In this document: positions 1 through 47,944 of the stretch, in pieces
Layout: each line of letters starts with the position of its first letter
Numbering within the stretch: position 1 is the first letter of the stretch
Assembly (NCBI GenBank): GCA_021845665.1
Contig: JAJZVO010000033.1
Location: forward strand, 1-47,944
Direction of reading: 5' to 3'
DNA from: Bacteroidota bacterium
GTDB lineage: Bacteria > Bacteroidota > Ignavibacteria > Kryptoniales > JAKASW01
Length of the DNA: 47,944 nucleotides
Program-made: the position numbers and the translations under genes
Notes under the pieces: model-generated
Told to the model about the DNA's origin: nothing
Databases searched by the model: none
What the model saw: only the letters and a program-made list of their open reading frames with translations

Positions 1-134
1 TTGCCGCCACAACATCCCTGAGCTCCACAGCAAGTCAATGGCGCTTGAGCCTACGGACTCCACCGGTACAACCCACGGCTGCCGCCTTCGCCTTCACAAA
101 CACGGGTTTTCGGCCCGGCTTCTAGAGCATACCA

Positions 135-1422
135 TCACTTCATCAAAATCATCCGCTTCGCCTGCACGAAATTACCCGCAGACAGCTTGTAAATGTAAAT
201 TCCACTTTCGAGCCTACTTGCGTCCCAAGTAACTGTGTGATAGCCGGCAGATGTCAGTCCATCCAAAAGTCTTGCCACCTCACGGCCAAGCATATCATAT
301 ATTACCAGCGTAGCGTATGTGTCCTTGGGAAGCGCAAAACTGATATTAGTAGTCGGGTTAAACGGGTTGGGGAAATTCTGACCTATCATGATTTGATCGG
401 GAAGTTGCAGGGACGCCGAATTGATTTGCAGAGAATCCCCAGTTACCACCTGTGGACAGTTTGTGCACCATACGTCTACGGACATATCACCGGAGGCAGA
501 CTTGCCTGTTGAATTGTCTGTTGCAGTGACCGAAATATCGATCACGGGACGCTTGTCGGCATATATTCGCATCGGATTTTGGTTCCCCACGTATGCAGCA
601 TTCTTATACCAGGCGTAGGAATAATTACCTGACCCATTTGAGACTGTAGCGGTGTATGTACCATAAGTGTTGAGTTGCAAGGATGCGGGACCAGAAATAG
701 TAACAGCCATCGGCCGATTTGTAATACTGATTTGCCCATTGCAGAACGACTCGGAGCCTGTTGTAGGGTGATTGGCTCGCAGGCGGCACTGTTATCGCGT
801 TGGTTTCATCTGAACCCGAAAATTCCATCCAATTGTTCTTGTTTGCATCGACTGACTGCGCATCCCATGTGTCTGTTGCCTGGTTCCACGCGGAAGAAAT
901 GTATCTTACTCCACTTGCAGTAACCTGGTCAACATGTTGCGCAATTGCCCCGTCTTCGAACATCCGCTCACTCAAGTAAATAATGTCATCGACAATCACA
1001 TTGCATCCAGCATTGATAAGAGCATCTATACTGGAATTGAAACTCGCTTCAGAGTTTCCAGCATCTGAAAATGACAAGGATGCTCCGGGTGCGATGTCGT
1101 ATACTATTTCTGACATTGCTGTTCCTTCGTCATAGTAGCCACCATACCACGCATGGTACCGATTGTTGAGAACTTGAAATGTGGAAGGTAAGTCGCCATA
1201 ATCGCGAGACGAAGTCCAGTGATCGACTCCGTCAGAAATTATACCGACCCTGACTCCTTGTCCATTAACGCCGTACGTTGACCGGGCAAGGGCTGATCTA
1301 AGTATCTGATCGCCGACGGTGGTGCAAGCCCCTACATTCACATACGGTTTCCCAACGTTGCAGATAATTGTGACATTTTCATCTTTTGCAAGGTTTTCAA
1401 TCGCATCAAAGCTCGTTAGATC
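135..1422 (-). pseudogene. Subtilase-like S8 peptidase remnant with T9SS sorting domain
   Basis: Reading on the minus strand, the frame is open from just after the stop of the neighbouring gene and has no start codon of its own until a GTG at 1341. The text resembles the N-terminal part of a divergent S8 family (VGIISDGVD near the catalytic Asp, then GTAMSEIVYDIAPGA) up to RVVLQWANQ. At about 700-745 the frame breaks and continues as an Ig/PKD-like segment starting near ISGPASLQLN. It ends in a clear T9SS type A tail (NFPNPFNPTT, LGREVARLL, KRMILMK). The signal peptide and N-terminus, and the region with the catalytic Ser, are absent. I infer a secreted protease gene that lost its 5' end and middle. 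An assembly join could give the same picture. Confidence 0.7.
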
Positions 1423-2757
1423 TTATCTAATGAGTACCATTTTCTTCGTCGCTGTTCTGCCATTTACCCTGAGGCGATAGAAATAGACCCCGCTTGGCAG
1501 GTTGGTTGTGTCTAAAGAAATCAGGTGATTCCCTGGACTTTGTACTTCATTCACAAGCGTCTTGACTTCTCTCCCAAGTATGTCATAGATCTTCAATGAG
1601 ACACGACTGACTGCCGAAAGCTGATACCCGATTGCTGTCGATGGATTGAAAGGGTTCGGATAGTTCTGTTCTAACTCGAAGTTCTTGGGAAAAGCGGCGG
1701 TATCTTTTTTGACATGCGTGATCTCCGAAAGCAGCCTCCGCCAGATGCCGCTGCCAGTGCCGGCAAACACATAGCCCCTTAATACGGCAAGAGAGTAAAC
1801 GTTGGCCGAAAGAATGTCGTCAGTTCCCAGATTTGAATTCGCTGAACTCCAACTTTCGCCCAAATTGGTGGAAAGGTAAACACCGTGTAAGTCGGTCCCC
1901 GCGAAAAGATTCCTACCACTCGAAACAAGGGCTTGGATAGCGTAACCAGAATGAGTTACTGAATCGGTAAGACCAGATTCACAGCGTGTCCAACTTACGC
2001 CCCTGTCGGTAGAACAAAACAGGGCACCCGACAATCCTGCGAAAAGATTCGAATCAATAACAGCAAAAGATGTTACCTGCCAGCCATCTGTTGCATGGCT
2101 GGTCTTCGTCCAATTTCCCCCGTTGTTGGTCGAGTAGAAAACTCCACCAAGCCAACTCCCAGCGAACAATGTTGAGCCTATTTTAGCAAACGCGTAAACT
2201 CGTTTGTCCCCGCAGTGGTTTGTCAGTCCGGAATTTGCGGGTAACCACGATGCACCTTGATCAGTTGAGCTGAAGACACCGCCATCCTCACAGCGCAACT
2301 CTCCCGCGTCAACCCCTGCAAAAATGATCGAATCGTCCGCAAAGAGACAGTGTACCTCCCCATTCGACGGATCGAAATTCAACTGTGTCCAATTATCGCC
2401 ATGATCGGAGGATAAGAAAATGCCCTTGTCAGTCCCTGCCAGGAGTTTGTCGCCAATCACAGCGAGACTGAAAACATTAAGAGAATAGATGGTTCCGCTC
2501 AACAGGCCTTTGCTAACGCTAGTCCACGTTGCGCCACTGTCACTCGAGCGAATGACGCTCCGAGGTGCTGCCGTATCCCAGGGGATGTAAACACCTCCTA
2601 TGTGCCCGGCGTAGATGTAGGTGTCATCTTCAGCATAACACCAGACCATATCCCCATCGACTTTCGTCCATTGAGCGCTTGCCACCCGAATATGAAAAAC
2701 AAACAACCATATTAACAACAAATACAACCCCGATATCACTTTAGTTGTGAAGGACAT
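1423..2757 (-). CDS. Secreted BNR/sialidase-like beta-propeller protein with T9SS C-terminal domain
   Basis: The protein has an N-terminal signal peptide (basic start, long hydrophobic stretch, cleavage after VASA). It then carries repeated S(S/T)D.G..W units (SSDSGATW, SSDHGDNW, STDQGASW, STNNGGNW, STDRGVSW) typical of BNR/Asp-box propellers. A C-terminal sorting domain follows (NYPNPFNPST, YDILGREVKTLV, KKMVLIR). Predicted fate is secretion by T9SS and surface attachment or release; the ligand is unknown. I prefer the ATG at 2757 because GAGGTG lies 3 nt upstream (GAGG 5 nt); a GTG at 2763 is the alternative but overlaps that site. The gene directly precedes the subtilase remnant. Confidence 0.85.
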   Translation of the reverse strand: MSFTTKVISGLYLLLIWLFVFHIRVASAQWTKVDGDMVWCYAEDDTYIYAGHIGGVYIPWDTAAPRSVIRSSDSGATWTSVSKGLLSGTIYSLNVFSLAVIGDKLLAGTDKGIFLSSDHGDNWTQLNFDPSNGEVHCLFADDSIIFAGVDAGELRCEDGGVFSSTDQGASWLPANSGLTNHCGDKRVYAFAKIGSTLFAGSWLGGVFYSTNNGGNWTKTSHATDGWQVTSFAVIDSNLFAGLSGALFCSTDRGVSWTRCESGLTDSVTHSGYAIQALVSSGRNLFAGTDLHGVYLSTNLGESWSSANSNLGTDDILSANVYSLAVLRGYVFAGTGSGIWRRLLSEITHVKKDTAAFPKNFELEQNYPNPFNPSTAIGYQLSAVSRVSLKIYDILGREVKTLVNEVQSPGNHLISLDTTNLPSGVYFYRLRVNGRTATKKMVLIR

Positions 2758-3496
2758 ATTCACCTCAAATCTTGTCTTGAAAAGCTTCCATTATCTCGGA
2801 AGCCAATCTTGGATTCACAACAACATCCGCAGCTCCCCTGACGGTCGGAGTGCCGAGGGCCTATGCCATGTGAACTCCGCAAGGACAATCGTGCCATTTG
2901 GACCCACACATCTCCTTGAATCAGCAAGAGAACACTTTGAAAGTAGGTACGAACAATCAAGACCTTCGCAAGAACGGCCGCTCAATTTCAATGGCTTGAG
3001 CTGGATTATCTATTTTCCTCGAAGGCCCACATATGCCCGTGAACTGATCTCGTCAAAAGGTTTCACTCGCTGTCCTCCATTTCGCGAGGGCGGTGGATAT
3101 CAGTCAAAGAGAAAGCGAACACATCGCGAGTATCGATCTCTCGCCCGACTGCGTTCCGGCAAACACACTAATATGCTTTTTCCGCCCCGCCTGCACCACT
3201 GGACGGCCTCAGACTCACACCCAAAAGATAGTCGAAGCTAGAAAAGGTTCATTTCATTTTTCCCATTACCACCTGACAGGAGGGTTATACAGAAAAGAAA
3301 CGTTGTTGTCAAGTCCTCATAGTATCTGCGGGTAAACCTATGCCTCCAGATACAACTGTCTGTCCAGGGTCCTGTATTGTATCGCCTCCGCTATATGCCC
3401 GGGAAGTATGTCGGAGCGGCCCGCTGATCTTCGATATGTATCTCTGTATCTGCGTCTGCCTTCGGCTACAGGCCATTTCGGGTAATGACTCATTTG
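2758..3496. other. Intergenic region without a recognised gene
   Basis: Open frames here on both strands have no family resemblance, no convincing ribosome binding site and arginine/serine-rich noise composition. The first bases hold the ribosome binding site of the minus-strand BNR protein. I see no RNA gene. Confidence 0.5.
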
Positions 3497-3600
3497 GGTT
3501 TCACGCAGAGATCGATGAGTAAGAAAATCACAGAGAACACAAAGGGATTTTAAACTCTTCTCTGCGCACTCTGCGACTACTTTGCGGACTTTGTGTGAAA
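3497..3600. repeat. Intergenic low-complexity repeat of the 'cagagatcacagagaacacaaag' type
   Basis: The text alternates cagag, acaaag and ctctgcg words (TTTCACGCAGAGATCG, CACAGAGAACACAAAGGG, CTCTGCGCACTCTGCG). Related wording recurs at about 6855-6920, 7120-7146 and 33309-33340. Such tracts are common in intergenic DNA of this type of bacterium. Function unknown. Confidence 0.45.
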
Positions 3601-3776
3601 TATCTCGCCCAATATTCAAACTGATTCACTACCTGCTTTCGGGTTACCATAATTTCCGCAGCAGGATACATCTTCGTTATGAGGATGCGCGTCAAATCAG
3701 CACCGAATTCCGCCTTGACCGCCTCGTCGGGGCAGAAAAACCGGTTCAATTTTTCAATTCTTTTGTCCAATTCCAT
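3528..3776 (-). CDS. Possible small hypothetical protein running into a repeat
   Basis: The first ~55 codons read like a charged protein (MELDKRIEKLNRFFCPDEA, then GADLTRILITKMYPAAEIMV). The last ~25 codons translate the intergenic repeat and look like noise. It is divergent from xylB. I do not recognise the family, and no strong ribosome binding site is seen. It may be a small gene whose 3' end was replaced by repeat DNA, or chance. Confidence 0.25.
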   Translation of the reverse strand: MELDKRIEKLNRFFCPDEAVKAEFGADLTRILITKMYPAAEIMVTRKQVVNQFEYWARYFTQSPQSSRRVRREEFKIPLCSL

Positions 3777-3824
3777 CCGACTTTTTATTAAATTAATGGC
3801 AGACTTGAACAGAAGGCTCTCTGA

Positions 3825-5324
3825 ATGTTTACTGTAGGTTACGACGTAGGAAGCTCCTCCATCAAAGCGGCGCTTTATGATACCGAAAGAGGCATCGCCG
3901 TCGCCCAAAGCACATATCCGCAAACCGAGATGCCGATGATCGCGGCTAAGGCCGGCTGGGCGGAACAGGATCCCGAAATGTGGTGGGACGCCGCGAAGAA
4001 CGCGACCCGCGAGGTACTCTCGAAATCATCCGTGAATCCTTCCGACATCAAAGCGATCGGAATCTCTTACCAGATGCACGGGCTCGTTGTCGTCGACAAG
4101 ACTCAGAAAGTTCTGAGGCCGTCGATCATTTGGTGCGACAGCAGGGCGGTTGAAATAGGAGGGAAAGCTTTCGACGCGATCGGTCATAAGAAGTGTCTCG
4201 AGCGGATGTTGAACTCTCCGGGCAACTTCACGGCGTCGAAGCTGAGATGGGTAAAGGAAAACGAGCCGGAGCTCTTCGCGAAGATCGACAAATTCATGCT
4301 CCCGGGAGACTACCTCGCGATGAAACTGACCGGCGAAGCGAGGACCACGATGTCGGGACTGTCGGAAGGGATTCTCTGGGACTTCGTTTCGAATTCCGTC
4401 TCCGACGCGGTACTCTCTCAATACCAGATCGGAAAGAATCTCGTGTCGGATATCGTGCCGACATTCGGCGACCAGGGCGAACTGACAGCTGCCGCTGCAT
4501 CGGAACTTGGACTGAAGACCGGTACGAAAGTGACATACCGCGCAGGCGACCAGCCGAACAACGCGTTCTCTCTCAACGTGCTCGAACCCGGACAGGTGGC
4601 ATCGACAGCCGGGACATCCGGCGTAGTCTATGGAATAAGCGAAGCGATCAAGTATGATCCTGAGACAAGGGTGAATACATTCGCGCACGTGAATCATTCG
4701 AAGGAGAAGAACAGATTCGGGATACTTCTCTGTATAAACGGGACGGGTATTTCGTACAGCTGGATAAGGAAACTTACCGGTAATTCGATCTCTTATTCTG
4801 ACCTCAACTCGCTCGCGGCGGAATCACCTATTGGTTCGAAGGGACTCCGTTTCATTAACTTCGGCAACGGCGCGGAGAGGATGCTCGTCAACAAAGATCC
4901 GGGCGCATCGCTCGAGCGGTTGAACTTCAACATTCACGGCAGAGCGGAGACGGTGCGTTCGGTTCTCGAAGGGGTGGCGTTCTCGTTCAAGTACGGAATC
5001 GATATCATGGAACAACTCGAGATGAACGCGGCGGAAATCAACGCCGGGCATGCAAACATGTTCCTGAGCCCGGTGTTCACGAAAACGCTGGCGACGCTCT
5101 CCGGCGCGACGATCAATATGTACGATACCGACGGGTCTGTCGGTGCGGCGAGAGCAGCCGCCGTCGGGGCTGGAATCTATAAGAGTTTCAAGGAAGCATT
5201 CACGAACCTCAGGAAGATCATGACTGTAGAGCCGGATAAGGGAAATAAGGATGCTTATCTTTCCGCTTATTCGGATTGGCTGGGTTTACTGAATTCAAAA
5301 CTTAAATCAAAGGGTTCAAAATGA
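3825..5324 (+). CDS. xylB: Xylulokinase
   Basis: FGGY-family sugar kinase of 499 residues, the usual length, phosphorylating D-xylulose to xylulose 5-phosphate in the cytoplasm. The N-terminus shows the phosphate-binding [11 protein letters not shown], followed by [13 protein letters not shown] and [10 protein letters not shown]. The catalytic Asp lies in [10 protein letters not shown] (D242), and the C-terminal half has the [11 protein letters not shown] and [16 protein letters not shown] segments typical of XylB. The stop overlaps the xylA start (ATGA), so the two are translationally coupled and make the isomerase/kinase pair of xylose catabolism. Confidence 0.96.
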
Positions 5325-6655
5325 CATTGAAGGTAACGACAGGAGACAAGGAGTTTTTCCCCAGTATCGGGAAAATAAATTTCGAGGGCAAGGATTCGAA
5401 AAATCCGCTTGCCTTCAAATACTATGATCCGGAAAAGGTCGTCGCGGGTAAAAAGATGCAGGATCATTTCAGGTTCGCCGTGGCGTACTGGCACTCGTTC
5501 GGCGAGAGCGGTCAGGACCCGTTCGGACCGAGCGCTCGTGAGCTGCCGTGGCTGAAACACGAAGATCCGATCGGGCGCGCGAAGGAGAAGATGGATGCCG
5601 CGTTTGAGTTCATCACGAAGCTGGGCGCGCCTTTCTATTGCTTCCATGACACAGACCTCGTACAGGAAGGCGAGACTGTTGCCGAGTCGGAAAAAAGGCT
5701 GGCGGCGATTGTCGACTACGCGAAGAAGAAGCAGAAAGAGTCGGGCGTTAAACTCCTCTGGGGAACTGCGAACTTATTTTCGAACATCAGATACATGAAC
5801 GGCGCGGGTACAAACCCGGATTTCTCCGTCGTTGCCTATGCGGGCGCGCAGCTGAAGAACGCTATTGAAGCCACGATAGCCCTCGGCGGCTCCAACTATG
5901 TTTTCTGGGGCGGCCGCGAAGGTTACATGTCGCTCCTCAACACAAACATGAAGCGCGAGCTTGACCACATGGCGGCATTCCTCCAGATGGCAAGGGACTA
6001 CGCAAGGAAACAGGGTTTCAAAGGAACATTCCTCATCGAGCCGAAGCCAATGGAGCCGATGAAGCACCAGTACGATTTCGACGCAGCGGCCGTCATCGGG
6101 TTCCTGCGGCAGTACGATCTGACGAAGGATTTCAAGCTGAACATCGAGGTCAACCACGCCACGCTCGCCTCACACACATTCCAGCACGAGCTCCAGTTCG
6201 CCGCTAATTCAGGCTTTCTCGGAAGCATCGACGCAAACCGCGGCGACTACCAGAACGGCTGGGATACCGACCAGTTCCCGACGAACATCTATGAGCTGAC
6301 CGAAGCTCTCCTCGTCATCCTCGATATGGGCGGTTTCACGACCGGTGGAACGAACTTCGACGCGAAGGTCCGCAGGAATTCGACCGACCTCGAAGACATG
6401 TTTATCGCGCACATCACCGGGATGGACAACTTCGCCCGCGCGCTTCTAACGGCGGCGAGAGTCCTGAGCGAGACCGATTACTCGAAGCTCCGCAAGCAGA
6501 GATACGCCTCGTTCGATTCCGGCAAGGGCGCCGATTTCGAGAAAGGCAAGTTGAAACTGGAGGATCTTCACTCCTACGCTTCGAAGAACGGCGAGCCGAA
6601 GAAGACGAGCGGTAAGCAGGAGCTCTTCGAGTCGTTCATAAACCAGGTGCTGTAA
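5321..6655 (+). CDS. xylA: Xylose isomerase
   Basis: Converts D-xylose to D-xylulose. The 444-residue length fits the longer group II enzymes. Visible motifs are [14 protein letters not shown], the catalytic FHDTDL (H109, D112), [27 protein letters not shown] with the metal-binding Glu, [18 protein letters not shown], and GSIDANRGD. It overlaps xylB by 4 bp. A diverged copy of its last ~26 codons reappears 300 bp downstream, fused to an antitoxin start. Confidence 0.97.
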
Positions 6656-6699
6656 GCCCGGGATGATTAGTTTCACCGCTAGGACTTTCCCAGAAGCAC

Positions 6700-6812
6700 C
6701 CGTCATTGCGAGTCCCGGTCATGCGAAGCATGATCGGGACGTGGCAATCCGCTATTTTGTGGTTTCGTTTAGGGGATTGCTCCGCCACTTCGTTCCTTGC
6801 AACGACTGGTTC
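6700..6812. repeat. Palindromic intergenic repeat (CGTCATTGCGAG type)
   Basis: Starts with CGTCATTGCGAG and contains an inverted repeat at 6712-6740 (13-bp arms with one mismatch, GTCCCGGTCATGC against GCATGATCGGGAC). It continues with GTGGCAATCC and, further on, the complementary GGGATTGC, ending near TTGCAACGAC. This matches the widespread cgtcattgcgag...gtggcaatcc class of bacterial palindromic repeats. It folds as RNA and may act as the xylBA 3' structure. Confidence 0.6.
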
Positions 6813-6948
6813 TTACTCCTATGATAACCTCCCATATTGCCCCATTCCATATTAACGGACGGGAGACGCAGAGACACTATGAGTTTACCAGTCTTTGATC
6901 TCTGCGTCTTCTTGCCTCGGTGGTTATATTTGGTGGAGAGGACTTGAA

Positions 6949-7101
6949 GTGAATATATTCACGTATAGCGAGGCGAGGCAGAAACTGGCCAAGTTGCTGG
7001 ACAAGGCAAAGAAGGAAGGATATGCTCCCAGGAACGGCGAGCCGAAGAAGACCAGCGGCAACCCATAGCTCTTCGAGTCGTTCATTAATCAAGTATTGTA
7101 A
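6949..7101 (+). pseudogene. Chimeric scar: Phd/YefM antitoxin N-terminus fused to a second xylA 3' end
   Basis: From GTG 6949 the frame reads MNIFTYSEARQKLAKLLDKA, the typical N-terminus of Phd/YefM antitoxins, up to about codon 24. From codon 25 it reads [13 protein letters not shown] and, after a TAG at 7066-7068, [10 protein letters not shown] and TAA. That is the C-terminus of XylA in the same frame (xylA has [16 protein letters not shown] before [10 protein letters not shown]). The two xylA tails differ at many synonymous sites, so this is an old or foreign copy rather than a fresh duplication. No toxin gene follows. Non-functional; a recombination scar. Confidence 0.75.
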
Positions 7102-7310
7102 TCCCCGGCCAACAAGTCTTACCGCGAAGACGCGGAGGCGCAAAACTGCTCTCATTGCTTCCCCCGCTCTTTTCTGCTTCTGAAATGAAAACCTCTTTTA
7201 CTTTTCGCAAATAGTCTGGTAATACTATTGAGTCGTTAACTGCAAGCGGGACGTTCCTGCCGGGTTTGCACGTCAGCGCCAGGACATAACCAGACTTCGA
7301 GGTTCGTGAT
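7102..7310. other. Intergenic DNA with repeat words
   Basis: Begins with a short tract of the ccgcgaagacgcggaggcgcaaaac type. The remainder up to the small minus-strand ORF shows no gene or clear terminator. It is the 3' flank of the minus-strand peptide cluster. Confidence 0.4.
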
Positions 7311-7406
7311 CTATTTGATGAGAACCTTCAAGGCTATGTATGTTACGAAAGAAATAATGAACCACCGGACGAATTCTCTCAGATACGGCGATTTTATTTT
7401 ATTCAT
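7311..7406 (-). CDS. 31-residue small membrane protein, copy B
   Basis: A 31-codon ORF whose ATG overlaps the MauE-like stop as ATGA, which argues for real, coupled translation. It has a basic, proline-containing N-terminus (IKSP at 4-7, REFVR at 10-14) and then one hydrophobic stretch (about 15-30) ending in Lys. It matches the small ORF at 12834-12929 at 16 of 31 positions with equal length and no gaps. I do not recognise the family. A single-pass membrane peptide with the N-terminus in the cytoplasm is inferred. It is the last gene of the cluster. Confidence 0.7.
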   Translation of the reverse strand: MNKIKSPYLREFVRWFIISFVTYIALKVLIK

Positions 7407-7900
7407 TGCCATCCTCTTACTCGTTTCGCAAGTCCTGTTTGACTCTTCAATTTCATCAGCTCGTCGATACTCCATCTCTGCGTTTTTACCGTCGAAAGCC
7501 AGGTTGCTACCGAAAATAAAAAGAAATCTCTCGCTACTGAGGTGAGGCCAATATTTTTGCGGACGACGGATCCGAAGCATCCGCAAGCACCCCTGTTCCC
7601 TCGTATGATCTCGACTACGACGGCGATTAAGAAGATCAGAGAAAGAAATGAAAGGACCGCCGCAGAGAGTCTGCTGAAGAAGCCTGCGGCGAGGGAGAGG
7701 CCGAATGAAATCTCTGCTGAGACAACTGCAATTGCGAATGCGGGGACGAGACGTAATGGCACGATATCGTACGCAGAGATGGTGAGAATGAAGCCGTGCA
7801 TTGAAGCGGCTTTCAATATTCCAGCAGCGGCGAATATGGCGCCGAGCAGCACTCTGGCCGCAAAAGCGACGGCATCCCGTTTTGATTCTCCGCCGGGCAT
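7403..7900 (-). CDS. MauE/DoxX-like redox-associated membrane protein
   Basis: A 165-residue protein with four hydrophobic segments (about 11-33, 51-74, 78-99 and a shorter one near 122-135) and the family-typical CGC pair in GNRGACGCFGS (C106, C108). MauE-type proteins support cysteine oxidation or reduction in the periplasm, usually with a thioredoxin-like partner. Such a partner is encoded in the same cluster at 12219-12743. It starts 10 nt after the Yip1-family gene and is coupled to the downstream 31-residue ORF. A role in redox handling of the two-cysteine peptide is inference. Confidence 0.8.
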   Translation of the reverse strand: MPGGESKRDAVAFAARVLLGAIFAAAGILKAASMHGFILTISAYDIVPLRLVPAFAIAVVSAEISFGLSLAAGFFSRLSAAVLSFLSLIFLIAVVVEIIRGNRGACGCFGSVVRKNIGLTSVARDFFLFSVATWLSTVKTQRWSIDELMKLKSQTGLAKRVRGWQ

Positions 7901-7910
7901 ACGGTAACCG

Positions 7911-8624
7911 TCAGTTCATCGGATGGAAAGGTGAGCCGTTCGATACGGCGCTCATCACCATCTGGAAGGCAATTCCGAGAAGCCAGACTCCAGTAACCAC
8001 GAAAGCCGACTTCAACTTGCGGTAGCCGGTTATGACAGAAACGCCGATCGTCAGTGTGGCGAGATACCAGATCGTGAAAATATTGATGCTGTTCAGGAGA
8101 ATGAAAAGCGGCAGGTCCGACCTCTTGTTTTTCATAAAAAAATCCAGTCCGACTATCGCCTGCAAATCGGTGATGTGCTGCACGGCTCCGATTCCTTTCA
8201 GGTACAAAACAAGAACGTTCACCACGCTCATGAAAAGAAGTATCATCTCTGAGTAGGCCACTATTGAAAAGACCGTTCTGTATTTGAATTCAGGAGGTGC
8301 ATCGAGAAGGATGCATGTAAAATAAAGGAGGGCGGCAAGGAATCCCCATTTGATCAGCAAGACGATCGGGACAAAGAGCAATCCTACGTACTCGAAGCGT
8401 TCCGAAAGTGCCAGCGCTCTGACGGCTTCTTGGGCACTTAACTTGCTCAAGAGCATATGGTAGGCAATTTGATTTGAGAATGGCAACATGAACCATGCGA
8501 GGAGAAGCGAGAGTGTCGATACTGTTATGAAGGCAATGAGCCATCTTGGCCGTTCCTTCAAATCCAGGAAGACGTCTGTCGGAGTGGCAAAAACGTTCAC
8601 AAGATTCGACAGCTTCAGAGCCAT
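7911..8624 (-). CDS. Yip1-family integral membrane protein
   Basis: A 237-residue protein with about five to six membrane segments. The N-terminus NVFATPTDVFLDLKERPRWL is the familiar opening of bacterial Yip1/DUF1282-type proteins (F..P...F..L...P.W). It overlaps the ABC ATPase gene by 10 bp, so it is part of the exporter unit. Function in bacteria is not settled; here it may be an accessory membrane subunit of the transporter or an immunity-type protein. Both are guesses. Confidence 0.75.
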   Translation of the reverse strand: MALKLSNLVNVFATPTDVFLDLKERPRWLIAFITVSTLSLLLAWFMLPFSNQIAYHMLLSKLSAQEAVRALALSERFEYVGLLFVPIVLLIKWGFLAALLYFTCILLDAPPEFKYRTVFSIVAYSEMILLFMSVVNVLVLYLKGIGAVQHITDLQAIVGLDFFMKNKRSDLPLFILLNSINIFTIWYLATLTIGVSVITGYRKLKSAFVVTGVWLLGIAFQMVMSAVSNGSPFHPMN

Positions 8625-9400
8625 GACAACTTCTTTTTTTCCTTTCGCTCTCCGTCTTTCGAGACAACGTCGATGAAGATCTCTTCCAGGGACTGATACG
8701 TTTCCTGGCTCACCTCGTCTTTGATCTTCTTCCGGATATCTTCGGTCCTGGATTGAAAAACTAGCTTGCCTTTGTTGATAATTGCGACCTCGTCACAGAG
8801 CTTTTCGACAGTGTCGAGATTATGAGAACTCATAAAAACAGATTCGCCTTTATTGACTATTCTTCTGAGCATATCCTTAATTTGTTTGGCGGAGGTGGGG
8901 TCAATTCCTTCCAAAGGTTCATCCAGGATTAACAATCTAGGTTGATGAATAACGGCAGCAGCGAGAGAGACTTTCTTCTTCATCCCCGCAGAAAACGATT
9001 CTATCATTTCTTTTTTCTTTTCTTCCAGATCGAGGAAAGCAAGCAATTCATCTACTCTCGCGGCAGCTTCTTTAGGAGGGATGCCGTACATTGCGGCGGC
9101 AAAGTTCAAGTATTCCCTGCTGGTAAGCTTATCGATGTAGTATGGGGTTTCCAGAACGAATCCGACATCTCGCTTGTATTCGTAAGCGGTTGAACTGATT
9201 TCATTTCCAAAGAGTCGCACCTCTCCTTTGTCCTTTTTCGCTAGCCCGGCGAGGATTTTTATCGTCGTAGATTTTCCCGCACCATTTGGTCCTACGAAAC
9301 CGAACAATGTTCCCTTTTCAACGCTTAGATTGAGGTCACAAAGTGCTTTTACGTTTACGCGGTATGATTTTTCTAAACCGATTAGTTCTATTGCCTTCAT
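8615..9400 (-). CDS. ABC transporter ATP-binding protein
   Basis: A 261-residue single-domain ATPase. Walker A is GPNGAGKST (37-45). The signature is a slightly unusual ESFSAGMKKKVSLA (SAGM in place of SGGQ). Walker B is LLILDEPLEGIDP, and the switch His is in MSSHNLDTVE. It is of the ABC-2/drug- and peptide-exporter type. The start overlaps the permease stop (ATGA) and the end overlaps the Yip1 gene, so the three are translationally coupled. The substrate is probably the peptide encoded upstream in the same cluster. Confidence 0.92.
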   Translation of the reverse strand: MKAIELIGLEKSYRVNVKALCDLNLSVEKGTLFGFVGPNGAGKSTTIKILAGLAKKDKGEVRLFGNEISSTAYEYKRDVGFVLETPYYIDKLTSREYLNFAAAMYGIPPKEAAARVDELLAFLDLEEKKKEMIESFSAGMKKKVSLAAAVIHQPRLLILDEPLEGIDPTSAKQIKDMLRRIVNKGESVFMSSHNLDTVEKLCDEVAIINKGKLVFQSRTEDIRKKIKDEVSQETYQSLEEIFIDVVSKDGERKEKKKLSWL

Positions 9401-10932
9401 GTGGGGTCCTCGAGCAATGTCTGCATTTCACTCGACACTTTTGCGGCCCATGCTGGTATCAACCATACGTATGTCGGGAGAAACAAACCTAACACAAAAA
9501 ATGGCAGCAGAGCCGATCCTAGATAGAGGATAAAGGCATAGACAGCCGCTGCTGCGAACTCAGCAGGCAAGATCAGAAGAATCGCGACTGCTGGACCCCT
9601 CAACGCCTTTCTGGAGGAGAGAGCAAGAGTATTTTCAAGTTGGACGAGCACAAGCGGGAGACAGATTGAATATCCCGCTCCATAAGCCAGTTCAGAGGCA
9701 GGCGGTCTCAAGAGTATTCCGACGGCCGCAACGATCGAAAGGTTTGCAAGAGAAACAAGGCTCCATGCCGATATAGTCTTAACCAGGACAAACCTTTTCA
9801 CGTTGAATGGGAAAATTGCAAGATGTTTAAGGCGCAGGCCGTGTTTGCCGAGGTGTCCTTCTGTAATCTGAAAACCCAGAATTTGAGTGACAAAGAAAAT
9901 CGCTAACATAACGTAACCGAATCGATACTGGAGATGAGAAGACGCCTTCGCTAAGAGAATAACTATCATAACAGGAAGCAGCGGAAAGACGAAGAAGAAC
10001 TTCTCTTCTTTCTGGAGTATTTTCCACTCTAAGGAAATAAGAGAGCTTGTCTTTTGTGAATAGACCTTCGTCCCATCGGTTATATGCCCAATTAAGCCTT
10101 CTTGTCTTGAGCTCGCAATATTCGTTAGGGATGAATTTGATCTTTGCTTTGCGGAGGTCCTCTTCATGCCGCCCAAGGACGACGAGAGTCGAAAATGGAG
10201 AGCGGGTCTATCTAACAGCGAGTCTGCCACCAGAGTCGCCGCTGCTAAAGCGACAAACAGAAGGGCGAGGCGAGTGATTTCAAGGTATGCCGTGCCGATG
10301 GACAGGGTGAGAATACCCTGAAACCCGCCGACAAATTCGGATACGACCGGCAGATTCCCGCTCCCTCCAAATTTTACATGCATAAGACTCAGGGCAAGAT
10401 ACGGCACGAAAAGCAGAACGCTTACAACATCCGTGACAGTCCTTACCCCGAACCGATGCGATAGCGCTTTAAGGATAAGAAACAACATGAAGAAGATTTC
10501 TGAAATCACAAGATAGGTGAAAGCGAAAAGTAGGGGTACAACAATTGCGAGCAGAGCACCCATTCTCATCCAAACACTTATGAAAGCACAAAGCATTGGG
10601 AGCGCGTACAGAATCATCCTCTTGTCGGCCGTGAACAATAAAAAGCGAACTGAAACAGAACTCATGCGAGATAAGGGGAACACACTTAGTGCATAACCAT
10701 CGAGAATTGTATTAACCTGGCGAAGTCGGGCATTAACAAATACATATTCATAAAGCAGGAGAAAGCCGATGAACATTCCTGAAAGGTGTCGTTCATTTGT
10801 AACGACTGATGCCAATAGCAATCCCGAAAGGACTATCCCCATAAGAGTGACCAACGCATACGACAGGACGGGGCTTGGAGTTTCTCTCCCCGACGCTGCG
10901 AGGTTGGTTTTTATTGCGATACTCAGATTCAT
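9397..10932 (-). CDS. ABC-2-like exporter permease
   Basis: A 511-residue very hydrophobic protein with two halves of about six membrane segments each. They are separated by a polar loop near residues 245-310 rich in Ser/Lys (GGMKRTSAKQRSNSSLTN). It is coupled to the ATPase by ATGA. No peptidase domain is present, which fits with the C39 peptidase being encoded separately upstream. It is separated from the peptide gene by a perfect stem-loop. Family assignment rests on topology and context rather than a sharp motif. Confidence 0.8.
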   Translation of the reverse strand: MNLSIAIKTNLAASGRETPSPVLSYALVTLMGIVLSGLLLASVVTNERHLSGMFIGFLLLYEYVFVNARLRQVNTILDGYALSVFPLSRMSSVSVRFLLFTADKRMILYALPMLCAFISVWMRMGALLAIVVPLLFAFTYLVISEIFFMLFLILKALSHRFGVRTVTDVVSVLLFVPYLALSLMHVKFGGSGNLPVVSEFVGGFQGILTLSIGTAYLEITRLALLFVALAAATLVADSLLDRPALHFRLSSSLGGMKRTSAKQRSNSSLTNIASSRQEGLIGHITDGTKVYSQKTSSLISLEWKILQKEEKFFFVFPLLPVMIVILLAKASSHLQYRFGYVMLAIFFVTQILGFQITEGHLGKHGLRLKHLAIFPFNVKRFVLVKTISAWSLVSLANLSIVAAVGILLRPPASELAYGAGYSICLPLVLVQLENTLALSSRKALRGPAVAILLILPAEFAAAAVYAFILYLGSALLPFFVLGLFLPTYVWLIPAWAAKVSSEMQTLLEDPT

Positions 10933-10997
10933 GGAATTGTCTCGCTCACCAATCCAATTCTTGGTTCCTCAATTGCACTAAGCAGACTTTCGTTAAT

Positions 10998-11024
10998 GCC
11001 AAGGGTGGTCTTCCCACCCTTGGC
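10998..11024. terminator. Perfect 11-bp stem-loop between the peptide gene and the exporter genes
   Basis: Arms GCCAAGGGTGG and CCACCCTTGGC with a 5-nt loop (TCTTC). There is no U-run on either strand, so it is not a classic terminator. Placed after the Gly-Gly peptide gene and before the permease gene, it could slow transcription or protect the 3' end of the upstream mRNA. It may also be a member of the short palindromes seen elsewhere in the window. Confidence 0.45.
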
Positions 11025-11043
11025 CCAAGGAAGACACCGCGTT

Positions 11044-11271
11044 CTAGACAGGCGACGGGATGCAAGCAGCGGCTATTCCGAATCCGCCGCTTGCTATGAT
11101 CGAGGCTGCCGCCCCCCAACCAAGGGGACCTGTCAGCGCTGCTCCAATGAACCCGAAGCCAACAGCGGCCAGACCTAGTGCGCATCCCAATGTTCCACCG
11201 GCTATTGCCAACATCTCGGTGTTGGTAAGTTGGAGCGTAGCAGACGGTCGACTGGGCCTCGCCGAAGCCAT
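11044..11271 (-). CDS. Double-glycine-leader, two-cysteine bacteriocin-like peptide precursor (frame possibly broken)
   Basis: From ATG 11271 the 75-residue product has a leader part with TNTEMLAIAGG (Gly25-Gly26), the classic shape of a C39-cleaved leader. The predicted core is 49 residues, rich in Gly/Ala and aromatic, with only two cysteines, near its ends (C30 and C70; core positions 4 and 44). A C39 peptidase, thioredoxin-like and MauE-like genes and an ABC exporter are in the same cluster. There is no Shine-Dalgarno for this ATG. A strong one lies 50 nt further up ahead of a different frame that reads as a Sec signal peptide. The gene may therefore be frameshifted or start differently. 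Class II bacteriocin-like is inferred from shape; I know of no close relative. Confidence 0.65.
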   Translation of the reverse strand: MASARPSRPSATLQLTNTEMLAIAGGTLGCALGLAAVGFGFIGAALTGPLGWGAAASIIASGGFGIAAACIPSPV

Positions 11272-11331
11272 GTCGTCAGCACTATCATGAGCACTAAGAT
11301 ACCTGAGAGTATCTTCTTCGTGTTTACCTCC
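11272..11331 (-). other. Orphan Shine-Dalgarno plus signal-peptide frame ahead of the Gly-Gly peptide
   Basis: GGAGGT (11331-11326) is followed 4 nt later by ACG (11321-11319) where ATG would be ideal. Reading on gives KKILSGILVLMIVLTT, a textbook Sec signal core. One extra base near 11273 would join it in frame to MASARPSRPS and the Gly-Gly leader. So either the ancestral precursor began here with a Sec signal and has lost its start codon and one base, or the sequence has two errors. A GTG at 11333 in the same frame is another possible start. Confidence 0.5.
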
Positions 11332-11460
11332 ACTTGTTCTTGGTGATTGTTTAGTTTAGCATTCTTGCTCACTCCGGCCTGCCTGTCTTTCGCAGACCTG
11401 GAAAGCACGGTGCGGCGGCCGAACCGCATCATACATCCGCATCCGCAATCGACAGTCCAG

Positions 11461-11477
11461 TCCCGACAAAGCCGGGA
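11461..11477. repeat. Short palindrome TCCCGACAAAGCCGGGA
   Basis: 5-bp arms with a 7-nt loop inside the 190-bp gap between the 28-codon ORF and the peptide precursor. The rest of that gap holds an open frame (to 11528) that I regard as non-coding. It belongs to the same style of palindrome as those at 16915-16934 and 44177-44193. Confidence 0.35.
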
Positions 11478-11524
11478 TCCTTTCGGATGAGCAAGTTGTG
11501 CGCGCACAAACTCCTTCATTCTCA

Positions 11525-11611
11525 TCATTCATTGCCGGTTTTTTGTCTATTTCTCCATTCCAGGAATGAAAAAGAGATTGTCAGCCCGACTATGAACGCT
11601 CCATGAATCAT
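11525..11611 (-). CDS. 28-residue putative small membrane protein
   Basis: ATG follows directly on the TAG of the C39 peptidase gene, with GGGAG about 11 nt upstream, inside the peptidase C-terminus. The product has a hydrophobic first half (MIHGAFIVGLTISFSFLEW) and a polar basic tail (RNRQKTGNE). Not related by eye to the two 31-residue paralogues. Its coupling and hydrophobicity support a real micro-ORF, but the length allows chance. Confidence 0.4.
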   Translation of the reverse strand: MIHGAFIVGLTISFSFLEWRNRQKTGNE

Positions 11612-12229
11612 CTAATTGTTTCTCCCTTTCTTGAACACAAGTGTTTCCCCGTTCCATATCTTCCGGAAATTAACGAGGCTCATTTCTACCTTTCCGAGAG
11701 CGGGGTCGGAGAGGACGATATCTCCGTCCCGCGTAACACTGTCGGCCACGACGAAATGATCGCCGCGAACGAAGACTATTGCCGGCATCGGCGCCTTAAC
11801 GAAGTCTTTGATATTGTATATCCAGCCATCCGCGCCTAGACCTTTCGTCTCGGCCATCTCTTTGAGAGACAACATGCTCGAGCCTTTGGCGGTTAACCCG
11901 ATATGTCTGTCGATTTCGGATAAGGTTGAACGAATTCCGTAATGATCGAAAATCATTTTCAGCGACGCGGGCCCGCAGTTGTTTGGCATGGTTTGCATGG
12001 TTACTCCGTTCGTGCCGAGGTACCTAGCGCCGATCCACCAGGCCGAGACTTCGCCGAACGAGTTGGGTGAAGTCAGCACATATGCCGCGCCCGCAAGAAC
12101 CGCCGCAAAAAGCAAAAGGGCCGACAGCCCTGCGGCTGCCAAGAGTTTTCTTCGTCTTGAAGATGTCTGCCTTTCGAGCACTCCTGTCAAAGGACTTTCC
12201 TCCGGCAATTGGCTGGTTTCATCTTTCAA
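11612..12229 (-). CDS. Membrane-anchored stand-alone C39-family peptidase
   Basis: A 205-residue protein. The N-terminal basic stretch SSRRRK precedes one membrane helix (about 28-52), which by positive-inside logic puts the rest in the periplasm. The domain then shows the C39 triad: Cys85 in MPNNCGPASLKMIF, His158 in RGDHFVVAD and Asp175 in LSDPALGK. C39 peptidases cut after Gly-Gly leaders and are usually fused to ABC exporters; this one is separate. The start is TTG at 12229, overlapping the thioredoxin-like stop by 11 bp. The likely substrate is the TNTEMLAIAGG precursor 340 bp downstream. Confidence 0.88.
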   Translation of the reverse strand: MKDETSQLPEESPLTGVLERQTSSRRRKLLAAAGLSALLLFAAVLAGAAYVLTSPNSFGEVSAWWIGARYLGTNGVTMQTMPNNCGPASLKMIFDHYGIRSTLSEIDRHIGLTAKGSSMLSLKEMAETKGLGADGWIYNIKDFVKAPMPAIVFVRGDHFVVADSVTRDGDIVLSDPALGKVEMSLVNFRKIWNGETLVFKKGRNN

Positions 12230-12743
12230 TGCGATGTTTTTCTCCCATGAATGCTTCTATGGATCGATCTAGTATGCCGGGCCTGACTTCCCCCAACACT
12301 TCGTTTCTCAGGACGAGATTGCTGTCGACAAGAAATGTTACAGGCACCATAGATATCCCGAACGCCTTTTCAATTTCTCCATTGGTGCCGACATACACCG
12401 GGAACGATACGCGGCTTTTCGAAACCAGCTCTCTTGTTGTGTCGGGCTTGCTCATCGATAGGCCGGCGAAATGAAGAACATCGCCATATTTCTGCTTCAT
12501 CGCGCTGAATACCGAAAGCATCGCGATGCAATGAGGACATTCAGCACTGAATATAATGAGAACGCTTCTTTTGTGAATGAAACTACCGCTGGTGATTTTC
12601 TTCCCGGCAAGACTTGTCAGGTTGATTCGTGGGATGGTCTTCCCAATGGGAAGCGGTTTGACGTCTATGCTCGCATGAAGATAAGTCAAGACAACGACGG
12701 GTATCGCAATAATTACTACTAACGCAACCAAGAAGCGATCCAT
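12219..12743 (-). CDS. TlpA/AhpC-like thioredoxin-fold protein, membrane-anchored
   Basis: A 174-residue protein with an N-terminal membrane anchor (about 4-22) and a periplasmic thioredoxin-fold domain. The active site is FSAECPHCIAML (C69, C72) and the cis-proline is in ISMVPVTFLVD. CPHC is the DsbA-like dipeptide, which favours oxidising chemistry. AAGGAA sits just before the ATG. It is coupled to the C39 gene. A role in making the C30-C70 disulfide of the cluster peptide, with the MauE-like protein as partner, is inference. Confidence 0.85.
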   Translation of the reverse strand: MDRFLVALVVIIAIPVVVLTYLHASIDVKPLPIGKTIPRINLTSLAGKKITSGSFIHKRSVLIIFSAECPHCIAMLSVFSAMKQKYGDVLHFAGLSMSKPDTTRELVSKSRVSFPVYVGTNGEIEKAFGISMVPVTFLVDSNLVLRNEVLGEVRPGILDRSIEAFMGEKHRIER

Positions 12744-12833
12744 TTCCTTCCGGGGAGATGTAAAGACGGACTCGGATCAATGGTCGTCTCGAAGATATCG
12801 ACTGGCGCTGCAATAGTCTGAGAGTCGTGGGCT

Positions 12834-12929
12834 TCACTTCACGAGGAAATGAATGGTTAAGTACATTCCCAATGTAATTATGAACATTCTGACAAACTCT
12901 CTGAAGAAAGGCGATTTTATACGGTACAT
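12834..12929 (-). CDS. 31-residue small membrane protein, copy A
   Basis: Starts 2 nt after the stop of the lipoprotein gene, with GGAG inside that gene's last codons 7-8 nt upstream of ATG. The product has IKSP (4-7), REFVR (10-14) and FII (16-18), then a hydrophobic stretch with Tyr23 and a final Lys31. It is identical to copy B (7311-7406) at 16 of 31 positions without gaps. Conservation at the protein level, with different synonymous codons, argues that both are real genes. Family unknown. Confidence 0.72.
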   Translation of the reverse strand: MYRIKSPFFREFVRMFIITLGMYLTIHFLVK

Positions 12930-12931
12930 TT

Positions 12932-13837
12932 CTACTCTCCTTCTCTGGAAGAATTTAACAAAAGCGATCTTCCAGGCAAATCATTTGCTCCGTATTGCGC
13001 ATACGTCAAATACTGCCAAATGTCTGTAATGGCCTGGCCGGCAGATCCGCCGAGAGCGCCAGCGGTCGCGCCCGCACCGGCGCATGCACCCAGCGTCAGT
13101 TCCGCACACCCTGTTGCAATAGCGCCGAGCGCTCCCGTGACGGCTCCACCGACGTCCGCTCCGACGATTGGACCGATTGCTCCTCCAATCCCCGAGCCAT
13201 TTCCTGATCCGGGCGGTTCCGTCGGCACTTTAACAGAATCCACTACATCGACTCTTTGATTGCTGTTTGTTGCTGAGAGCGCTTCCTCCCAGTTTTGGTA
13301 ATTTGCAGCCCAGTAACTGGCTGAACTTTGAGCAACCGAAGCCACCATCAGGACGATGGCGGAACTGTCCGGTCCGAGTGTGTTGTACGCTTGTTCTTCT
13401 ATAGTATTCAGGGAAAAGAAAAACTGTGCCGAATCCTGTGCTGATAACGAATCGACTAATGTGTATATGTTCCTGATGTATCCCATTTGTTCACTGGACA
13501 GGGAGCCGGCCGACACCGAACTGACTTTCAACTTACTTGGATGGAACGGTGCCTCAGATGCGGTTATAAACTGGCTTATTGACAGTTCGCCTTGTCCTTT
13601 GCTCTGTAGGAACGTGATGCCATAGTTCTGAACATCACTCAAAAGGCTTCCTTCACTAGCTTTTGACGCGACTGATATGCCACTGCGCGTCAATCTCTGG
13701 AAAATGTAACTCAATCCTTCGTTATGCTCCTGCCCGACGTATGAGTAGAGATTCTTGAATTGCCGCTGGTTGTTTGAAACCGGGTTGGCCCCGCGTTCGG
13801 AACATGATTGGATGATAAATGAAGTTGAGATCATCAT
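12932..13837 (-). CDS. Lipoprotein with C-terminal glycine-zipper, two-Cys tail
   Basis: A 301-residue protein with a lipobox-like IIQSC (Cys12) and a GQEHNEGL segment (35-42). A helical-looking middle follows, then, after a PPGSGNGSG linker (about 208-216), a tail of about 60 residues made almost only of Gly, Ala, Ile and Val with two cysteines (C244, C252). That tail resembles membrane-inserting glycine zippers. The signal sequence from ATG 13837 is short; the frame stays open upstream with RWVALT but no start codon. It heads the minus-strand cluster. It may be a second effector or an accessory or immunity lipoprotein; function unknown. Confidence 0.7.
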   Translation of the reverse strand: MMISTSFIIQSCSERGANPVSNNQRQFKNLYSYVGQEHNEGLSYIFQRLTRSGISVASKASEGSLLSDVQNYGITFLQSKGQGELSISQFITASEAPFHPSKLKVSSVSAGSLSSEQMGYIRNIYTLVDSLSAQDSAQFFFSLNTIEEQAYNTLGPDSSAIVLMVASVAQSSASYWAANYQNWEEALSATNSNQRVDVVDSVKVPTEPPGSGNGSGIGGAIGPIVGADVGGAVTGALGAIATGCAELTLGACAGAGATAGALGGSAGQAITDIWQYLTYAQYGANDLPGRSLLLNSSREGE

Positions 13838-14472
13838 TGTAAGGGCAACCCATCTAGCGCTGAGTATGTCTATCGTATGTGTCTGAATCTCTACCGCCCC
13901 ATATTGGTTTTCTTTGCTGCCTCTTTCATACTGAAGATCAGGAAAGCACCTCTAAATTCAAGTCCGCACTTTCGGACGCAACTCGCGATCGTTACAACCA
14001 GACTCGTTGAATTAGTTCGTGCGAGATCAGGTGTGTCCCCGCTGTTAATTTCGCAAACATGTGCAGCCAGCATCACTATGCCTTCCTTCGCAGCTGAATC
14101 TAACCTGATTCTACGTCCGGATGGCGGTTACCCTGCTTAAATGTTTTCCCTGTCTTCTTGTACTACCGCCAGCACTTTGCTGTACTATTGCTTTTCGAGA
14201 TTATAGCTCATTTGTATTGATATATCAAGAGGCAGAACAAAATTCTTACGGTGAAACTTAACATCCCCTTGATGAGGTGATTGTGCCATGATGTCGTGAG
14301 GATAGCAGGCTTGCAAGCTCAGATTGTTTTTCCAGGACAATCTGATTATCATGGTTCAGAGGAGACGGGAACGCCTCGCGTTCGCATTACGAATCGTTTG
14401 TTTCTCAAGTACAAATAACATCCGAAGGATTATGAATCAGCCTGCCGAACCTTCGGGAAAGGAAGCTGCCTC
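13838..14472. other. Divergent intergenic region
   Basis: Lies between the minus-strand peptide cluster and the plus-strand metalloprotease gene, so it should hold promoters for both. I see no convincing -35/-10 pair. A 61-codon minus-strand frame at 13891-14076 has no family resemblance. AAAGGAAG before 14473 is the metalloprotease ribosome binding site. Confidence 0.5.
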
Positions 14473-16914
14473 ATGAAAAAGTCTCTTACCCTGCTCTTTG
14501 CTTTTCTGATGCTTTGCGGAATTTCGTTTGCCCGGTCGTCTGCATCATCATCGTTCCCCACAATACGGGAAAAGACTGCCGGCATGAAAGAATATCCCGG
14601 CTATTTCACATTCTACTGGGACGCGAAGGAAGGAAAAATCTGGCTCGAAATCAGCAGGTGGGACAAGGAGTTCCTCTATGTGAACACGCTGCCGCACGGC
14701 GTCGGCTCAAACGACATCGGCCTCGACAGGGGACAGATAGGCAACGAGCGAATTGTGGAATTCGTCAGGAGCGGCCCGAAGGTGCTCCTTCTCCAGCCGA
14801 ACCCTTCGTTCAGAGCAACGAGCGGGAATGAGATGGAAAAGATGGCGGTAAGAGAGGCCTTCGCACAGTCGGTCCTGTGGGGCTTCGATGTCGCTGCGAA
14901 AAGCGGGGACACGGTTCTCGTCGACGCGACCGGATTCCTCCTGAGGGACGCGCACCACGTCATCGAAACTCTGCGTGATGAGAAACAGGGAAACTACAGG
15001 CTCGATCCGGGCAGGTCCGCGATATACATGCCGCGGACAAAGAATTTCCCCGACAACTCCGAGTTCGAGGCGATCGTAACGTTCGTCGGAGATAACCCTG
15101 GAAGATGGGTGGAACAGGTCGTGCCAAGCCCGGACGCGATCACCGTCCATGTTCATAATTCGTTCATAAAACTTCCCGACGACGGTTACGTTCCTCGCGA
15201 GTACGATCCGAGGGCGGGATACTTCGATATACATTACATGGACTTCTCGGCGCCGCTCGGCGAGCCGATTCACAAGAGAGTCATCATCCGTCATTGGCTC
15301 CAGAAGAAGGACCCGAATGCTGCGCTCAGCGAGCCGGTGAAACCGATCGTTTACTACGTCGACCCCGGCGCCCCGCGCCTGATACGCGAAGCCCTCATAC
15401 AGGGCGCAAGCTGGTGGAACAAAGCCTTCGAGGCGGCTGGCTTCAAGAATGCGTTCATTGTCAAGGTCCTCCCCGACAGCGTCGATCCGATGGACATCAG
15501 ATATAACGTCATACAGTGGGTCGACCGCTACACGAGAGGCTGGTCTTACGGAGAATCGATAGTCGACCCGAGGACCGGCGAGATAATTAAAGGTCAGGTC
15601 ACGCTCGATGCGCTGCGTGCGAGACAGGATTACCTGATCGCGCAGGGACTCCTCGCTCCGTATGCGAAAGGAAAGAACGACTCCGCGGCGATCGAAGATT
15701 TTGTCCTTGCGAGGATACGCCAGCTCGCCGCGCACGAGACCGGACATACACTCGGGCTCTGCCACAATTTCGCCGCCAGCACCGACAACCGCGCGTCCGT
15801 CATGGACTATCCTGCGCCGCTCGTTAAGATCGACAAGGACGGGAAGCTCGATTTGTCCGACGCTTACGCGACAGGTATCGGGAAGTGGGACATAGACGCT
15901 ATCAAGTACGGCTACGAAGAATTTCCAAAAGACACGAATGAAAAAGAGACGCTGAATAAGATCGTCGAGCAGCGGATAAAGAGCGGCATACCGTTTCTTT
16001 CAGACGAGGCCGCTCGTCCCGCCGGAAGCGCGAGTCCGATAGCGCATCTCTGGGACAACGGCTCGAACGCCGTCGATCAGCTCAATCACGTCATGAAAGT
16101 CCGCGCCATCGCCCTGAAGAATTTCGGCGAAGATAACATACGAGTCGGGGAGCCGCTGGCCCACCTTGAAGATGTGCTCGTGCCTATTTACATGTTCCAC
16201 CGCTACATGGTTGTTGCCGCGTCGAAGGTCCTCGGCGGACTGAACTACACTTACGCGGTAAGAGGCGACGGTCAGATTCCCACGACGATGGTTCCGCCTG
16301 CCGAGCAGAGAACCGCGCTCACTGCGTTGCTGAACACCATCAGGCCTGAAACCCTCGCGCTCCCGCAGAGCCTGCTGAAACTTATCCCGCCCCAGCCAGA
16401 CGGCTACATGAGGACGAGAGAGGACTTCAAGGGGAAGACCGGCGTGACGTTCGATGCACTCGCGCCGGCGAGAGCCGCGGCTCAGCTTACCGTCAGCCAG
16501 TTACTAAATCCCGAGCGCGCCGCGAGGTTGATGGAATATCACGCGGAGAATACCGAGTACCCCGGTTTTAATGAGGTGATTGAGAAGCTGGTCGAATCCA
16601 CTTGGAAGACCGACCCGCAAAGCGGTTACCTTGGCGAGATTCAACGTGCGGTCGACAACGTGGTATTGAACAACCTAATGAGACTGGCCGATGATGCCGG
16701 AGCGTCGGAACAGGTGAGGGCGGTTGCTTATTACCAGATTGAAAACCTCAGGAACTGGATACAAGGGCGCGTATCGACCGCAAAAGATCAAGACCTCGTG
16801 GCCGAGTACATCTACTCGTTATCGCAGATCCGGCAATTCCAGGAACATCCGGAGAAGTTCAAAGTGCCTGCGCCTGTGGTTCTCCCACCAGGCGATCCGA
16901 TAGGAGAATATTAG
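14473..16914 (+). CDS. Secreted zinc metalloprotease (DUF5117/DUF4953-like metzincin)
   Basis: An 813-residue protein with a Sec signal peptide (basic MKKS, hydrophobic core, cleavage near SFA). The zinc site is HETGHTLGLCHN starting at His421, the extended HExxHxxGxxH of metzincins, followed by a Met-turn-like SVMDYPAP. N-terminal and C-terminal regions match the layout of the large DUF5117-DUF4953 exported proteins common in Bacteroidota. Substrate unknown. A single gene, with a hairpin pair immediately after its stop. Confidence 0.9.
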   Translation: MKKSLTLLFAFLMLCGISFARSSASSSFPTIREKTAGMKEYPGYFTFYWDAKEGKIWLEISRWDKEFLYVNTLPHGVGSNDIGLDRGQIGNERIVEFVRSGPKVLLLQPNPSFRATSGNEMEKMAVREAFAQSVLWGFDVAAKSGDTVLVDATGFLLRDAHHVIETLRDEKQGNYRLDPGRSAIYMPRTKNFPDNSEFEAIVTFVGDNPGRWVEQVVPSPDAITVHVHNSFIKLPDDGYVPREYDPRAGYFDIHYMDFSAPLGEPIHKRVIIRHWLQKKDPNAALSEPVKPIVYYVDPGAPRLIREALIQGASWWNKAFEAAGFKNAFIVKVLPDSVDPMDIRYNVIQWVDRYTRGWSYGESIVDPRTGEIIKGQVTLDALRARQDYLIAQGLLAPYAKGKNDSAAIEDFVLARIRQLAAHETGHTLGLCHNFAASTDNRASVMDYPAPLVKIDKDGKLDLSDAYATGIGKWDIDAIKYGYEEFPKDTNEKETLNKIVEQRIKSGIPFLSDEAARPAGSASPIAHLWDNGSNAVDQLNHVMKVRAIALKNFGEDNIRVGEPLAHLEDVLVPIYMFHRYMVVAASKVLGGLNYTYAVRGDGQIPTTMVPPAEQRTALTALLNTIRPETLALPQSLLKLIPPQPDGYMRTREDFKGKTGVTFDALAPARAAAQLTVSQLLNPERAARLMEYHAENTEYPGFNEVIEKLVESTWKTDPQSGYLGEIQRAVDNVVLNNLMRLADDAGASEQVRAVAYYQIENLRNWIQGRVSTAKDQDLVAEYIYSLSQIRQFQEHPEKFKVPAPVVLPPGDPIGEY

Positions 16915-16965
16915 CCCCGGCATAAATGCCGGGGAGATTAGAAGGAGGTCACGGACTAGTCCGTG
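16915..16965. repeat. Two adjacent palindromes after the metalloprotease gene
   Basis: CCCCGGCA-TAAA-TGCCGGGG (16915-16934) starts right after the stop codon, and the perfect 16-bp palindrome CACGGACTAGTCCGTG lies at 16950-16965. Neither is followed by a T-run. They may act as a bidirectional 3' structure, or be mobile palindromic units. Confidence 0.55.
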
Positions 16966-16991
16966 GCCGTCCGTAATCAGGAGGGCTGGGT

Positions 16992-17411
16992 ATGAGCAAG
17001 GGAATTTTTGTCGACAAGAACACGAAGCCCGATCAGGCGGGCATGGAAAAAGTCATTGGTCGTGCGAGGGTATCTTGGAAAAAGTTGAACGACTTCCTCG
17101 GCACCGCCATGAAACTTAAAGGCGAACTCAAATTCTACGGCGTGAATTACGGCTGGGCGATACGCTGCACGAAGTCCGGAAAATCCGTCATCGCGCTCTA
17201 CCCGGCCGAGAACGGCTTTACCGCACAGATCATTATGAAAGGCGAGCAAGTCGAAGCGGCCCTGAAGAAAAGACTGTCGCCGGAAACGAAGGCCGCGATG
17301 GAACCCGCGCATGAATTCAAGGAGGGACGATGGGTGTATCTTGACATCGGTCCTTGTGACGATTTCGAGGATGTGGCAACTCTCATTTCCGTCAGACTCG
17401 GAGTTAACTAA
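16992..17411 (+). CDS. DUF3788 family protein
   Basis: A 139-residue soluble protein. The features W..LNDFL, YGVNYGWAIRCTKSGKSVIALYP, FTAQIIMKG and EGRWVYLDI fit the DUF3788 family, which has no known function. AGGAGG lies 8 nt before the ATG. It stands alone before rnhA. Confidence 0.75.
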   Translation: MSKGIFVDKNTKPDQAGMEKVIGRARVSWKKLNDFLGTAMKLKGELKFYGVNYGWAIRCTKSGKSVIALYPAENGFTAQIIMKGEQVEAALKKRLSPETKAAMEPAHEFKEGRWVYLDIGPCDDFEDVATLISVRLGVN

Positions 17412-17568
17412 CCAGGCTTGCCCGCCTGCGGGGAAAGAGCAATCTCTGTTTCTCTCCGTGCTTCTCCATGTCGTTCTATGTAAATCCTTTTCAACGGAAG
17501 GCGGGGAGGATAAAATGGCCCGGTTTGTTAAATTTCTTCAGGACAATTAACCCAAAGAATTCATTACA

Positions 17569-18063
17569 GTGAAAAGAGTCACGATACACACAGATGGCGG
17601 CTGCCGCGGAAACCCCGGACCCGGCGGATGGGCCGCTACGCTGGATTACGGCGGACATCATCGGGAGATAAGCGGCGGTAGCCCTGCCACGACGAACAAC
17701 CGCATGGAGATGCAGGCCGCCATCGAGGCACTTGAGACGTTGAAGGAAGAGTGCGAGATAGATTTCTATACAGATTCCACATACTTGAAAAGCGGAATGA
17801 CAACCTGGCTGGCGAGCTGGAAGCGCAACGGTTGGAAGACCAAATCTAAAAAGCCGGTGAAGAACGAAGACCTCTGGCGAAGGCTCGATTCGCTGGCCTC
17901 TAAGCACACTGTGAACTGGCACTGGCTCAAGGGACATAACGGACATGCTGGCAATGAGCGATGCGATGTCCTTGCGAACGTGGAGATGTCGAAGATAGAA
18001 AAGGAATTCACCCCCGCCGAACTCAGGAACAAACTCGCAGAATTCGTGGCGGGAAATCAGTAG
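17569..18063 (+). CDS. rnhA: Ribonuclease HI
   Basis: A 164-residue type I RNase H that cuts the RNA strand of RNA-DNA hybrids. The four acidic catalytic residues are visible: D9 (TDGGCRGNPGPGG), E47 (NNRMEMQA), D69 (FYTDSTYL) and D133 (NERCDVLA). The handle-like KRNGWKTKSKKPVKNEDLW and the HWLKGHNGHAGNE loop are typical. The start is GTG with a weak ribosome binding site. Confidence 0.95.
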   Translation: MKRVTIHTDGGCRGNPGPGGWAATLDYGGHHREISGGSPATTNNRMEMQAAIEALETLKEECEIDFYTDSTYLKSGMTTWLASWKRNGWKTKSKKPVKNEDLWRRLDSLASKHTVNWHWLKGHNGHAGNERCDVLANVEMSKIEKEFTPAELRNKLAEFVAGNQ

Positions 18064-18150
18064 GTCGATTCGGGCCGATCTCCCTTCACAGCTACGGTGT
18101 TCGGGATGATCGGGCCGAATTTAATTGCAGAAAGATTGCGAAAGGAACTT

Positions 18151-18714
18151 ATGAACGACGAATCATTGAAGAGCTTCGGGCCTTTGAGATCGCTTGCAGG
18201 AACATGGGAAGGAGTGACGGGCGACGACACCGCGCCGTCGGACGATCGCGGAACCGAAAGCAACAAGTTCAGGGAACTGATGATTATCGAACCGACCGGC
18301 CTCACCGAAAATCATGAACAGGCTCTGTACGGTCTTCGGTACCGGATGCAGGCCTGGAGGATCGGCGAGACGGATCCGTTCCACGATGAGACAGGCTACT
18401 GGCTGTGGGATGCCGGAGCGAAAAAGGTTATGAAATGCGTGACGATACCGAGAGGAGTAGCTTTGATCGCCGGCGGTCACGCCGAACCTGACGCGAAACA
18501 TTTCAAACTTACAGCCAAATTGGGAGATTCCGATTTCGGGATCTGTTCCAATCCGTTTCTGGATAGAGAATTCAAGACTGTGAGATTCGATTTTGAAATG
18601 ACATTCAACGATGATGGGAGTTTCACTTACGACGAAGTGACCGCGATACAAATCAAGGGTCAGAAGAGCCTTTTCGAACACAGAGACAGGAATACCCTCA
18701 AGCGCATCAAATAG
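18151..18714 (+). CDS. Nitrobindin/THAP4-like heme-binding beta-barrel protein (FABP-like)
   Basis: A 187-residue protein from ATG 18151, chosen because AAAGGAAC precedes it; the frame is open further up to 18097. SLAGTWEGVTGDD at the N-terminus, LYGLRYRMQAW, HDETGYWLWD and the late FE/FTYDE strands follow the lipocalin-like plan of DUF1794/nitrobindin relatives. Heme or small-ligand binding is inferred from the family. A second, more typical member is at 26096-26584. Confidence 0.65.
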   Translation: MNDESLKSFGPLRSLAGTWEGVTGDDTAPSDDRGTESNKFRELMIIEPTGLTENHEQALYGLRYRMQAWRIGETDPFHDETGYWLWDAGAKKVMKCVTIPRGVALIAGGHAEPDAKHFKLTAKLGDSDFGICSNPFLDREFKTVRFDFEMTFNDDGSFTYDEVTAIQIKGQKSLFEHRDRNTLKRIK

Positions 18715-18860
18715 AGTTCAGCTAAGAGACTATCGGAAGTAGTCTCCGGGTCTCATTATCGTGGAAACAGAAACGGTCTTCCAGATAAACACGGAGTGCT
18801 TTTTGATACCGAAGTATCCGTGAGGAACAAGCTCAAGAATCTTTTCGTTCTTAAGATGCT

Positions 18861-19658
18861 ATGAGAACGACGCTTGTTTTGTTTGTTATCTCGGCTGCAG
18901 TCGCGTTGAGTTCGTGCAGGCAGACTCCTCCTACGGCTCCGGGATCGCCCGCTCCCCCATCGCATTCACAGACGCCGCCTTCGTTTAGTTTCACCGGATA
19001 CGGCGAGGCTCTCGATTCCACGTACTACAAGGTGTGGTCGGACAGCTCGTGGGAAGAGTTCTATATGGACACGACTATAAACGGGACCGGGTACAGAGTC
19101 CTGCTGGATAACACGGGCTACGAATATTTCTACGGTCCGGACGGTTATGACGGAATCTGGCCTTACGGCGGCAGTCTTATAAGGTTCGACTCGACGCTGG
19201 CGTTGCTTCCGGACACGATGGTCGAAGGAAAGACGTATACTATGAAGACGACTTTCTCGACACAGGGGATAGGTTATGTTCTGACCGATCAGGCTATCCT
19301 GCTGGATACGGGAGCGGTCACTGTTTCCTTCGGAACATTTGGCGACTGTCTGCATCTTCAATCGACCACCACGGTATCCGGCGGAGGCCAGTCACAGACT
19401 CAGACGACGCAATACTGGTACGCGAAAGGTCCGTCGGACATAAAACGCATCTACGAGAATACCGGAGCAACAATATTCATGGCATACGGAGTGGTTAATG
19501 GAGTGGGATGGGGCACGTCGGTCGGCAAAGCATTTCCGGGCATCGTTCCGCTAAACAAGTCTTCATCCGGACCGGCGATTTCACCGGCGAGTACAAGGAA
19601 TTCACGGTTCAGCGTAATGTCTATGGCTCCACAAATCATGAAAGGCCTGATAAGATGA
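18861..19658 (+). CDS. Lipoprotein of unknown function
   Basis: A 265-residue protein with a lipoprotein signal ([18 protein letters not shown], Cys19) and a Pro-rich linker. A beta-rich domain with [15 protein letters not shown] near the end resembles uncharacterised exported proteins of this lineage. The stop overlaps the next ATG (ATGA). The last ~35 codons are poor in composition compared with the alternative frame, which reads [17 protein letters not shown], so a late frameshift is possible. Confidence 0.65.
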
Positions 19659-20380
19659 CCGGTGTGACAGAAATAGCACCCGACGTATTCCGGATTTCGA
19701 CATTCATACCGGAAACCAACATACAGATGAACCAATTTCTTGTAAGAGACGATGAGCCGCTTCTTTGGCACACCGGGCACAGGTATCTATTCGAAGAAGT
19801 GCGGCAGGCGGTGGCGGGGTTGATCGATATCGACGCTCTCAGGTGGATAGGCTTCAGCCATTTCGAGCCGGACGAATGCGGATCGCTCAACGAGTGGTTT
19901 CAAATAGCTCAATCGGCGGAAGCGTTTTGCAGCGTCGTCGGTGCGAGGGTGAACATGACCGACTTCTCATCCCGGAAAGCGAGAGGGATGCAGCTTGACG
20001 AGATCATAAGAACAGGGAGATACAGTTTTCGATTCCTATCCACACCTCACCTCCCGCACGGATGGGACGCCGGTCTTCTTTTCGAGGAAACGAACAGGAC
20101 GCTCTTCTGTTCGGACGTTCTTCACCAGAACGGGGACCTTCCGGCGCTTACCTCTTCGGACGTCCTTGAGGGAGCAAGGAAGAATCTGGTTATGACACAG
20201 TCTGGGCCGATGAAGGGCTACATCCCTTACAGTCTGAACACCGAAAGCCAACTGAAGATGCTCGCCGACCTGAATCCGAAGACACTCGCGATAATGCACG
20301 GCTCGAGTTTTGACGGGGACTGCGCGAAGACTCTTCACGATTTCGCGGAAGTGTTGAAAGAAACGGCAGGTGCATTTTGA
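19655..20380 (+). CDS. MBL-fold di-iron protein (flavodiiron/ODP-like)
   Basis: A 241-residue protein from ATG 19655. It opens with [17 protein letters not shown] and has the metal-binding run [14 protein letters not shown] (HxExD with Cys where the next ligand is usually His), [26 protein letters not shown] and [10 protein letters not shown]. This matches the flavodiiron-type MBL domain without the flavodoxin part, a group that binds or reduces oxygen. Electron partner unknown. Confidence 0.8.
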
Positions 20381-20549
20381 CTCCTACTGGATCTGAATTC
20401 ACGGAAGACTCCTTTCAACGACAACCGACCATTTCCTTTTTCTGCCGCATCGGACCGATTCAATTTCCCCCCGAGGAGTTGCATAATGATGCCTGCGGTT
20501 AAATCGATCTCACCCACATGGTGACAGCACACAATGAAGAAGCTTTGTA

Positions 20550-21653
20550 ATGCATAGCAGATATCTTGTCTGGGACTTCTCTCCCACGTTCTTAAGGTCC
20601 GGAAGGATTCATCTTCCTATACCGGTCAGTGTTGTCGGATTGATATTGTCTTCGGTTCTTTATTACGGCGGGTATCGGTACTTTGCCGGAAGGGCAGATG
20701 GATCAACCGGTGCGGCAGATGATGCTAAGGGCGCGCGAAGTCCGGGAGAAGCAGGGGCCCCGGTCGATATGGATCAGGCGGCCGACGAGTCATCCGGAAC
20801 CGGTTCTTCTCGTTTGTCCACCGTCAAAATCGTCGCGCTGATCGTCGCCAGTCTTATCGCGGGACAGCTACTTACTGCGCCTTTTAACCTCGGGATCATC
20901 CGAACGTTCGGTCCGCTCACGATTCGATGGTACGGACTGATGTGGGATCTCGCATTCCTACTCGGTTATTTTCTGGGGCTCAAGATGTTTCGCGATGCAG
21001 GCAAATCGCTGCGGCGACTGGATTCGCTGCTCCTCTACGTCATGATAGGGACCGTTGCGGGCGCGCGCCTGGGACAGGTCTTTTTCTACACACCGGATTT
21101 CTATTTTGCACATCCGATCCAGATACTGGAAATCTGGAACGGAGGGCTGGCCAGTCATGGCGCGGCAGCTGGCGCGCTTATCGCGGTATGGCTTTACGTC
21201 CGGAAATATCCCGACATGAAATACCTCTGGCTGCTGGACCGGATAGTCATACCGGCCACTATAGGCGGTGCGTTTGTACGGATAGGGAATTTCTTCAACT
21301 CCGAAATCCTGGGGCAGGTGTCTCACCTGCCGTGGGCAATAATATTTGAGCGCGTCGATATGCTTCCGCGCCAACCCTCCATGTTGTACGAAGCAGCCTG
21401 GTACTTCATAGGTTTCTTCCTGCTCTGGTGGATTTACCGAAGATATAAGGGAGCGCCTCCGGATGGGCTGATCTTCGGCGTCTTTCTCGTTTACGTCTTC
21501 AGCGGCCGAATCATGATCGAGTTCACGAAGACTCATCAGGCCGATTTCACGGCAGGCTGGCCGATCAAAATGGGCCAGCTTCTTAGCATTCCGTTCGTGC
21601 TGTTTGGGATCTGGCTGCTCTCCAGGAAGGTAAAGCATAAGGAGTCTGCCTGA
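20550..21653 (+). CDS. lgt: Prolipoprotein diacylglyceryl transferase
   Basis: A 367-residue inner-membrane enzyme that adds diacylglyceryl to the lipobox Cys of prolipoproteins. The hallmarks RWYGLMWDLAFLLGY, GARLGQVFFY, ILEIWNGGLASHGAAAGAL, GGAFVRIGNFFNSEILG and RQPSMLYEA are all present. A long polar insertion (about residues 50-90) sits between the first and second membrane segments. It would process the many lipoproteins encoded in the window. Confidence 0.95.
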   Translation: MHSRYLVWDFSPTFLRSGRIHLPIPVSVVGLILSSVLYYGGYRYFAGRADGSTGAADDAKGARSPGEAGAPVDMDQAADESSGTGSSRLSTVKIVALIVASLIAGQLLTAPFNLGIIRTFGPLTIRWYGLMWDLAFLLGYFLGLKMFRDAGKSLRRLDSLLLYVMIGTVAGARLGQVFFYTPDFYFAHPIQILEIWNGGLASHGAAAGALIAVWLYVRKYPDMKYLWLLDRIVIPATIGGAFVRIGNFFNSEILGQVSHLPWAIIFERVDMLPRQPSMLYEAAWYFIGFFLLWWIYRRYKGAPPDGLIFGVFLVYVFSGRIMIEFTKTHQADFTAGWPIKMGQLLSIPFVLFGIWLLSRKVKHKESA

Positions 21654-21886
21654 GTGTAAATGTTCCGAATCCGGTCCCTGCGATAGTTGGGGGTGAAACA
21701 ACTGTACCATGATAACCGAAGAGGAATTGCATATCCGTGCCGGACGACGTTGAGAATGAGCTCCTTCGGGAGATGGGAATGGACGGGCCTGCCCGAACAG
21801 GACTGTCCGTATTGATTCAGGAAATTCAATTGACGGGGTACCGGGCGCAATTGCTGCAGGCGATAGCGTGTCGTTGCATTTTTCGC

Positions 21887-21915
21887 TTGACAAACCAACG
21901 GGAAAGGTTTATCTT
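21887..21915 (+). promoter_or_regulatory. Sigma-70-like promoter
   Basis: TTGACA (21887-21892), 17-nt spacer and TATCTT (21910-21915). Start of transcription would fall near 21922, inside the palindrome described next, about 30 nt before the ATG of the membrane protein gene. Confidence 0.6.
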
Positions 21916-21916
21916 T

Positions 21917-21940
21917 ACTTTGTAGTTCAAAGTACTTTAT
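21917..21940 (+). promoter_or_regulatory. Candidate operator: ACTTTG-N5-CAAAGT followed by ACTTTAT
   Basis: A 17-bp inverted repeat (ACTTTG TAGTT CAAAGT), then ACTTTAT, placed just after the -10 box and before AGGAGG. The same arrangement recurs at 22896-22919. The second gene of this operon encodes a winged-helix regulator, the natural candidate to bind both. Confidence 0.6.
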
Positions 21941-21953
21941 AGGAGGAGTAAAG

Positions 21954-22562
21954 ATGGATCAACAGAGTGCGATTGAAGAAATAGCCCTTATAAGGAGAGT
22001 GATGGATGAAAGCCGCCGGTTCGCACTGGACAACGGCAAGTATTACCTGCTGTGGGGAGTGCTTATCACGTTGGCGATTTTTGCTGAATACGCCCTGGTC
22101 CTGACCAATAACGGGGGAATTGTCGAGCTGTGGCTATGGGTCGTAACGATAGGGATCGGGTGGCTGATCTCGAGCTTCTTCGGAATGCGTGAAGCCTCAA
22201 GGCTGTCCGGATGGCCGATCGGTGCGAAGCTTGTAGCTCTTGTTTGGGCAAGTACCGGAGTGGTGATGACTATCATCGGATTCGCGGGACCGTTCTCGGG
22301 CGGGCTCCACAACTGGGCAATCTGTCCGGCCCTTGCCGCTGTCATGGGAGGGTCCTACGCGATCAGTTCCCTCATCTACCGGCTGAGGTGGGTAGCTTTC
22401 GTCGGCGTGGCATGGTGGCTCGGATCTTTACTGATGTTCGCCGTGAAGGGAATCACCACTCTCCCCATTTTCGGAATCATGATGATTCTTTTCCAGATCC
22501 TTCCGGGCCTGGTATTCTACAGAATGTGGAAAAGAAATTCTATGACGGCCGGCGTGAAATGA
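21954..22562 (+). CDS. Integral membrane protein co-transcribed with a winged-helix regulator
   Basis: A 202-residue protein with a soluble N-terminal ~30 residues and about five to six membrane helices (LLWGVLITLAIFAEY, LWLWVVTIGIGWLISSF and others). AGGAGG precedes the ATG. It overlaps the regulator gene by ATGA. I do not recognise a function; such small membrane proteins paired with HTH regulators are common and may be sensors. Confidence 0.75.
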   Translation: MDQQSAIEEIALIRRVMDESRRFALDNGKYYLLWGVLITLAIFAEYALVLTNNGGIVELWLWVVTIGIGWLISSFFGMREASRLSGWPIGAKLVALVWASTGVVMTIIGFAGPFSGGLHNWAICPALAAVMGGSYAISSLIYRLRWVAFVGVAWWLGSLLMFAVKGITTLPIFGIMMILFQILPGLVFYRMWKRNSMTAGVK

Positions 22563-22873
22563 GCGACTTCGATTACCAGCAAATTGACGATACTCTTCAC
22601 TCGAGAATACGACTCGCAATCGTGGCGGCCCTCGTCACCGTAGATCAGGCAGACTTTAATTTCCTCAAGGAGATGGTCAAGACTACAGACGGCAACCTCA
22701 GCACTCACCTCAGGAAACTGGAGGATGCAGGCTATGTCTATTCGAGGAAGCGTTTCATCGACAGGAAACCGCAGACGACTTACAAGATAACCGAAAAAGG
22801 CCGCCGCTCTCTCGAAGAATACGTCAACACCCTCGAGAAATTCCTGTCCCCCGGATCCCCCGGAAAGAAATGA
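22559..22873 (+). CDS. Winged-helix transcriptional regulator (HTH_34/ArsR-like)
   Basis: A 104-residue protein. After HSRIRLAIVAAL comes a recognition region DGNLSTHLRKLEDAGYV, then a wing with RKRFIDRKPQTTYKITEKGRRSLEEYV. This is the usual single-domain winged helix of HTH_34 regulators. It is coupled to the membrane protein gene by ATGA. It probably binds the ACTTTG-N5-CAAAG sites before its own operon and before the TPR gene. Confidence 0.85.
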   Translation: MSDFDYQQIDDTLHSRIRLAIVAALVTVDQADFNFLKEMVKTTDGNLSTHLRKLEDAGYVYSRKRFIDRKPQTTYKITEKGRRSLEEYVNTLEKFLSPGSPGKK

Positions 22874-22895
22874 AGTAACTCTTTTTTGTGTTCGT

Positions 22896-22919
22896 ACTTT
22901 GAAATGCAAAGAACTTTAT
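22896..22919 (+). promoter_or_regulatory. Second candidate operator: ACTTTG-N5-CAAAG followed by ACTTTAT
   Basis: ACTTTG AAATG CAAAG, then A and ACTTTAT, matching the site at 21917-21940 in both the inverted repeat and the following direct half-site with the same spacing. The spacer sequence differs. It lies 23 nt after the regulator stop and before the TPR gene. Confidence 0.55.
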
Positions 22920-23045
22920 CAATATACAGGAGATGTCAGGATGAAAACTAGCTCGATCTCATTTGCCTCGCGTCTTGTCAGCTTTCATTTTTCCAGAACA
23001 ACCCATCCAAACGAGGTCAACGATTTTCAATTCAAGAAAAGTAGT

Positions 23046-23861
23046 ATGAAAATGAAGAGAACTACTCTCTCCGTCGTAATACTCGGCATCAGCCTTGTCT
23101 TTTCTACTCTGGTCATGGCACAGCAGCGCAAAACGGATCTCGATTCTATGATAGTAGCTGCGAGAAGCCTGGTGGATTCCGGCTACGCCGCCTGGAACAA
23201 GGCTGAAATGCTGCACGGCTATGCCCTCCTGCAGCGCGCGGCCGTTCTCGTCCCCGGCGACAAATACGTCAGATACTTTCTCTCTTACGCGGGCTACCGT
23301 CTCATGACATACGGCATGGCCATGAAGGAGGATAATATCTACAGGGAGTTTGCAGACCCCGCCGATAAAATGGCCGGGCAGCTGAGCAACGAATACCCGA
23401 ACTGGTCGGAGCCGAGAGTCCTTCTCGCGGCGATCTACGGGATCGAGATAGCACACAACTGGATGAACGGCCCGACGCTCGGACCGAAGAGCAGCGCCCT
23501 CGCAGATAAAGCGATAGCCCTCGACTCGACAAATCCGCGGGCATATCTGATTCTCGGCGCCGGCAAGCTCAACACCCCCAGCATATTCGGCGGAAATGTC
23601 GACAAGGCCGTGGAATATTTCCGAAAGTCGATTTCCATTTTTGAAAGCGAACCGAAGAAGCCTGCATCGGATCTGGAGCCGTCGTGGGGATACATCGATG
23701 CCCTTACGTGGCTCGGCCTCGCATACGAGAAGCAGGACCGTTACACCGCGGCTCTCGCAGAGTACAGAAAGGCCCTCGCTGCAGACCCTGGATATGAAAG
23801 GGCAAAGAACGTGCTAATACCGGAAGTAGAAAAGAAGATCGATTCCACGAGCAAAAAATAA
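23046..23861 (+). CDS. Exported tetratricopeptide repeat protein
   Basis: From ATG 23046 the 271-residue product has a clean signal peptide (KMKRTTLSVVILGISLVF..., ending VMAQ). Helical repeats follow, with the last TPR being ALTWLGLAYEKQDRYTAALAEYRKALAADPGYERA. An ATG at 22941 has the better ribosome binding site (AGGAG) but would add 35 residues before the signal. Probably periplasmic. The TonB receptor remnant follows after 11 nt, and the pair looks like an operon under the ACTTTG operator. Confidence 0.75.
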   Translation: MKMKRTTLSVVILGISLVFSTLVMAQQRKTDLDSMIVAARSLVDSGYAAWNKAEMLHGYALLQRAAVLVPGDKYVRYFLSYAGYRLMTYGMAMKEDNIYREFADPADKMAGQLSNEYPNWSEPRVLLAAIYGIEIAHNWMNGPTLGPKSSALADKAIALDSTNPRAYLILGAGKLNTPSIFGGNVDKAVEYFRKSISIFESEPKKPASDLEPSWGYIDALTWLGLAYEKQDRYTAALAEYRKALAADPGYERAKNVLIPEVEKKIDSTSKK

Positions 23862-23872
23862 AGGGGCAGGAA

Positions 23873-24394
23873 ATGAAGTCCGCGTACGCAGTTGCATTGT
23901 TTCTTGCCGTTGTCGTGCCGACCGTCGTCTCGCTTGTCAAGTGAGGGCGCCTGCCGGCAAACCGGCGGTAATCTCCGGGACAGTAGGAGACGAAGTAGGT
24001 AAAGCCATCCCCTGCGCCAACGTTTTCATAGCCTCCACTGGCGAAGGCCAGGTCGCGAATGAAGACGGCGCCGAGTCCATACGACATTACGTCTGGCGTC
24101 ACGCTTATTGCGAGGTATGATTTTACGGAGGCATGGCAGACCGGACTCGACTTCAAGTACGCGACTGGAATGCCCCATACTCCGGTGGCAGCTTCCGTTC
24201 ACATACCAGAGTTGAAAGTATATCAACCGATCGACGGTCCTTCTTTCTCGCAGCGTTACCCCGATTACCGCCGTGTCGACCCGCGCCTGACACACATGGC
24301 AAGGTTGTTGGGCAGATATTTTTCCGTATTCTATCTTGAAGGATTGAACATACCCGATATCCATAACATCGGTTATGCCTACTCGCCGGACTAA
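23873..24394 (+). pseudogene. TonB-dependent receptor remnant (ends kept, middle deleted)
   Basis: Starts with a signal peptide (MKSAYAVALFLAVVVPTVVS) that ends in a TGA at 23942. In a second frame there is a CarboxypepD-reg-like start (ISGTVGDEVGKAIPCANVFI, then STGEGQVANEDG). At about 24070 a third frame gives the C-terminal strands of a TonB-dependent barrel (LIARYDFTEAWQTGLDFKYA, PDYRRVDPRLTHMARLLG, YLEGLNIPDIHN). Several hundred codons between are missing. A short palindrome GCCGG-CAAA-CCGGC at 23953-23966 lies near the first break. Confidence 0.8.
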
Positions 24395-24645
24395 TCGACA
24401 AAAACCGGCGTGGAAAGTTTCTTCGGGAGAAAGACGGTCGTTGTTGGAATGCAATTGAGTTTTGAGTGAGCCACTCTGGGAACAGTCGGCAGGGCCCGGA
24501 AAATGAGTCTTGGAGAGCCGTTTCAGCTTTTCAGATCGAAATTTGACAAAACCTGTTCCCTTTGTTGACAAGCCATTTAGGCAAGGCGTGTAGCTTGAAA
24601 AGTGCTTGTGTGTTAATTTCTATTCAACAAAAGGGAGTCAGGATT

Positions 24646-25050
24646 ATGAAGGGCATTGTTTGCATCGCGGTTCTGGCCGCGGTGGCCTTTGCGTCATGCG
24701 ACGTTAATTCTGGAAGCACCGTCGTCGGCTCAGCCAGCGATACCCAAATCAACGGTGTGAGTTTCACGGTCGATACAACCTACGTTGACGCTGGCGGCTC
24801 GGGACAGCTCTTCGCCCGAGGGACGATAAAGACGACTCTCAACATTTCCGCGCCGTGGTACATAGAAGGACAGTTTTATACCGACAGTACGATGACGGTC
24901 AAACTTGGAGGGAACGATACGGAGATTTCCTTCCCGCTTTCGCCCGGAAAGTCGACTTACTGGACGATCTATTTCTACACTTCTTCGGTCGATGTCAGGC
25001 AATTCCCCGATTTTCGGATCGGGAATCTACAGGACATTTATAAGAATTGA
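24646..25050 (+). CDS. Small lipoprotein, tandem paralogue 1
   Basis: A 134-residue protein with a lipoprotein signal (KGIVCIAVLAAVAFASC, Cys18) and one beta domain: GVSFTVDTTYV, a GTIKTTLNISAPWYIEG strand pair and FPLSPGKSTYW. It ends VDVRQFPDFRIG, then YKN. The start was chosen for the GGGAGTCAGG site upstream. The next gene encodes a clear paralogue. Probably exported to the outer membrane; function unknown. Confidence 0.75.
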   Translation: MKGIVCIAVLAAVAFASCDVNSGSTVVGSASDTQINGVSFTVDTTYVDAGGSGQLFARGTIKTTLNISAPWYIEGQFYTDSTMTVKLGGNDTEISFPLSPGKSTYWTIYFYTSSVDVRQFPDFRIGNLQDIYKN

Positions 25051-25157
25051 AGTTCTCAACAGCGGATAGCCTGCCGGCGGCGAGGACATAGCAGAATGCA
25101 CCGAGAGAATAGTAGTAAATGATGCCGACCGAGATTTATCCGGAGGGAGGATGCCCG

Positions 25158-25565
25158 ATGAAAAGTACGCTTCTGTTACCGGCGATTCTATCACTGGCAC
25201 TCGTTTCTTGCGAAGTCACCATGCACGATAGTCCGGTAGGCCCGCCGCCGGGCACAGGAATCGCCGGTGTCTCTTTTACGGTCGACACCACTTATATGCT
25301 CGCCAGCGCGGCGACGCTTGTGGCCGAGGGAAGAGTGAAGAACACGGGCACAGGAAATATCAGTTCCCCATGGTACGTGGAATGTTTTTTTTATGCGGAC
25401 TCCACGATGAGCACCATACTCGGCAACAATGACGCGCAGATCGGCGTGCCGCTCTCGCCAGGGCAGTCGGCGTTTTGGATGATCACGCTTTCGAGCACCA
25501 ATGTGGATGTTCGCCGCTTCCCTAACTTCAAGGTGGGCGATTTCAGCGCTGTGTACAAGAATTGA
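25158..25565 (+). CDS. Small lipoprotein, tandem paralogue 2
   Basis: A 135-residue protein with a lipoprotein signal (KSTLLLPAILSLALVSC, Cys18). It shares GVSFTVDTTY, (S/A)PWY(I/V)E, F(Y)(T/A)DSTM, LSPG.S..W, VDVR.FP.F and final YKN with the preceding gene. GGAGGGAGG lies before the ATG. A duplication product; the function is unknown. Confidence 0.75.
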   Translation: MKSTLLLPAILSLALVSCEVTMHDSPVGPPPGTGIAGVSFTVDTTYMLASAATLVAEGRVKNTGTGNISSPWYVECFFYADSTMSTILGNNDAQIGVPLSPGQSAFWMITLSSTNVDVRRFPNFKVGDFSAVYKN

Positions 25566-25593
25566 TTTGCTGGGACATAAAAGGTGACATAGC

Positions 25594-26067
25594 ATGGAGA
25601 TGAAAAGATATCTACTGGATACATTTGCGTATAACGATCATGCCAACAAGCTGGTTCTCACAAAGATGAGGGATATCTGTGATCAGTCAGGTGCGGTGAG
25701 GTTATTCAGTCATCTTATCAATTCACAATACAAATGGATGTCGAGGGTAGTCCGGGACTCGAAAGCACTCGCGATGGACTGGTGGGAGCCGGTTTACGCG
25801 TTCGCGGAACTTGAAGGAAAGTGGAACGACAGCCTCGGGCTCTGGCTCACATTTATCGGAGAGAGAAGCGAGGAGCAGATGTATGAAGAAAAGGAGTTTG
25901 TCGGTTTCGACGGAGGCGAGTGGACGGCCCCACTCAAAGACATCGCTCTCCAGTTGAACTATCATTCCATCCATCACAGGGCTCAGATCCAGTCGCTCAT
26001 CAGGGCACAGGGGATCGAGCCCGACTTCGTAGACTACATCGGTACCGTTTACAGGAAACTCTCATGA
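25594..26067 (+). CDS. DinB-family protein
   Basis: A 157-residue four-helix DinB-like protein. The metal-ligand histidines are in LFSHLINSQYKWM and LNYHSIHHRAQIQSL, the usual spacing for DinB. It ends in a short LIRAQGIEPDFVDYIGTVY tail typical of the family. Members include thiol-dependent hydrolases and transferases; the substrate cannot be read from sequence. Confidence 0.85.
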   Translation: MEMKRYLLDTFAYNDHANKLVLTKMRDICDQSGAVRLFSHLINSQYKWMSRVVRDSKALAMDWWEPVYAFAELEGKWNDSLGLWLTFIGERSEEQMYEEKEFVGFDGGEWTAPLKDIALQLNYHSIHHRAQIQSLIRAQGIEPDFVDYIGTVYRKLS

Positions 26068-26095
26068 ACGATCCACTAATTTTGGGAGCATTTAT

Positions 26096-26584
26096 ATGTC
26101 AGTCAATATATCAGATCTCGGTTTCATCGTCGGTAAATGGGAAGGAACGGGGCTCGCCGAGTATCCAACAATGAAGCCGTTAGATTACGATGAGGGCCTG
26201 GTCTTCACCAGGAACGACAAGGATCCATTGATCCATTATGAGCAGCGAACATGGATAAGATCTTCAGGTGAAGACAACGGCCAGCCGGTGTTTTGGGAAT
26301 CGGGGTTCATCATAGACAAGGGAGAAGGTGTATTCGAGCTGGTGTGTGCTCAGAAGAGCGGTCGGCTGGAATTGCTCAGAGGTCAGGCAAAGGGATCGGA
26401 TGGGAGCGGAATCGAGCTCGATCTATCTAGCGTGATCATATCGAACGATCCGCGGATGCACAGATCCGGACGTAAATTCCGATTCCTCGAGAACATGATA
26501 GACTATGAATTGCAGATGGCGACCGCGGAGAACCCGGGATACGAAAGACATTTGAGAGCGCGGCTCCGAAGACCGGGGCTTTAG
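26096..26584 (+). CDS. Nitrobindin-like heme-binding beta-barrel protein
   Basis: A 162-residue protein. VGKWEGTGLAEYPTMKPLDY at the N-terminus, HYEQRTW and WESGFI, and a C-terminal YELQMATAEN stretch match the THAP4/nitrobindin (DUF1794) family. Heme ligation is not directly visible. It starts 28 nt after the DinB gene, so they may be co-transcribed. Confidence 0.75.
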   Translation: MSVNISDLGFIVGKWEGTGLAEYPTMKPLDYDEGLVFTRNDKDPLIHYEQRTWIRSSGEDNGQPVFWESGFIIDKGEGVFELVCAQKSGRLELLRGQAKGSDGSGIELDLSSVIISNDPRMHRSGRKFRFLENMIDYELQMATAENPGYERHLRARLRRPGL

Positions 26585-26799
26585 AGACAGAAGTTCGATT
26601 GCGTTCGAACTGCAGGCAGCTTAATTTCTCAGCGATGAGGGTTGTCCGATCAGATGCAGCGCTGGTCGAAGGTGAATCGACATTGATGTCATTTCGTCGG
26701 GAGGGTTTGGCAAGGGCCGAATAATGCGGCCGCGTCGGCTGTGCGGCTTTTCCGGATAAAATGTCTTGTCTCGAACAAAACATTTGATGGAGGTCTGAG

Positions 26800-27443
26800 A
26801 TGAAGAAACGGTTTTGCGTGTTGCCGGTTGCCGTCATTTTCTTGAGTTTGACTTCCGCATCATTCGCACAGGGGCTTACTCTGAAGGACAGGTCTGTACT
26901 CGAATTGAACCTGGGCATCTGGGGCGGAGCGAGTGTCCCGAATACCATTGGAATCAGCGGAATCCAATCGAATGCCAAGACCAGCTCATTCGTCGGGAGT
27001 ATCCTGTATGCCTATGGGATTCAGAAAAACATGTCTGTTACCCTAGCGCCGGCGTTCTCGCGGCCGGAGCTAGTGCGAACGTCGGTTTGCCGGGTGTCAG
27101 TCAGGAGTCCGGAAGCGTTGCCCCTTTGCTGCTTGGTGCTCGCTGCTACGTTCCATTGCCGGAAGTAGGAACGAAGGTCCGTCCGTTTGTCTCGCTCGGC
27201 GTCGGGACTTATCTCGGTTTTGAATCGAGCAGTTCGATTTGATTCACGGTTGTACAGGAAAGCCATACCGAGAGCGCGTTCGGAGGAAGGATCGGTGCGG
27301 GATTCGATTTCTGCCTGAACGACAACTTCAAGTTAGCGGCAAACGCCGGGTACAATATCATGTCCGATTTCTCTTCACCCGTCACTGGCAGGATGAACTT
27401 CAACGGCGGCGACTTTTCGGTGGGTGCGGGTTATGCCTTCTGA
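26800..27443 (+). pseudogene. Outer-membrane beta-barrel protein gene with frameshift and nonsense codon
   Basis: It begins with a good signal peptide (KKRFCVLPVAVIFLSLTSAS, FAQ). The frame breaks near 27050 (after SVTLAPAF) and continues two bases over as LLLGARCYVPLPEVG and FVSLGVGTYLGF. It then meets an in-frame TGA (27240-27242) and goes on to FTVVQESHTESAFGGRIGAG, ending FSVGAGYAF with an aromatic last residue, as in porin-like barrels. About 214 codons when repaired. Confidence 0.75.
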
Positions 27444-27456
27444 ACAGGACGAGAAG

Positions 27457-27855
27457 ATGGGGGATCGGATTTCGAGGAACGAGCTCTACCGGGAAATAAT
27501 CGAGGGCTTCGTCGGGGCTTATAACCGCTTCGACATCGAAGGAATGTTGCTGAATGTCAGCCTTGATGTGATTTTCGAAAATAAATCCGGCGACAGAGTA
27601 GACCTGCACACCGAGGGGATCGGAGAACTAAGGAGGCAAGCCGAAGATTCCAGGCTTTTCTTCGTACGAAGAAAACAAGCTATCACCGGCATGCGGTTCC
27701 GCGACGATGAGGCCGAGGTCGACATAGTTTTCTCAGGGACCCTCGCGATCGATTTGCCCGGCGGAATAAGGGCCGGTGACAAAATCGAGTTTAAGGACAA
27801 AAGCATCTTCAGGTTCATGGACGACAAGATAATCGCGCTTACCGATATTGCGTGA
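27457..27855 (+). CDS. NTF2/SnoaL-like protein
   Basis: A 132-residue cone-shaped alpha+beta domain: IIEGFVGAYNRFDIEGMLLN helix region, DVIFENKSGD, then strands ITGMRFRDDEAEVDIVFSGT and IEFKDKSIFRFMDDKIIALT. Fits the SnoaL/NTF2-like superfamily. The start at 27457 is a choice; 27433 and 27424 (GTG) are in frame and overlap the broken barrel gene. Confidence 0.7.
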   Translation: MGDRISRNELYREIIEGFVGAYNRFDIEGMLLNVSLDVIFENKSGDRVDLHTEGIGELRRQAEDSRLFFVRRKQAITGMRFRDDEAEVDIVFSGTLAIDLPGGIRAGDKIEFKDKSIFRFMDDKIIALTDIA

Positions 27856-28014
27856 TCCACAGACGATCATGGACTCAGGTGCTGTGTTTTCCGTTACGCT
27901 GTGATGCCGAAGCCCAGGCGGGGTCATTTCGGGTTAGCTGCCGTAACAGGGACCAGGACTTGCCCGGAGGTTCATGCCGGTGACTCTCTAGCGAAGTAAA
28001 GGCGGGTATATCAC

Positions 28015-28863
28015 TTACTTTTTTCTGAGAGAAATTACTTCCTTGAGAGTGTAAATGAAGGCCGGTATCGCGATGACGATCATGAACAATCCAATGAGCA
28101 AGTATCCGGTCTCGACAGGAAGGTGGCGGTCCAAACCGATGAAGGTCACGATCCCGAAGAGTGCAAAGAGGATTCCGCCGAAGAACAAGGTCCTTCCACC
28201 GGTCTGTGCCCCGATTTGTTTCACTTCCTGTTCGCTTAACAGGTGGGTCCACCTCATCGACGCGCCAAAGAGATAGCCGACTATCACGAGCATAAGCATG
28301 GTACCGACGCCGAAGGCAAGTCCCGGAACGAACCCGAGCCACGGGCTGCGCATGGCAGGTGCGGCGACGGTGTTTACAAAAAGCGAGAATCCTCCGAACC
28401 CGAAGCCGGCGATGAAGCCATGAATGATCGTCCACTTCGCAGGGAGCGGACCTGAGCCCGGCACGGCGGATTCCTTGTGATGTTTTGAGAGAACAGACAT
28501 TGATGTTCCCATGTCTCGGGCCCGGTCGTGGTGATGACCGAAGATATGGAGGTGAGGGTACCGGTTCTTTCCTAAAACCAATGCGCCGGCGGCGGACATC
28601 GCGGCTCCGACGATCATATATACTATGCCGTTTATCGTGGGGGAGAGGAGAAAGGGGGCGAGCGCGAGATATGCAGCTTCGGCAAGAAGCATTCGCTGAA
28701 CCGTGAAGGCAGCCGAGAAGTAGAGACCGGCCTTCATCCCTTCCCTTCCGCTCGCGCCGCCGATCGCGTAGCTGAAAGTGATCGGCCAGGTATGTTCGTC
28801 CGGCAGAATCCCGTGCAGCAATCCGAACAGGAGCGAATATATCACAGCTGTTAAAGGAGTCAT
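28015..28863 (-). CDS. Putative metal exporter, NicO/RcnA-like membrane protein
   Basis: A 282-residue protein with six to seven membrane segments. The first helix carries LLHGILPDEHTWPITFSYA, similar to the H-x4-D-x-x-H-type motif of NicO/RcnA and TauE-like carriers. A cytoplasmic or periplasmic loop holds HLHIFGHHHDRARD, and a second HG appears in WTIIHGFIAGFGFGG. GAGGAAGG lies before the ATG. It follows the DsrE gene at 52 nt. Metal identity is not readable. Confidence 0.65.
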   Translation of the reverse strand: MTPLTAVIYSLLFGLLHGILPDEHTWPITFSYAIGGASGREGMKAGLYFSAAFTVQRMLLAEAAYLALAPFLLSPTINGIVYMIVGAAMSAAGALVLGKNRYPHLHIFGHHHDRARDMGTSMSVLSKHHKESAVPGSGPLPAKWTIIHGFIAGFGFGGFSLFVNTVAAPAMRSPWLGFVPGLAFGVGTMLMLVIVGYLFGASMRWTHLLSEQEVKQIGAQTGGRTLFFGGILFALFGIVTFIGLDRHLPVETGYLLIGLFMIVIAIPAFIYTLKEVISLRKK

Positions 28864-28915
28864 GCTGCCTTCCTCAAATCATCAGAGTAGCGCCCCGGGT
28901 GGGGTTTGCACATGT

Positions 28916-29266
28916 CTACGGACGTATGTATGACCAACCCTCCGCCTCTTTCCTGGCAAGTTCCCCGACGCCGGAGGGAACGACCTCCACTTGTTCCAGC
29001 AGGGCATCTTTCGCGAGATGGAATTGGCGAAGAGAGTTCTCACAAGCGATGAACCTTACACCTTTCGCGGCAAGCCGTTCCACCATCGCTCCGTGGAGAT
29101 CGGGCATCTTGAGAAATGCGGTCACGCCTTCCGAGTTGGCTACAAGCTCGACTTCCACGTTTTCCTGTCCGAGGTCGCTGATAAGATTGTCTATGTTGTG
29201 CAGGACGAGATCCGCGCGTCCCTTGGCGGCCTCGTCGATGTGAAACAGTACTTTATATTTTGCCAC
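28916..29266 (-). CDS. DsrE-family protein
   Basis: A 116-residue protein with KYKVLFHIDEAAKGRADLVL, VELVANSEGVTAFL and KGVRFIACENSLR. The lone Cys sits where DsrE-like sulfur carriers have theirs. GTG start. It is probably in one operon with the downstream metal-exporter-like gene. Sulfur transfer or binding is inferred from the family. Confidence 0.85.
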   Translation of the reverse strand: MAKYKVLFHIDEAAKGRADLVLHNIDNLISDLGQENVEVELVANSEGVTAFLKMPDLHGAMVERLAAKGVRFIACENSLRQFHLAKDALLEQVEVVPSGVGELARKEAEGWSYIRP

Positions 29267-29615
29267 TTCGTTATCTCTTTGACGATCTTAAATTTAAGAA
29301 AAGGGTTTCACTCTATTCGACGGCGCGAAATCGTCACACGCGAAAGGAGAACAATCTGCTCAGGCATCAGGCGGGGCGTTCGTCCGTTGAAAAGCCGGGA
29401 GTGTGTGAAGTCGTATGTCTCAGCCATCCCGAAATACAGGGGGTATCGTGCTTTATTTGATTTGATGCGTTTGTTGCGGCGCGGATTCATTCACGCCTGC
29501 TCCGGGATCGAAGGGAACGCAAACTTATCGGGAAATGCTCTGCTCATTCTCCGGATAGTTGATTCTAAAGAATACGGGTCTGCAACATTGCGTGTTCACA
29601 TCGGGGTACGATAGT
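29267..29615. other. Intergenic, no gene recognised
   Basis: Located upstream of the DsrE gene and downstream of the desaturase gene, both minus strand. Frames here have no family resemblance. Confidence 0.5.
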
Positions 29616-30596
29616 TCAAGCCATTTCGAGCAGTCGGCCGAATATCAGATCGAATTTGAAACTTTTTGTTTTAACCCGCGACTCGATGAATTCCGCCACC
29701 TTTTGAAGCCTCGCCGGTATAGACATGATCTTATCCTGGGCTTTAGCTCCGATCTCGTTGAGCTGGGTCAGGAACTCGATGTTCCATGAGCTTATCAGCT
29801 GTTCCACTATCTTCTGGTAATCCCTCGGCCCGTAGATGCCGGAACGGCGAACGACATCCGAATACTCGTTGAAGTTGGCCATCGAAATCCCGGGCATGTC
29901 GATGCTCGGCATGACCGTCGCGGCGCAATCGAGGGCGATATTCGGATCCCGGGCGATAATTTCTCTGAAGACGTTCAGGTAGAAAGCATAGTGTCTCGCT
30001 TCATCCTGTGCGATCTTTTGCGTGATGGTGTAGAGAAGGGGCTCTTGCTGTCCTACGAGCTTTCCGGTATTGGTATGCGAGATGAACGTTGCCTTTTCCT
30101 GTGCACTCGTATAAACGAAAATCCTGTACGGGTCTCCGTCCCAGGGAGGATGGAATCCCGATTTTATGTAATTGAACTGAAGCCTTTCCAGGGCCGAGAA
30201 CTTCAGCAGTCTGGAGTCTCTTATGTAGTCGCGCAGGATATTTCCGTGTCTGTCCTCTTCGGCAGTCCAGAGACCGTTCCACTCTTTCCATACCATGTCG
30301 TCGCCGAGGGCGTGGAAGATCAGCCTGTGGAAGTGAGGGAGCCCCTCTTCGGTGAGTATGTTGAGCGAAAGGGCAACACGCGCGGCGTCGCTGATTCCTT
30401 CGGCTCGTTTTCGCAGCTCCCCGAGTTGCGCGTCATTTTCGATTCCCTGGTCGGCAGGAAGAAACTCCGACGGATACCAGAGCTCACGCTTTGAAATGTG
30501 GCGTGCGATGAGTTCCTGCACCGCACCTTCAAGGTCGTGCAACACCTCGTGCTTCTTCCGAAGCACCTCGTCCTGTAGTTCGTGCTTTCTCTGCAT
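29616..30596 (-). CDS. Acyl-ACP desaturase (ferritin-like di-iron, FA_desaturase_2)
   Basis: A 326-residue soluble desaturase. The two di-iron motifs are WTAEEDRHGNIL (EExxH) and AQDEARHYAFY (DExRH). LPHFHRLIFHALGDDMVWKEW and EKATFISHTNTGKL are typical of the plant and actinobacterial type. It introduces a double bond into acyl chains bound to ACP, using O2 and reduced ferredoxin. No ferredoxin gene is nearby. Confidence 0.92.
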   Translation of the reverse strand: MQRKHELQDEVLRKKHEVLHDLEGAVQELIARHISKRELWYPSEFLPADQGIENDAQLGELRKRAEGISDAARVALSLNILTEEGLPHFHRLIFHALGDDMVWKEWNGLWTAEEDRHGNILRDYIRDSRLLKFSALERLQFNYIKSGFHPPWDGDPYRIFVYTSAQEKATFISHTNTGKLVGQQEPLLYTITQKIAQDEARHYAFYLNVFREIIARDPNIALDCAATVMPSIDMPGISMANFNEYSDVVRRSGIYGPRDYQKIVEQLISSWNIEFLTQLNEIGAKAQDKIMSIPARLQKVAEFIESRVKTKSFKFDLIFGRLLEMA

Positions 30597-31086
30597 CGCT
30601 CACTTTTCCTGAATTATGGAAAATATCGGCCGATTGGCCTCGTGGTCAACCTCTCATGGGCTCGGGTACTCGATATTATATGACAGTTGGAAAGCATAAA
30701 CAAGGAGGGTCGAGATCGGTGAGAGTTCGCCGCTGTCAACACGGCGTCGGACTGCTTTCGAACCTAATGGAGGTTAGCCCGCACTCGCCTCCACCAGCCG
30801 TTCAGTTTTTACCATCCCGGTGTTACCTGAAACAGGGCGCCGGCGAAGGATCGACGCCCCGATGGAATTCAGGATCCCGCCGGGGGAGTCCTTTTCCTCT
30901 TTCGCAGCCTCTCGGAACTGTCCTCGGTAAGATAGTATAGGGTTTCTCTTTCCGCGGCGAGTTCCGCATTGACGAGGTTTCTCGAAGTTGCCATGACGCG
31001 GTGCAGCGGAATGCCGCTCGCACCTGCCACCCCTTCCAGTGAATGATGGCCTTCGATCACTGTCATCATGCTCACGGCGGCTTCAA
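30597..31086. other. Intergenic with a possible unrecognised coding remnant
   Basis: On the minus strand 30869-31075 reads MTVIEGHHSLEGVAGASGIP ... MATSRNLVNAELAAERETLY ... RLRKRKR, with coding-like codon use but no family I know. It lies immediately downstream of the broken peroxiredoxin. It may be a remnant. The remainder shows nothing. Confidence 0.3.
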
Positions 31087-31440
31087 TCAGTCTTCCTTCC
31101 GGATTGATACAGGCCGTGGTTGGATCGCCTTCTTGCTGAGGTGCCAGTTGACGACTTCGAGACTCTTGTCCTTCACGCGTTGTTCAGCCGTCGTTGTTGT
31201 GTTCGGTGCGGGGACCACGACCTTGTAGCCCGGTTTCCAGTTTGCCGTTCGGATCGATAACGAACACGCAGCGGGTTGTCTCTGTCTTGCGTTCTCCCCG
31301 CATTATCATGCCGTATTTCATTGCGACTTCTTTGTTGAGGTCGGCGATGATCGGGAACAGGATTTTCACTCCGAGTTTTTCTTCGGTATTGCGTACCCAT
31401 GCGACGTGCGATGAGACCGTTCTTTTCTTTGGATATTTCG
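31087..31440 (-). pseudogene. 1-Cys peroxiredoxin (Prx6-type) remnant with internal deletion
   Basis: Minus-strand text matches the family in pieces. KYNEISKEKNGLI comes first. After a frame change, SSHVAWVRNTEEKLGVKILF, IIADLNKEVAMKYGMIM and TTRCVFVIDPNGK follow. Then, in a third frame, NWKPGYKVVVPAPNT and LEVVNWHLSKKAIQ end at TGA 31087. The stretch between PNGK and NWKPG, about 40 codons holding IYYPLTTGRN-like sequence in relatives, is gone. The N-terminal peroxidatic Cys part is also missing. Confidence 0.8.
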
Positions 31441-31802
31441 TTGTATTTCTGGGGCATCCGGTCAATGAAATGATAAAGAGTCGCTTCGGCCGGATGTCTA
31501 TGGGCTATTTTGTAGTATGGTGCGGTTTTAAGTGAGATGTGCTTTGGACGGAGGAAATCGTGCTCGCTTGAAAGTATCTTCCGGCCGCGTGAATGCCAAC
31601 ACGCGATTAGTGATCGAGGTTTGCTTTGTTGAGCTTTTCATCCGCTAACTCTTTCGAATATTGGTCCTGTATCCTCTACTATTTTTCAGATTCGCTTTGA
31701 GGTATTCCTGGTCTTTGTTAAAATGAATTCTGAGCCGGCACCAGTGTCAACGTTTCTTTGCAACATAAAGCCCCATTACTTTGAACGGAGGTTCAGGGTT
31801 AG
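31441..31802. other. Intergenic upstream of the cupin gene
   Basis: Contains the decayed 5' side of the peroxiredoxin gene and the upstream region of the cupin gene. CGGAGG near 31788 lies about 10 nt before that ATG and is its probable ribosome binding site. No other gene seen. Confidence 0.4.
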
Positions 31803-32159
31803 ATGGATAAAATAAATCTCGTCGAAAAATTAGGGTTGATCTCGGAATATTGGCATCCGAAGATTGTGGGCGAGATCAACGACTCATTTGTAATGCTCGT
31901 GAAGCTGAAAGGCGAGTTTATCTGGCATCTGCATGAGAGCGAGGACGAAATGTTTCTCGTTCTAAAGGGAAGGCTTCGCATTAAGCCCCGAAGGGGTGAT
32001 GTAATTTTGAGAGATGGCGAATTTTTCATAGTTCCGAAGGGAGTCGAACATATGCCTGTCGCCGACGAAGAGGTGCATGCCCTGCTTCTAGAGCCCAAAA
32101 CGATTCTGAACACCGGCAATTTCACCAACGAAAAAACCGTAGAAGCTGAATGGCTCTGA
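31803..32159 (+). CDS. Cupin-domain protein
   Basis: A 118-residue single cupin. Motif 1 is FIWHLHESEDEMFLVLKG (HxH...E) and motif 2 is EFFIVPKGVEHMP. This small stand-alone type is common in Bacteria; the metal and substrate are unknown. The MFS gene starts 3 nt after its stop, so the two form an operon. Confidence 0.88.
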   Translation: MDKINLVEKLGLISEYWHPKIVGEINDSFVMLVKLKGEFIWHLHESEDEMFLVLKGRLRIKPRRGDVILRDGEFFIVPKGVEHMPVADEEVHALLLEPKTILNTGNFTNEKTVEAEWL

Positions 32160-32162
32160 TTT

Positions 32163-33302
32163 ATGTTTAACGTTATCATACTCGGCCTTACATCTTTCTT
32201 CACCGATATCGCCAGTGAGATGGTGTACCCTCTTATACCCTTCTTCCTGACGTCGGTGCTCGGAGCGAGCCCGGCGGTCCTCGGTCTCATCGAAGGCGTT
32301 GCCGAAAGCGTAGCGAGCATCCTGAAAGTATTTTCGGGATACATCTCCGACAAGTTGAAGAAGAGAAAATTCCTTGCGATCAGCGGATATTCATCTTCCG
32401 CTGTAGGCAAATTTCTCCTTTATATTGCGAACAGCTGGGGCTTCGTCTTCGCCGGACGCATAGTGGACAGGCTCGGTAAAGGTATCCGGACCGCACCGCG
32501 TGACGCACTCATCGCGGACAGCATCGACCCGGCAAAGAAAGGCACGGCGTTCGGACTTCACCGGGCGATGGACACCAGCGGCGCTGTAATCGGGGTCCTG
32601 CTTGCATATTTCTTTTTCACGCATTACGTCGGAGAGTATTCGGAAGTCTTTCTGTGGTCATTGGTTCCCGCTGCGATCGGTGTTGCTCTCCTCTTCCTTT
32701 CTCGTGAGAAGAAAGTGGAGGCGGCCGCGAGAAAGGCACCGTCGTTCAAATGGAAAGTCCTTCCAAGGAAGCTCCAGCTTTTCCTTATAGTTTCGTTCAT
32801 ATTCACGCTCGGCAATTCTTCGAACACATTTCTTCTCCTCCGCTCGAAGGATATCGGCTTCACGCCTGCCAGCGCTATTCTGCTTTATCTCGTCTACAAC
32901 GTAGTGTACGGAGCGGTTTCCTATCCGGCGGGAAGATTATCCGACAGGATAGGGCGGAAGCAGCTTCTCGTGGCGGGGTTTGTTTTCTACGCGCTCGTTT
33001 ACCTCGGTTTCGCATTCGTCTCGGGACCGCAGCATGCCTGGTTCTTGTGGGGACTCTTCGGGGTCTACGGACTCTATAGCGGTTTCACGGAAGGTGTAGA
33101 GAAGGCGCTTGTTGCCGATCTGGCACCGGCCGAGGTCCGCGCGACCGCGATAGGACTTCACGCCATGATTCTCGGGATCGGCCTCTTCCCTGCTTCGTTT
33201 ATCGCAGGCGAGCTCTGGGAGCATTTGAGCCCATCAGCTGCATTTTACTTCGGCAGCGGAATGGGAATCATTGCTGCCATCGGACTCCTCCTCGTCCTCT
33301 AA
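32163..33302 (+). CDS. MFS transporter
   Basis: A 379-residue, 12-helix carrier. TSFFTDIASEMVYPLIPFF in helix 1 and GRIVDRLGKGIRTAPRDALI in the first cytoplasmic loop mark the family; the latter is typical of a widespread drug/metabolite-exporter-like MFS clade. GRLSDRIGRK is the second-half equivalent. Substrate unknown. Tightly linked to the cupin gene. Confidence 0.88.
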   Translation: MFNVIILGLTSFFTDIASEMVYPLIPFFLTSVLGASPAVLGLIEGVAESVASILKVFSGYISDKLKKRKFLAISGYSSSAVGKFLLYIANSWGFVFAGRIVDRLGKGIRTAPRDALIADSIDPAKKGTAFGLHRAMDTSGAVIGVLLAYFFFTHYVGEYSEVFLWSLVPAAIGVALLFLSREKKVEAAARKAPSFKWKVLPRKLQLFLIVSFIFTLGNSSNTFLLLRSKDIGFTPASAILLYLVYNVVYGAVSYPAGRLSDRIGRKQLLVAGFVFYALVYLGFAFVSGPQHAWFLWGLFGVYGLYSGFTEGVEKALVADLAPAEVRATAIGLHAMILGIGLFPASFIAGELWEHLSPSAAFYFGSGMGIIAAIGLLLVL

Positions 33303-33524
33303 ACAAATTCATCGCAGAGACGGAGAGACGCAAAGAACCGGCTTGTCACTTCATGGGAGCAACCGTCTTGCAATGGTGAGGAAATCGACTTTGAGTGCGC
33401 CGCACTTCTTATAGGATAGCAACGGGCGTTGCGCCTTTGCGACTCGCGGTACATCCTTGTCGGGACTGACGGAATTTGAAATGCACAATCCTACATGCTA
33501 AGTTATCGGGAACCAGGAGGAACA

Positions 33525-34481
33525 TTGATTCTCAATACAATCCTCGGAGCGGGCGGAGTCGTCGCCGACGAGCTGGCGAAGCGTCTCGTCTCCGCGGGTG
33601 AAAGTGTAAGGCTGGTATCGAGGAGCGGACGCGGTATGGAAGGAGCGGCCTCCGTGAGAGCCGATGTGTCGATCGTGGATCAGACGTTGTCTGCCATTGA
33701 AGGCTCTTCGGTCGTTTTCCTCTGTGTCGGGTTGAAGTATGACCGGAGAGTGTGGTCGGATTCCTGGCCCCGGATTATGTCGAGTACATTAGAGGCCTGC
33801 AAGCGAAGCGGCTCGAAGTTGGTTTTCTTTGACAACGTTTACGCGTACGGCAGAGTCGAAGGCCCGATGACTGAGTCGACGGCGTACAATCCAGCCGGCA
33901 AGAAGGGCGAGATCCGTGCTTCGATTGCCACGTCACTGATGGAGGAAGTCAAACGGGGAAACCTTCGCGCTCTCATCGCAAGGGCGGCGGACTTCTACGG
34001 GCCCTACGCCGAAAAGGTAGGTGTTCCCAACGCCATGGTTTTCAACCGGCTCGCCGAAGGGAAGAAATCCAACGTGCTCGCACGCGCCGACAGGAAACAC
34101 TCGTATACTTTTACGCTCGACATGGCCGAAGCACTTGAGAGGCTGTCGAAGTCCGAGAATGCTTACGGACAAGTGTGGCATTTGCCCACTGCTCCGGACC
34201 CGCCGACAGGCCGGGAGTTCGCTGCTCTCGCGGCGGAGGCGTTCGGTGCGAAACATGGGTGCACCGTTCTTTCGGGATGGATGCTTAAGGCTGCCGGCAT
34301 ATTTGATAGAACCATATACGAAATTTCAGAAATGCTGTATCAGAATAAATATGATTATGTTTTCGATTCCTCAAAGATCCGTAACGCGTTCGGCCTGAAT
34401 GCCACTTCTTACGCGGATGGTATTCAGCAGACGGCGGTTTTCTACAAACAATTGGGAAGAAATAAAAAGGGAGTGAAATGA
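33525..34481 (+). CDS. NAD-dependent epimerase/dehydratase-like SDR
   Basis: Rossmann protein with ILGAGGVVADELAKRL at the very N-terminus, FFDNVYAYGRVEGPMTE (the Y of the active site region), a following Lys-containing helix and ARAADFYGP. I choose TTG 33525 because AGGAGG lies 4 nt before it and the Rossmann motif should start at once; ATG 33495 is in frame upstream. The stop overlaps the next ATG (ATGA). Substrate unknown. Confidence 0.8.
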   Translation: MILNTILGAGGVVADELAKRLVSAGESVRLVSRSGRGMEGAASVRADVSIVDQTLSAIEGSSVVFLCVGLKYDRRVWSDSWPRIMSSTLEACKRSGSKLVFFDNVYAYGRVEGPMTESTAYNPAGKKGEIRASIATSLMEEVKRGNLRALIARAADFYGPYAEKVGVPNAMVFNRLAEGKKSNVLARADRKHSYTFTLDMAEALERLSKSENAYGQVWHLPTAPDPPTGREFAALAAEAFGAKHGCTVLSGWMLKAAGIFDRTIYEISEMLYQNKYDYVFDSSKIRNAFGLNATSYADGIQQTAVFYKQLGRNKKGVK

Positions 34482-35050
34482 ATAAAGACAAGATAGTTGA
34501 ATTCCTGCTGGATGCACTGCTCGCGGCTGTCGGTTCCATCCTGGTCGGCCTGATATTCTTCGGGCGGGGGATATTCGACTCAAACCGCGTCGGCTATCAG
34601 TTCCTGTCGTTCGGAATCATCGGAGGAGTCCTCTTTTCAAGTTTCCGCTTTCTGAAGTTGTGGATTGCCGCGATCATCTTTGTTCTCTTTCTCGTTTTGA
34701 ACGAGGCGGTATTGCATCTCGGGAATTGGGATTTCATCTGGCAGGACGTCTTATACTTCGTAGCAATGTCTTCGTCTATTTTCTTCTTGGCGAAATATTA
34801 CATGCCAAGACTTGCCGGTACGATCCTGAGCAGGTTATTTGCGGTCAGCGGTATGTTTGCGGTGGGATTTACCATAGTGACCATCGTCTTCTATTTTATT
34901 TTCGCGGCGAATCCGAACATACCGCGCTTCAACTTGGCTCAAATGATTTATTATGACTTAGCTCAGGGATTTTTGTTAGGGTTCGGAATCGGGGCGGGCA
35001 TCGAGGGGGCCGAATTTGTGATAAAGAGAACCCTGAGGAATGCCGCATAG
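34478..35050 (+). CDS. Integral membrane protein of unknown function
   Basis: A 190-residue protein with about five helices (LLDALLAAVGSILVGLIFF, LWIAAIIFVLFLVLNEAVL, GMFAVGFTIVTIVFYFIF and others). Coupled to the SDR gene by ATGA. I do not recognise it; linkage suggests it works with the oxidoreductase. Confidence 0.65.
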   Translation: MNKDKIVEFLLDALLAAVGSILVGLIFFGRGIFDSNRVGYQFLSFGIIGGVLFSSFRFLKLWIAAIIFVLFLVLNEAVLHLGNWDFIWQDVLYFVAMSSSIFFLAKYYMPRLAGTILSRLFAVSGMFAVGFTIVTIVFYFIFAANPNIPRFNLAQMIYYDLAQGFLLGFGIGAGIEGAEFVIKRTLRNAA

Positions 35051-35361
35051 ATTTTACTTTGCCTCTGTTTGTTCCTCGACATGGCGAGATCCGATGTGAA
35101 TTCACAGTATGCGGATGATGTCATGGCTCGGGAACTCTCGGGATTTCCCCGAATGTGGGAGAAGTTGACGCTTCTTTCCTTCCTGTTTCCCTCTTCTGTG
35201 ATTTGGATTAAGCGGGATGAAACAAGATTTCCGTCAAGCCGTTGTTTCCTGTGAGAATTTTGGCGGAAGAAATCTAGAGTAGAGGCACCGGGACAATGAT
35301 CGAAGACAGGTCGACAAAGAGCGAATCCCGAAGGAAGGATCACGTCCTGAGGGAGACGATA

Positions 35362-36417
35362 ATGAACGATTTCAAGAAGGGGGAAATTGGAGAATCGCTG
35401 AGGAGGGACTTCAAAGAGCTTTACAGGTTCTACATCGATACAGACACTCAGCATCGTCTCGAATCGTACTCGCGAGTGAGGAGGTATCTTTTCGCTTCAT
35501 GGTACCTTTTGAAGAGTCTCATCCTGCGTTTGAATCCGGCGAGAAGATTCCTGCTCCTTCTGAGCATCATTTTCTTTTTCTGGGGAAAAACCAACTGGTC
35601 GGGAAACAATTACAACATCACGATAGACGCCAGCCCGATCAGTTATCTCCTGGTTCTCCTGGTCCTGATGCTTGAGCTTAAAGACAAACTACTTGCGCAT
35701 GACGAGTTGAGGATCGGGCGGACGGTTCAGAAGGCTCTCCTCCCCGACGACAACCCGACACTTGCCGGATGGTCGGTCTGGCTATTCACACGGCCGGCAA
35801 ACGATGTCGGCGGCGACCTTGTCGATTACATAAGCCTCGACGAGAACAGGCTGGGGATCGCACTCGGAGATGTTGCGGGCAAAGGGCTCGGTGCCGCTCT
35901 ACTCATGTCCAAACTCCAGTCGACTCTCCGCGCCATAGCGCCGGAGTACACTTCCCTTTCGGAGCTTGGCCAGCGGGTCAACCTGATATTTTGCCGCGAC
36001 AGCCTGCCGAGCAAGTTTGCGACGCTCGTGTATCTCGAGTTGACTGAAAATTCGGGGAAGATGCGGCTCCTCAACGCGGGCCATCTTCCGCCGCTGGTGC
36101 TTCGAGGGGCGAACGTCGAAGAGCTTCCTCACGGCGCGCCAGCGCTTGGATTGATGAAGACTTCGAAGTTCGACGAGCTTACCGTCGAGATCGCTCCCGG
36201 CGACCTGTTCGTGGCGTATTCGGATGGAGTGACCGAAGCCCGGAACGAGCGGGACGAGTTCCTCGGGGATCAGCGACTGAAGGCAATCGTCGGAAAGTCC
36301 GCAGGAATTTCTCCCGACAGGCTTGGCGAGAGAATACTCTCAACGGTGGACGCTTTCGTCGGGGAAGCGCCGCGAAGCGACGATTTGTCTCTTGTGATAG
36401 TCAAGAGATGGAGCTGA
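35362..36417 (+). CDS. PP2C-type serine phosphatase (SpoIIE/RsbU-like) with membrane segment
   Basis: The N-terminal third has a hydrophobic region (FLLLLSIIFFFWG and ISYLLVLLVLMLEL). The C-terminal two thirds is a SpoIIE domain: ANDVGGDLVDY, GIALGDVAGKGLGAALLMS, LLNAGHLPPLVLRG, LFVAYSDGVTEARNERDEFLG and SDDLSLVIVKR. It probably controls a partner-switching anti-sigma/anti-anti-sigma system; no partner is nearby. The start at 35362 follows GAGGGAG; ATG 35296 is an in-frame alternative. Confidence 0.88.
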   Translation: MNDFKKGEIGESLRRDFKELYRFYIDTDTQHRLESYSRVRRYLFASWYLLKSLILRLNPARRFLLLLSIIFFFWGKTNWSGNNYNITIDASPISYLLVLLVLMLELKDKLLAHDELRIGRTVQKALLPDDNPTLAGWSVWLFTRPANDVGGDLVDYISLDENRLGIALGDVAGKGLGAALLMSKLQSTLRAIAPEYTSLSELGQRVNLIFCRDSLPSKFATLVYLELTENSGKMRLLNAGHLPPLVLRGANVEELPHGAPALGLMKTSKFDELTVEIAPGDLFVAYSDGVTEARNERDEFLGDQRLKAIVGKSAGISPDRLGERILSTVDAFVGEAPRSDDLSLVIVKRWS

Positions 36418-36464
36418 GGGGACAAGATTTTAAGAACTGAATCCTAAACTATTCCAAAACGGTG

Positions 36465-36518
36465 AAATTCTAAAATCGAAATGCTGCCCCGGGTTTGGTG
36501 GTTTGTCTTTTAGAATTT
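36465..36518. terminator. Inverted repeat between convergent genes
   Basis: AAATTCTAAAA (36465-36475) and TTTTAGAATTT (36508-36518) are perfect 11-bp complements separated by 32 nt, between the plus-strand phosphatase and the minus-strand aquaporin gene. A T/A-rich bidirectional terminator, or a mobile intergenic repeat of the attctaaattc type. Confidence 0.4.
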
Positions 36519-36539
36519 AGGATTTCGTGTTTAGGCTCT

Positions 36540-37316
36540 TCACCGATGCTGTTTCGCCTTGAAAACTCCGTAACGGTCGTGGTCGAAATGGTATACTTTT
36601 GCCACTTCCACTTCGAACCTCTTGAGCCAGCTGAACTTATGTATCGCTAATCCAACCGCCATTCCGATAAGCGGCCCGACAAAGTAGATCCACCATCCCG
36701 TCCAGATCCCCGCGACCACCGAAGGGCCGAAGCTTCGCGCCGGATTGGTACTTGTCCCGGATACCGGCGCTTCGAGATAGACCATTACGGCATAAAGGAA
36801 CGGAAAAAGAAGAGGCGTGTATTTCCTCAATTTCCTGTGACCGAGAAAAACGAAAAGGCCCACTATCAGTCCGATCGTCGTGATTATTTCACCGAGCATC
36901 GCTTCCCAGACGGTATAATCGTTTCCGGGAGTTGTGCTGCCGAACCCGACGCTCTTCCCTGCAGCTCCCCAGAGGAGGAGCGGAATACATCCTATGACCG
37001 CGCCGGCAAACTGTGCCACGATGTATCCGGCGGTATCGCGCGTGGAGAGTTTCTTCTTTATATGGAAAGCGAGCGTGACGACAGGGTTGATGTGCGCGCC
37101 GCTTACCTTGCCCACTCGCGAGTAGGCTATGGCGGCCCCGGTCGATCCGAAGAGGAAACCGGTGATCAACCTACGGAGCCCGGCATCGGGAATCGCTTTC
37201 ACGACGAAACTTCCCTTTCCGAAATCGAGAATCACAAACGAAAGGCCGAAGAGGAGTAGCAGGGCCGTGCCTATCAGCTCCGACAGGTAAAGGCCCCATG
37301 GGATAGCGTTTTTCAT
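36540..37316 (-). CDS. MIP-family channel (aquaporin/glycerol facilitator)
   Basis: About 258 residues from ATG 37316 (TTG 37325 is an alternative), with six membrane segments and two half-helices. The first NPA box is changed to NPV (GAHINPVVTLAFHI); the second is canonical (NPARSFGPSVV). LIGTALLLLFGLS in helix 1 and IYFVGPLIGMAVGL in helix 6 fit the family. Water or small solute passage; specificity not readable. Confidence 0.88.
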   Translation of the reverse strand: MKNAIPWGLYLSELIGTALLLLFGLSFVILDFGKGSFVVKAIPDAGLRRLITGFLFGSTGAAIAYSRVGKVSGAHINPVVTLAFHIKKKLSTRDTAGYIVAQFAGAVIGCIPLLLWGAAGKSVGFGSTTPGNDYTVWEAMLGEIITTIGLIVGLFVFLGHRKLRKYTPLLFPFLYAVMVYLEAPVSGTSTNPARSFGPSVVAGIWTGWWIYFVGPLIGMAVGLAIHKFSWLKRFEVEVAKVYHFDHDRYGVFKAKQHR

Positions 37317-37393
37317 AGATGACAATTTAAGAATACAGATTGCTCGTATCCATACTTCACCTGTATTCCGCTATTTCCTCCCGGTTCCCTGCG

Positions 37394-37422
37394 TTGGAAT
37401 TCCTTTTCAATTGAGTTATAAT
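37394..37422 (+). promoter_or_regulatory. Sigma-70-like promoter before the GH3 gene
   Basis: TTGGAA (37394-37399), 17-nt spacer, TATAAT (37417-37422), about 85 nt before the start codon. Reading is by consensus only; the lineage's housekeeping sigma factor may prefer other boxes. Confidence 0.4.
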
Positions 37423-37507
37423 TTCAGCGATGTGTTTGGCGGCGTCCGGTTACGAGGCCCGGACGCTTCGGAGTACATGAAAACTTAACCACCAGAGGAA
37501 ATCTGAA

Positions 37508-40165
37508 ATGAGACCCACCGTGAGAATCCTGCTTCTGTCTATAATTCTTTCGGGAGTTTTCTCCAAGGCCTCACGCGCACAAGGCACGTCGGGCAATCCC
37601 GGGAAAACAGAACCCGCTTACATGGATACAAGCCTTACATTCCGGCAGCGAGCTGCCGATCTGGTTTCTATGATGACGCTCAAGGAAAAAATCTCGCAAA
37701 TGCAGAACAGCGCACCTGCCATCCCGAGGCTCGGAATTCCGGCTTACAACTGGTGGAGCGAGGGCCTACACGGTGTAGCCAGGAATGGGATCGCGACCGT
37801 GTTCCCACAGGCTATCGGGATGGCTGCTACATGGGATCCAAGGCTCATACACGAAGAGGGAAGCGTAGTATCCACCGAAGCGCGTGCGAAGTACAATTAT
37901 GCTATCAGCCTGGGTCAGCACCGTCAGTACGCCGGGCTGACATTCTGGTCCCCGAACATAAACATCTTTCGCGATCCGCGCTGGGGAAGAGGGCAGGAGA
38001 CTTATGGCGAAGATCCGTTCTTAACTTCGCAGATGGCCATCGCATATATCACAGGATTGCAGGGGAACAACCCGAAATATTTCAAAGTCATCGCTACCGC
38101 GAAGCATTTTGACGCGTACAGCGGTCCCGAGCCGCTCAGGCATCAATTCAGCGCCGAAGTCGATAAGACCGACCTTTACGATACATATCTTGCCGCTTTC
38201 AGGGCGGCCGTCAAGAAAGCAAAAGTATATTCCATAATGGCCGCCTACAACAGCCTCAACGGAGTCCCCTGCAGCGCCAATAAGTTCCTCCTCACGGATA
38301 TCCTGAGAAAGGATTGGGGCTTCAAGGGCTACGTCGTTTCGGACTGCGGAGCCATCTGGGACATTTACTACGGCCACAAGTACGCTCCGAGCGTAATGGC
38401 GGCCTCGGCGCTCGCCGTCAAGGCGGGTTGCGATCTGACCTGCGGGAGCGAGTATTCGACTCTCGACGAAGCTGTAAAGAAAGGCCTCATCTCGGAGGCG
38501 GCCATCGACACGGCAGTGACGAGACTGATGCTCGCCAGGTTCAAGCTGGGGATGTTCGATCCTCCGGGCGCCGTCCCGTATTCGAAAATTACGATTGCGG
38601 ACAACAACACCCCTGCGCATCGCGAGCTCGCGAGGAAGGTGGCCGACGAGAGTATCGTCCTTCTCAAGAACGCACATAACGCACTTCCGCTCGGCAAGAA
38701 TCTTAAATCCGTTGCAGTCGTAGGACTTTACGCGCAGGACATCAAAGTACTACTAGGGAACTATCATGGCACACCTTCCAACCCGGTAACGATTCTCCAG
38801 GGGATCAAGGACAAGCTCGGACCTTCGGTGAGGGTGCGTTTTGCCGCCGGCTACAACCTGCTTGAAGACAAGATCGTCAATCCGACCCCGGTCCCGCTGG
38901 AATGCGTAAGCCCGTCGAACGGTCTCTCCGGACACGGGCTCTATGCGGAATACTTCGACAATCCGAATTTGTCGGGAAAGCCGGTACTCACCCGCGTGGA
39001 CGATGCGACTCACATGTATTGGGGATTCAATTCACCGGGGAAAGGGGTGCCGCCCCACCACTTCTCCGTGAGATGGACCGGCACTCTCACGCCGACAGTT
39101 ACAGGTACATACAAGCTCGGCATAGTCACCGATCAGAAAGGAAAGCTCTTCCTGGACGGGAAGCTTATAGCGGACAACTGGGAGCATTTCAAGATCAATG
39201 TATTCAAATCCAGGACGGTGCATCTGGTGAAGGGAAAGAAATACGGCATTAAGATCGAGTACGCGGACAACGGCGATTTTGCGGGGATGAGATTCGAATG
39301 GTACAAGTTTATGAGCGAGCCGCCTTCGGCAAAGCTTATCAGGGATGCTGTGGACATCGCAAAGAAATCAGATGTAGTGATAGCAGTCGCAGGAATTTCC
39401 CCTCAGCTTGAAAGCGAAGAGAACGACAACATAAACCTTCCCGGTTTCAAAGGCGGCGACAGGACGTGGTTGAGGCTTCCCGCCGGAGAAGAGAATATGC
39501 TGCAGGCAATTCACAAGACGGGAAAGCCTATCGTACTGGTGCTTGTCGGTGGAAGCGCGCTCGCCGTCGATTGGGCTCAGAAGAACATCCCGGCGATCAT
39601 GGACGCGTGGTATCCCGGTGAAGAGGGAGGAGCGGCAGTCGCCGACGTAATTTTTGGGGACTATGATCCCGCGGGAAGACTTCCTGTGACATTCTATAAG
39701 TCGGTGAAGCAGCTCCCTCCTTTTACGGACTACAGCATGCAAGGAAGAACATACAGGTATTTCAAAGGGACACCGCTTTATCCATTTGGTTTCGGGTTGA
39801 GCTATACGACGTTCAGCTATTCGGATCTGAAGGTAAGTAAGAACAAAGTGGATTCCACGGATACGGTTGCCGTTTCGGTGGACGTGAAGAACACCGGTGA
39901 CCGTGACGGTGATGAGGTCGTTCAACTTTATGTGAAGGATCTCACCGCGAAAGTCCCGTATCCGATCGAGGCTTTGAAAGGGTTCGACCGCGTCTCTATT
40001 CCTAAGGGAGAAACAAGGACCGTCACGATATCGCTTCCTGTGAAGTCGTTGGAAGCTTACAGCCCAGAGAAGCGGAAGCTCGTTGTCGCACCAGGCAACT
40101 ATGAGCTCAGGATCGGGTCGTCTTCCAGAGATATCAAATTCACGAAGAGTATAACAGTGGAATGA
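37508..40165 (+). CDS. Exported GH3 beta-glucosidase/beta-xylosidase with PA14 insertion
   Basis: An 885-residue protein. Signal peptide at the N-terminus (RILLLSIILSGVF ... RAQ). The GH3 N-terminal TIM-barrel domain has NWWSEGLHGVARNG, WSPNINIFRDPRWGRGQETY, AKHFDAYSGPEPLR and the nucleophile Asp279 in GYVVSDCGAIWD. A PA14 domain lies at about 475-610 (GLYAEYFDNPNLSG, KLFLDGKLIADNWEH). The C-terminal GH3 domain and an FnIII-like end follow (PYPIEALKGFDRVSIPKGET). This layout is frequent in xylan-acting enzymes. With xylBA in the window it suggests hemicellulose use. Confidence 0.93.
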   Translation: MRPTVRILLLSIILSGVFSKASRAQGTSGNPGKTEPAYMDTSLTFRQRAADLVSMMTLKEKISQMQNSAPAIPRLGIPAYNWWSEGLHGVARNGIATVFPQAIGMAATWDPRLIHEEGSVVSTEARAKYNYAISLGQHRQYAGLTFWSPNINIFRDPRWGRGQETYGEDPFLTSQMAIAYITGLQGNNPKYFKVIATAKHFDAYSGPEPLRHQFSAEVDKTDLYDTYLAAFRAAVKKAKVYSIMAAYNSLNGVPCSANKFLLTDILRKDWGFKGYVVSDCGAIWDIYYGHKYAPSVMAASALAVKAGCDLTCGSEYSTLDEAVKKGLISEAAIDTAVTRLMLARFKLGMFDPPGAVPYSKITIADNNTPAHRELARKVADESIVLLKNAHNALPLGKNLKSVAVVGLYAQDIKVLLGNYHGTPSNPVTILQGIKDKLGPSVRVRFAAGYNLLEDKIVNPTPVPLECVSPSNGLSGHGLYAEYFDNPNLSGKPVLTRVDDATHMYWGFNSPGKGVPPHHFSVRWTGTLTPTVTGTYKLGIVTDQKGKLFLDGKLIADNWEHFKINVFKSRTVHLVKGKKYGIKIEYADNGDFAGMRFEWYKFMSEPPSAKLIRDAVDIAKKSDVVIAVAGISPQLESEENDNINLPGFKGGDRTWLRLPAGEENMLQAIHKTGKPIVLVLVGGSALAVDWAQKNIPAIMDAWYPGEEGGAAVADVIFGDYDPAGRLPVTFYKSVKQLPPFTDYSMQGRTYRYFKGTPLYPFGFGLSYTTFSYSDLKVSKNKVDSTDTVAVSVDVKNTGDRDGDEVVQLYVKDLTAKVPYPIEALKGFDRVSIPKGETRTVTISLPVKSLEAYSPEKRKLVVAPGNYELRIGSSSRDIKFTKSITVE

Positions 40166-40204
40166 AGTGAGCAATACCCGGCCGACGCCGGTCGAAGACT
40201 TTGG

Positions 40205-40252
40205 GTGGCCACGGTCTCTGCTTATGAAATGAGGCGCGGCCACTTCTTTTTT
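40205..40252 (+). terminator. Rho-independent terminator after GH3
   Basis: GTGGCC (40205-40210) pairs with GGCCAC (40238-40243), with extra CG pairing inside, followed directly by TTCTTTTTT. Lies 40 nt after the GH3 stop. Confidence 0.65.
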
Positions 40253-41152
40253 GCGAGAATAGCGGGATGATCGTCCTGCGGTCATACAATCAACCTTATC
40301 TGTATTATCGGAACATTTCCTAAAAACTGTACTTGCAAATTGCCCGCTATGGCATGAAATTATAGCCGTTGAGCGAGCGTCCTTAGGCATAGCAACTCGC
40401 TGGCGGATCCCCTCCGCGGCAATGTTGCGGCAACACGGGACTTCCGACCTGGCAGCTTTCGGTCGAACGTCCCACCCATTCACAGTAGCGTTGGCAAATG
40501 ACAGGACGGGACAATGCGTATATTCACGGCAATATTCTACTTGTTGTTTTTTACTCTGACGGCCTGGGGGCAGACACGCTGGGCGGAGTATCAGAAGGCG
40601 GCACATTCGCATGTGTGCGCAGGGGGTCTTTCGCTGAAAGGGGAGAACAACGGTATCCAAGTCAAGTACCAAACCGTTGCGGCTTCCTCTCTTAAGGTAT
40701 CTGTGAGGTAAGGAGTCAGGAGCCTCGAACGAGGGGCCGAATCGGAAGTAGAGGTTTCTCCGGTGGAAAAGGGGCCGTCCATCGTCGTGAAATTGGGATG
40801 TCAACGTTTTGAGTGTTACAACGTGCCAGGGATTGCGCGGAGCATTATGCACCTCGATAGATTTGAGTAAGCTGCTCAAGGTATTCCTAAACTGTGAAAT
40901 CGGTGACGACAAATTGACGTTGTAAGGCAAACATTTCGCGGCCGGAAATTCTACTTGACAATCGCGCGGTCCCTTCTCAAATTACGTGTGATAGAAATTC
41001 GGACAGTAATGGTTCGGATTGAAAGATAGGTGGCATGTTTACGAATTCCATTCGTAGCACGATGCCGGTATTCCTGTTGAAATTCAAGAAAGCACATTGA
41101 AGCGTAGGCATTCCTCCTCGTTCTTAACGGATCAAAAAGAATGGAGGACATC
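40253..41152. other. Long intergenic region, possible truncated secreted ORF
   Basis: 40514-40711 (plus) starts with a signal-peptide-like MRIFTAIFYLLFFTLTAWGQ and ends 45 codons later without a recognisable domain; it may be the cut-off start of an exported protein. A very long frame on the minus strand here extends from antisense of GH3 and is not a gene. GGAGG at 41143-41147 serves the next gene. Confidence 0.35.
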
Positions 41153-42424
41153 ATGCGACTTTCAACGGTCTTATTCTGCTTATTTTCATTTCTTGCGACA
41201 GTTTCAGCTCAGATTGCAGATCACGTCGTAATCAGCGAGGTGTACGGCGGCGGCGGCAATACGGGCGCGACTTACAAAAACGATTTCATCGAGCTCTACA
41301 ACCCAACAGCTTCACCCGTCGACCTGACAGGATGGTCGGTGCAGTATGCATCGAGCAGAGGATCAGACTGGAAAGTGACAAGTCTCAGCGGCTCGATTAA
41401 TCCGTTTGGGTTCTACCTAGTGCAGGAGTATGGCGGTCCTAGCGGAACAACTGGCTTGCCGAATCCTGACGTGGTCGACAACGAAAATTTGAGCAGCATT
41501 GATGGCAAAGTTGCTTTGGTCAACAGCGCAGATGCTCTTCTTGATACTGTTCCACTTCCCTCATCGTATGTCGATTTTATTGGATATGGTAGCTCGAACG
41601 CTTATGAAGGTATGGGAGCAGCACCCAAGCCGTCGAACACTTCGTCAGTTGAAAGAAAAGCCCAGTTTTCCTCAACAGCCGCAACCATGGCCCCCGGAGG
41701 AGCCGATGCCTCATTCGGGAACGGATGCGACACCGACAACAACGGCACCGACTTCGTGGCACAGCTGTCTGTCAATCCTCAGAACTCTTCCTCACCCATC
41801 GAGAGACTCAACGACAGCTCGCTCCCCGTTAGGATGGGGGTAGCTCTTACGAGAGTCGAGTTCGGCAAGGTAGTGCTCGAGTTCTCGACCGAGAGCGAGG
41901 TCGATCTGCTCGGCTTCAACATTCTCCGCGCGCCCGACAGCACCGGGCCGTACGTCCTGATTTCGGGATTCGCGTTCAACCCGTCGCTGAAAGCCTCGGG
42001 CGAAAACAACGCCGGCGCCCTCTACTCGTTCACCGATGCGAAGGTCGAGGCCGGGAAGACGTACTGGTACAGTATCAAGTGCGTCGGCTCGTCCGGCAAG
42101 GTGGAACAGGCGGGCGAGGTACTTGCGGTGAGTATAACGGATCCCGAGTCTTTCCAGGTATTCCAGAACTTCCCCAACCCTTTCAACCCGGTTACATCGA
42201 TAAGCTATCAGCTCAACGCGCCCGCGCATGTCAGCCTGCGAGTCTTCGATGTGATGGGGAGACAGGTTGCCGTGCTGGTGGATGCTCTCCAGCCCGCAGG
42301 AGCTCACAGCGCTGTATTCAACGGGGCCGGGTTTGCGAGCGGGGTTTACGTATACCGTCTCGAGTCGGAGTTCTCGCCGGGATATTCACAGACGGTCGTA
42401 AGGAAGATGCTGCTTGTGAAATAG
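41153..42424 (+). CDS. Secreted lamin-tail-domain protein with T9SS C-terminal domain
   Basis: 423 residues from ATG 41153, chosen for GGAGG 5 nt upstream. Signal peptide (LSTVLFCLFSFLATVSAQ), then a lamin-tail domain (VVISEVYGGGGNTGATYKND, FIELYNPTASPVDLTGW, GGADASFGNG). An FnIII-like part with FSTESEVDLLGFNILRA and TYWYSIKCV comes next, then a sorting tail (NFPNPFNPVTS, VFDVMGRQVAVLV, RKMLLVK). Cargo of T9SS; surface or extracellular. Confidence 0.88.
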   Translation: MRLSTVLFCLFSFLATVSAQIADHVVISEVYGGGGNTGATYKNDFIELYNPTASPVDLTGWSVQYASSRGSDWKVTSLSGSINPFGFYLVQEYGGPSGTTGLPNPDVVDNENLSSIDGKVALVNSADALLDTVPLPSSYVDFIGYGSSNAYEGMGAAPKPSNTSSVERKAQFSSTAATMAPGGADASFGNGCDTDNNGTDFVAQLSVNPQNSSSPIERLNDSSLPVRMGVALTRVEFGKVVLEFSTESEVDLLGFNILRAPDSTGPYVLISGFAFNPSLKASGENNAGALYSFTDAKVEAGKTYWYSIKCVGSSGKVEQAGEVLAVSITDPESFQVFQNFPNPFNPVTSISYQLNAPAHVSLRVFDVMGRQVAVLVDALQPAGAHSAVFNGAGFASGVYVYRLESEFSPGYSQTVVRKMLLVK

Positions 42425-42826
42425 ACAGCAACTGCGGCTCACCTCCCAAAGGAAAAGGCTTTGGCAAGTGAGTCGCAGTTTAGAACCCGAAGGGTTTCGT
42501 GCTGTCGACAGCCGTCCGATTCATCGGATGGCTGCTAAGCGGAGATGTTTCCCCGAAACTAGAAACAGGAGTCAATGTGGGAAGTGGGACTGATGAAGCA
42601 AGCTGAGTGTCAAGTGCGCAACGGTTGCTGTGGCAAGGGCGGTCGGGGAGAAAATTGTACCATACTCGCCGGACGACGGTTCTCCGCCGGATGATAAGTG
42701 ATATCAGTAATTCCACCGATTGCGCAGATGAGAAATCAATGGTACATTAGGCCGTCGGTGCTTTGCGAATAATCCTTTGCCCGGGGCGATGAAGCAAGGG
42801 AAAGTGAAGAAGAACAGGAGGCAGAA
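42425..42826. other. Intergenic with small hairpins
   Basis: Holds an imperfect palindrome near 42510-42531 (GCCGTCCGAT TC ATCGGATGGC) that could end the lamin-tail transcript. GAACAGGAGGCAG before 42827 is the next ribosome binding site. No gene seen. Confidence 0.4.
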
Positions 42827-44228
42827 ATGATTGACTGCGGAAGGCGGTTCGTGGCTGTTGCAGCTATATTATCCCTTTTATCATTGACAAATTCTTATGC
42901 CCGGCACTATGGACAGAAGTTCGAAATTGCTCCCAACAGCTACCTGAACGACTTCTCCATAGACAGAATAGCTCAGCATGTCTATGCCGATTATTATATG
43001 GGATGGATTCTCCGAATCGACTTGAAGACCATGGCTGTAGAGTCGACGAAGTATGCCGGTGTGGCACCTGCATTCGGGAACAAACTCCATGTTATGTATC
43101 GCGCAGACACCCTATACGATATCGACAAAGGAAGAACCTACAAGATTGTCGCACGAGATTCCGTCGGAAACTGGCCGTTGTCGCTCGAGGCTTCTTTTTC
43201 TCCAAACAATTTTTCCCCTAACGACAGCAACCTCATCGTCTCAGCCTACTTCAGTACGGAATACCCCAATCACCTAAACTTCAGAAACTATTGTTTCTCT
43301 TTAAGGGACAGCACATTGTTGCCTATTGACACGGCTGTGCATTTCTGCACGAATTCTCCTCAATGGAGCAGTGATACGACGTTTGTCTTTACTGCAAGTG
43401 ATAGTTGCCTGGCGGAGTACTTCAGAGGTTCAAAAGGATAGACACTCTGATAACCCTGCATAACCATAGCAGGATAACGAGCTTCGCATACAATACGAAG
43501 GAAGATTTCTTGGCATATAGCACGTCCGTCTATGTCTCACCCAATTGGATCCCACGGATCTATTTCCATTACAGGCACTTGCCTTCAGATTCCTTAATGT
43601 TCTCCCTCACAATGGATGACCCGACACGCAGATCCCTTGCCAACGGACTTGTCTCGCTATGCTGGTCACCCGACAACGACAGGCTTGGATTTCTTGCTGC
43701 CAGCAGCATCAATGAAGTGACATCCGTTCATTTCTACTTATCGGACTCTAGTCGGACATATATGGCAACACAATGTGACGATCCGGATGTAAAATATCAT
43801 CTCCAATGGGCAAACGAAGACACTTTGATCTACTTCGATGCAAATGACGGGCATTTGTACGGGATGAACGTATCACACGTGATCGATGCAATACACGAAA
43901 AGAAAAGTGAACCAATCCCTGTAGATTTTAGCACTACCAGCTACCCAAACCCATTTAATCCAACAACAGCAATCGGCTATCAGCGGTCAGCAATGTGACT
44001 TTGAAAATTTATGATGCCTTAGGAAGAGAAGTGGTAACTCTCATAAGTCATGAAAAGCAAACAGCTAAAACTCACATAGTTCACTGGAATGCAACAAACG
44101 GGAACAACCAAAAAGTAACCTCCGGCTTTTACTTTGCAGTCTTAAGAATAGATGATCCTGTAAATCTCATCGAAGATCCCGCCCCTGGCGGGAATAGAAA
44201 GGTAACGAAACTAATCTATCTAAAATGA
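42827..44228 (+). pseudogene. Secreted beta-propeller protein, tandem copy 1, two frameshifts
   Basis: Signal peptide, then HYGQKFEIAPNSYLNDFSID, SPNDSNLIVS and SPQWSSDTTFVFTASDSCLA. The frame is lost at about 43432 in a short A run (FRGSK, then RIDTL one base over). It runs on to SYPNPFNPTTAIGYQ and is lost again near 43985. After that KIYDALGREVVTLI and RKVTKLIYLK complete a T9SS tail. Comparison with the usual YQLSAVSNVTLKIYD text suggests loss of 7 bases between CAG words. About 465 codons if repaired. Confidence 0.8.
44177..44193. repeat. Palindrome inserted in the coding tail of copy 1
   Basis: TCCCGCC-CCT-GGCGGGA, perfect 7-bp arms. It codes in frame for the extra DPAPGG between DPVNLIE and NRKVTKLIYLK; the tandem copy lacks these residues (DDSHIQSRKVTKLIYLK). 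Confidence 0.5.
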
Positions 44229-44248
44229 TAAAAGGAGCCCGTCTTACC

Positions 44249-45503
44249 ATGAGAAATAAACCGTTCACTATCGCTGTTTTGATGACGGTGTTCATCTCAA
44301 CCTCGTATGCCCAGCAGCACTACGGCAACAGGTTTATGATAGCGCCGAACTACTATTTCAATCAATTCAGCATAGACAGAATAGGCCAAAAGATTTACGC
44401 CGACCTGTACGGAGGCAGGGTTCACAGAGTGGACTTAAAAACCATGCAAGTTGACACACCACGGTTCGCTGGCATTGACACCGTGTTCGCGGGTCCGGTA
44501 TTCGGTAACAAGAGACACATCATGTTATGGGGAGGGAAATTACTCGATATGGACACGGGATCTTTGTACAAACTTGCAATACCGGATTCCCCAATGTTTG
44601 CCGGGAGTTTAACCTATTCGTTTCCGATTTTATTCTCTCCAAACGACAGCAACCTTATGTTTTCATTATTCTCTCCTACTCCACCCTACCTTGTCAACGG
44701 TTATATATTTTCTCTCAAAGATAGTTCGCTCACGCAGATGGACACCAGTGTAAATTTCACTGCGGAATCCAACGGGTTACTTGTTCCTCAATGGAGCAGT
44801 GACACGAGCTTTGTCTATGGAATAAGCGACAGTTGTCTCGTGGAGTACTTCGTTCGTTCGAGAAGGATTGACACTTTGGTAACGCTGCACGACTATCATC
44901 GGATTGTCAGTTTTGCCTATAACGCGAAGGAAGATTTCTTGGCATATAGCGTAGCCCAATATCATGGATATCCTCCACTGATCTATTTCCATTTCAAAGA
45001 ACCAGCCAAAGATTCCTTGGCATTTTCACCGTTTAGGGATGACACGACCTCTGTATGCTGGACAACGCCAATCTCTATTCGTTATTTATCCTGGTCACCT
45101 GATTATAGGAGACTGGGTTTCGTTACTTCTCTTAACACCAATTCCAATGCCGGTATTTATTTCTATTCCCTCGATTCGAGCCGAACGTATAGAGCCACGA
45201 TCTGTGAAGATAGAGACCTTTTTCAGTATTAGCAGCTATCCAAATCCGTTTAATCCTTCGACCACGATAGCTATTACATTACCATGGCACATGGACGGCA
45301 CTTTGTCGATATACGATGTTCAAGGACAATTAGTCCGACAATACCACATTAAAAATGTTGGACGTGCAAACTATAGAATAACGTGGCCCGCGGTCAACAG
45401 CCGCGGTGAAAAAGTCTCTTCTGGCCTCTATCTGGCAGTTCTATTGATAGATGATTCACATATTCAAAGTAGAAAAGTGACAAAACTGATTTACTTAAAG
45501 TGA
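44249..45503 (+). pseudogene. Secreted beta-propeller protein, tandem copy 2, deletion and frameshift
   Basis: Paralogue of the preceding gene: signal peptide (RNKPFTIAVLMTVFISTSYA), HYGNRFMIAPNYYFNQFSID, SPNDSNLMFS, PQWSSDTSFVYGISDSCL and RRIDTLVTLHDYHRIVSFAY. After SSRTYRATICEDRD (about 45215) the frame ends. The tail continues in another frame as FSISSYPNPFNPSTTIAI and RKVTKLIYLK. About 40 residues present in copy 1 (QWANEDTLIYFDANDG region) are missing here. Confidence 0.8.
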
Positions 45504-45515
45504 GGAGGATTACAT

Positions 45516-47944
45516 ATGAAAACGCTTTTCACTTTCGGCCTACTTATCCTGACACTCGCCGGGATTCTGTCCATGAATAGCGCCGTGTTTGGCCAAGAGT
45601 TATTTCAGACTATTGACGTTATTCCGGTGAACACCAATCTGAAAACGAGTGGCTCAGTTCAGGCATCTGTCTCATCCGTAAATCTGACCGGGAATTTCAA
45701 TGAGCTCATCATACCGGTAAGTTTCCCTGATAGGCCTGAGATGAATCAATGTCCCATAATAGTAATTAATCAGGCTTTTCCACTCTTAGGGGTTTTCCAG
45801 GATGAAACGTCACTTAAAGATTTCGTCCATAACCATAACGATACAATACCGGAAGATTTGTGGTATGGTCCGGGATTTAATCATTATTTTACTACCGAAT
45901 CCGGCGGGATGTACAACGTTAATTTCCAATTCGTGAAAAAAACTGAGGGAAAATACGGTACAAGATATTCTACAAGCAACAATTTCAGCCATTGGAATAA
46001 TAACGTTTATTATCACAGGGCTGAGATTCTTAACGAGGTTGTACAAAATGTGTATGGTGCTGATCCCGGCATATTTGATGGCGTCGATCTTTTGCATTTC
46101 ACATTTGAAGGAATAGATGTGTCCGAGTTTTATGATGGCTCTGCCACCGGGACTGTCGATTTCAACATGACGTTTACTGCACCCAATGGACATGTGATAT
46201 ACTCGAACAAACCGGTGTCCCTTCAAATGTATACAAGGAATATTTCGCATGAATATATGCACATAATTGGGGCTCTCGCCGGAAATCCAAATGGCTTCGA
46301 CGGTTTTCCCGATCGAGGTTATGACAGGTCAGTCTACGATGGCTCAACCACTTCTCATAGCAATATGTCTTTCTTGTACGACATGATGGAGCACAATCTG
46401 ACATCGGACCCGTCGCAATACTCGCTCTACGGAATAAAACCACTTACTTCTTATGACCTGATATTCCTCGGATGGATCAAGCCTGACGAAATATTGCCAA
46501 TTGATCAGAATAATTTCGCCAACTACTCCGATATGAAACTCGCCGATGTGAACTATCCATTGACTCAACAGCAGAAAGACAACGGTTTTCACAGGGTCGT
46601 CAAACTCATGGTACCCGGACAGAGCAGCGAATATTTCCTGGTGGAATATCATGCCGCATCTGAGTGTGACAAGATGTTCAATAATTATGACGAGTATCAA
46701 AATGGCGGCGGATATAATACTGGCGTCCTGGTCTGGCACGTGAAAGAAATGACAAGTCAGATCAATTCGTTCAGTGACAATCTCATAGAGTTGCTGCCTG
46801 CAGTGCCATACAACAGCTGGTACGGGAATCCTATTCCAAATGATAGTTATGCAGGTCATGGAAATTTCTATCGACCCCCTCTTCCAGATTCTGGCCAGGC
46901 ATGGTGGAACGGTAACTCTTCCACGAATACAAAGCATGAAGTCTGATTTCTTCAGCGACTCGAACGTTAAAGGCCACGTGACAAATTCAATGACAGACGG
47001 GACGAGGCCTTCCACGAAGGATTGGGGACGCTACGTCAGTGCGACTCAACCGCCCGTTTCAAATCCGACTCACATTGCAATCAAGAACATCGCTCGTCAC
47101 AGCGGGTACATGACCCTTCGTGTTTACTACAATGCTTACGCTGGAGAGATTAAGCTGAACACGACGATCAGCGGGAACACCTACATAGCGGGCAACCTCA
47201 CAGTGAAGCCAGGTGTGACACTGACGATCGCTTCAGGGACCACACTCAATTTCCTGAATGGCTCCACGATGACTATAAACGGCGCGTTGATTTCCAATGC
47301 CACCCTGACAATTCCATCAAGTGCCACGCTCGCAGTCGGTCCTGGGGGTACGGTGACTTTCCCATCCGCAAACATCCAAATTACAGTCAACGGCAATCTG
47401 AACGTTGCCGGTACAGCTTCCAACCCTGTCACTATTGATTTCACCGCACCGTATATCTACGGCATGAACGGCATCTCGTTCACCGGCGGCTCCAGCGGGT
47501 CGTTTACTTACTGCAATATAAAGAATGCCTCCTATGGCATTTATGCTTCGAACGCTACCATCGCCGTAGACCACTGTACTATCACAAACTGCGCCCAGGC
47601 CGGAGTGAACTCGTCCGGCCAGCTCCCCAGGATCACCTACTCGACATTCACCGGCAACGGCACGGCCATAAATATCAACTCAACAGGCTTTGTTGCGGAC
47701 AGGTGGATTACCGGTAACATAATCTCCTCGAACAGGTACGGCATCTATCTTTACAATTCTTCCCCGATGTACCTCGAGTTCAACACTGTCAGTGGCAACA
47801 CCGACGGCGGTATATGGTGCTCCCACGGCTCGACCCCCTACATGCGCGGGAATACAATCTCAGGCAACGGCGGGGACGGGCTTCACGCCGAAGACGCGAG
47901 TCCGGCCCATTTCGGAAGCTATTACGGAGAGCCGGGGCTCAATG
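45516..47944 (+). pseudogene. M6-like metalloprotease plus right-handed beta-helix protein, frameshifted, runs off window
   Basis: Signal peptide (KTLFTFGLLILTLAGILS ... FGQ). A protease part follows, with the zinc motif NISHEYMHIIGAL, YDMMEHNLTSDPSQYS and FLGWIKPDEILP. The first frame stops at 46946 (NTKHEV, TGA). One base over, from about 46938, it goes on as KSDFFSDSNVKGHVTNSMTD, the natural continuation. It then runs on as parallel beta-helix repeats (GNLTVKPGVTLTI, ISFTGGSSGSFTYCNIKNA, NTISGNGGDG) to the last base. Probably a T9SS cargo; the C-terminus is outside the window. A single-base error cannot be excluded. Confidence 0.75.

What the first reader, a model, noticed from the sequence alone, without database searches (positions are those of the whole stretch)
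7311..12929. Two paralogous 31-residue membrane peptides (7311-7406 and 12834-12929) near the two ends of the cluster
Both minus-strand ORFs are 31 codons and align without gaps at 16 identical positions (IKSP 4-7, REFVR 10-14, FII 16-18, Tyr23, Lys31), with different synonymous codons. One is coupled to the MauE-like gene by ATGA; the other sits 2 nt after the lipoprotein gene with a GGAG site. This is strong internal evidence for a real, undescribed micro-protein family that gene callers would miss. Immunity, transporter accessory or a two-component pore are possible roles.
Basis: seen in the sequence. Interest (0 to 1): 0.8.

Follow-up and report, generated by a model that had tools for sequence, protein, structure and literature searches.

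The report
Tiny membrane immunity-peptide candidates, duplicated pair
Two duplicated 31-residue membrane peptides in a Bacteroidota bacteriocin-like gene cluster are real, conserved genes, and one of them sits in the slot where relatives of the neighbouring lipoprotein carry small, mutually unrelated membrane proteins, which suggests that they protect the producer from its own membrane-active toxins.

Summary
P1 (7311-7406 -) and P2 (12834-12929 -) are 31-codon ORFs, 16/31 identical without gaps, far above chance. They are protein-coding: against an intact copy in a sister species, pN/pS is 0.23-0.39 in the stated frame only. The family is small: found in 3 of 13 species of the window's genus and in no other genome searched. 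One further copy is frameshifted; another has no ATG.

The neighbourhood gives the best clue. The lipoprotein just upstream of P2 belongs to a phylum-wide Bacteroidota family without Pfam or NCBIfam model (lipobox Cys, GxxHNxxL, SVAxxSxxYW, Gly/Ala-rich C-terminus). In 16 of 21 loci its downstream neighbour is a small membrane protein, from 13 mutually unrelated groups, against 12 of 93 control genes. A conserved protein with swapped small membrane neighbours is the pattern of toxin and immunity. P1 sits after MauE in a cluster for a Sec-secreted, C39-processed, two-cysteine peptide; its orthologues keep that place.

Best reading: P1 and P2 are paralogous single-TM self-protection peptides (P2 for the lipoprotein, P1 for the peptide). 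This is inferred; no toxicity or protection has been shown. In the window the peptide precursor itself looks broken.

The parts
7311..7406 (-). P1: 31-aa single-TM micropeptide, last gene of the cluster
   Evidence: orthologue L006:8001-8096 (77% aa) and L010:15263-15349 (39%), all after MauE
12834..12929 (-). P2: paralogous 31-aa single-TM micropeptide directly behind the lipoprotein gene; candidate immunity peptide
   Evidence: P2-type frameshifted copy in G012
12932..13837 (-). Lipoprotein with GxxHNxxL motif and Gly/Ala-rich two-Cys C-terminus; candidate toxin paired with P2 (no ATG further upstream although its signal peptide looks short)
   Evidence: family alignments A4/A5; no Pfam/NCBIfam model; AlphaFold helical bundle plus C-terminal hydrophobic helices, pLDDT 67
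12219..12743 (-). TlpA/ResA-like membrane-anchored thioredoxin (CPHC)
   Evidence: Pfam AhpC-TSA 4e-12
11612..12229 (-). Stand-alone membrane-anchored peptidase C39 (double-Gly leader peptidase)
   Evidence: Pfam Peptidase_C39 9e-28
11044..11331 (-). Two-Cys hydrophobic precursor peptide with double-Gly leader; in the window the signal-peptide start is ACG and a 1-nt frameshift separates it from the core
   Evidence: comparison with intact G012 and G009 genes
9397..10932 (-). Multi-TM protein, probably the ABC permease (variable part of the cluster; no Pfam match)
   Evidence: 20-31% identity between relatives; hydrophobic, overlaps the ATPase gene
8615..9400 (-). ABC transporter ATPase
   Evidence: Pfam ABC_tran 1e-29
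7911..8624 (-). Yip1/YknW-like membrane protein
   Evidence: Pfam Yip1 3e-14; NCBIfam YknW_fam 9e-18, below its cut-off
7403..7900 (-). MauE/DoxX-like redox membrane protein; its stop overlaps the start of P1 (ATGA)
   Evidence: Pfam MauE 5e-21

Best explanation
P1 and P2 are paralogous single-pass inner-membrane micropeptides that protect the producer from membrane-active toxins made from the same locus. P2 is the immunity peptide of the lipoprotein directly upstream (12932-13837), whose Gly-rich two-Cys C-terminal helices would be the membrane-active part. P1 is the resident protection peptide of the secreted two-Cys peptide system (signal peptide, double-Gly leader cut by the membrane-anchored C39 peptidase, disulfide made or kept by TlpA/MauE, removal or export by the ABC/Yip1 unit). 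Likely mechanism: the basic N-terminus (IKSPxxREFVR) stays in the cytoplasm, the 15-17-residue hydrophobic helix sits in the inner membrane and caps or breaks up inserted toxin helices. Shown: coding, conserved, gene positions, duplication, membrane-type sequence, recurring small-membrane-protein neighbours of the lipoprotein family. Inferred: toxicity of lipoprotein and peptide, protection, topology, mechanism.
For: (1) In 16 of 21 loci of the lipoprotein family across Bacteroidota the next gene on the same strand, starting -17 to +112 nt from the lipoprotein stop, is a small membrane protein of 31-140 aa; the crude control gives 12 of 93 (Fisher p = 3e-8, or 8e-7 after collapsing related neighbours). 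(2) These neighbours form 13 groups without detectable similarity to each other, while the lipoproteins keep lipobox, GxxHNxxL and SVAxxSxxYW: one conserved protein, swapped small membrane partners, as in polymorphic toxin/immunity pairs. G083 even has a single-TM 34-aa ORF of the same build, unrelated in sequence, in that slot. (3) Some genomes carry the pair in tandem with different partners (G083, G163). (4) G012 has no lipoprotein gene, and its P2-type copy is frameshifted, while its P1-type copy is intact. (5) P1 orthologues stay with the peptide cluster in three species with exactly 15 residues after the motif, but the second MauE/Yip1/TlpA cluster of G012, with another kind of precursor, has none. 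(6) Precedent: CdzI, a small TM protein, is the immunity protein against glycine-zipper toxins in Caulobacter (PMC5380434); SitA lipoprotein toxins are followed by SitI immunity genes (PMC5562445).
Against: No toxicity or protection has been shown for any member. P1 and P2 occur only in one genus. P1 lies in the part of the cluster that is shared between species (MauE 81%, Yip1 78%, P1 77% window/G012) and not in the swapped permease part, which also fits an accessory of the shared machinery. The window's precursor peptide looks broken, so P1 would now protect against nothing made here, unless from kin. 5 of 21 lipoprotein loci have no small membrane neighbour (two have an outer-membrane-type protein instead). 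The control set is crude.
Confidence: 0.5

Rival explanations
1. P1 (and by descent P2) is a small accessory subunit of the shared maturation or export machinery: it stabilises or regulates MauE, Yip1 or the ABC transporter, as CydX, KdpF or AcrZ do for their complexes (from general knowledge).
For: Strict position after MauE, with ATGA overlap in the window; divergence tracks MauE and Yip1 (77/39% against 81/45% and 78/65%); length and C-terminal Lys fixed.
Against: The homologous MauE/Yip1/TlpA cluster in G012 (L037) has no such peptide; there the ATGA slot holds an ABC exporter. It does not explain why P2 sits behind the lipoprotein in the slot that other genomes fill with unrelated membrane proteins.
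Confidence: 0.27
2. P1 and P2 are themselves secreted leaderless bacteriocin-like or two-peptide pore components.
For: 31 aa, net charge +4 to +5, hydrophobic C-terminal half; two copies in a bacteriocin-type cluster.
Against: No leader, while the cluster has a separate precursor with signal peptide and double-Gly leader matching the C39 peptidase. P2 lies where other genomes have multi-TM proteins that cannot be peptides of this kind. Both have strongly conserved basic N-terminal motifs typical of membrane anchors kept in the cytoplasm (inference).
Confidence: 0.1
3. The peptides are relics: a remnant of the N-terminal helix of an ABC exporter that once followed MauE, kept by chance.
For: In G012 cluster 2 an ABC exporter starts with the same ATGA overlap after MauE; one copy in G012 is frameshifted, the G009 copy lacks a standard start codon, the window precursor is broken.
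Against: pN/pS well below 1 in the coding frame in three comparisons; no detectable similarity to the exporter N-terminus.
Confidence: 0.08

Closest known systems
Cdz system of Caulobacter (CdzC/CdzD glycine-zipper toxins, CdzI immunity; PMC5380434)
   Same: Gly-zipper hydrophobic toxin candidates, small membrane protein as partner
   Different: CdzC/D are 84-86 aa and leave by type I secretion; CdzI has three TM segments. Here the candidate toxin is a 300-aa lipoprotein or a Sec-exported peptide and the partner has one TM; no sequence relation is claimed
SitA/SitI lipoprotein toxin-immunity cassettes of myxobacteria (PMC5562445)
   Same: Lipoprotein with shared N-terminal region, variable C-terminus, cognate gene directly downstream, tandem cassettes
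   Different: The SitA toxin domains described there are nucleases and delivery needs outer-membrane exchange (TraA); here the C-terminus is Gly/Ala-rich helices and the downstream genes encode membrane proteins
Bacteroidetocins (PMC6671954)
   Same: Bacteroidota Cys-containing peptide with double-Gly leader, thiol oxidoreductase, double-Gly peptidase
   Different: Their peptidase is fused to the ABC transporter, the leader is 15 aa without signal peptide, the cluster has a five-TM protein and no immunity gene was found; here C39 stands alone and the precursor has a Sec signal peptide
SDP cannibalism toxin and YknWXYZ of Bacillus (PMC4887032, abstract only; SDP details from general knowledge)
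   Same: Sec-exported disulfide peptide toxin; Yip1/YknW-type membrane protein with an ABC unit giving protection
   Different: Known SDP immunity protein SdpI is a multi-TM protein; our Yip1 scores below the YknW cut-off

Membership tests
Polymorphic lipoprotein toxin with downstream immunity gene (SitAI-like arrangement) | Lipoprotein signal with invariant Cys | tested here: met
   Cys invariant in 20 of 20 aligned members; the window copy has only 11 residues before it from its first ATG
Polymorphic lipoprotein toxin with downstream immunity gene (SitAI-like arrangement) | Gene directly downstream, varied and mutually unrelated between loci | tested here: met
   16 of 21 loci with small membrane protein, 13 unrelated groups
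Polymorphic lipoprotein toxin with downstream immunity gene (SitAI-like arrangement) | Toxic C-terminal domain and cognate protection | not testable with these tools
   needs expression experiments
SitA family proper | Sequence homology to SitA N-terminus and delivery by TraA/B outer-membrane exchange | not tested
   no SitA or TraA/B comparison was run; only the architecture resembles it
Cdz glycine-zipper bacteriocins | Small toxin exported by type I secretion with three-TM CdzI immunity | tested here: not met
   lipoprotein of about 300 aa with lipobox, partner of 31 aa with one hydrophobic stretch; no type I secretion genes seen between 7300 and 14000
Bacteroidetocins | 42-aa peptide after a 15-aa double-Gly leader plus C39-ABC fusion | tested here: not met
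   precursors of 88-105 aa with Sec-type signal peptide, stand-alone C39
Known small-protein families (Pfam, NCBIfam, PADLOC) | Score above the curated cut-off | tested here: not met
   P1: only ATP-synt_I, 15.3 bits against cut-off 25.1; P2: none

The most novel reading that the evidence does not exclude
Bacteroidota carry a phylum-wide, uncharted class of surface lipoprotein toxins (lipobox, GxxHNxxL, SVAxxSxxYW, Gly/Ala-rich membrane-active C-terminus), each protected by its own fast-changing small membrane immunity protein. P1/P2, at 31 residues, would be among the smallest dedicated immunity proteins, with one peptide family serving both the lipoprotein and a Sec/C39-processed two-Cys peptide.
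Probability: 0.4. Interest if true: 0.78.

Novelty: new variant of a known kind. Interest (0 to 1): 0.58.

Why it matters
If right, a widely distributed Bacteroidota lipoprotein family without any family model becomes a testable candidate for interbacterial toxins. Its immunity proteins are 140 residues or less and can be as small as 31, so some would be missed by gene callers; that would help explain why Bacteroidota bacteriocin clusters can seem to lack immunity genes (none was found for bacteroidetocins, PMC6671954).

Tried and rejected
Wider search for P1/P2 relatives in 391 class and 395 phylum genomes: only scattered hits near E 0.002-0.01, several with stops inside, treated as chance. 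One scan of GTDB genome contigs found only the G012 record. Plasmid and phage records: no match. PDB profile search: only 10-14-residue matches, best a designed protein, judged chance. Descent from the ABC exporter N-terminus: no alignment. Structure of the lipoprotein: first model too poor (pLDDT 47); with 20 sequences pLDDT 67, helical bundle 20-188 and hydrophobic helices 218-241 and 249-282; Foldseek found nothing with E below 1.5 and VIA-align nothing above Z 4.7, which for helical bundles says nothing. Rfam on 6600-14600: none. A two-component pore of P1 and P2 was considered and rejected for lack of any sign of secretion.

Full report
WHAT IS THERE. They share 16 of 31 residues without gaps. 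The end-to-end BLOSUM62 score of 84 compares with a maximum of 41 in 200,000 shuffles. P1 begins with ATGA overlap at the MauE stop; P2 begins 2 nt after the lipoprotein stop, behind a GGAG site. The window's genome has no third copy.

ARE THEY GENES? Yes, by comparison. A congeneric MAG (G012; record JAJZNW010000031.1; locus L006) has an intact copy, P3 MYRIKSPYLREFVRWFVTVFVTYIALKLFIK, shortly after its MauE gene. Between P1 and P3, pN is 0.12 and pS 0.54 (p = 3e-4); P1-P2 0.28/0.71; P2-P3 0.30/0.82. The signal is strongest in the stated frame, which alone has no stops in every pair; antisense frame 1 shows a weaker echo and carries stops. A third species (G009, L010) encodes IKPPALSEKVRAFVAALAASLILYFLAK about 50 nt after its MauE stop, with the same motif and exactly the same 15 residues to the C-terminal Lys, but no in-frame ATG, GTG or TTG near it. 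G012 also has a frameshifted copy directly after MauE that is of P2 type (76 of 98 nt identical to P2; 58 of 99 to P1, 64 of 104 to P3). So the duplication is older than the split of window and G012, and copies can die. No relative was found outside this genus.

THE CLUSTER. In transcription order: lipoprotein, P2, TlpA-like thioredoxin, stand-alone membrane-anchored C39 peptidase, precursor peptide, permease-like multi-TM protein, ABC ATPase, Yip1/YknW-like protein, MauE, P1. The precursor in G012 and G009 has a Sec-type signal peptide, a double-Gly leader and a hydrophobic two-Cys core. Between window and G012 the permease is unrelated (21%), and nucleotide similarity resumes inside the ATPase gene and runs through Yip1 and MauE into the micropeptide at 81%. 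P1 therefore lies in the shared part of the cluster. P2 and the lipoprotein are an extra block that G012 and G009 lack.

WHAT P2 SITS NEXT TO. The lipoprotein has no Pfam or NCBIfam model but has relatives across Bacteroidota. Aligned members keep the lipobox Cys, GxxHNxxL, SVAxxSxxYW and a Gly/Ala-rich C-terminus. A 20-sequence AlphaFold model of moderate quality shows a helical bundle followed by two long hydrophobic helices; no fold match was found. In 16 of 21 loci the downstream neighbour is a small membrane protein of 31-140 aa; the same rule applied to 93 other long ORFs gives 12 (p = 3e-8). The 16 neighbours form 13 groups without similarity to each other. Two loci have an outer-membrane-type protein instead, one a 350-aa protein, one a 190-aa secreted protein, one nothing. 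G083 has a single-TM 34-aa ORF, MDEKKKVIFFKIIIRSILQGILIGVVVTLAYKFS, in this slot.

INTERPRETATION. A conserved surface protein with a variable C-terminus, followed by swapped small membrane proteins, is best read as toxin plus immunity. P2 fills that slot. That G012 lacks the lipoprotein and has lost its P2-type copy while keeping the P1 type fits a specific tie of P2 to the lipoprotein. P1 would by homology have the same kind of job for the peptide made by the cluster; the absence of a P1-like peptide from G012's other MauE/Yip1/TlpA cluster argues against a general role with MauE. The mechanism (an inner-membrane helix that blocks inserted toxin helices) is inference. The main rival is an accessory subunit of the shared machinery.

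COMPARISON WITH WHAT IS KNOWN. It works most like Cdz (small membrane immunity against glycine-zipper toxins; PMC5380434) and is arranged like SitA/SitI (lipoprotein toxin with immunity gene downstream; PMC5562445), but it is not filed under either: the size, export route and partner build differ from Cdz, and homology to SitA was not tested. The peptide half resembles bacteroidetocin clusters (PMC6671954) in having a double-Gly leader and a thiol oxidoreductase, but the signal peptide and the stand-alone C39 peptidase set it apart.

CAVEATS. Nothing here shows toxicity or protection. The control for small membrane neighbours is crude: ORF-based, and from eight loci. The window's precursor lacks the ATG (ACG) and has a 1-nt frameshift relative to both intact relatives, and the lipoprotein's first ATG leaves an unusually short signal peptide; real decay or assembly error cannot be told apart here.

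VERDICT. The micro-protein family is real but narrow. The larger point is the lipoprotein family and its small membrane partners, a probable new variant of toxin-immunity systems.

Noticed in passing
window 11044-11340 (-): The precursor peptide gene has ACG in place of the ATG seen in G012 and G009 and a 1-nt frameshift between signal peptide and double-Gly leader.
   Followed up: partly
window 11307-11461 (-), L006:3913-4069, L010:11043-11168: The non-coding stretch between C39 and precursor is more conserved (87% nt window/G012) than the flanking C39/TlpA genes (70%) and in G012/G009 holds an inverted repeat (TTGCTCACTG / CAGTGAGCAA in G009); no Rfam match.
   Followed up: partly
window 8615-10932 (-) against L006:4399-6564: Permease and 5' part of the ATPase gene are swapped between species while the 3' part of the ATPase, Yip1 and MauE stay 81% identical in DNA: cassette-like exchange with a breakpoint inside the ATPase gene.
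   Followed up: partly
window 6959-7100 (+): Remnant of an antitoxin-like gene fused to a second copy of the 3' end of the xylose isomerase gene ([14 protein letters not shown], one stop inside).
   Followed up: no
L037 (G012:C132) 2178-10463: A second, related cluster with MauE, Yip1, TlpA, ABC exporter, a subtilase-like protein with a P-loop C-terminal domain, acyl carrier protein, formyltransferase-like protein and a 61-aa Gly-rich two-Cys peptide (names from reading the sequence, not from a family search).
   Followed up: no
window 12932-13880 (-): The lipoprotein's first ATG leaves only 11 residues before the lipobox Cys; the open frame and the family profile run further upstream, where a codon ATA lies at a fitting start position.
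   Followed up: no

Follow-up and report, generated by a model that had tools for sequence, protein, structure and literature searches.

Double-glycine leaders are signals that are read in the cytoplasm by C39-ABC exporters, and those of class II bacteriocins follow a pattern of the L..xEM..I.GG type. SdpC reportedly uses Sec, and the maturation of SDP is not known to involve a Gly-Gly site or a C39 peptidase. Bacteroidetocins are small cysteine-containing peptides that follow a Gly-Gly leader of 15-16 aa, and their genes adjoin those for a thiol oxidoreductase, a C39-type peptidase domain located within an ABC exporter and a further multi-TM protein (PMC6671954). FapD, of the Pseudomonas Fap amyloid system, shows that periplasmic activity of a C39 peptidase is possible, and its target is called unclear (PMC5557850). 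Protection from SDP, a small disulfide-containing toxin, is provided by the Yip1 protein YknW and an ABC transporter (PMC4887032).

The window, by which we mean the whole 47,944-nt stretch of DNA that was analysed, contains a locus that can be compared with each of these systems. Its features are as follows.

7403-7900, minus strand: MauE/DoxX-like membrane protein
7911-8624, minus strand: Yip1-family membrane protein, distant YknW match
8615-9400, minus strand: ABC ATPase
9397-10932, minus strand: ABC permease-like membrane protein, so named because it adjoins the ATPase; no Pfam family, aligned in G026 only
11044-11193, minus strand: core peptide TLGCALGL...AAACIPSPV (two Cys) and stop
11194-11259, minus strand: double-glycine leader RPSRPSATLQLTNTEMLAIAGG
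11260-11271, minus strand: MASA, probably where the ancestral signal peptide ended (Ala-Ser-Ala site); lies in the double-glycine frame and is seen directly in the sequence, G012 having LASA for comparison
11272-11285, minus strand: zone of the one-base offset between signal frame and double-glycine frame
11202-11321, minus strand: Sec-signal frame (KKILSGILVLMIVLTT...), which departs from the peptide frame and runs into a stop; almost the same as the intact signal peptide of G009
11319-11321, minus strand: ACG codon, at the ATG-start place of the orthologues in G009 and G012
11326-11331, minus strand: Shine-Dalgarno GGAGGT, read directly from the sequence
11331-11333, minus strand: GTG in the signal frame, which could serve as another start
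11362-11496, minus strand: structured RNA element upstream of the precursor
11612-12229, minus strand: membrane-anchored stand-alone C39 peptidase; Q79, C85, H158 and D175 conserved
12219-12743, minus strand: thioredoxin-like/AhpC-TSA protein with an N-terminal hydrophobic anchor and a CPHC motif

The gene at 11612-12229 encodes a Peptidase_C39 domain (PF03412, 97.1 bits, cut-off 22) in a 205-aa protein that carries a membrane anchor at its N-terminus and lacks an ABC domain, and at E <= 1e-5 no other related C39 protein was found in the window's genome. Q79, C85 and H158 are invariant in an alignment of 14 rows and D175 is at least 90% conserved; we take these four to be the catalytic residues of C39. 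The single hydrophobic segment of the protein lies at its N-terminus, with five Lys/Arg before it and none after it, and a crude positive-inside count favours a C39 domain outside in just 13 of 22 proteins, the window's being in favour. As with FapD, the peptidase would lie outside the cytoplasm and have Sec-exported partners, however, Fap proteins are without a canonical C39 site (PMC5557850), whereas here the gene next to that of the peptidase specifies a canonical Gly-Gly precursor; the NCBIfam score for FapD is 38.6 bits, below the cut-off of 330. The bacteroidetocin likeness extends to the small Cys-containing peptide and its Gly-Gly leader, the adjoining thiol oxidoreductase, the C39-type domain and the further multi-TM protein, but here the C39 is stand-alone and anchored, with a Sec signal before the leader (PMC6671954). 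The 15-16-aa leader, the four cysteines of most bacteroidetocins and the position beside a C39-ABC transporter were not found, the window core having two cysteines. The locus shares with SDP and YknWXYZ a small disulfide-type peptide, with disulfides that are presumed here, and the combination of Yip1 and ABC proteins (PMC4887032). The gene at 7911-8624 belongs to the Yip1 family (PF04893, score 53.9, cut-off 28.6) and falls below the NCBIfam cut-off for YknW (64.5 bits, cut-off 110).

A double-glycine leader and a Gly-rich hydrophobic core are shared with class II bacteriocins, and the window leader ends in AGG, but a Sec signal stands in front and a C39-ABC exporter is absent. While class II bacteriocins have no Sec signal and a C39 fused to an ABC exporter, a Sec-type signal was present in 22 of 22 related places and the C39 is stand-alone. 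The window peptide matched no known peptide family in Pfam or NCBIfam. Among 21 relatives only scattered weak matches were seen, with NCBIfam JUQZ_fam_ocin touching four (best E 0.0017) and Pfam Bacteriocin_IIc one of 21 at chance level at most (E 0.12), and the weak NCBIfam and Pfam matches of ten relatives scanned singly were all below cut-off.

The earlier note on this DNA described an ideal Shine-Dalgarno followed by ACG and a one-base frame offset, and this was borne out at base level on the minus strand. GGAGGT (11331-11326) is separated by an AAAC spacer from ACG (11321-11319), from which the frame encodes TKKILSGILVLMIVLTTWLRRG... and runs to a stop ending at 11202. The signal frame could also begin four codons earlier at GTG (11333-11331), which means that ACG is not the sole possible start, but the offset persists. 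One base out of this frame lies the double-glycine ORF, which runs from ATG at 11271 to the stop at 11044 and encodes 75 aa (MASARPSRPSATLQLTNTEMLAIAGG, followed by TLGC...). Its frame is open back to 11355, with ATG, GTG and TTG all absent upstream of 11271, and on inspection of the sequence no Shine-Dalgarno was seen ahead of 11271. MASA sits where signal peptides end and looks like a signal-peptidase site of the Ala-x-Ala type; the ATG at 11271 probably encodes an internal Met and does not serve as a start. As assembled, the window precursor cannot be expressed as one chain, given the ACG at the start place, the offset between the signal and leader frames and the lack of any other start that would give the leader frame a signal. 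No second copy of the precursor or of the RNA was found in the window's genome.

The search for orthologues used the adjoining C39 protein as bait, chosen because it is longer, and covered 391 genomes of the class. Close relatives (E <= 1e-20) occur in 22 of the 391 at 23 places, the window being one, and in all 22 other places a short, ATG-started ORF with a Sec signal follows the C39 gene, signal peptides having been called by hydropathy and by eye. The leader ends in GG in 17 of the 22 and in GA, AG or GS in the other five, the window not being counted. Two relatives from the same genus, G009 and G012, are the most informative, having what the earlier note had named as support, namely ATG in place of ACG and an intact signal and Gly-Gly frame; GG or a near variant occurs in all relatives adjoining the related C39 gene. 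The G009 precursor (JAJYJD010000058.1; MKKILSGILVLMVVLTLSASVAQNRSPSSAPLPTAQMSQAIGG, followed by KNIWLC...) begins from ATG with a signal peptide nearly identical to that in the window's signal frame, and this signal is in frame with IGG. The G012 precursor (JAJZNW010000031.1; MRKVISLTLLLSLALTVLASATPLTP...VTGG, followed by TLACALGL...) has a core close to that of the window; the window core aligns to this intact one at 53%, with a dN/dS of about 0.28. Over codons 2-16, the signal frame is separated from that of G009 by 6.5 synonymous changes and 1.5 that are non-synonymous (dS 1.02, dN 0.05). The Sec-signal core noted previously in the ACG frame is therefore homologous to the ATG-started signal peptide of G009 and, with differences that are mostly synonymous, is not a chance product. 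Taken with the likeness of the core to G012, this makes it most likely that signal and leader, now in different frames, belonged to a single gene until recently. The cores contain two, four or six cysteines, thus an even number, in 21 of 21 counted (G286 and G183 lie outside this count).

In relatives the genes run in the order thioredoxin-like, C39 and precursor, followed variably by ABC genes, Yip1 and MauE. Searching near the 22 related places with the window proteins (tblastn) gave a thioredoxin-like homologue at 19, Yip1 at 13, MauE at nine and the ABC ATPase at five, some loci being truncated at a contig end or at the limit of the extracted stretch. Across 29 loci (L070-L098) the ABC ATPase matched in 20, a generic match, and Yip1 in 15. 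The thioredoxin-like gene of G026 (L046/L067) spans two frames, possibly through a frame error or a lesion. In the window the C39, thioredoxin-like, ABC, Yip1 and MauE genes are all open. At 12932-13837 (minus strand) lies a further ORF, of 301 aa, which begins with a lipobox-like segment (FIIQSC) and is Gly-rich at its end, its likely n-region lying upstream of the first ATG, where a standard start codon is absent. This ORF was considered as an alternative substrate, and no relatives of it were found in the 60 other genomes searched.

Between the C39 gene and the precursor, relatives carry an RNA element of 97-110 nt with a long stem, and its apical loop is predicted to pair with a bulge above the basal helix, giving a loop-bulge pseudoknot. 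The window was left out of all pair counts. RNAalifold on 17 relatives gave 36 pairs, 31 of them with changes on both sides, while a direct count gave 32 of 36, with 89.1% of cells paired; the covariation score was 0.635, compared with 0.319 (sd 0.020) in shuffled alignments and at most 0.179 in slid ones. In 22 of 22 relatives the loop and the bulge are complementary over at least 5 bp, through nine distinct pairings, against 70 of 392 when loops were joined to the different bulges of other sequences. An earlier loop-bulge count, in which bulges were placed by eye and the window was included as the nineteenth sequence, gave 19 of 19 against 9 of 260. At Rfam gathering scores no family matched in 12 related loci, and only sub-threshold matches appeared (E up to 10 in the window stretch, up to 5 in four loci). 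A coding reading of this intergenic stretch, based on the long ORF at 11202-11528, was rejected, the window and G012 differing by an indel and yet keeping DNA and structure; a repeat-element reading of the stretch and of the extra nucleotides described below was rejected as well, each being single-copy in the genome.

A model of this RNA has hits in 21 of the 391 genomes, 20 of which are among the 22 that bear the C39 gene. The RNA occurs without C39 in G183, and the C39 without RNA in G092 and G058, in the latter of which a weak RNA hit was found later. The model was trained on 17 related elements, which it finds by construction; the held-out hits are those in G207, G324, G286, G183, the window and, weakly, G058. 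The first four of these behave like the training elements, with a Sec-signal peptide gene after the RNA each time. All 21 strong hits in relatives are followed, 32-67 nt downstream, by the precursor ATG with a Shine-Dalgarno-like stretch and a Sec-signal ORF, a count that excludes a weak second hit in G318 (E 0.004) with no such ORF after it. The ACG of the window, 40 nt past the 3' end of the element, occupies the place of the ATG in relatives. This RNA of the 5' untranslated region probably sets expression of the precursor. The window copy has about 26 extra nucleotides in its 5' strand (within 11461-11488) that occur in no relative and are unique in the genome, and on account of these it scores low (43.6 bits, compared with 84.5 for G012 and 76.2 for G009).

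The earlier note offered three explanations for the broken frame, namely fresh inactivation, sequence error, or a non-canonical start combined with a shift; the first two stand, with inactivation favoured, and the last is unsupported since every relative reads in one frame from ATG. We think it likely that the window locus is a relic which has lost its peptide and kept the processing and protection genes, in a family that would use Sec and then a C39 peptidase outside the cytoplasm. The ACG, the frame offset and the interrupted RNA, together with the open neighbour genes, fit this loss. Counterpoints to this reading are the positive-inside bias in just 13 of the 22 proteins, the five non-GG leaders and the presence of the ATPase near only five of the 22 places. 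It is also conceivable, but unlikely, that the gene is intact in the organism and that the ACG and the offset are assembly errors. The genome is in 135 contigs at 95.6% completeness and 3.12% contamination, the core and signal both look selected, and the two-frame thioredoxin-like gene of G026 makes frame errors plausible in such assemblies. However, independent errors in start codon and frame would be required, plus an unrelated 26-nt stretch in the RNA, while the neighbour genes are open and the other broken gene of the contig (26800-27445) has a nonsense codon beside its offset and looks like real decay.

Two further readings would leave the locus functional, and both are highly improbable. 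Translation from ACG (or from GTG at 11333) with a ribosomal frame shift would give a fused precursor, and the ideal Shine-Dalgarno, the correct spacing of the ACG and the selected appearance of both frames are in keeping with this. Nonetheless, no relative needs such a mechanism, all having a single frame from ATG where a programmed shift would keep the two-frame layout, and a slippery heptamer was not seen at the junction; programmed frameshifting and ACG initiation were rejected on the strength of these single-frame relatives. We give equally little credence to the 75-aa ORF from ATG 11271 being a double-glycine precursor of the classical, cytoplasmic kind that lacks a signal peptide, even though this ORF is open and its leader canonical. 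No Shine-Dalgarno was seen before 11271, MASA sits at the usual end of a signal peptide, and the sole related C39 protein found in the genome (E <= 1e-5) is the anchored one of 205 aa without an ABC domain. Moreover, none of the relatives starts at the equivalent of 11271 with its own ribosome binding site and no signal peptide; orthologues of that kind are what the earlier note said would refute a hidden signal.

Returning to the reading of the window as a relic, its intact relatives appear to form a family of small precursors in which a Sec signal and then a double-glycine leader, both of them processing signals, precede a short hydrophobic core with paired cysteines. In these relatives the precursor would be exported through Sec and lose its signal peptide, the thioredoxin-like protein, in some genomes with MauE, would handle the disulfides of the core, and the membrane-anchored C39, positioned at the outer face of the inner membrane, would make its cut behind Gly-Gly. 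This order of Sec export and then C39 cleavage outside the cytoplasm had been proposed for the window, and the sequences and gene order of 22 out of 22 related places support it. Once released, the peptide would most likely act as a bacteriocin-like toxin, and the ABC transporter and Yip1 protein, where present, may serve self-protection or removal, as YknWXYZ does for SDP. With ABC ATPase homologues near so few related places, this protection step would not be general. The double signals, the gene order, the conserved peptidase residues, the even cysteine numbers and the RNA structure are seen at the level of sequence, while a toxin role is suggested by likeness to bacteroidetocins and to SDP with YknWXYZ.

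The window holds a genuine member, inactivated or else misassembled, of a family that is consistent and apparently undescribed, and this family and its RNA are of greater interest than the broken copy. In the open PMC literature, with subscription papers and bioRxiv mostly outside the search, we found neither a Sec-signal and double-glycine precursor with a stand-alone C39 nor anything on the upstream RNA. On balance, we lean toward the view that genomes of the class Ignavibacteria, with a related form in Acidobacteriota, hold an undescribed Sec and Gly-Gly peptide system with a dedicated, membrane-anchored C39 outside, and that a new pseudoknotted cis-acting RNA, so far found almost only before these precursors, controls those of the Ignavibacteria. 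If true, this would be a second route to double-glycine peptides in two-membrane bacteria, with Sec in front and C39 outside, and would provide an enzyme-substrate pair for stand-alone C39 peptidases, of which the one studied case, FapD, is described without a clear target (PMC5557850). The RNA also offers a search handle that reaches these hard-to-annotate peptides directly, as it did in four genomes outside model building. One of these, G183, has the RNA (at about 7885-7989 of L170) and a CPFC thioredoxin-like gene, named by eye and without a tblastn match from the window protein, ahead of a Sec-signal, Cys-containing peptide. The 18 kb covered there (L170, G183:C123:12000-30000) showed no C39 relative, and the peptide has no GG; in this one case, where the peptidase is absent the cleavage site is absent too.

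A simple filter for a signal and a GG/GA leader, which admits some unrelated ORFs, was given 44 of 72 loci, Acidobacteriota included, and returned 32 ORFs that lie no more than 2.5 kb from a C39 gene and share its strand, and eight elsewhere. In Acidobacteriota (L078, L080-L084, L086, L090, L092, L093 and L096) Gly-rich peptides with a signal and GG/GA follow related C39 genes, some in tandem, and the RNA had no match in these loci. On the window's own contig, the plus-strand region 26800-27445 is the counterpart of a G012 gene whose 214-aa product has a signal-like N-terminus; the window copy is broken by a one-base offset and by a stop codon where G012 has Gly, and such decay is therefore not confined to the precursor locus.
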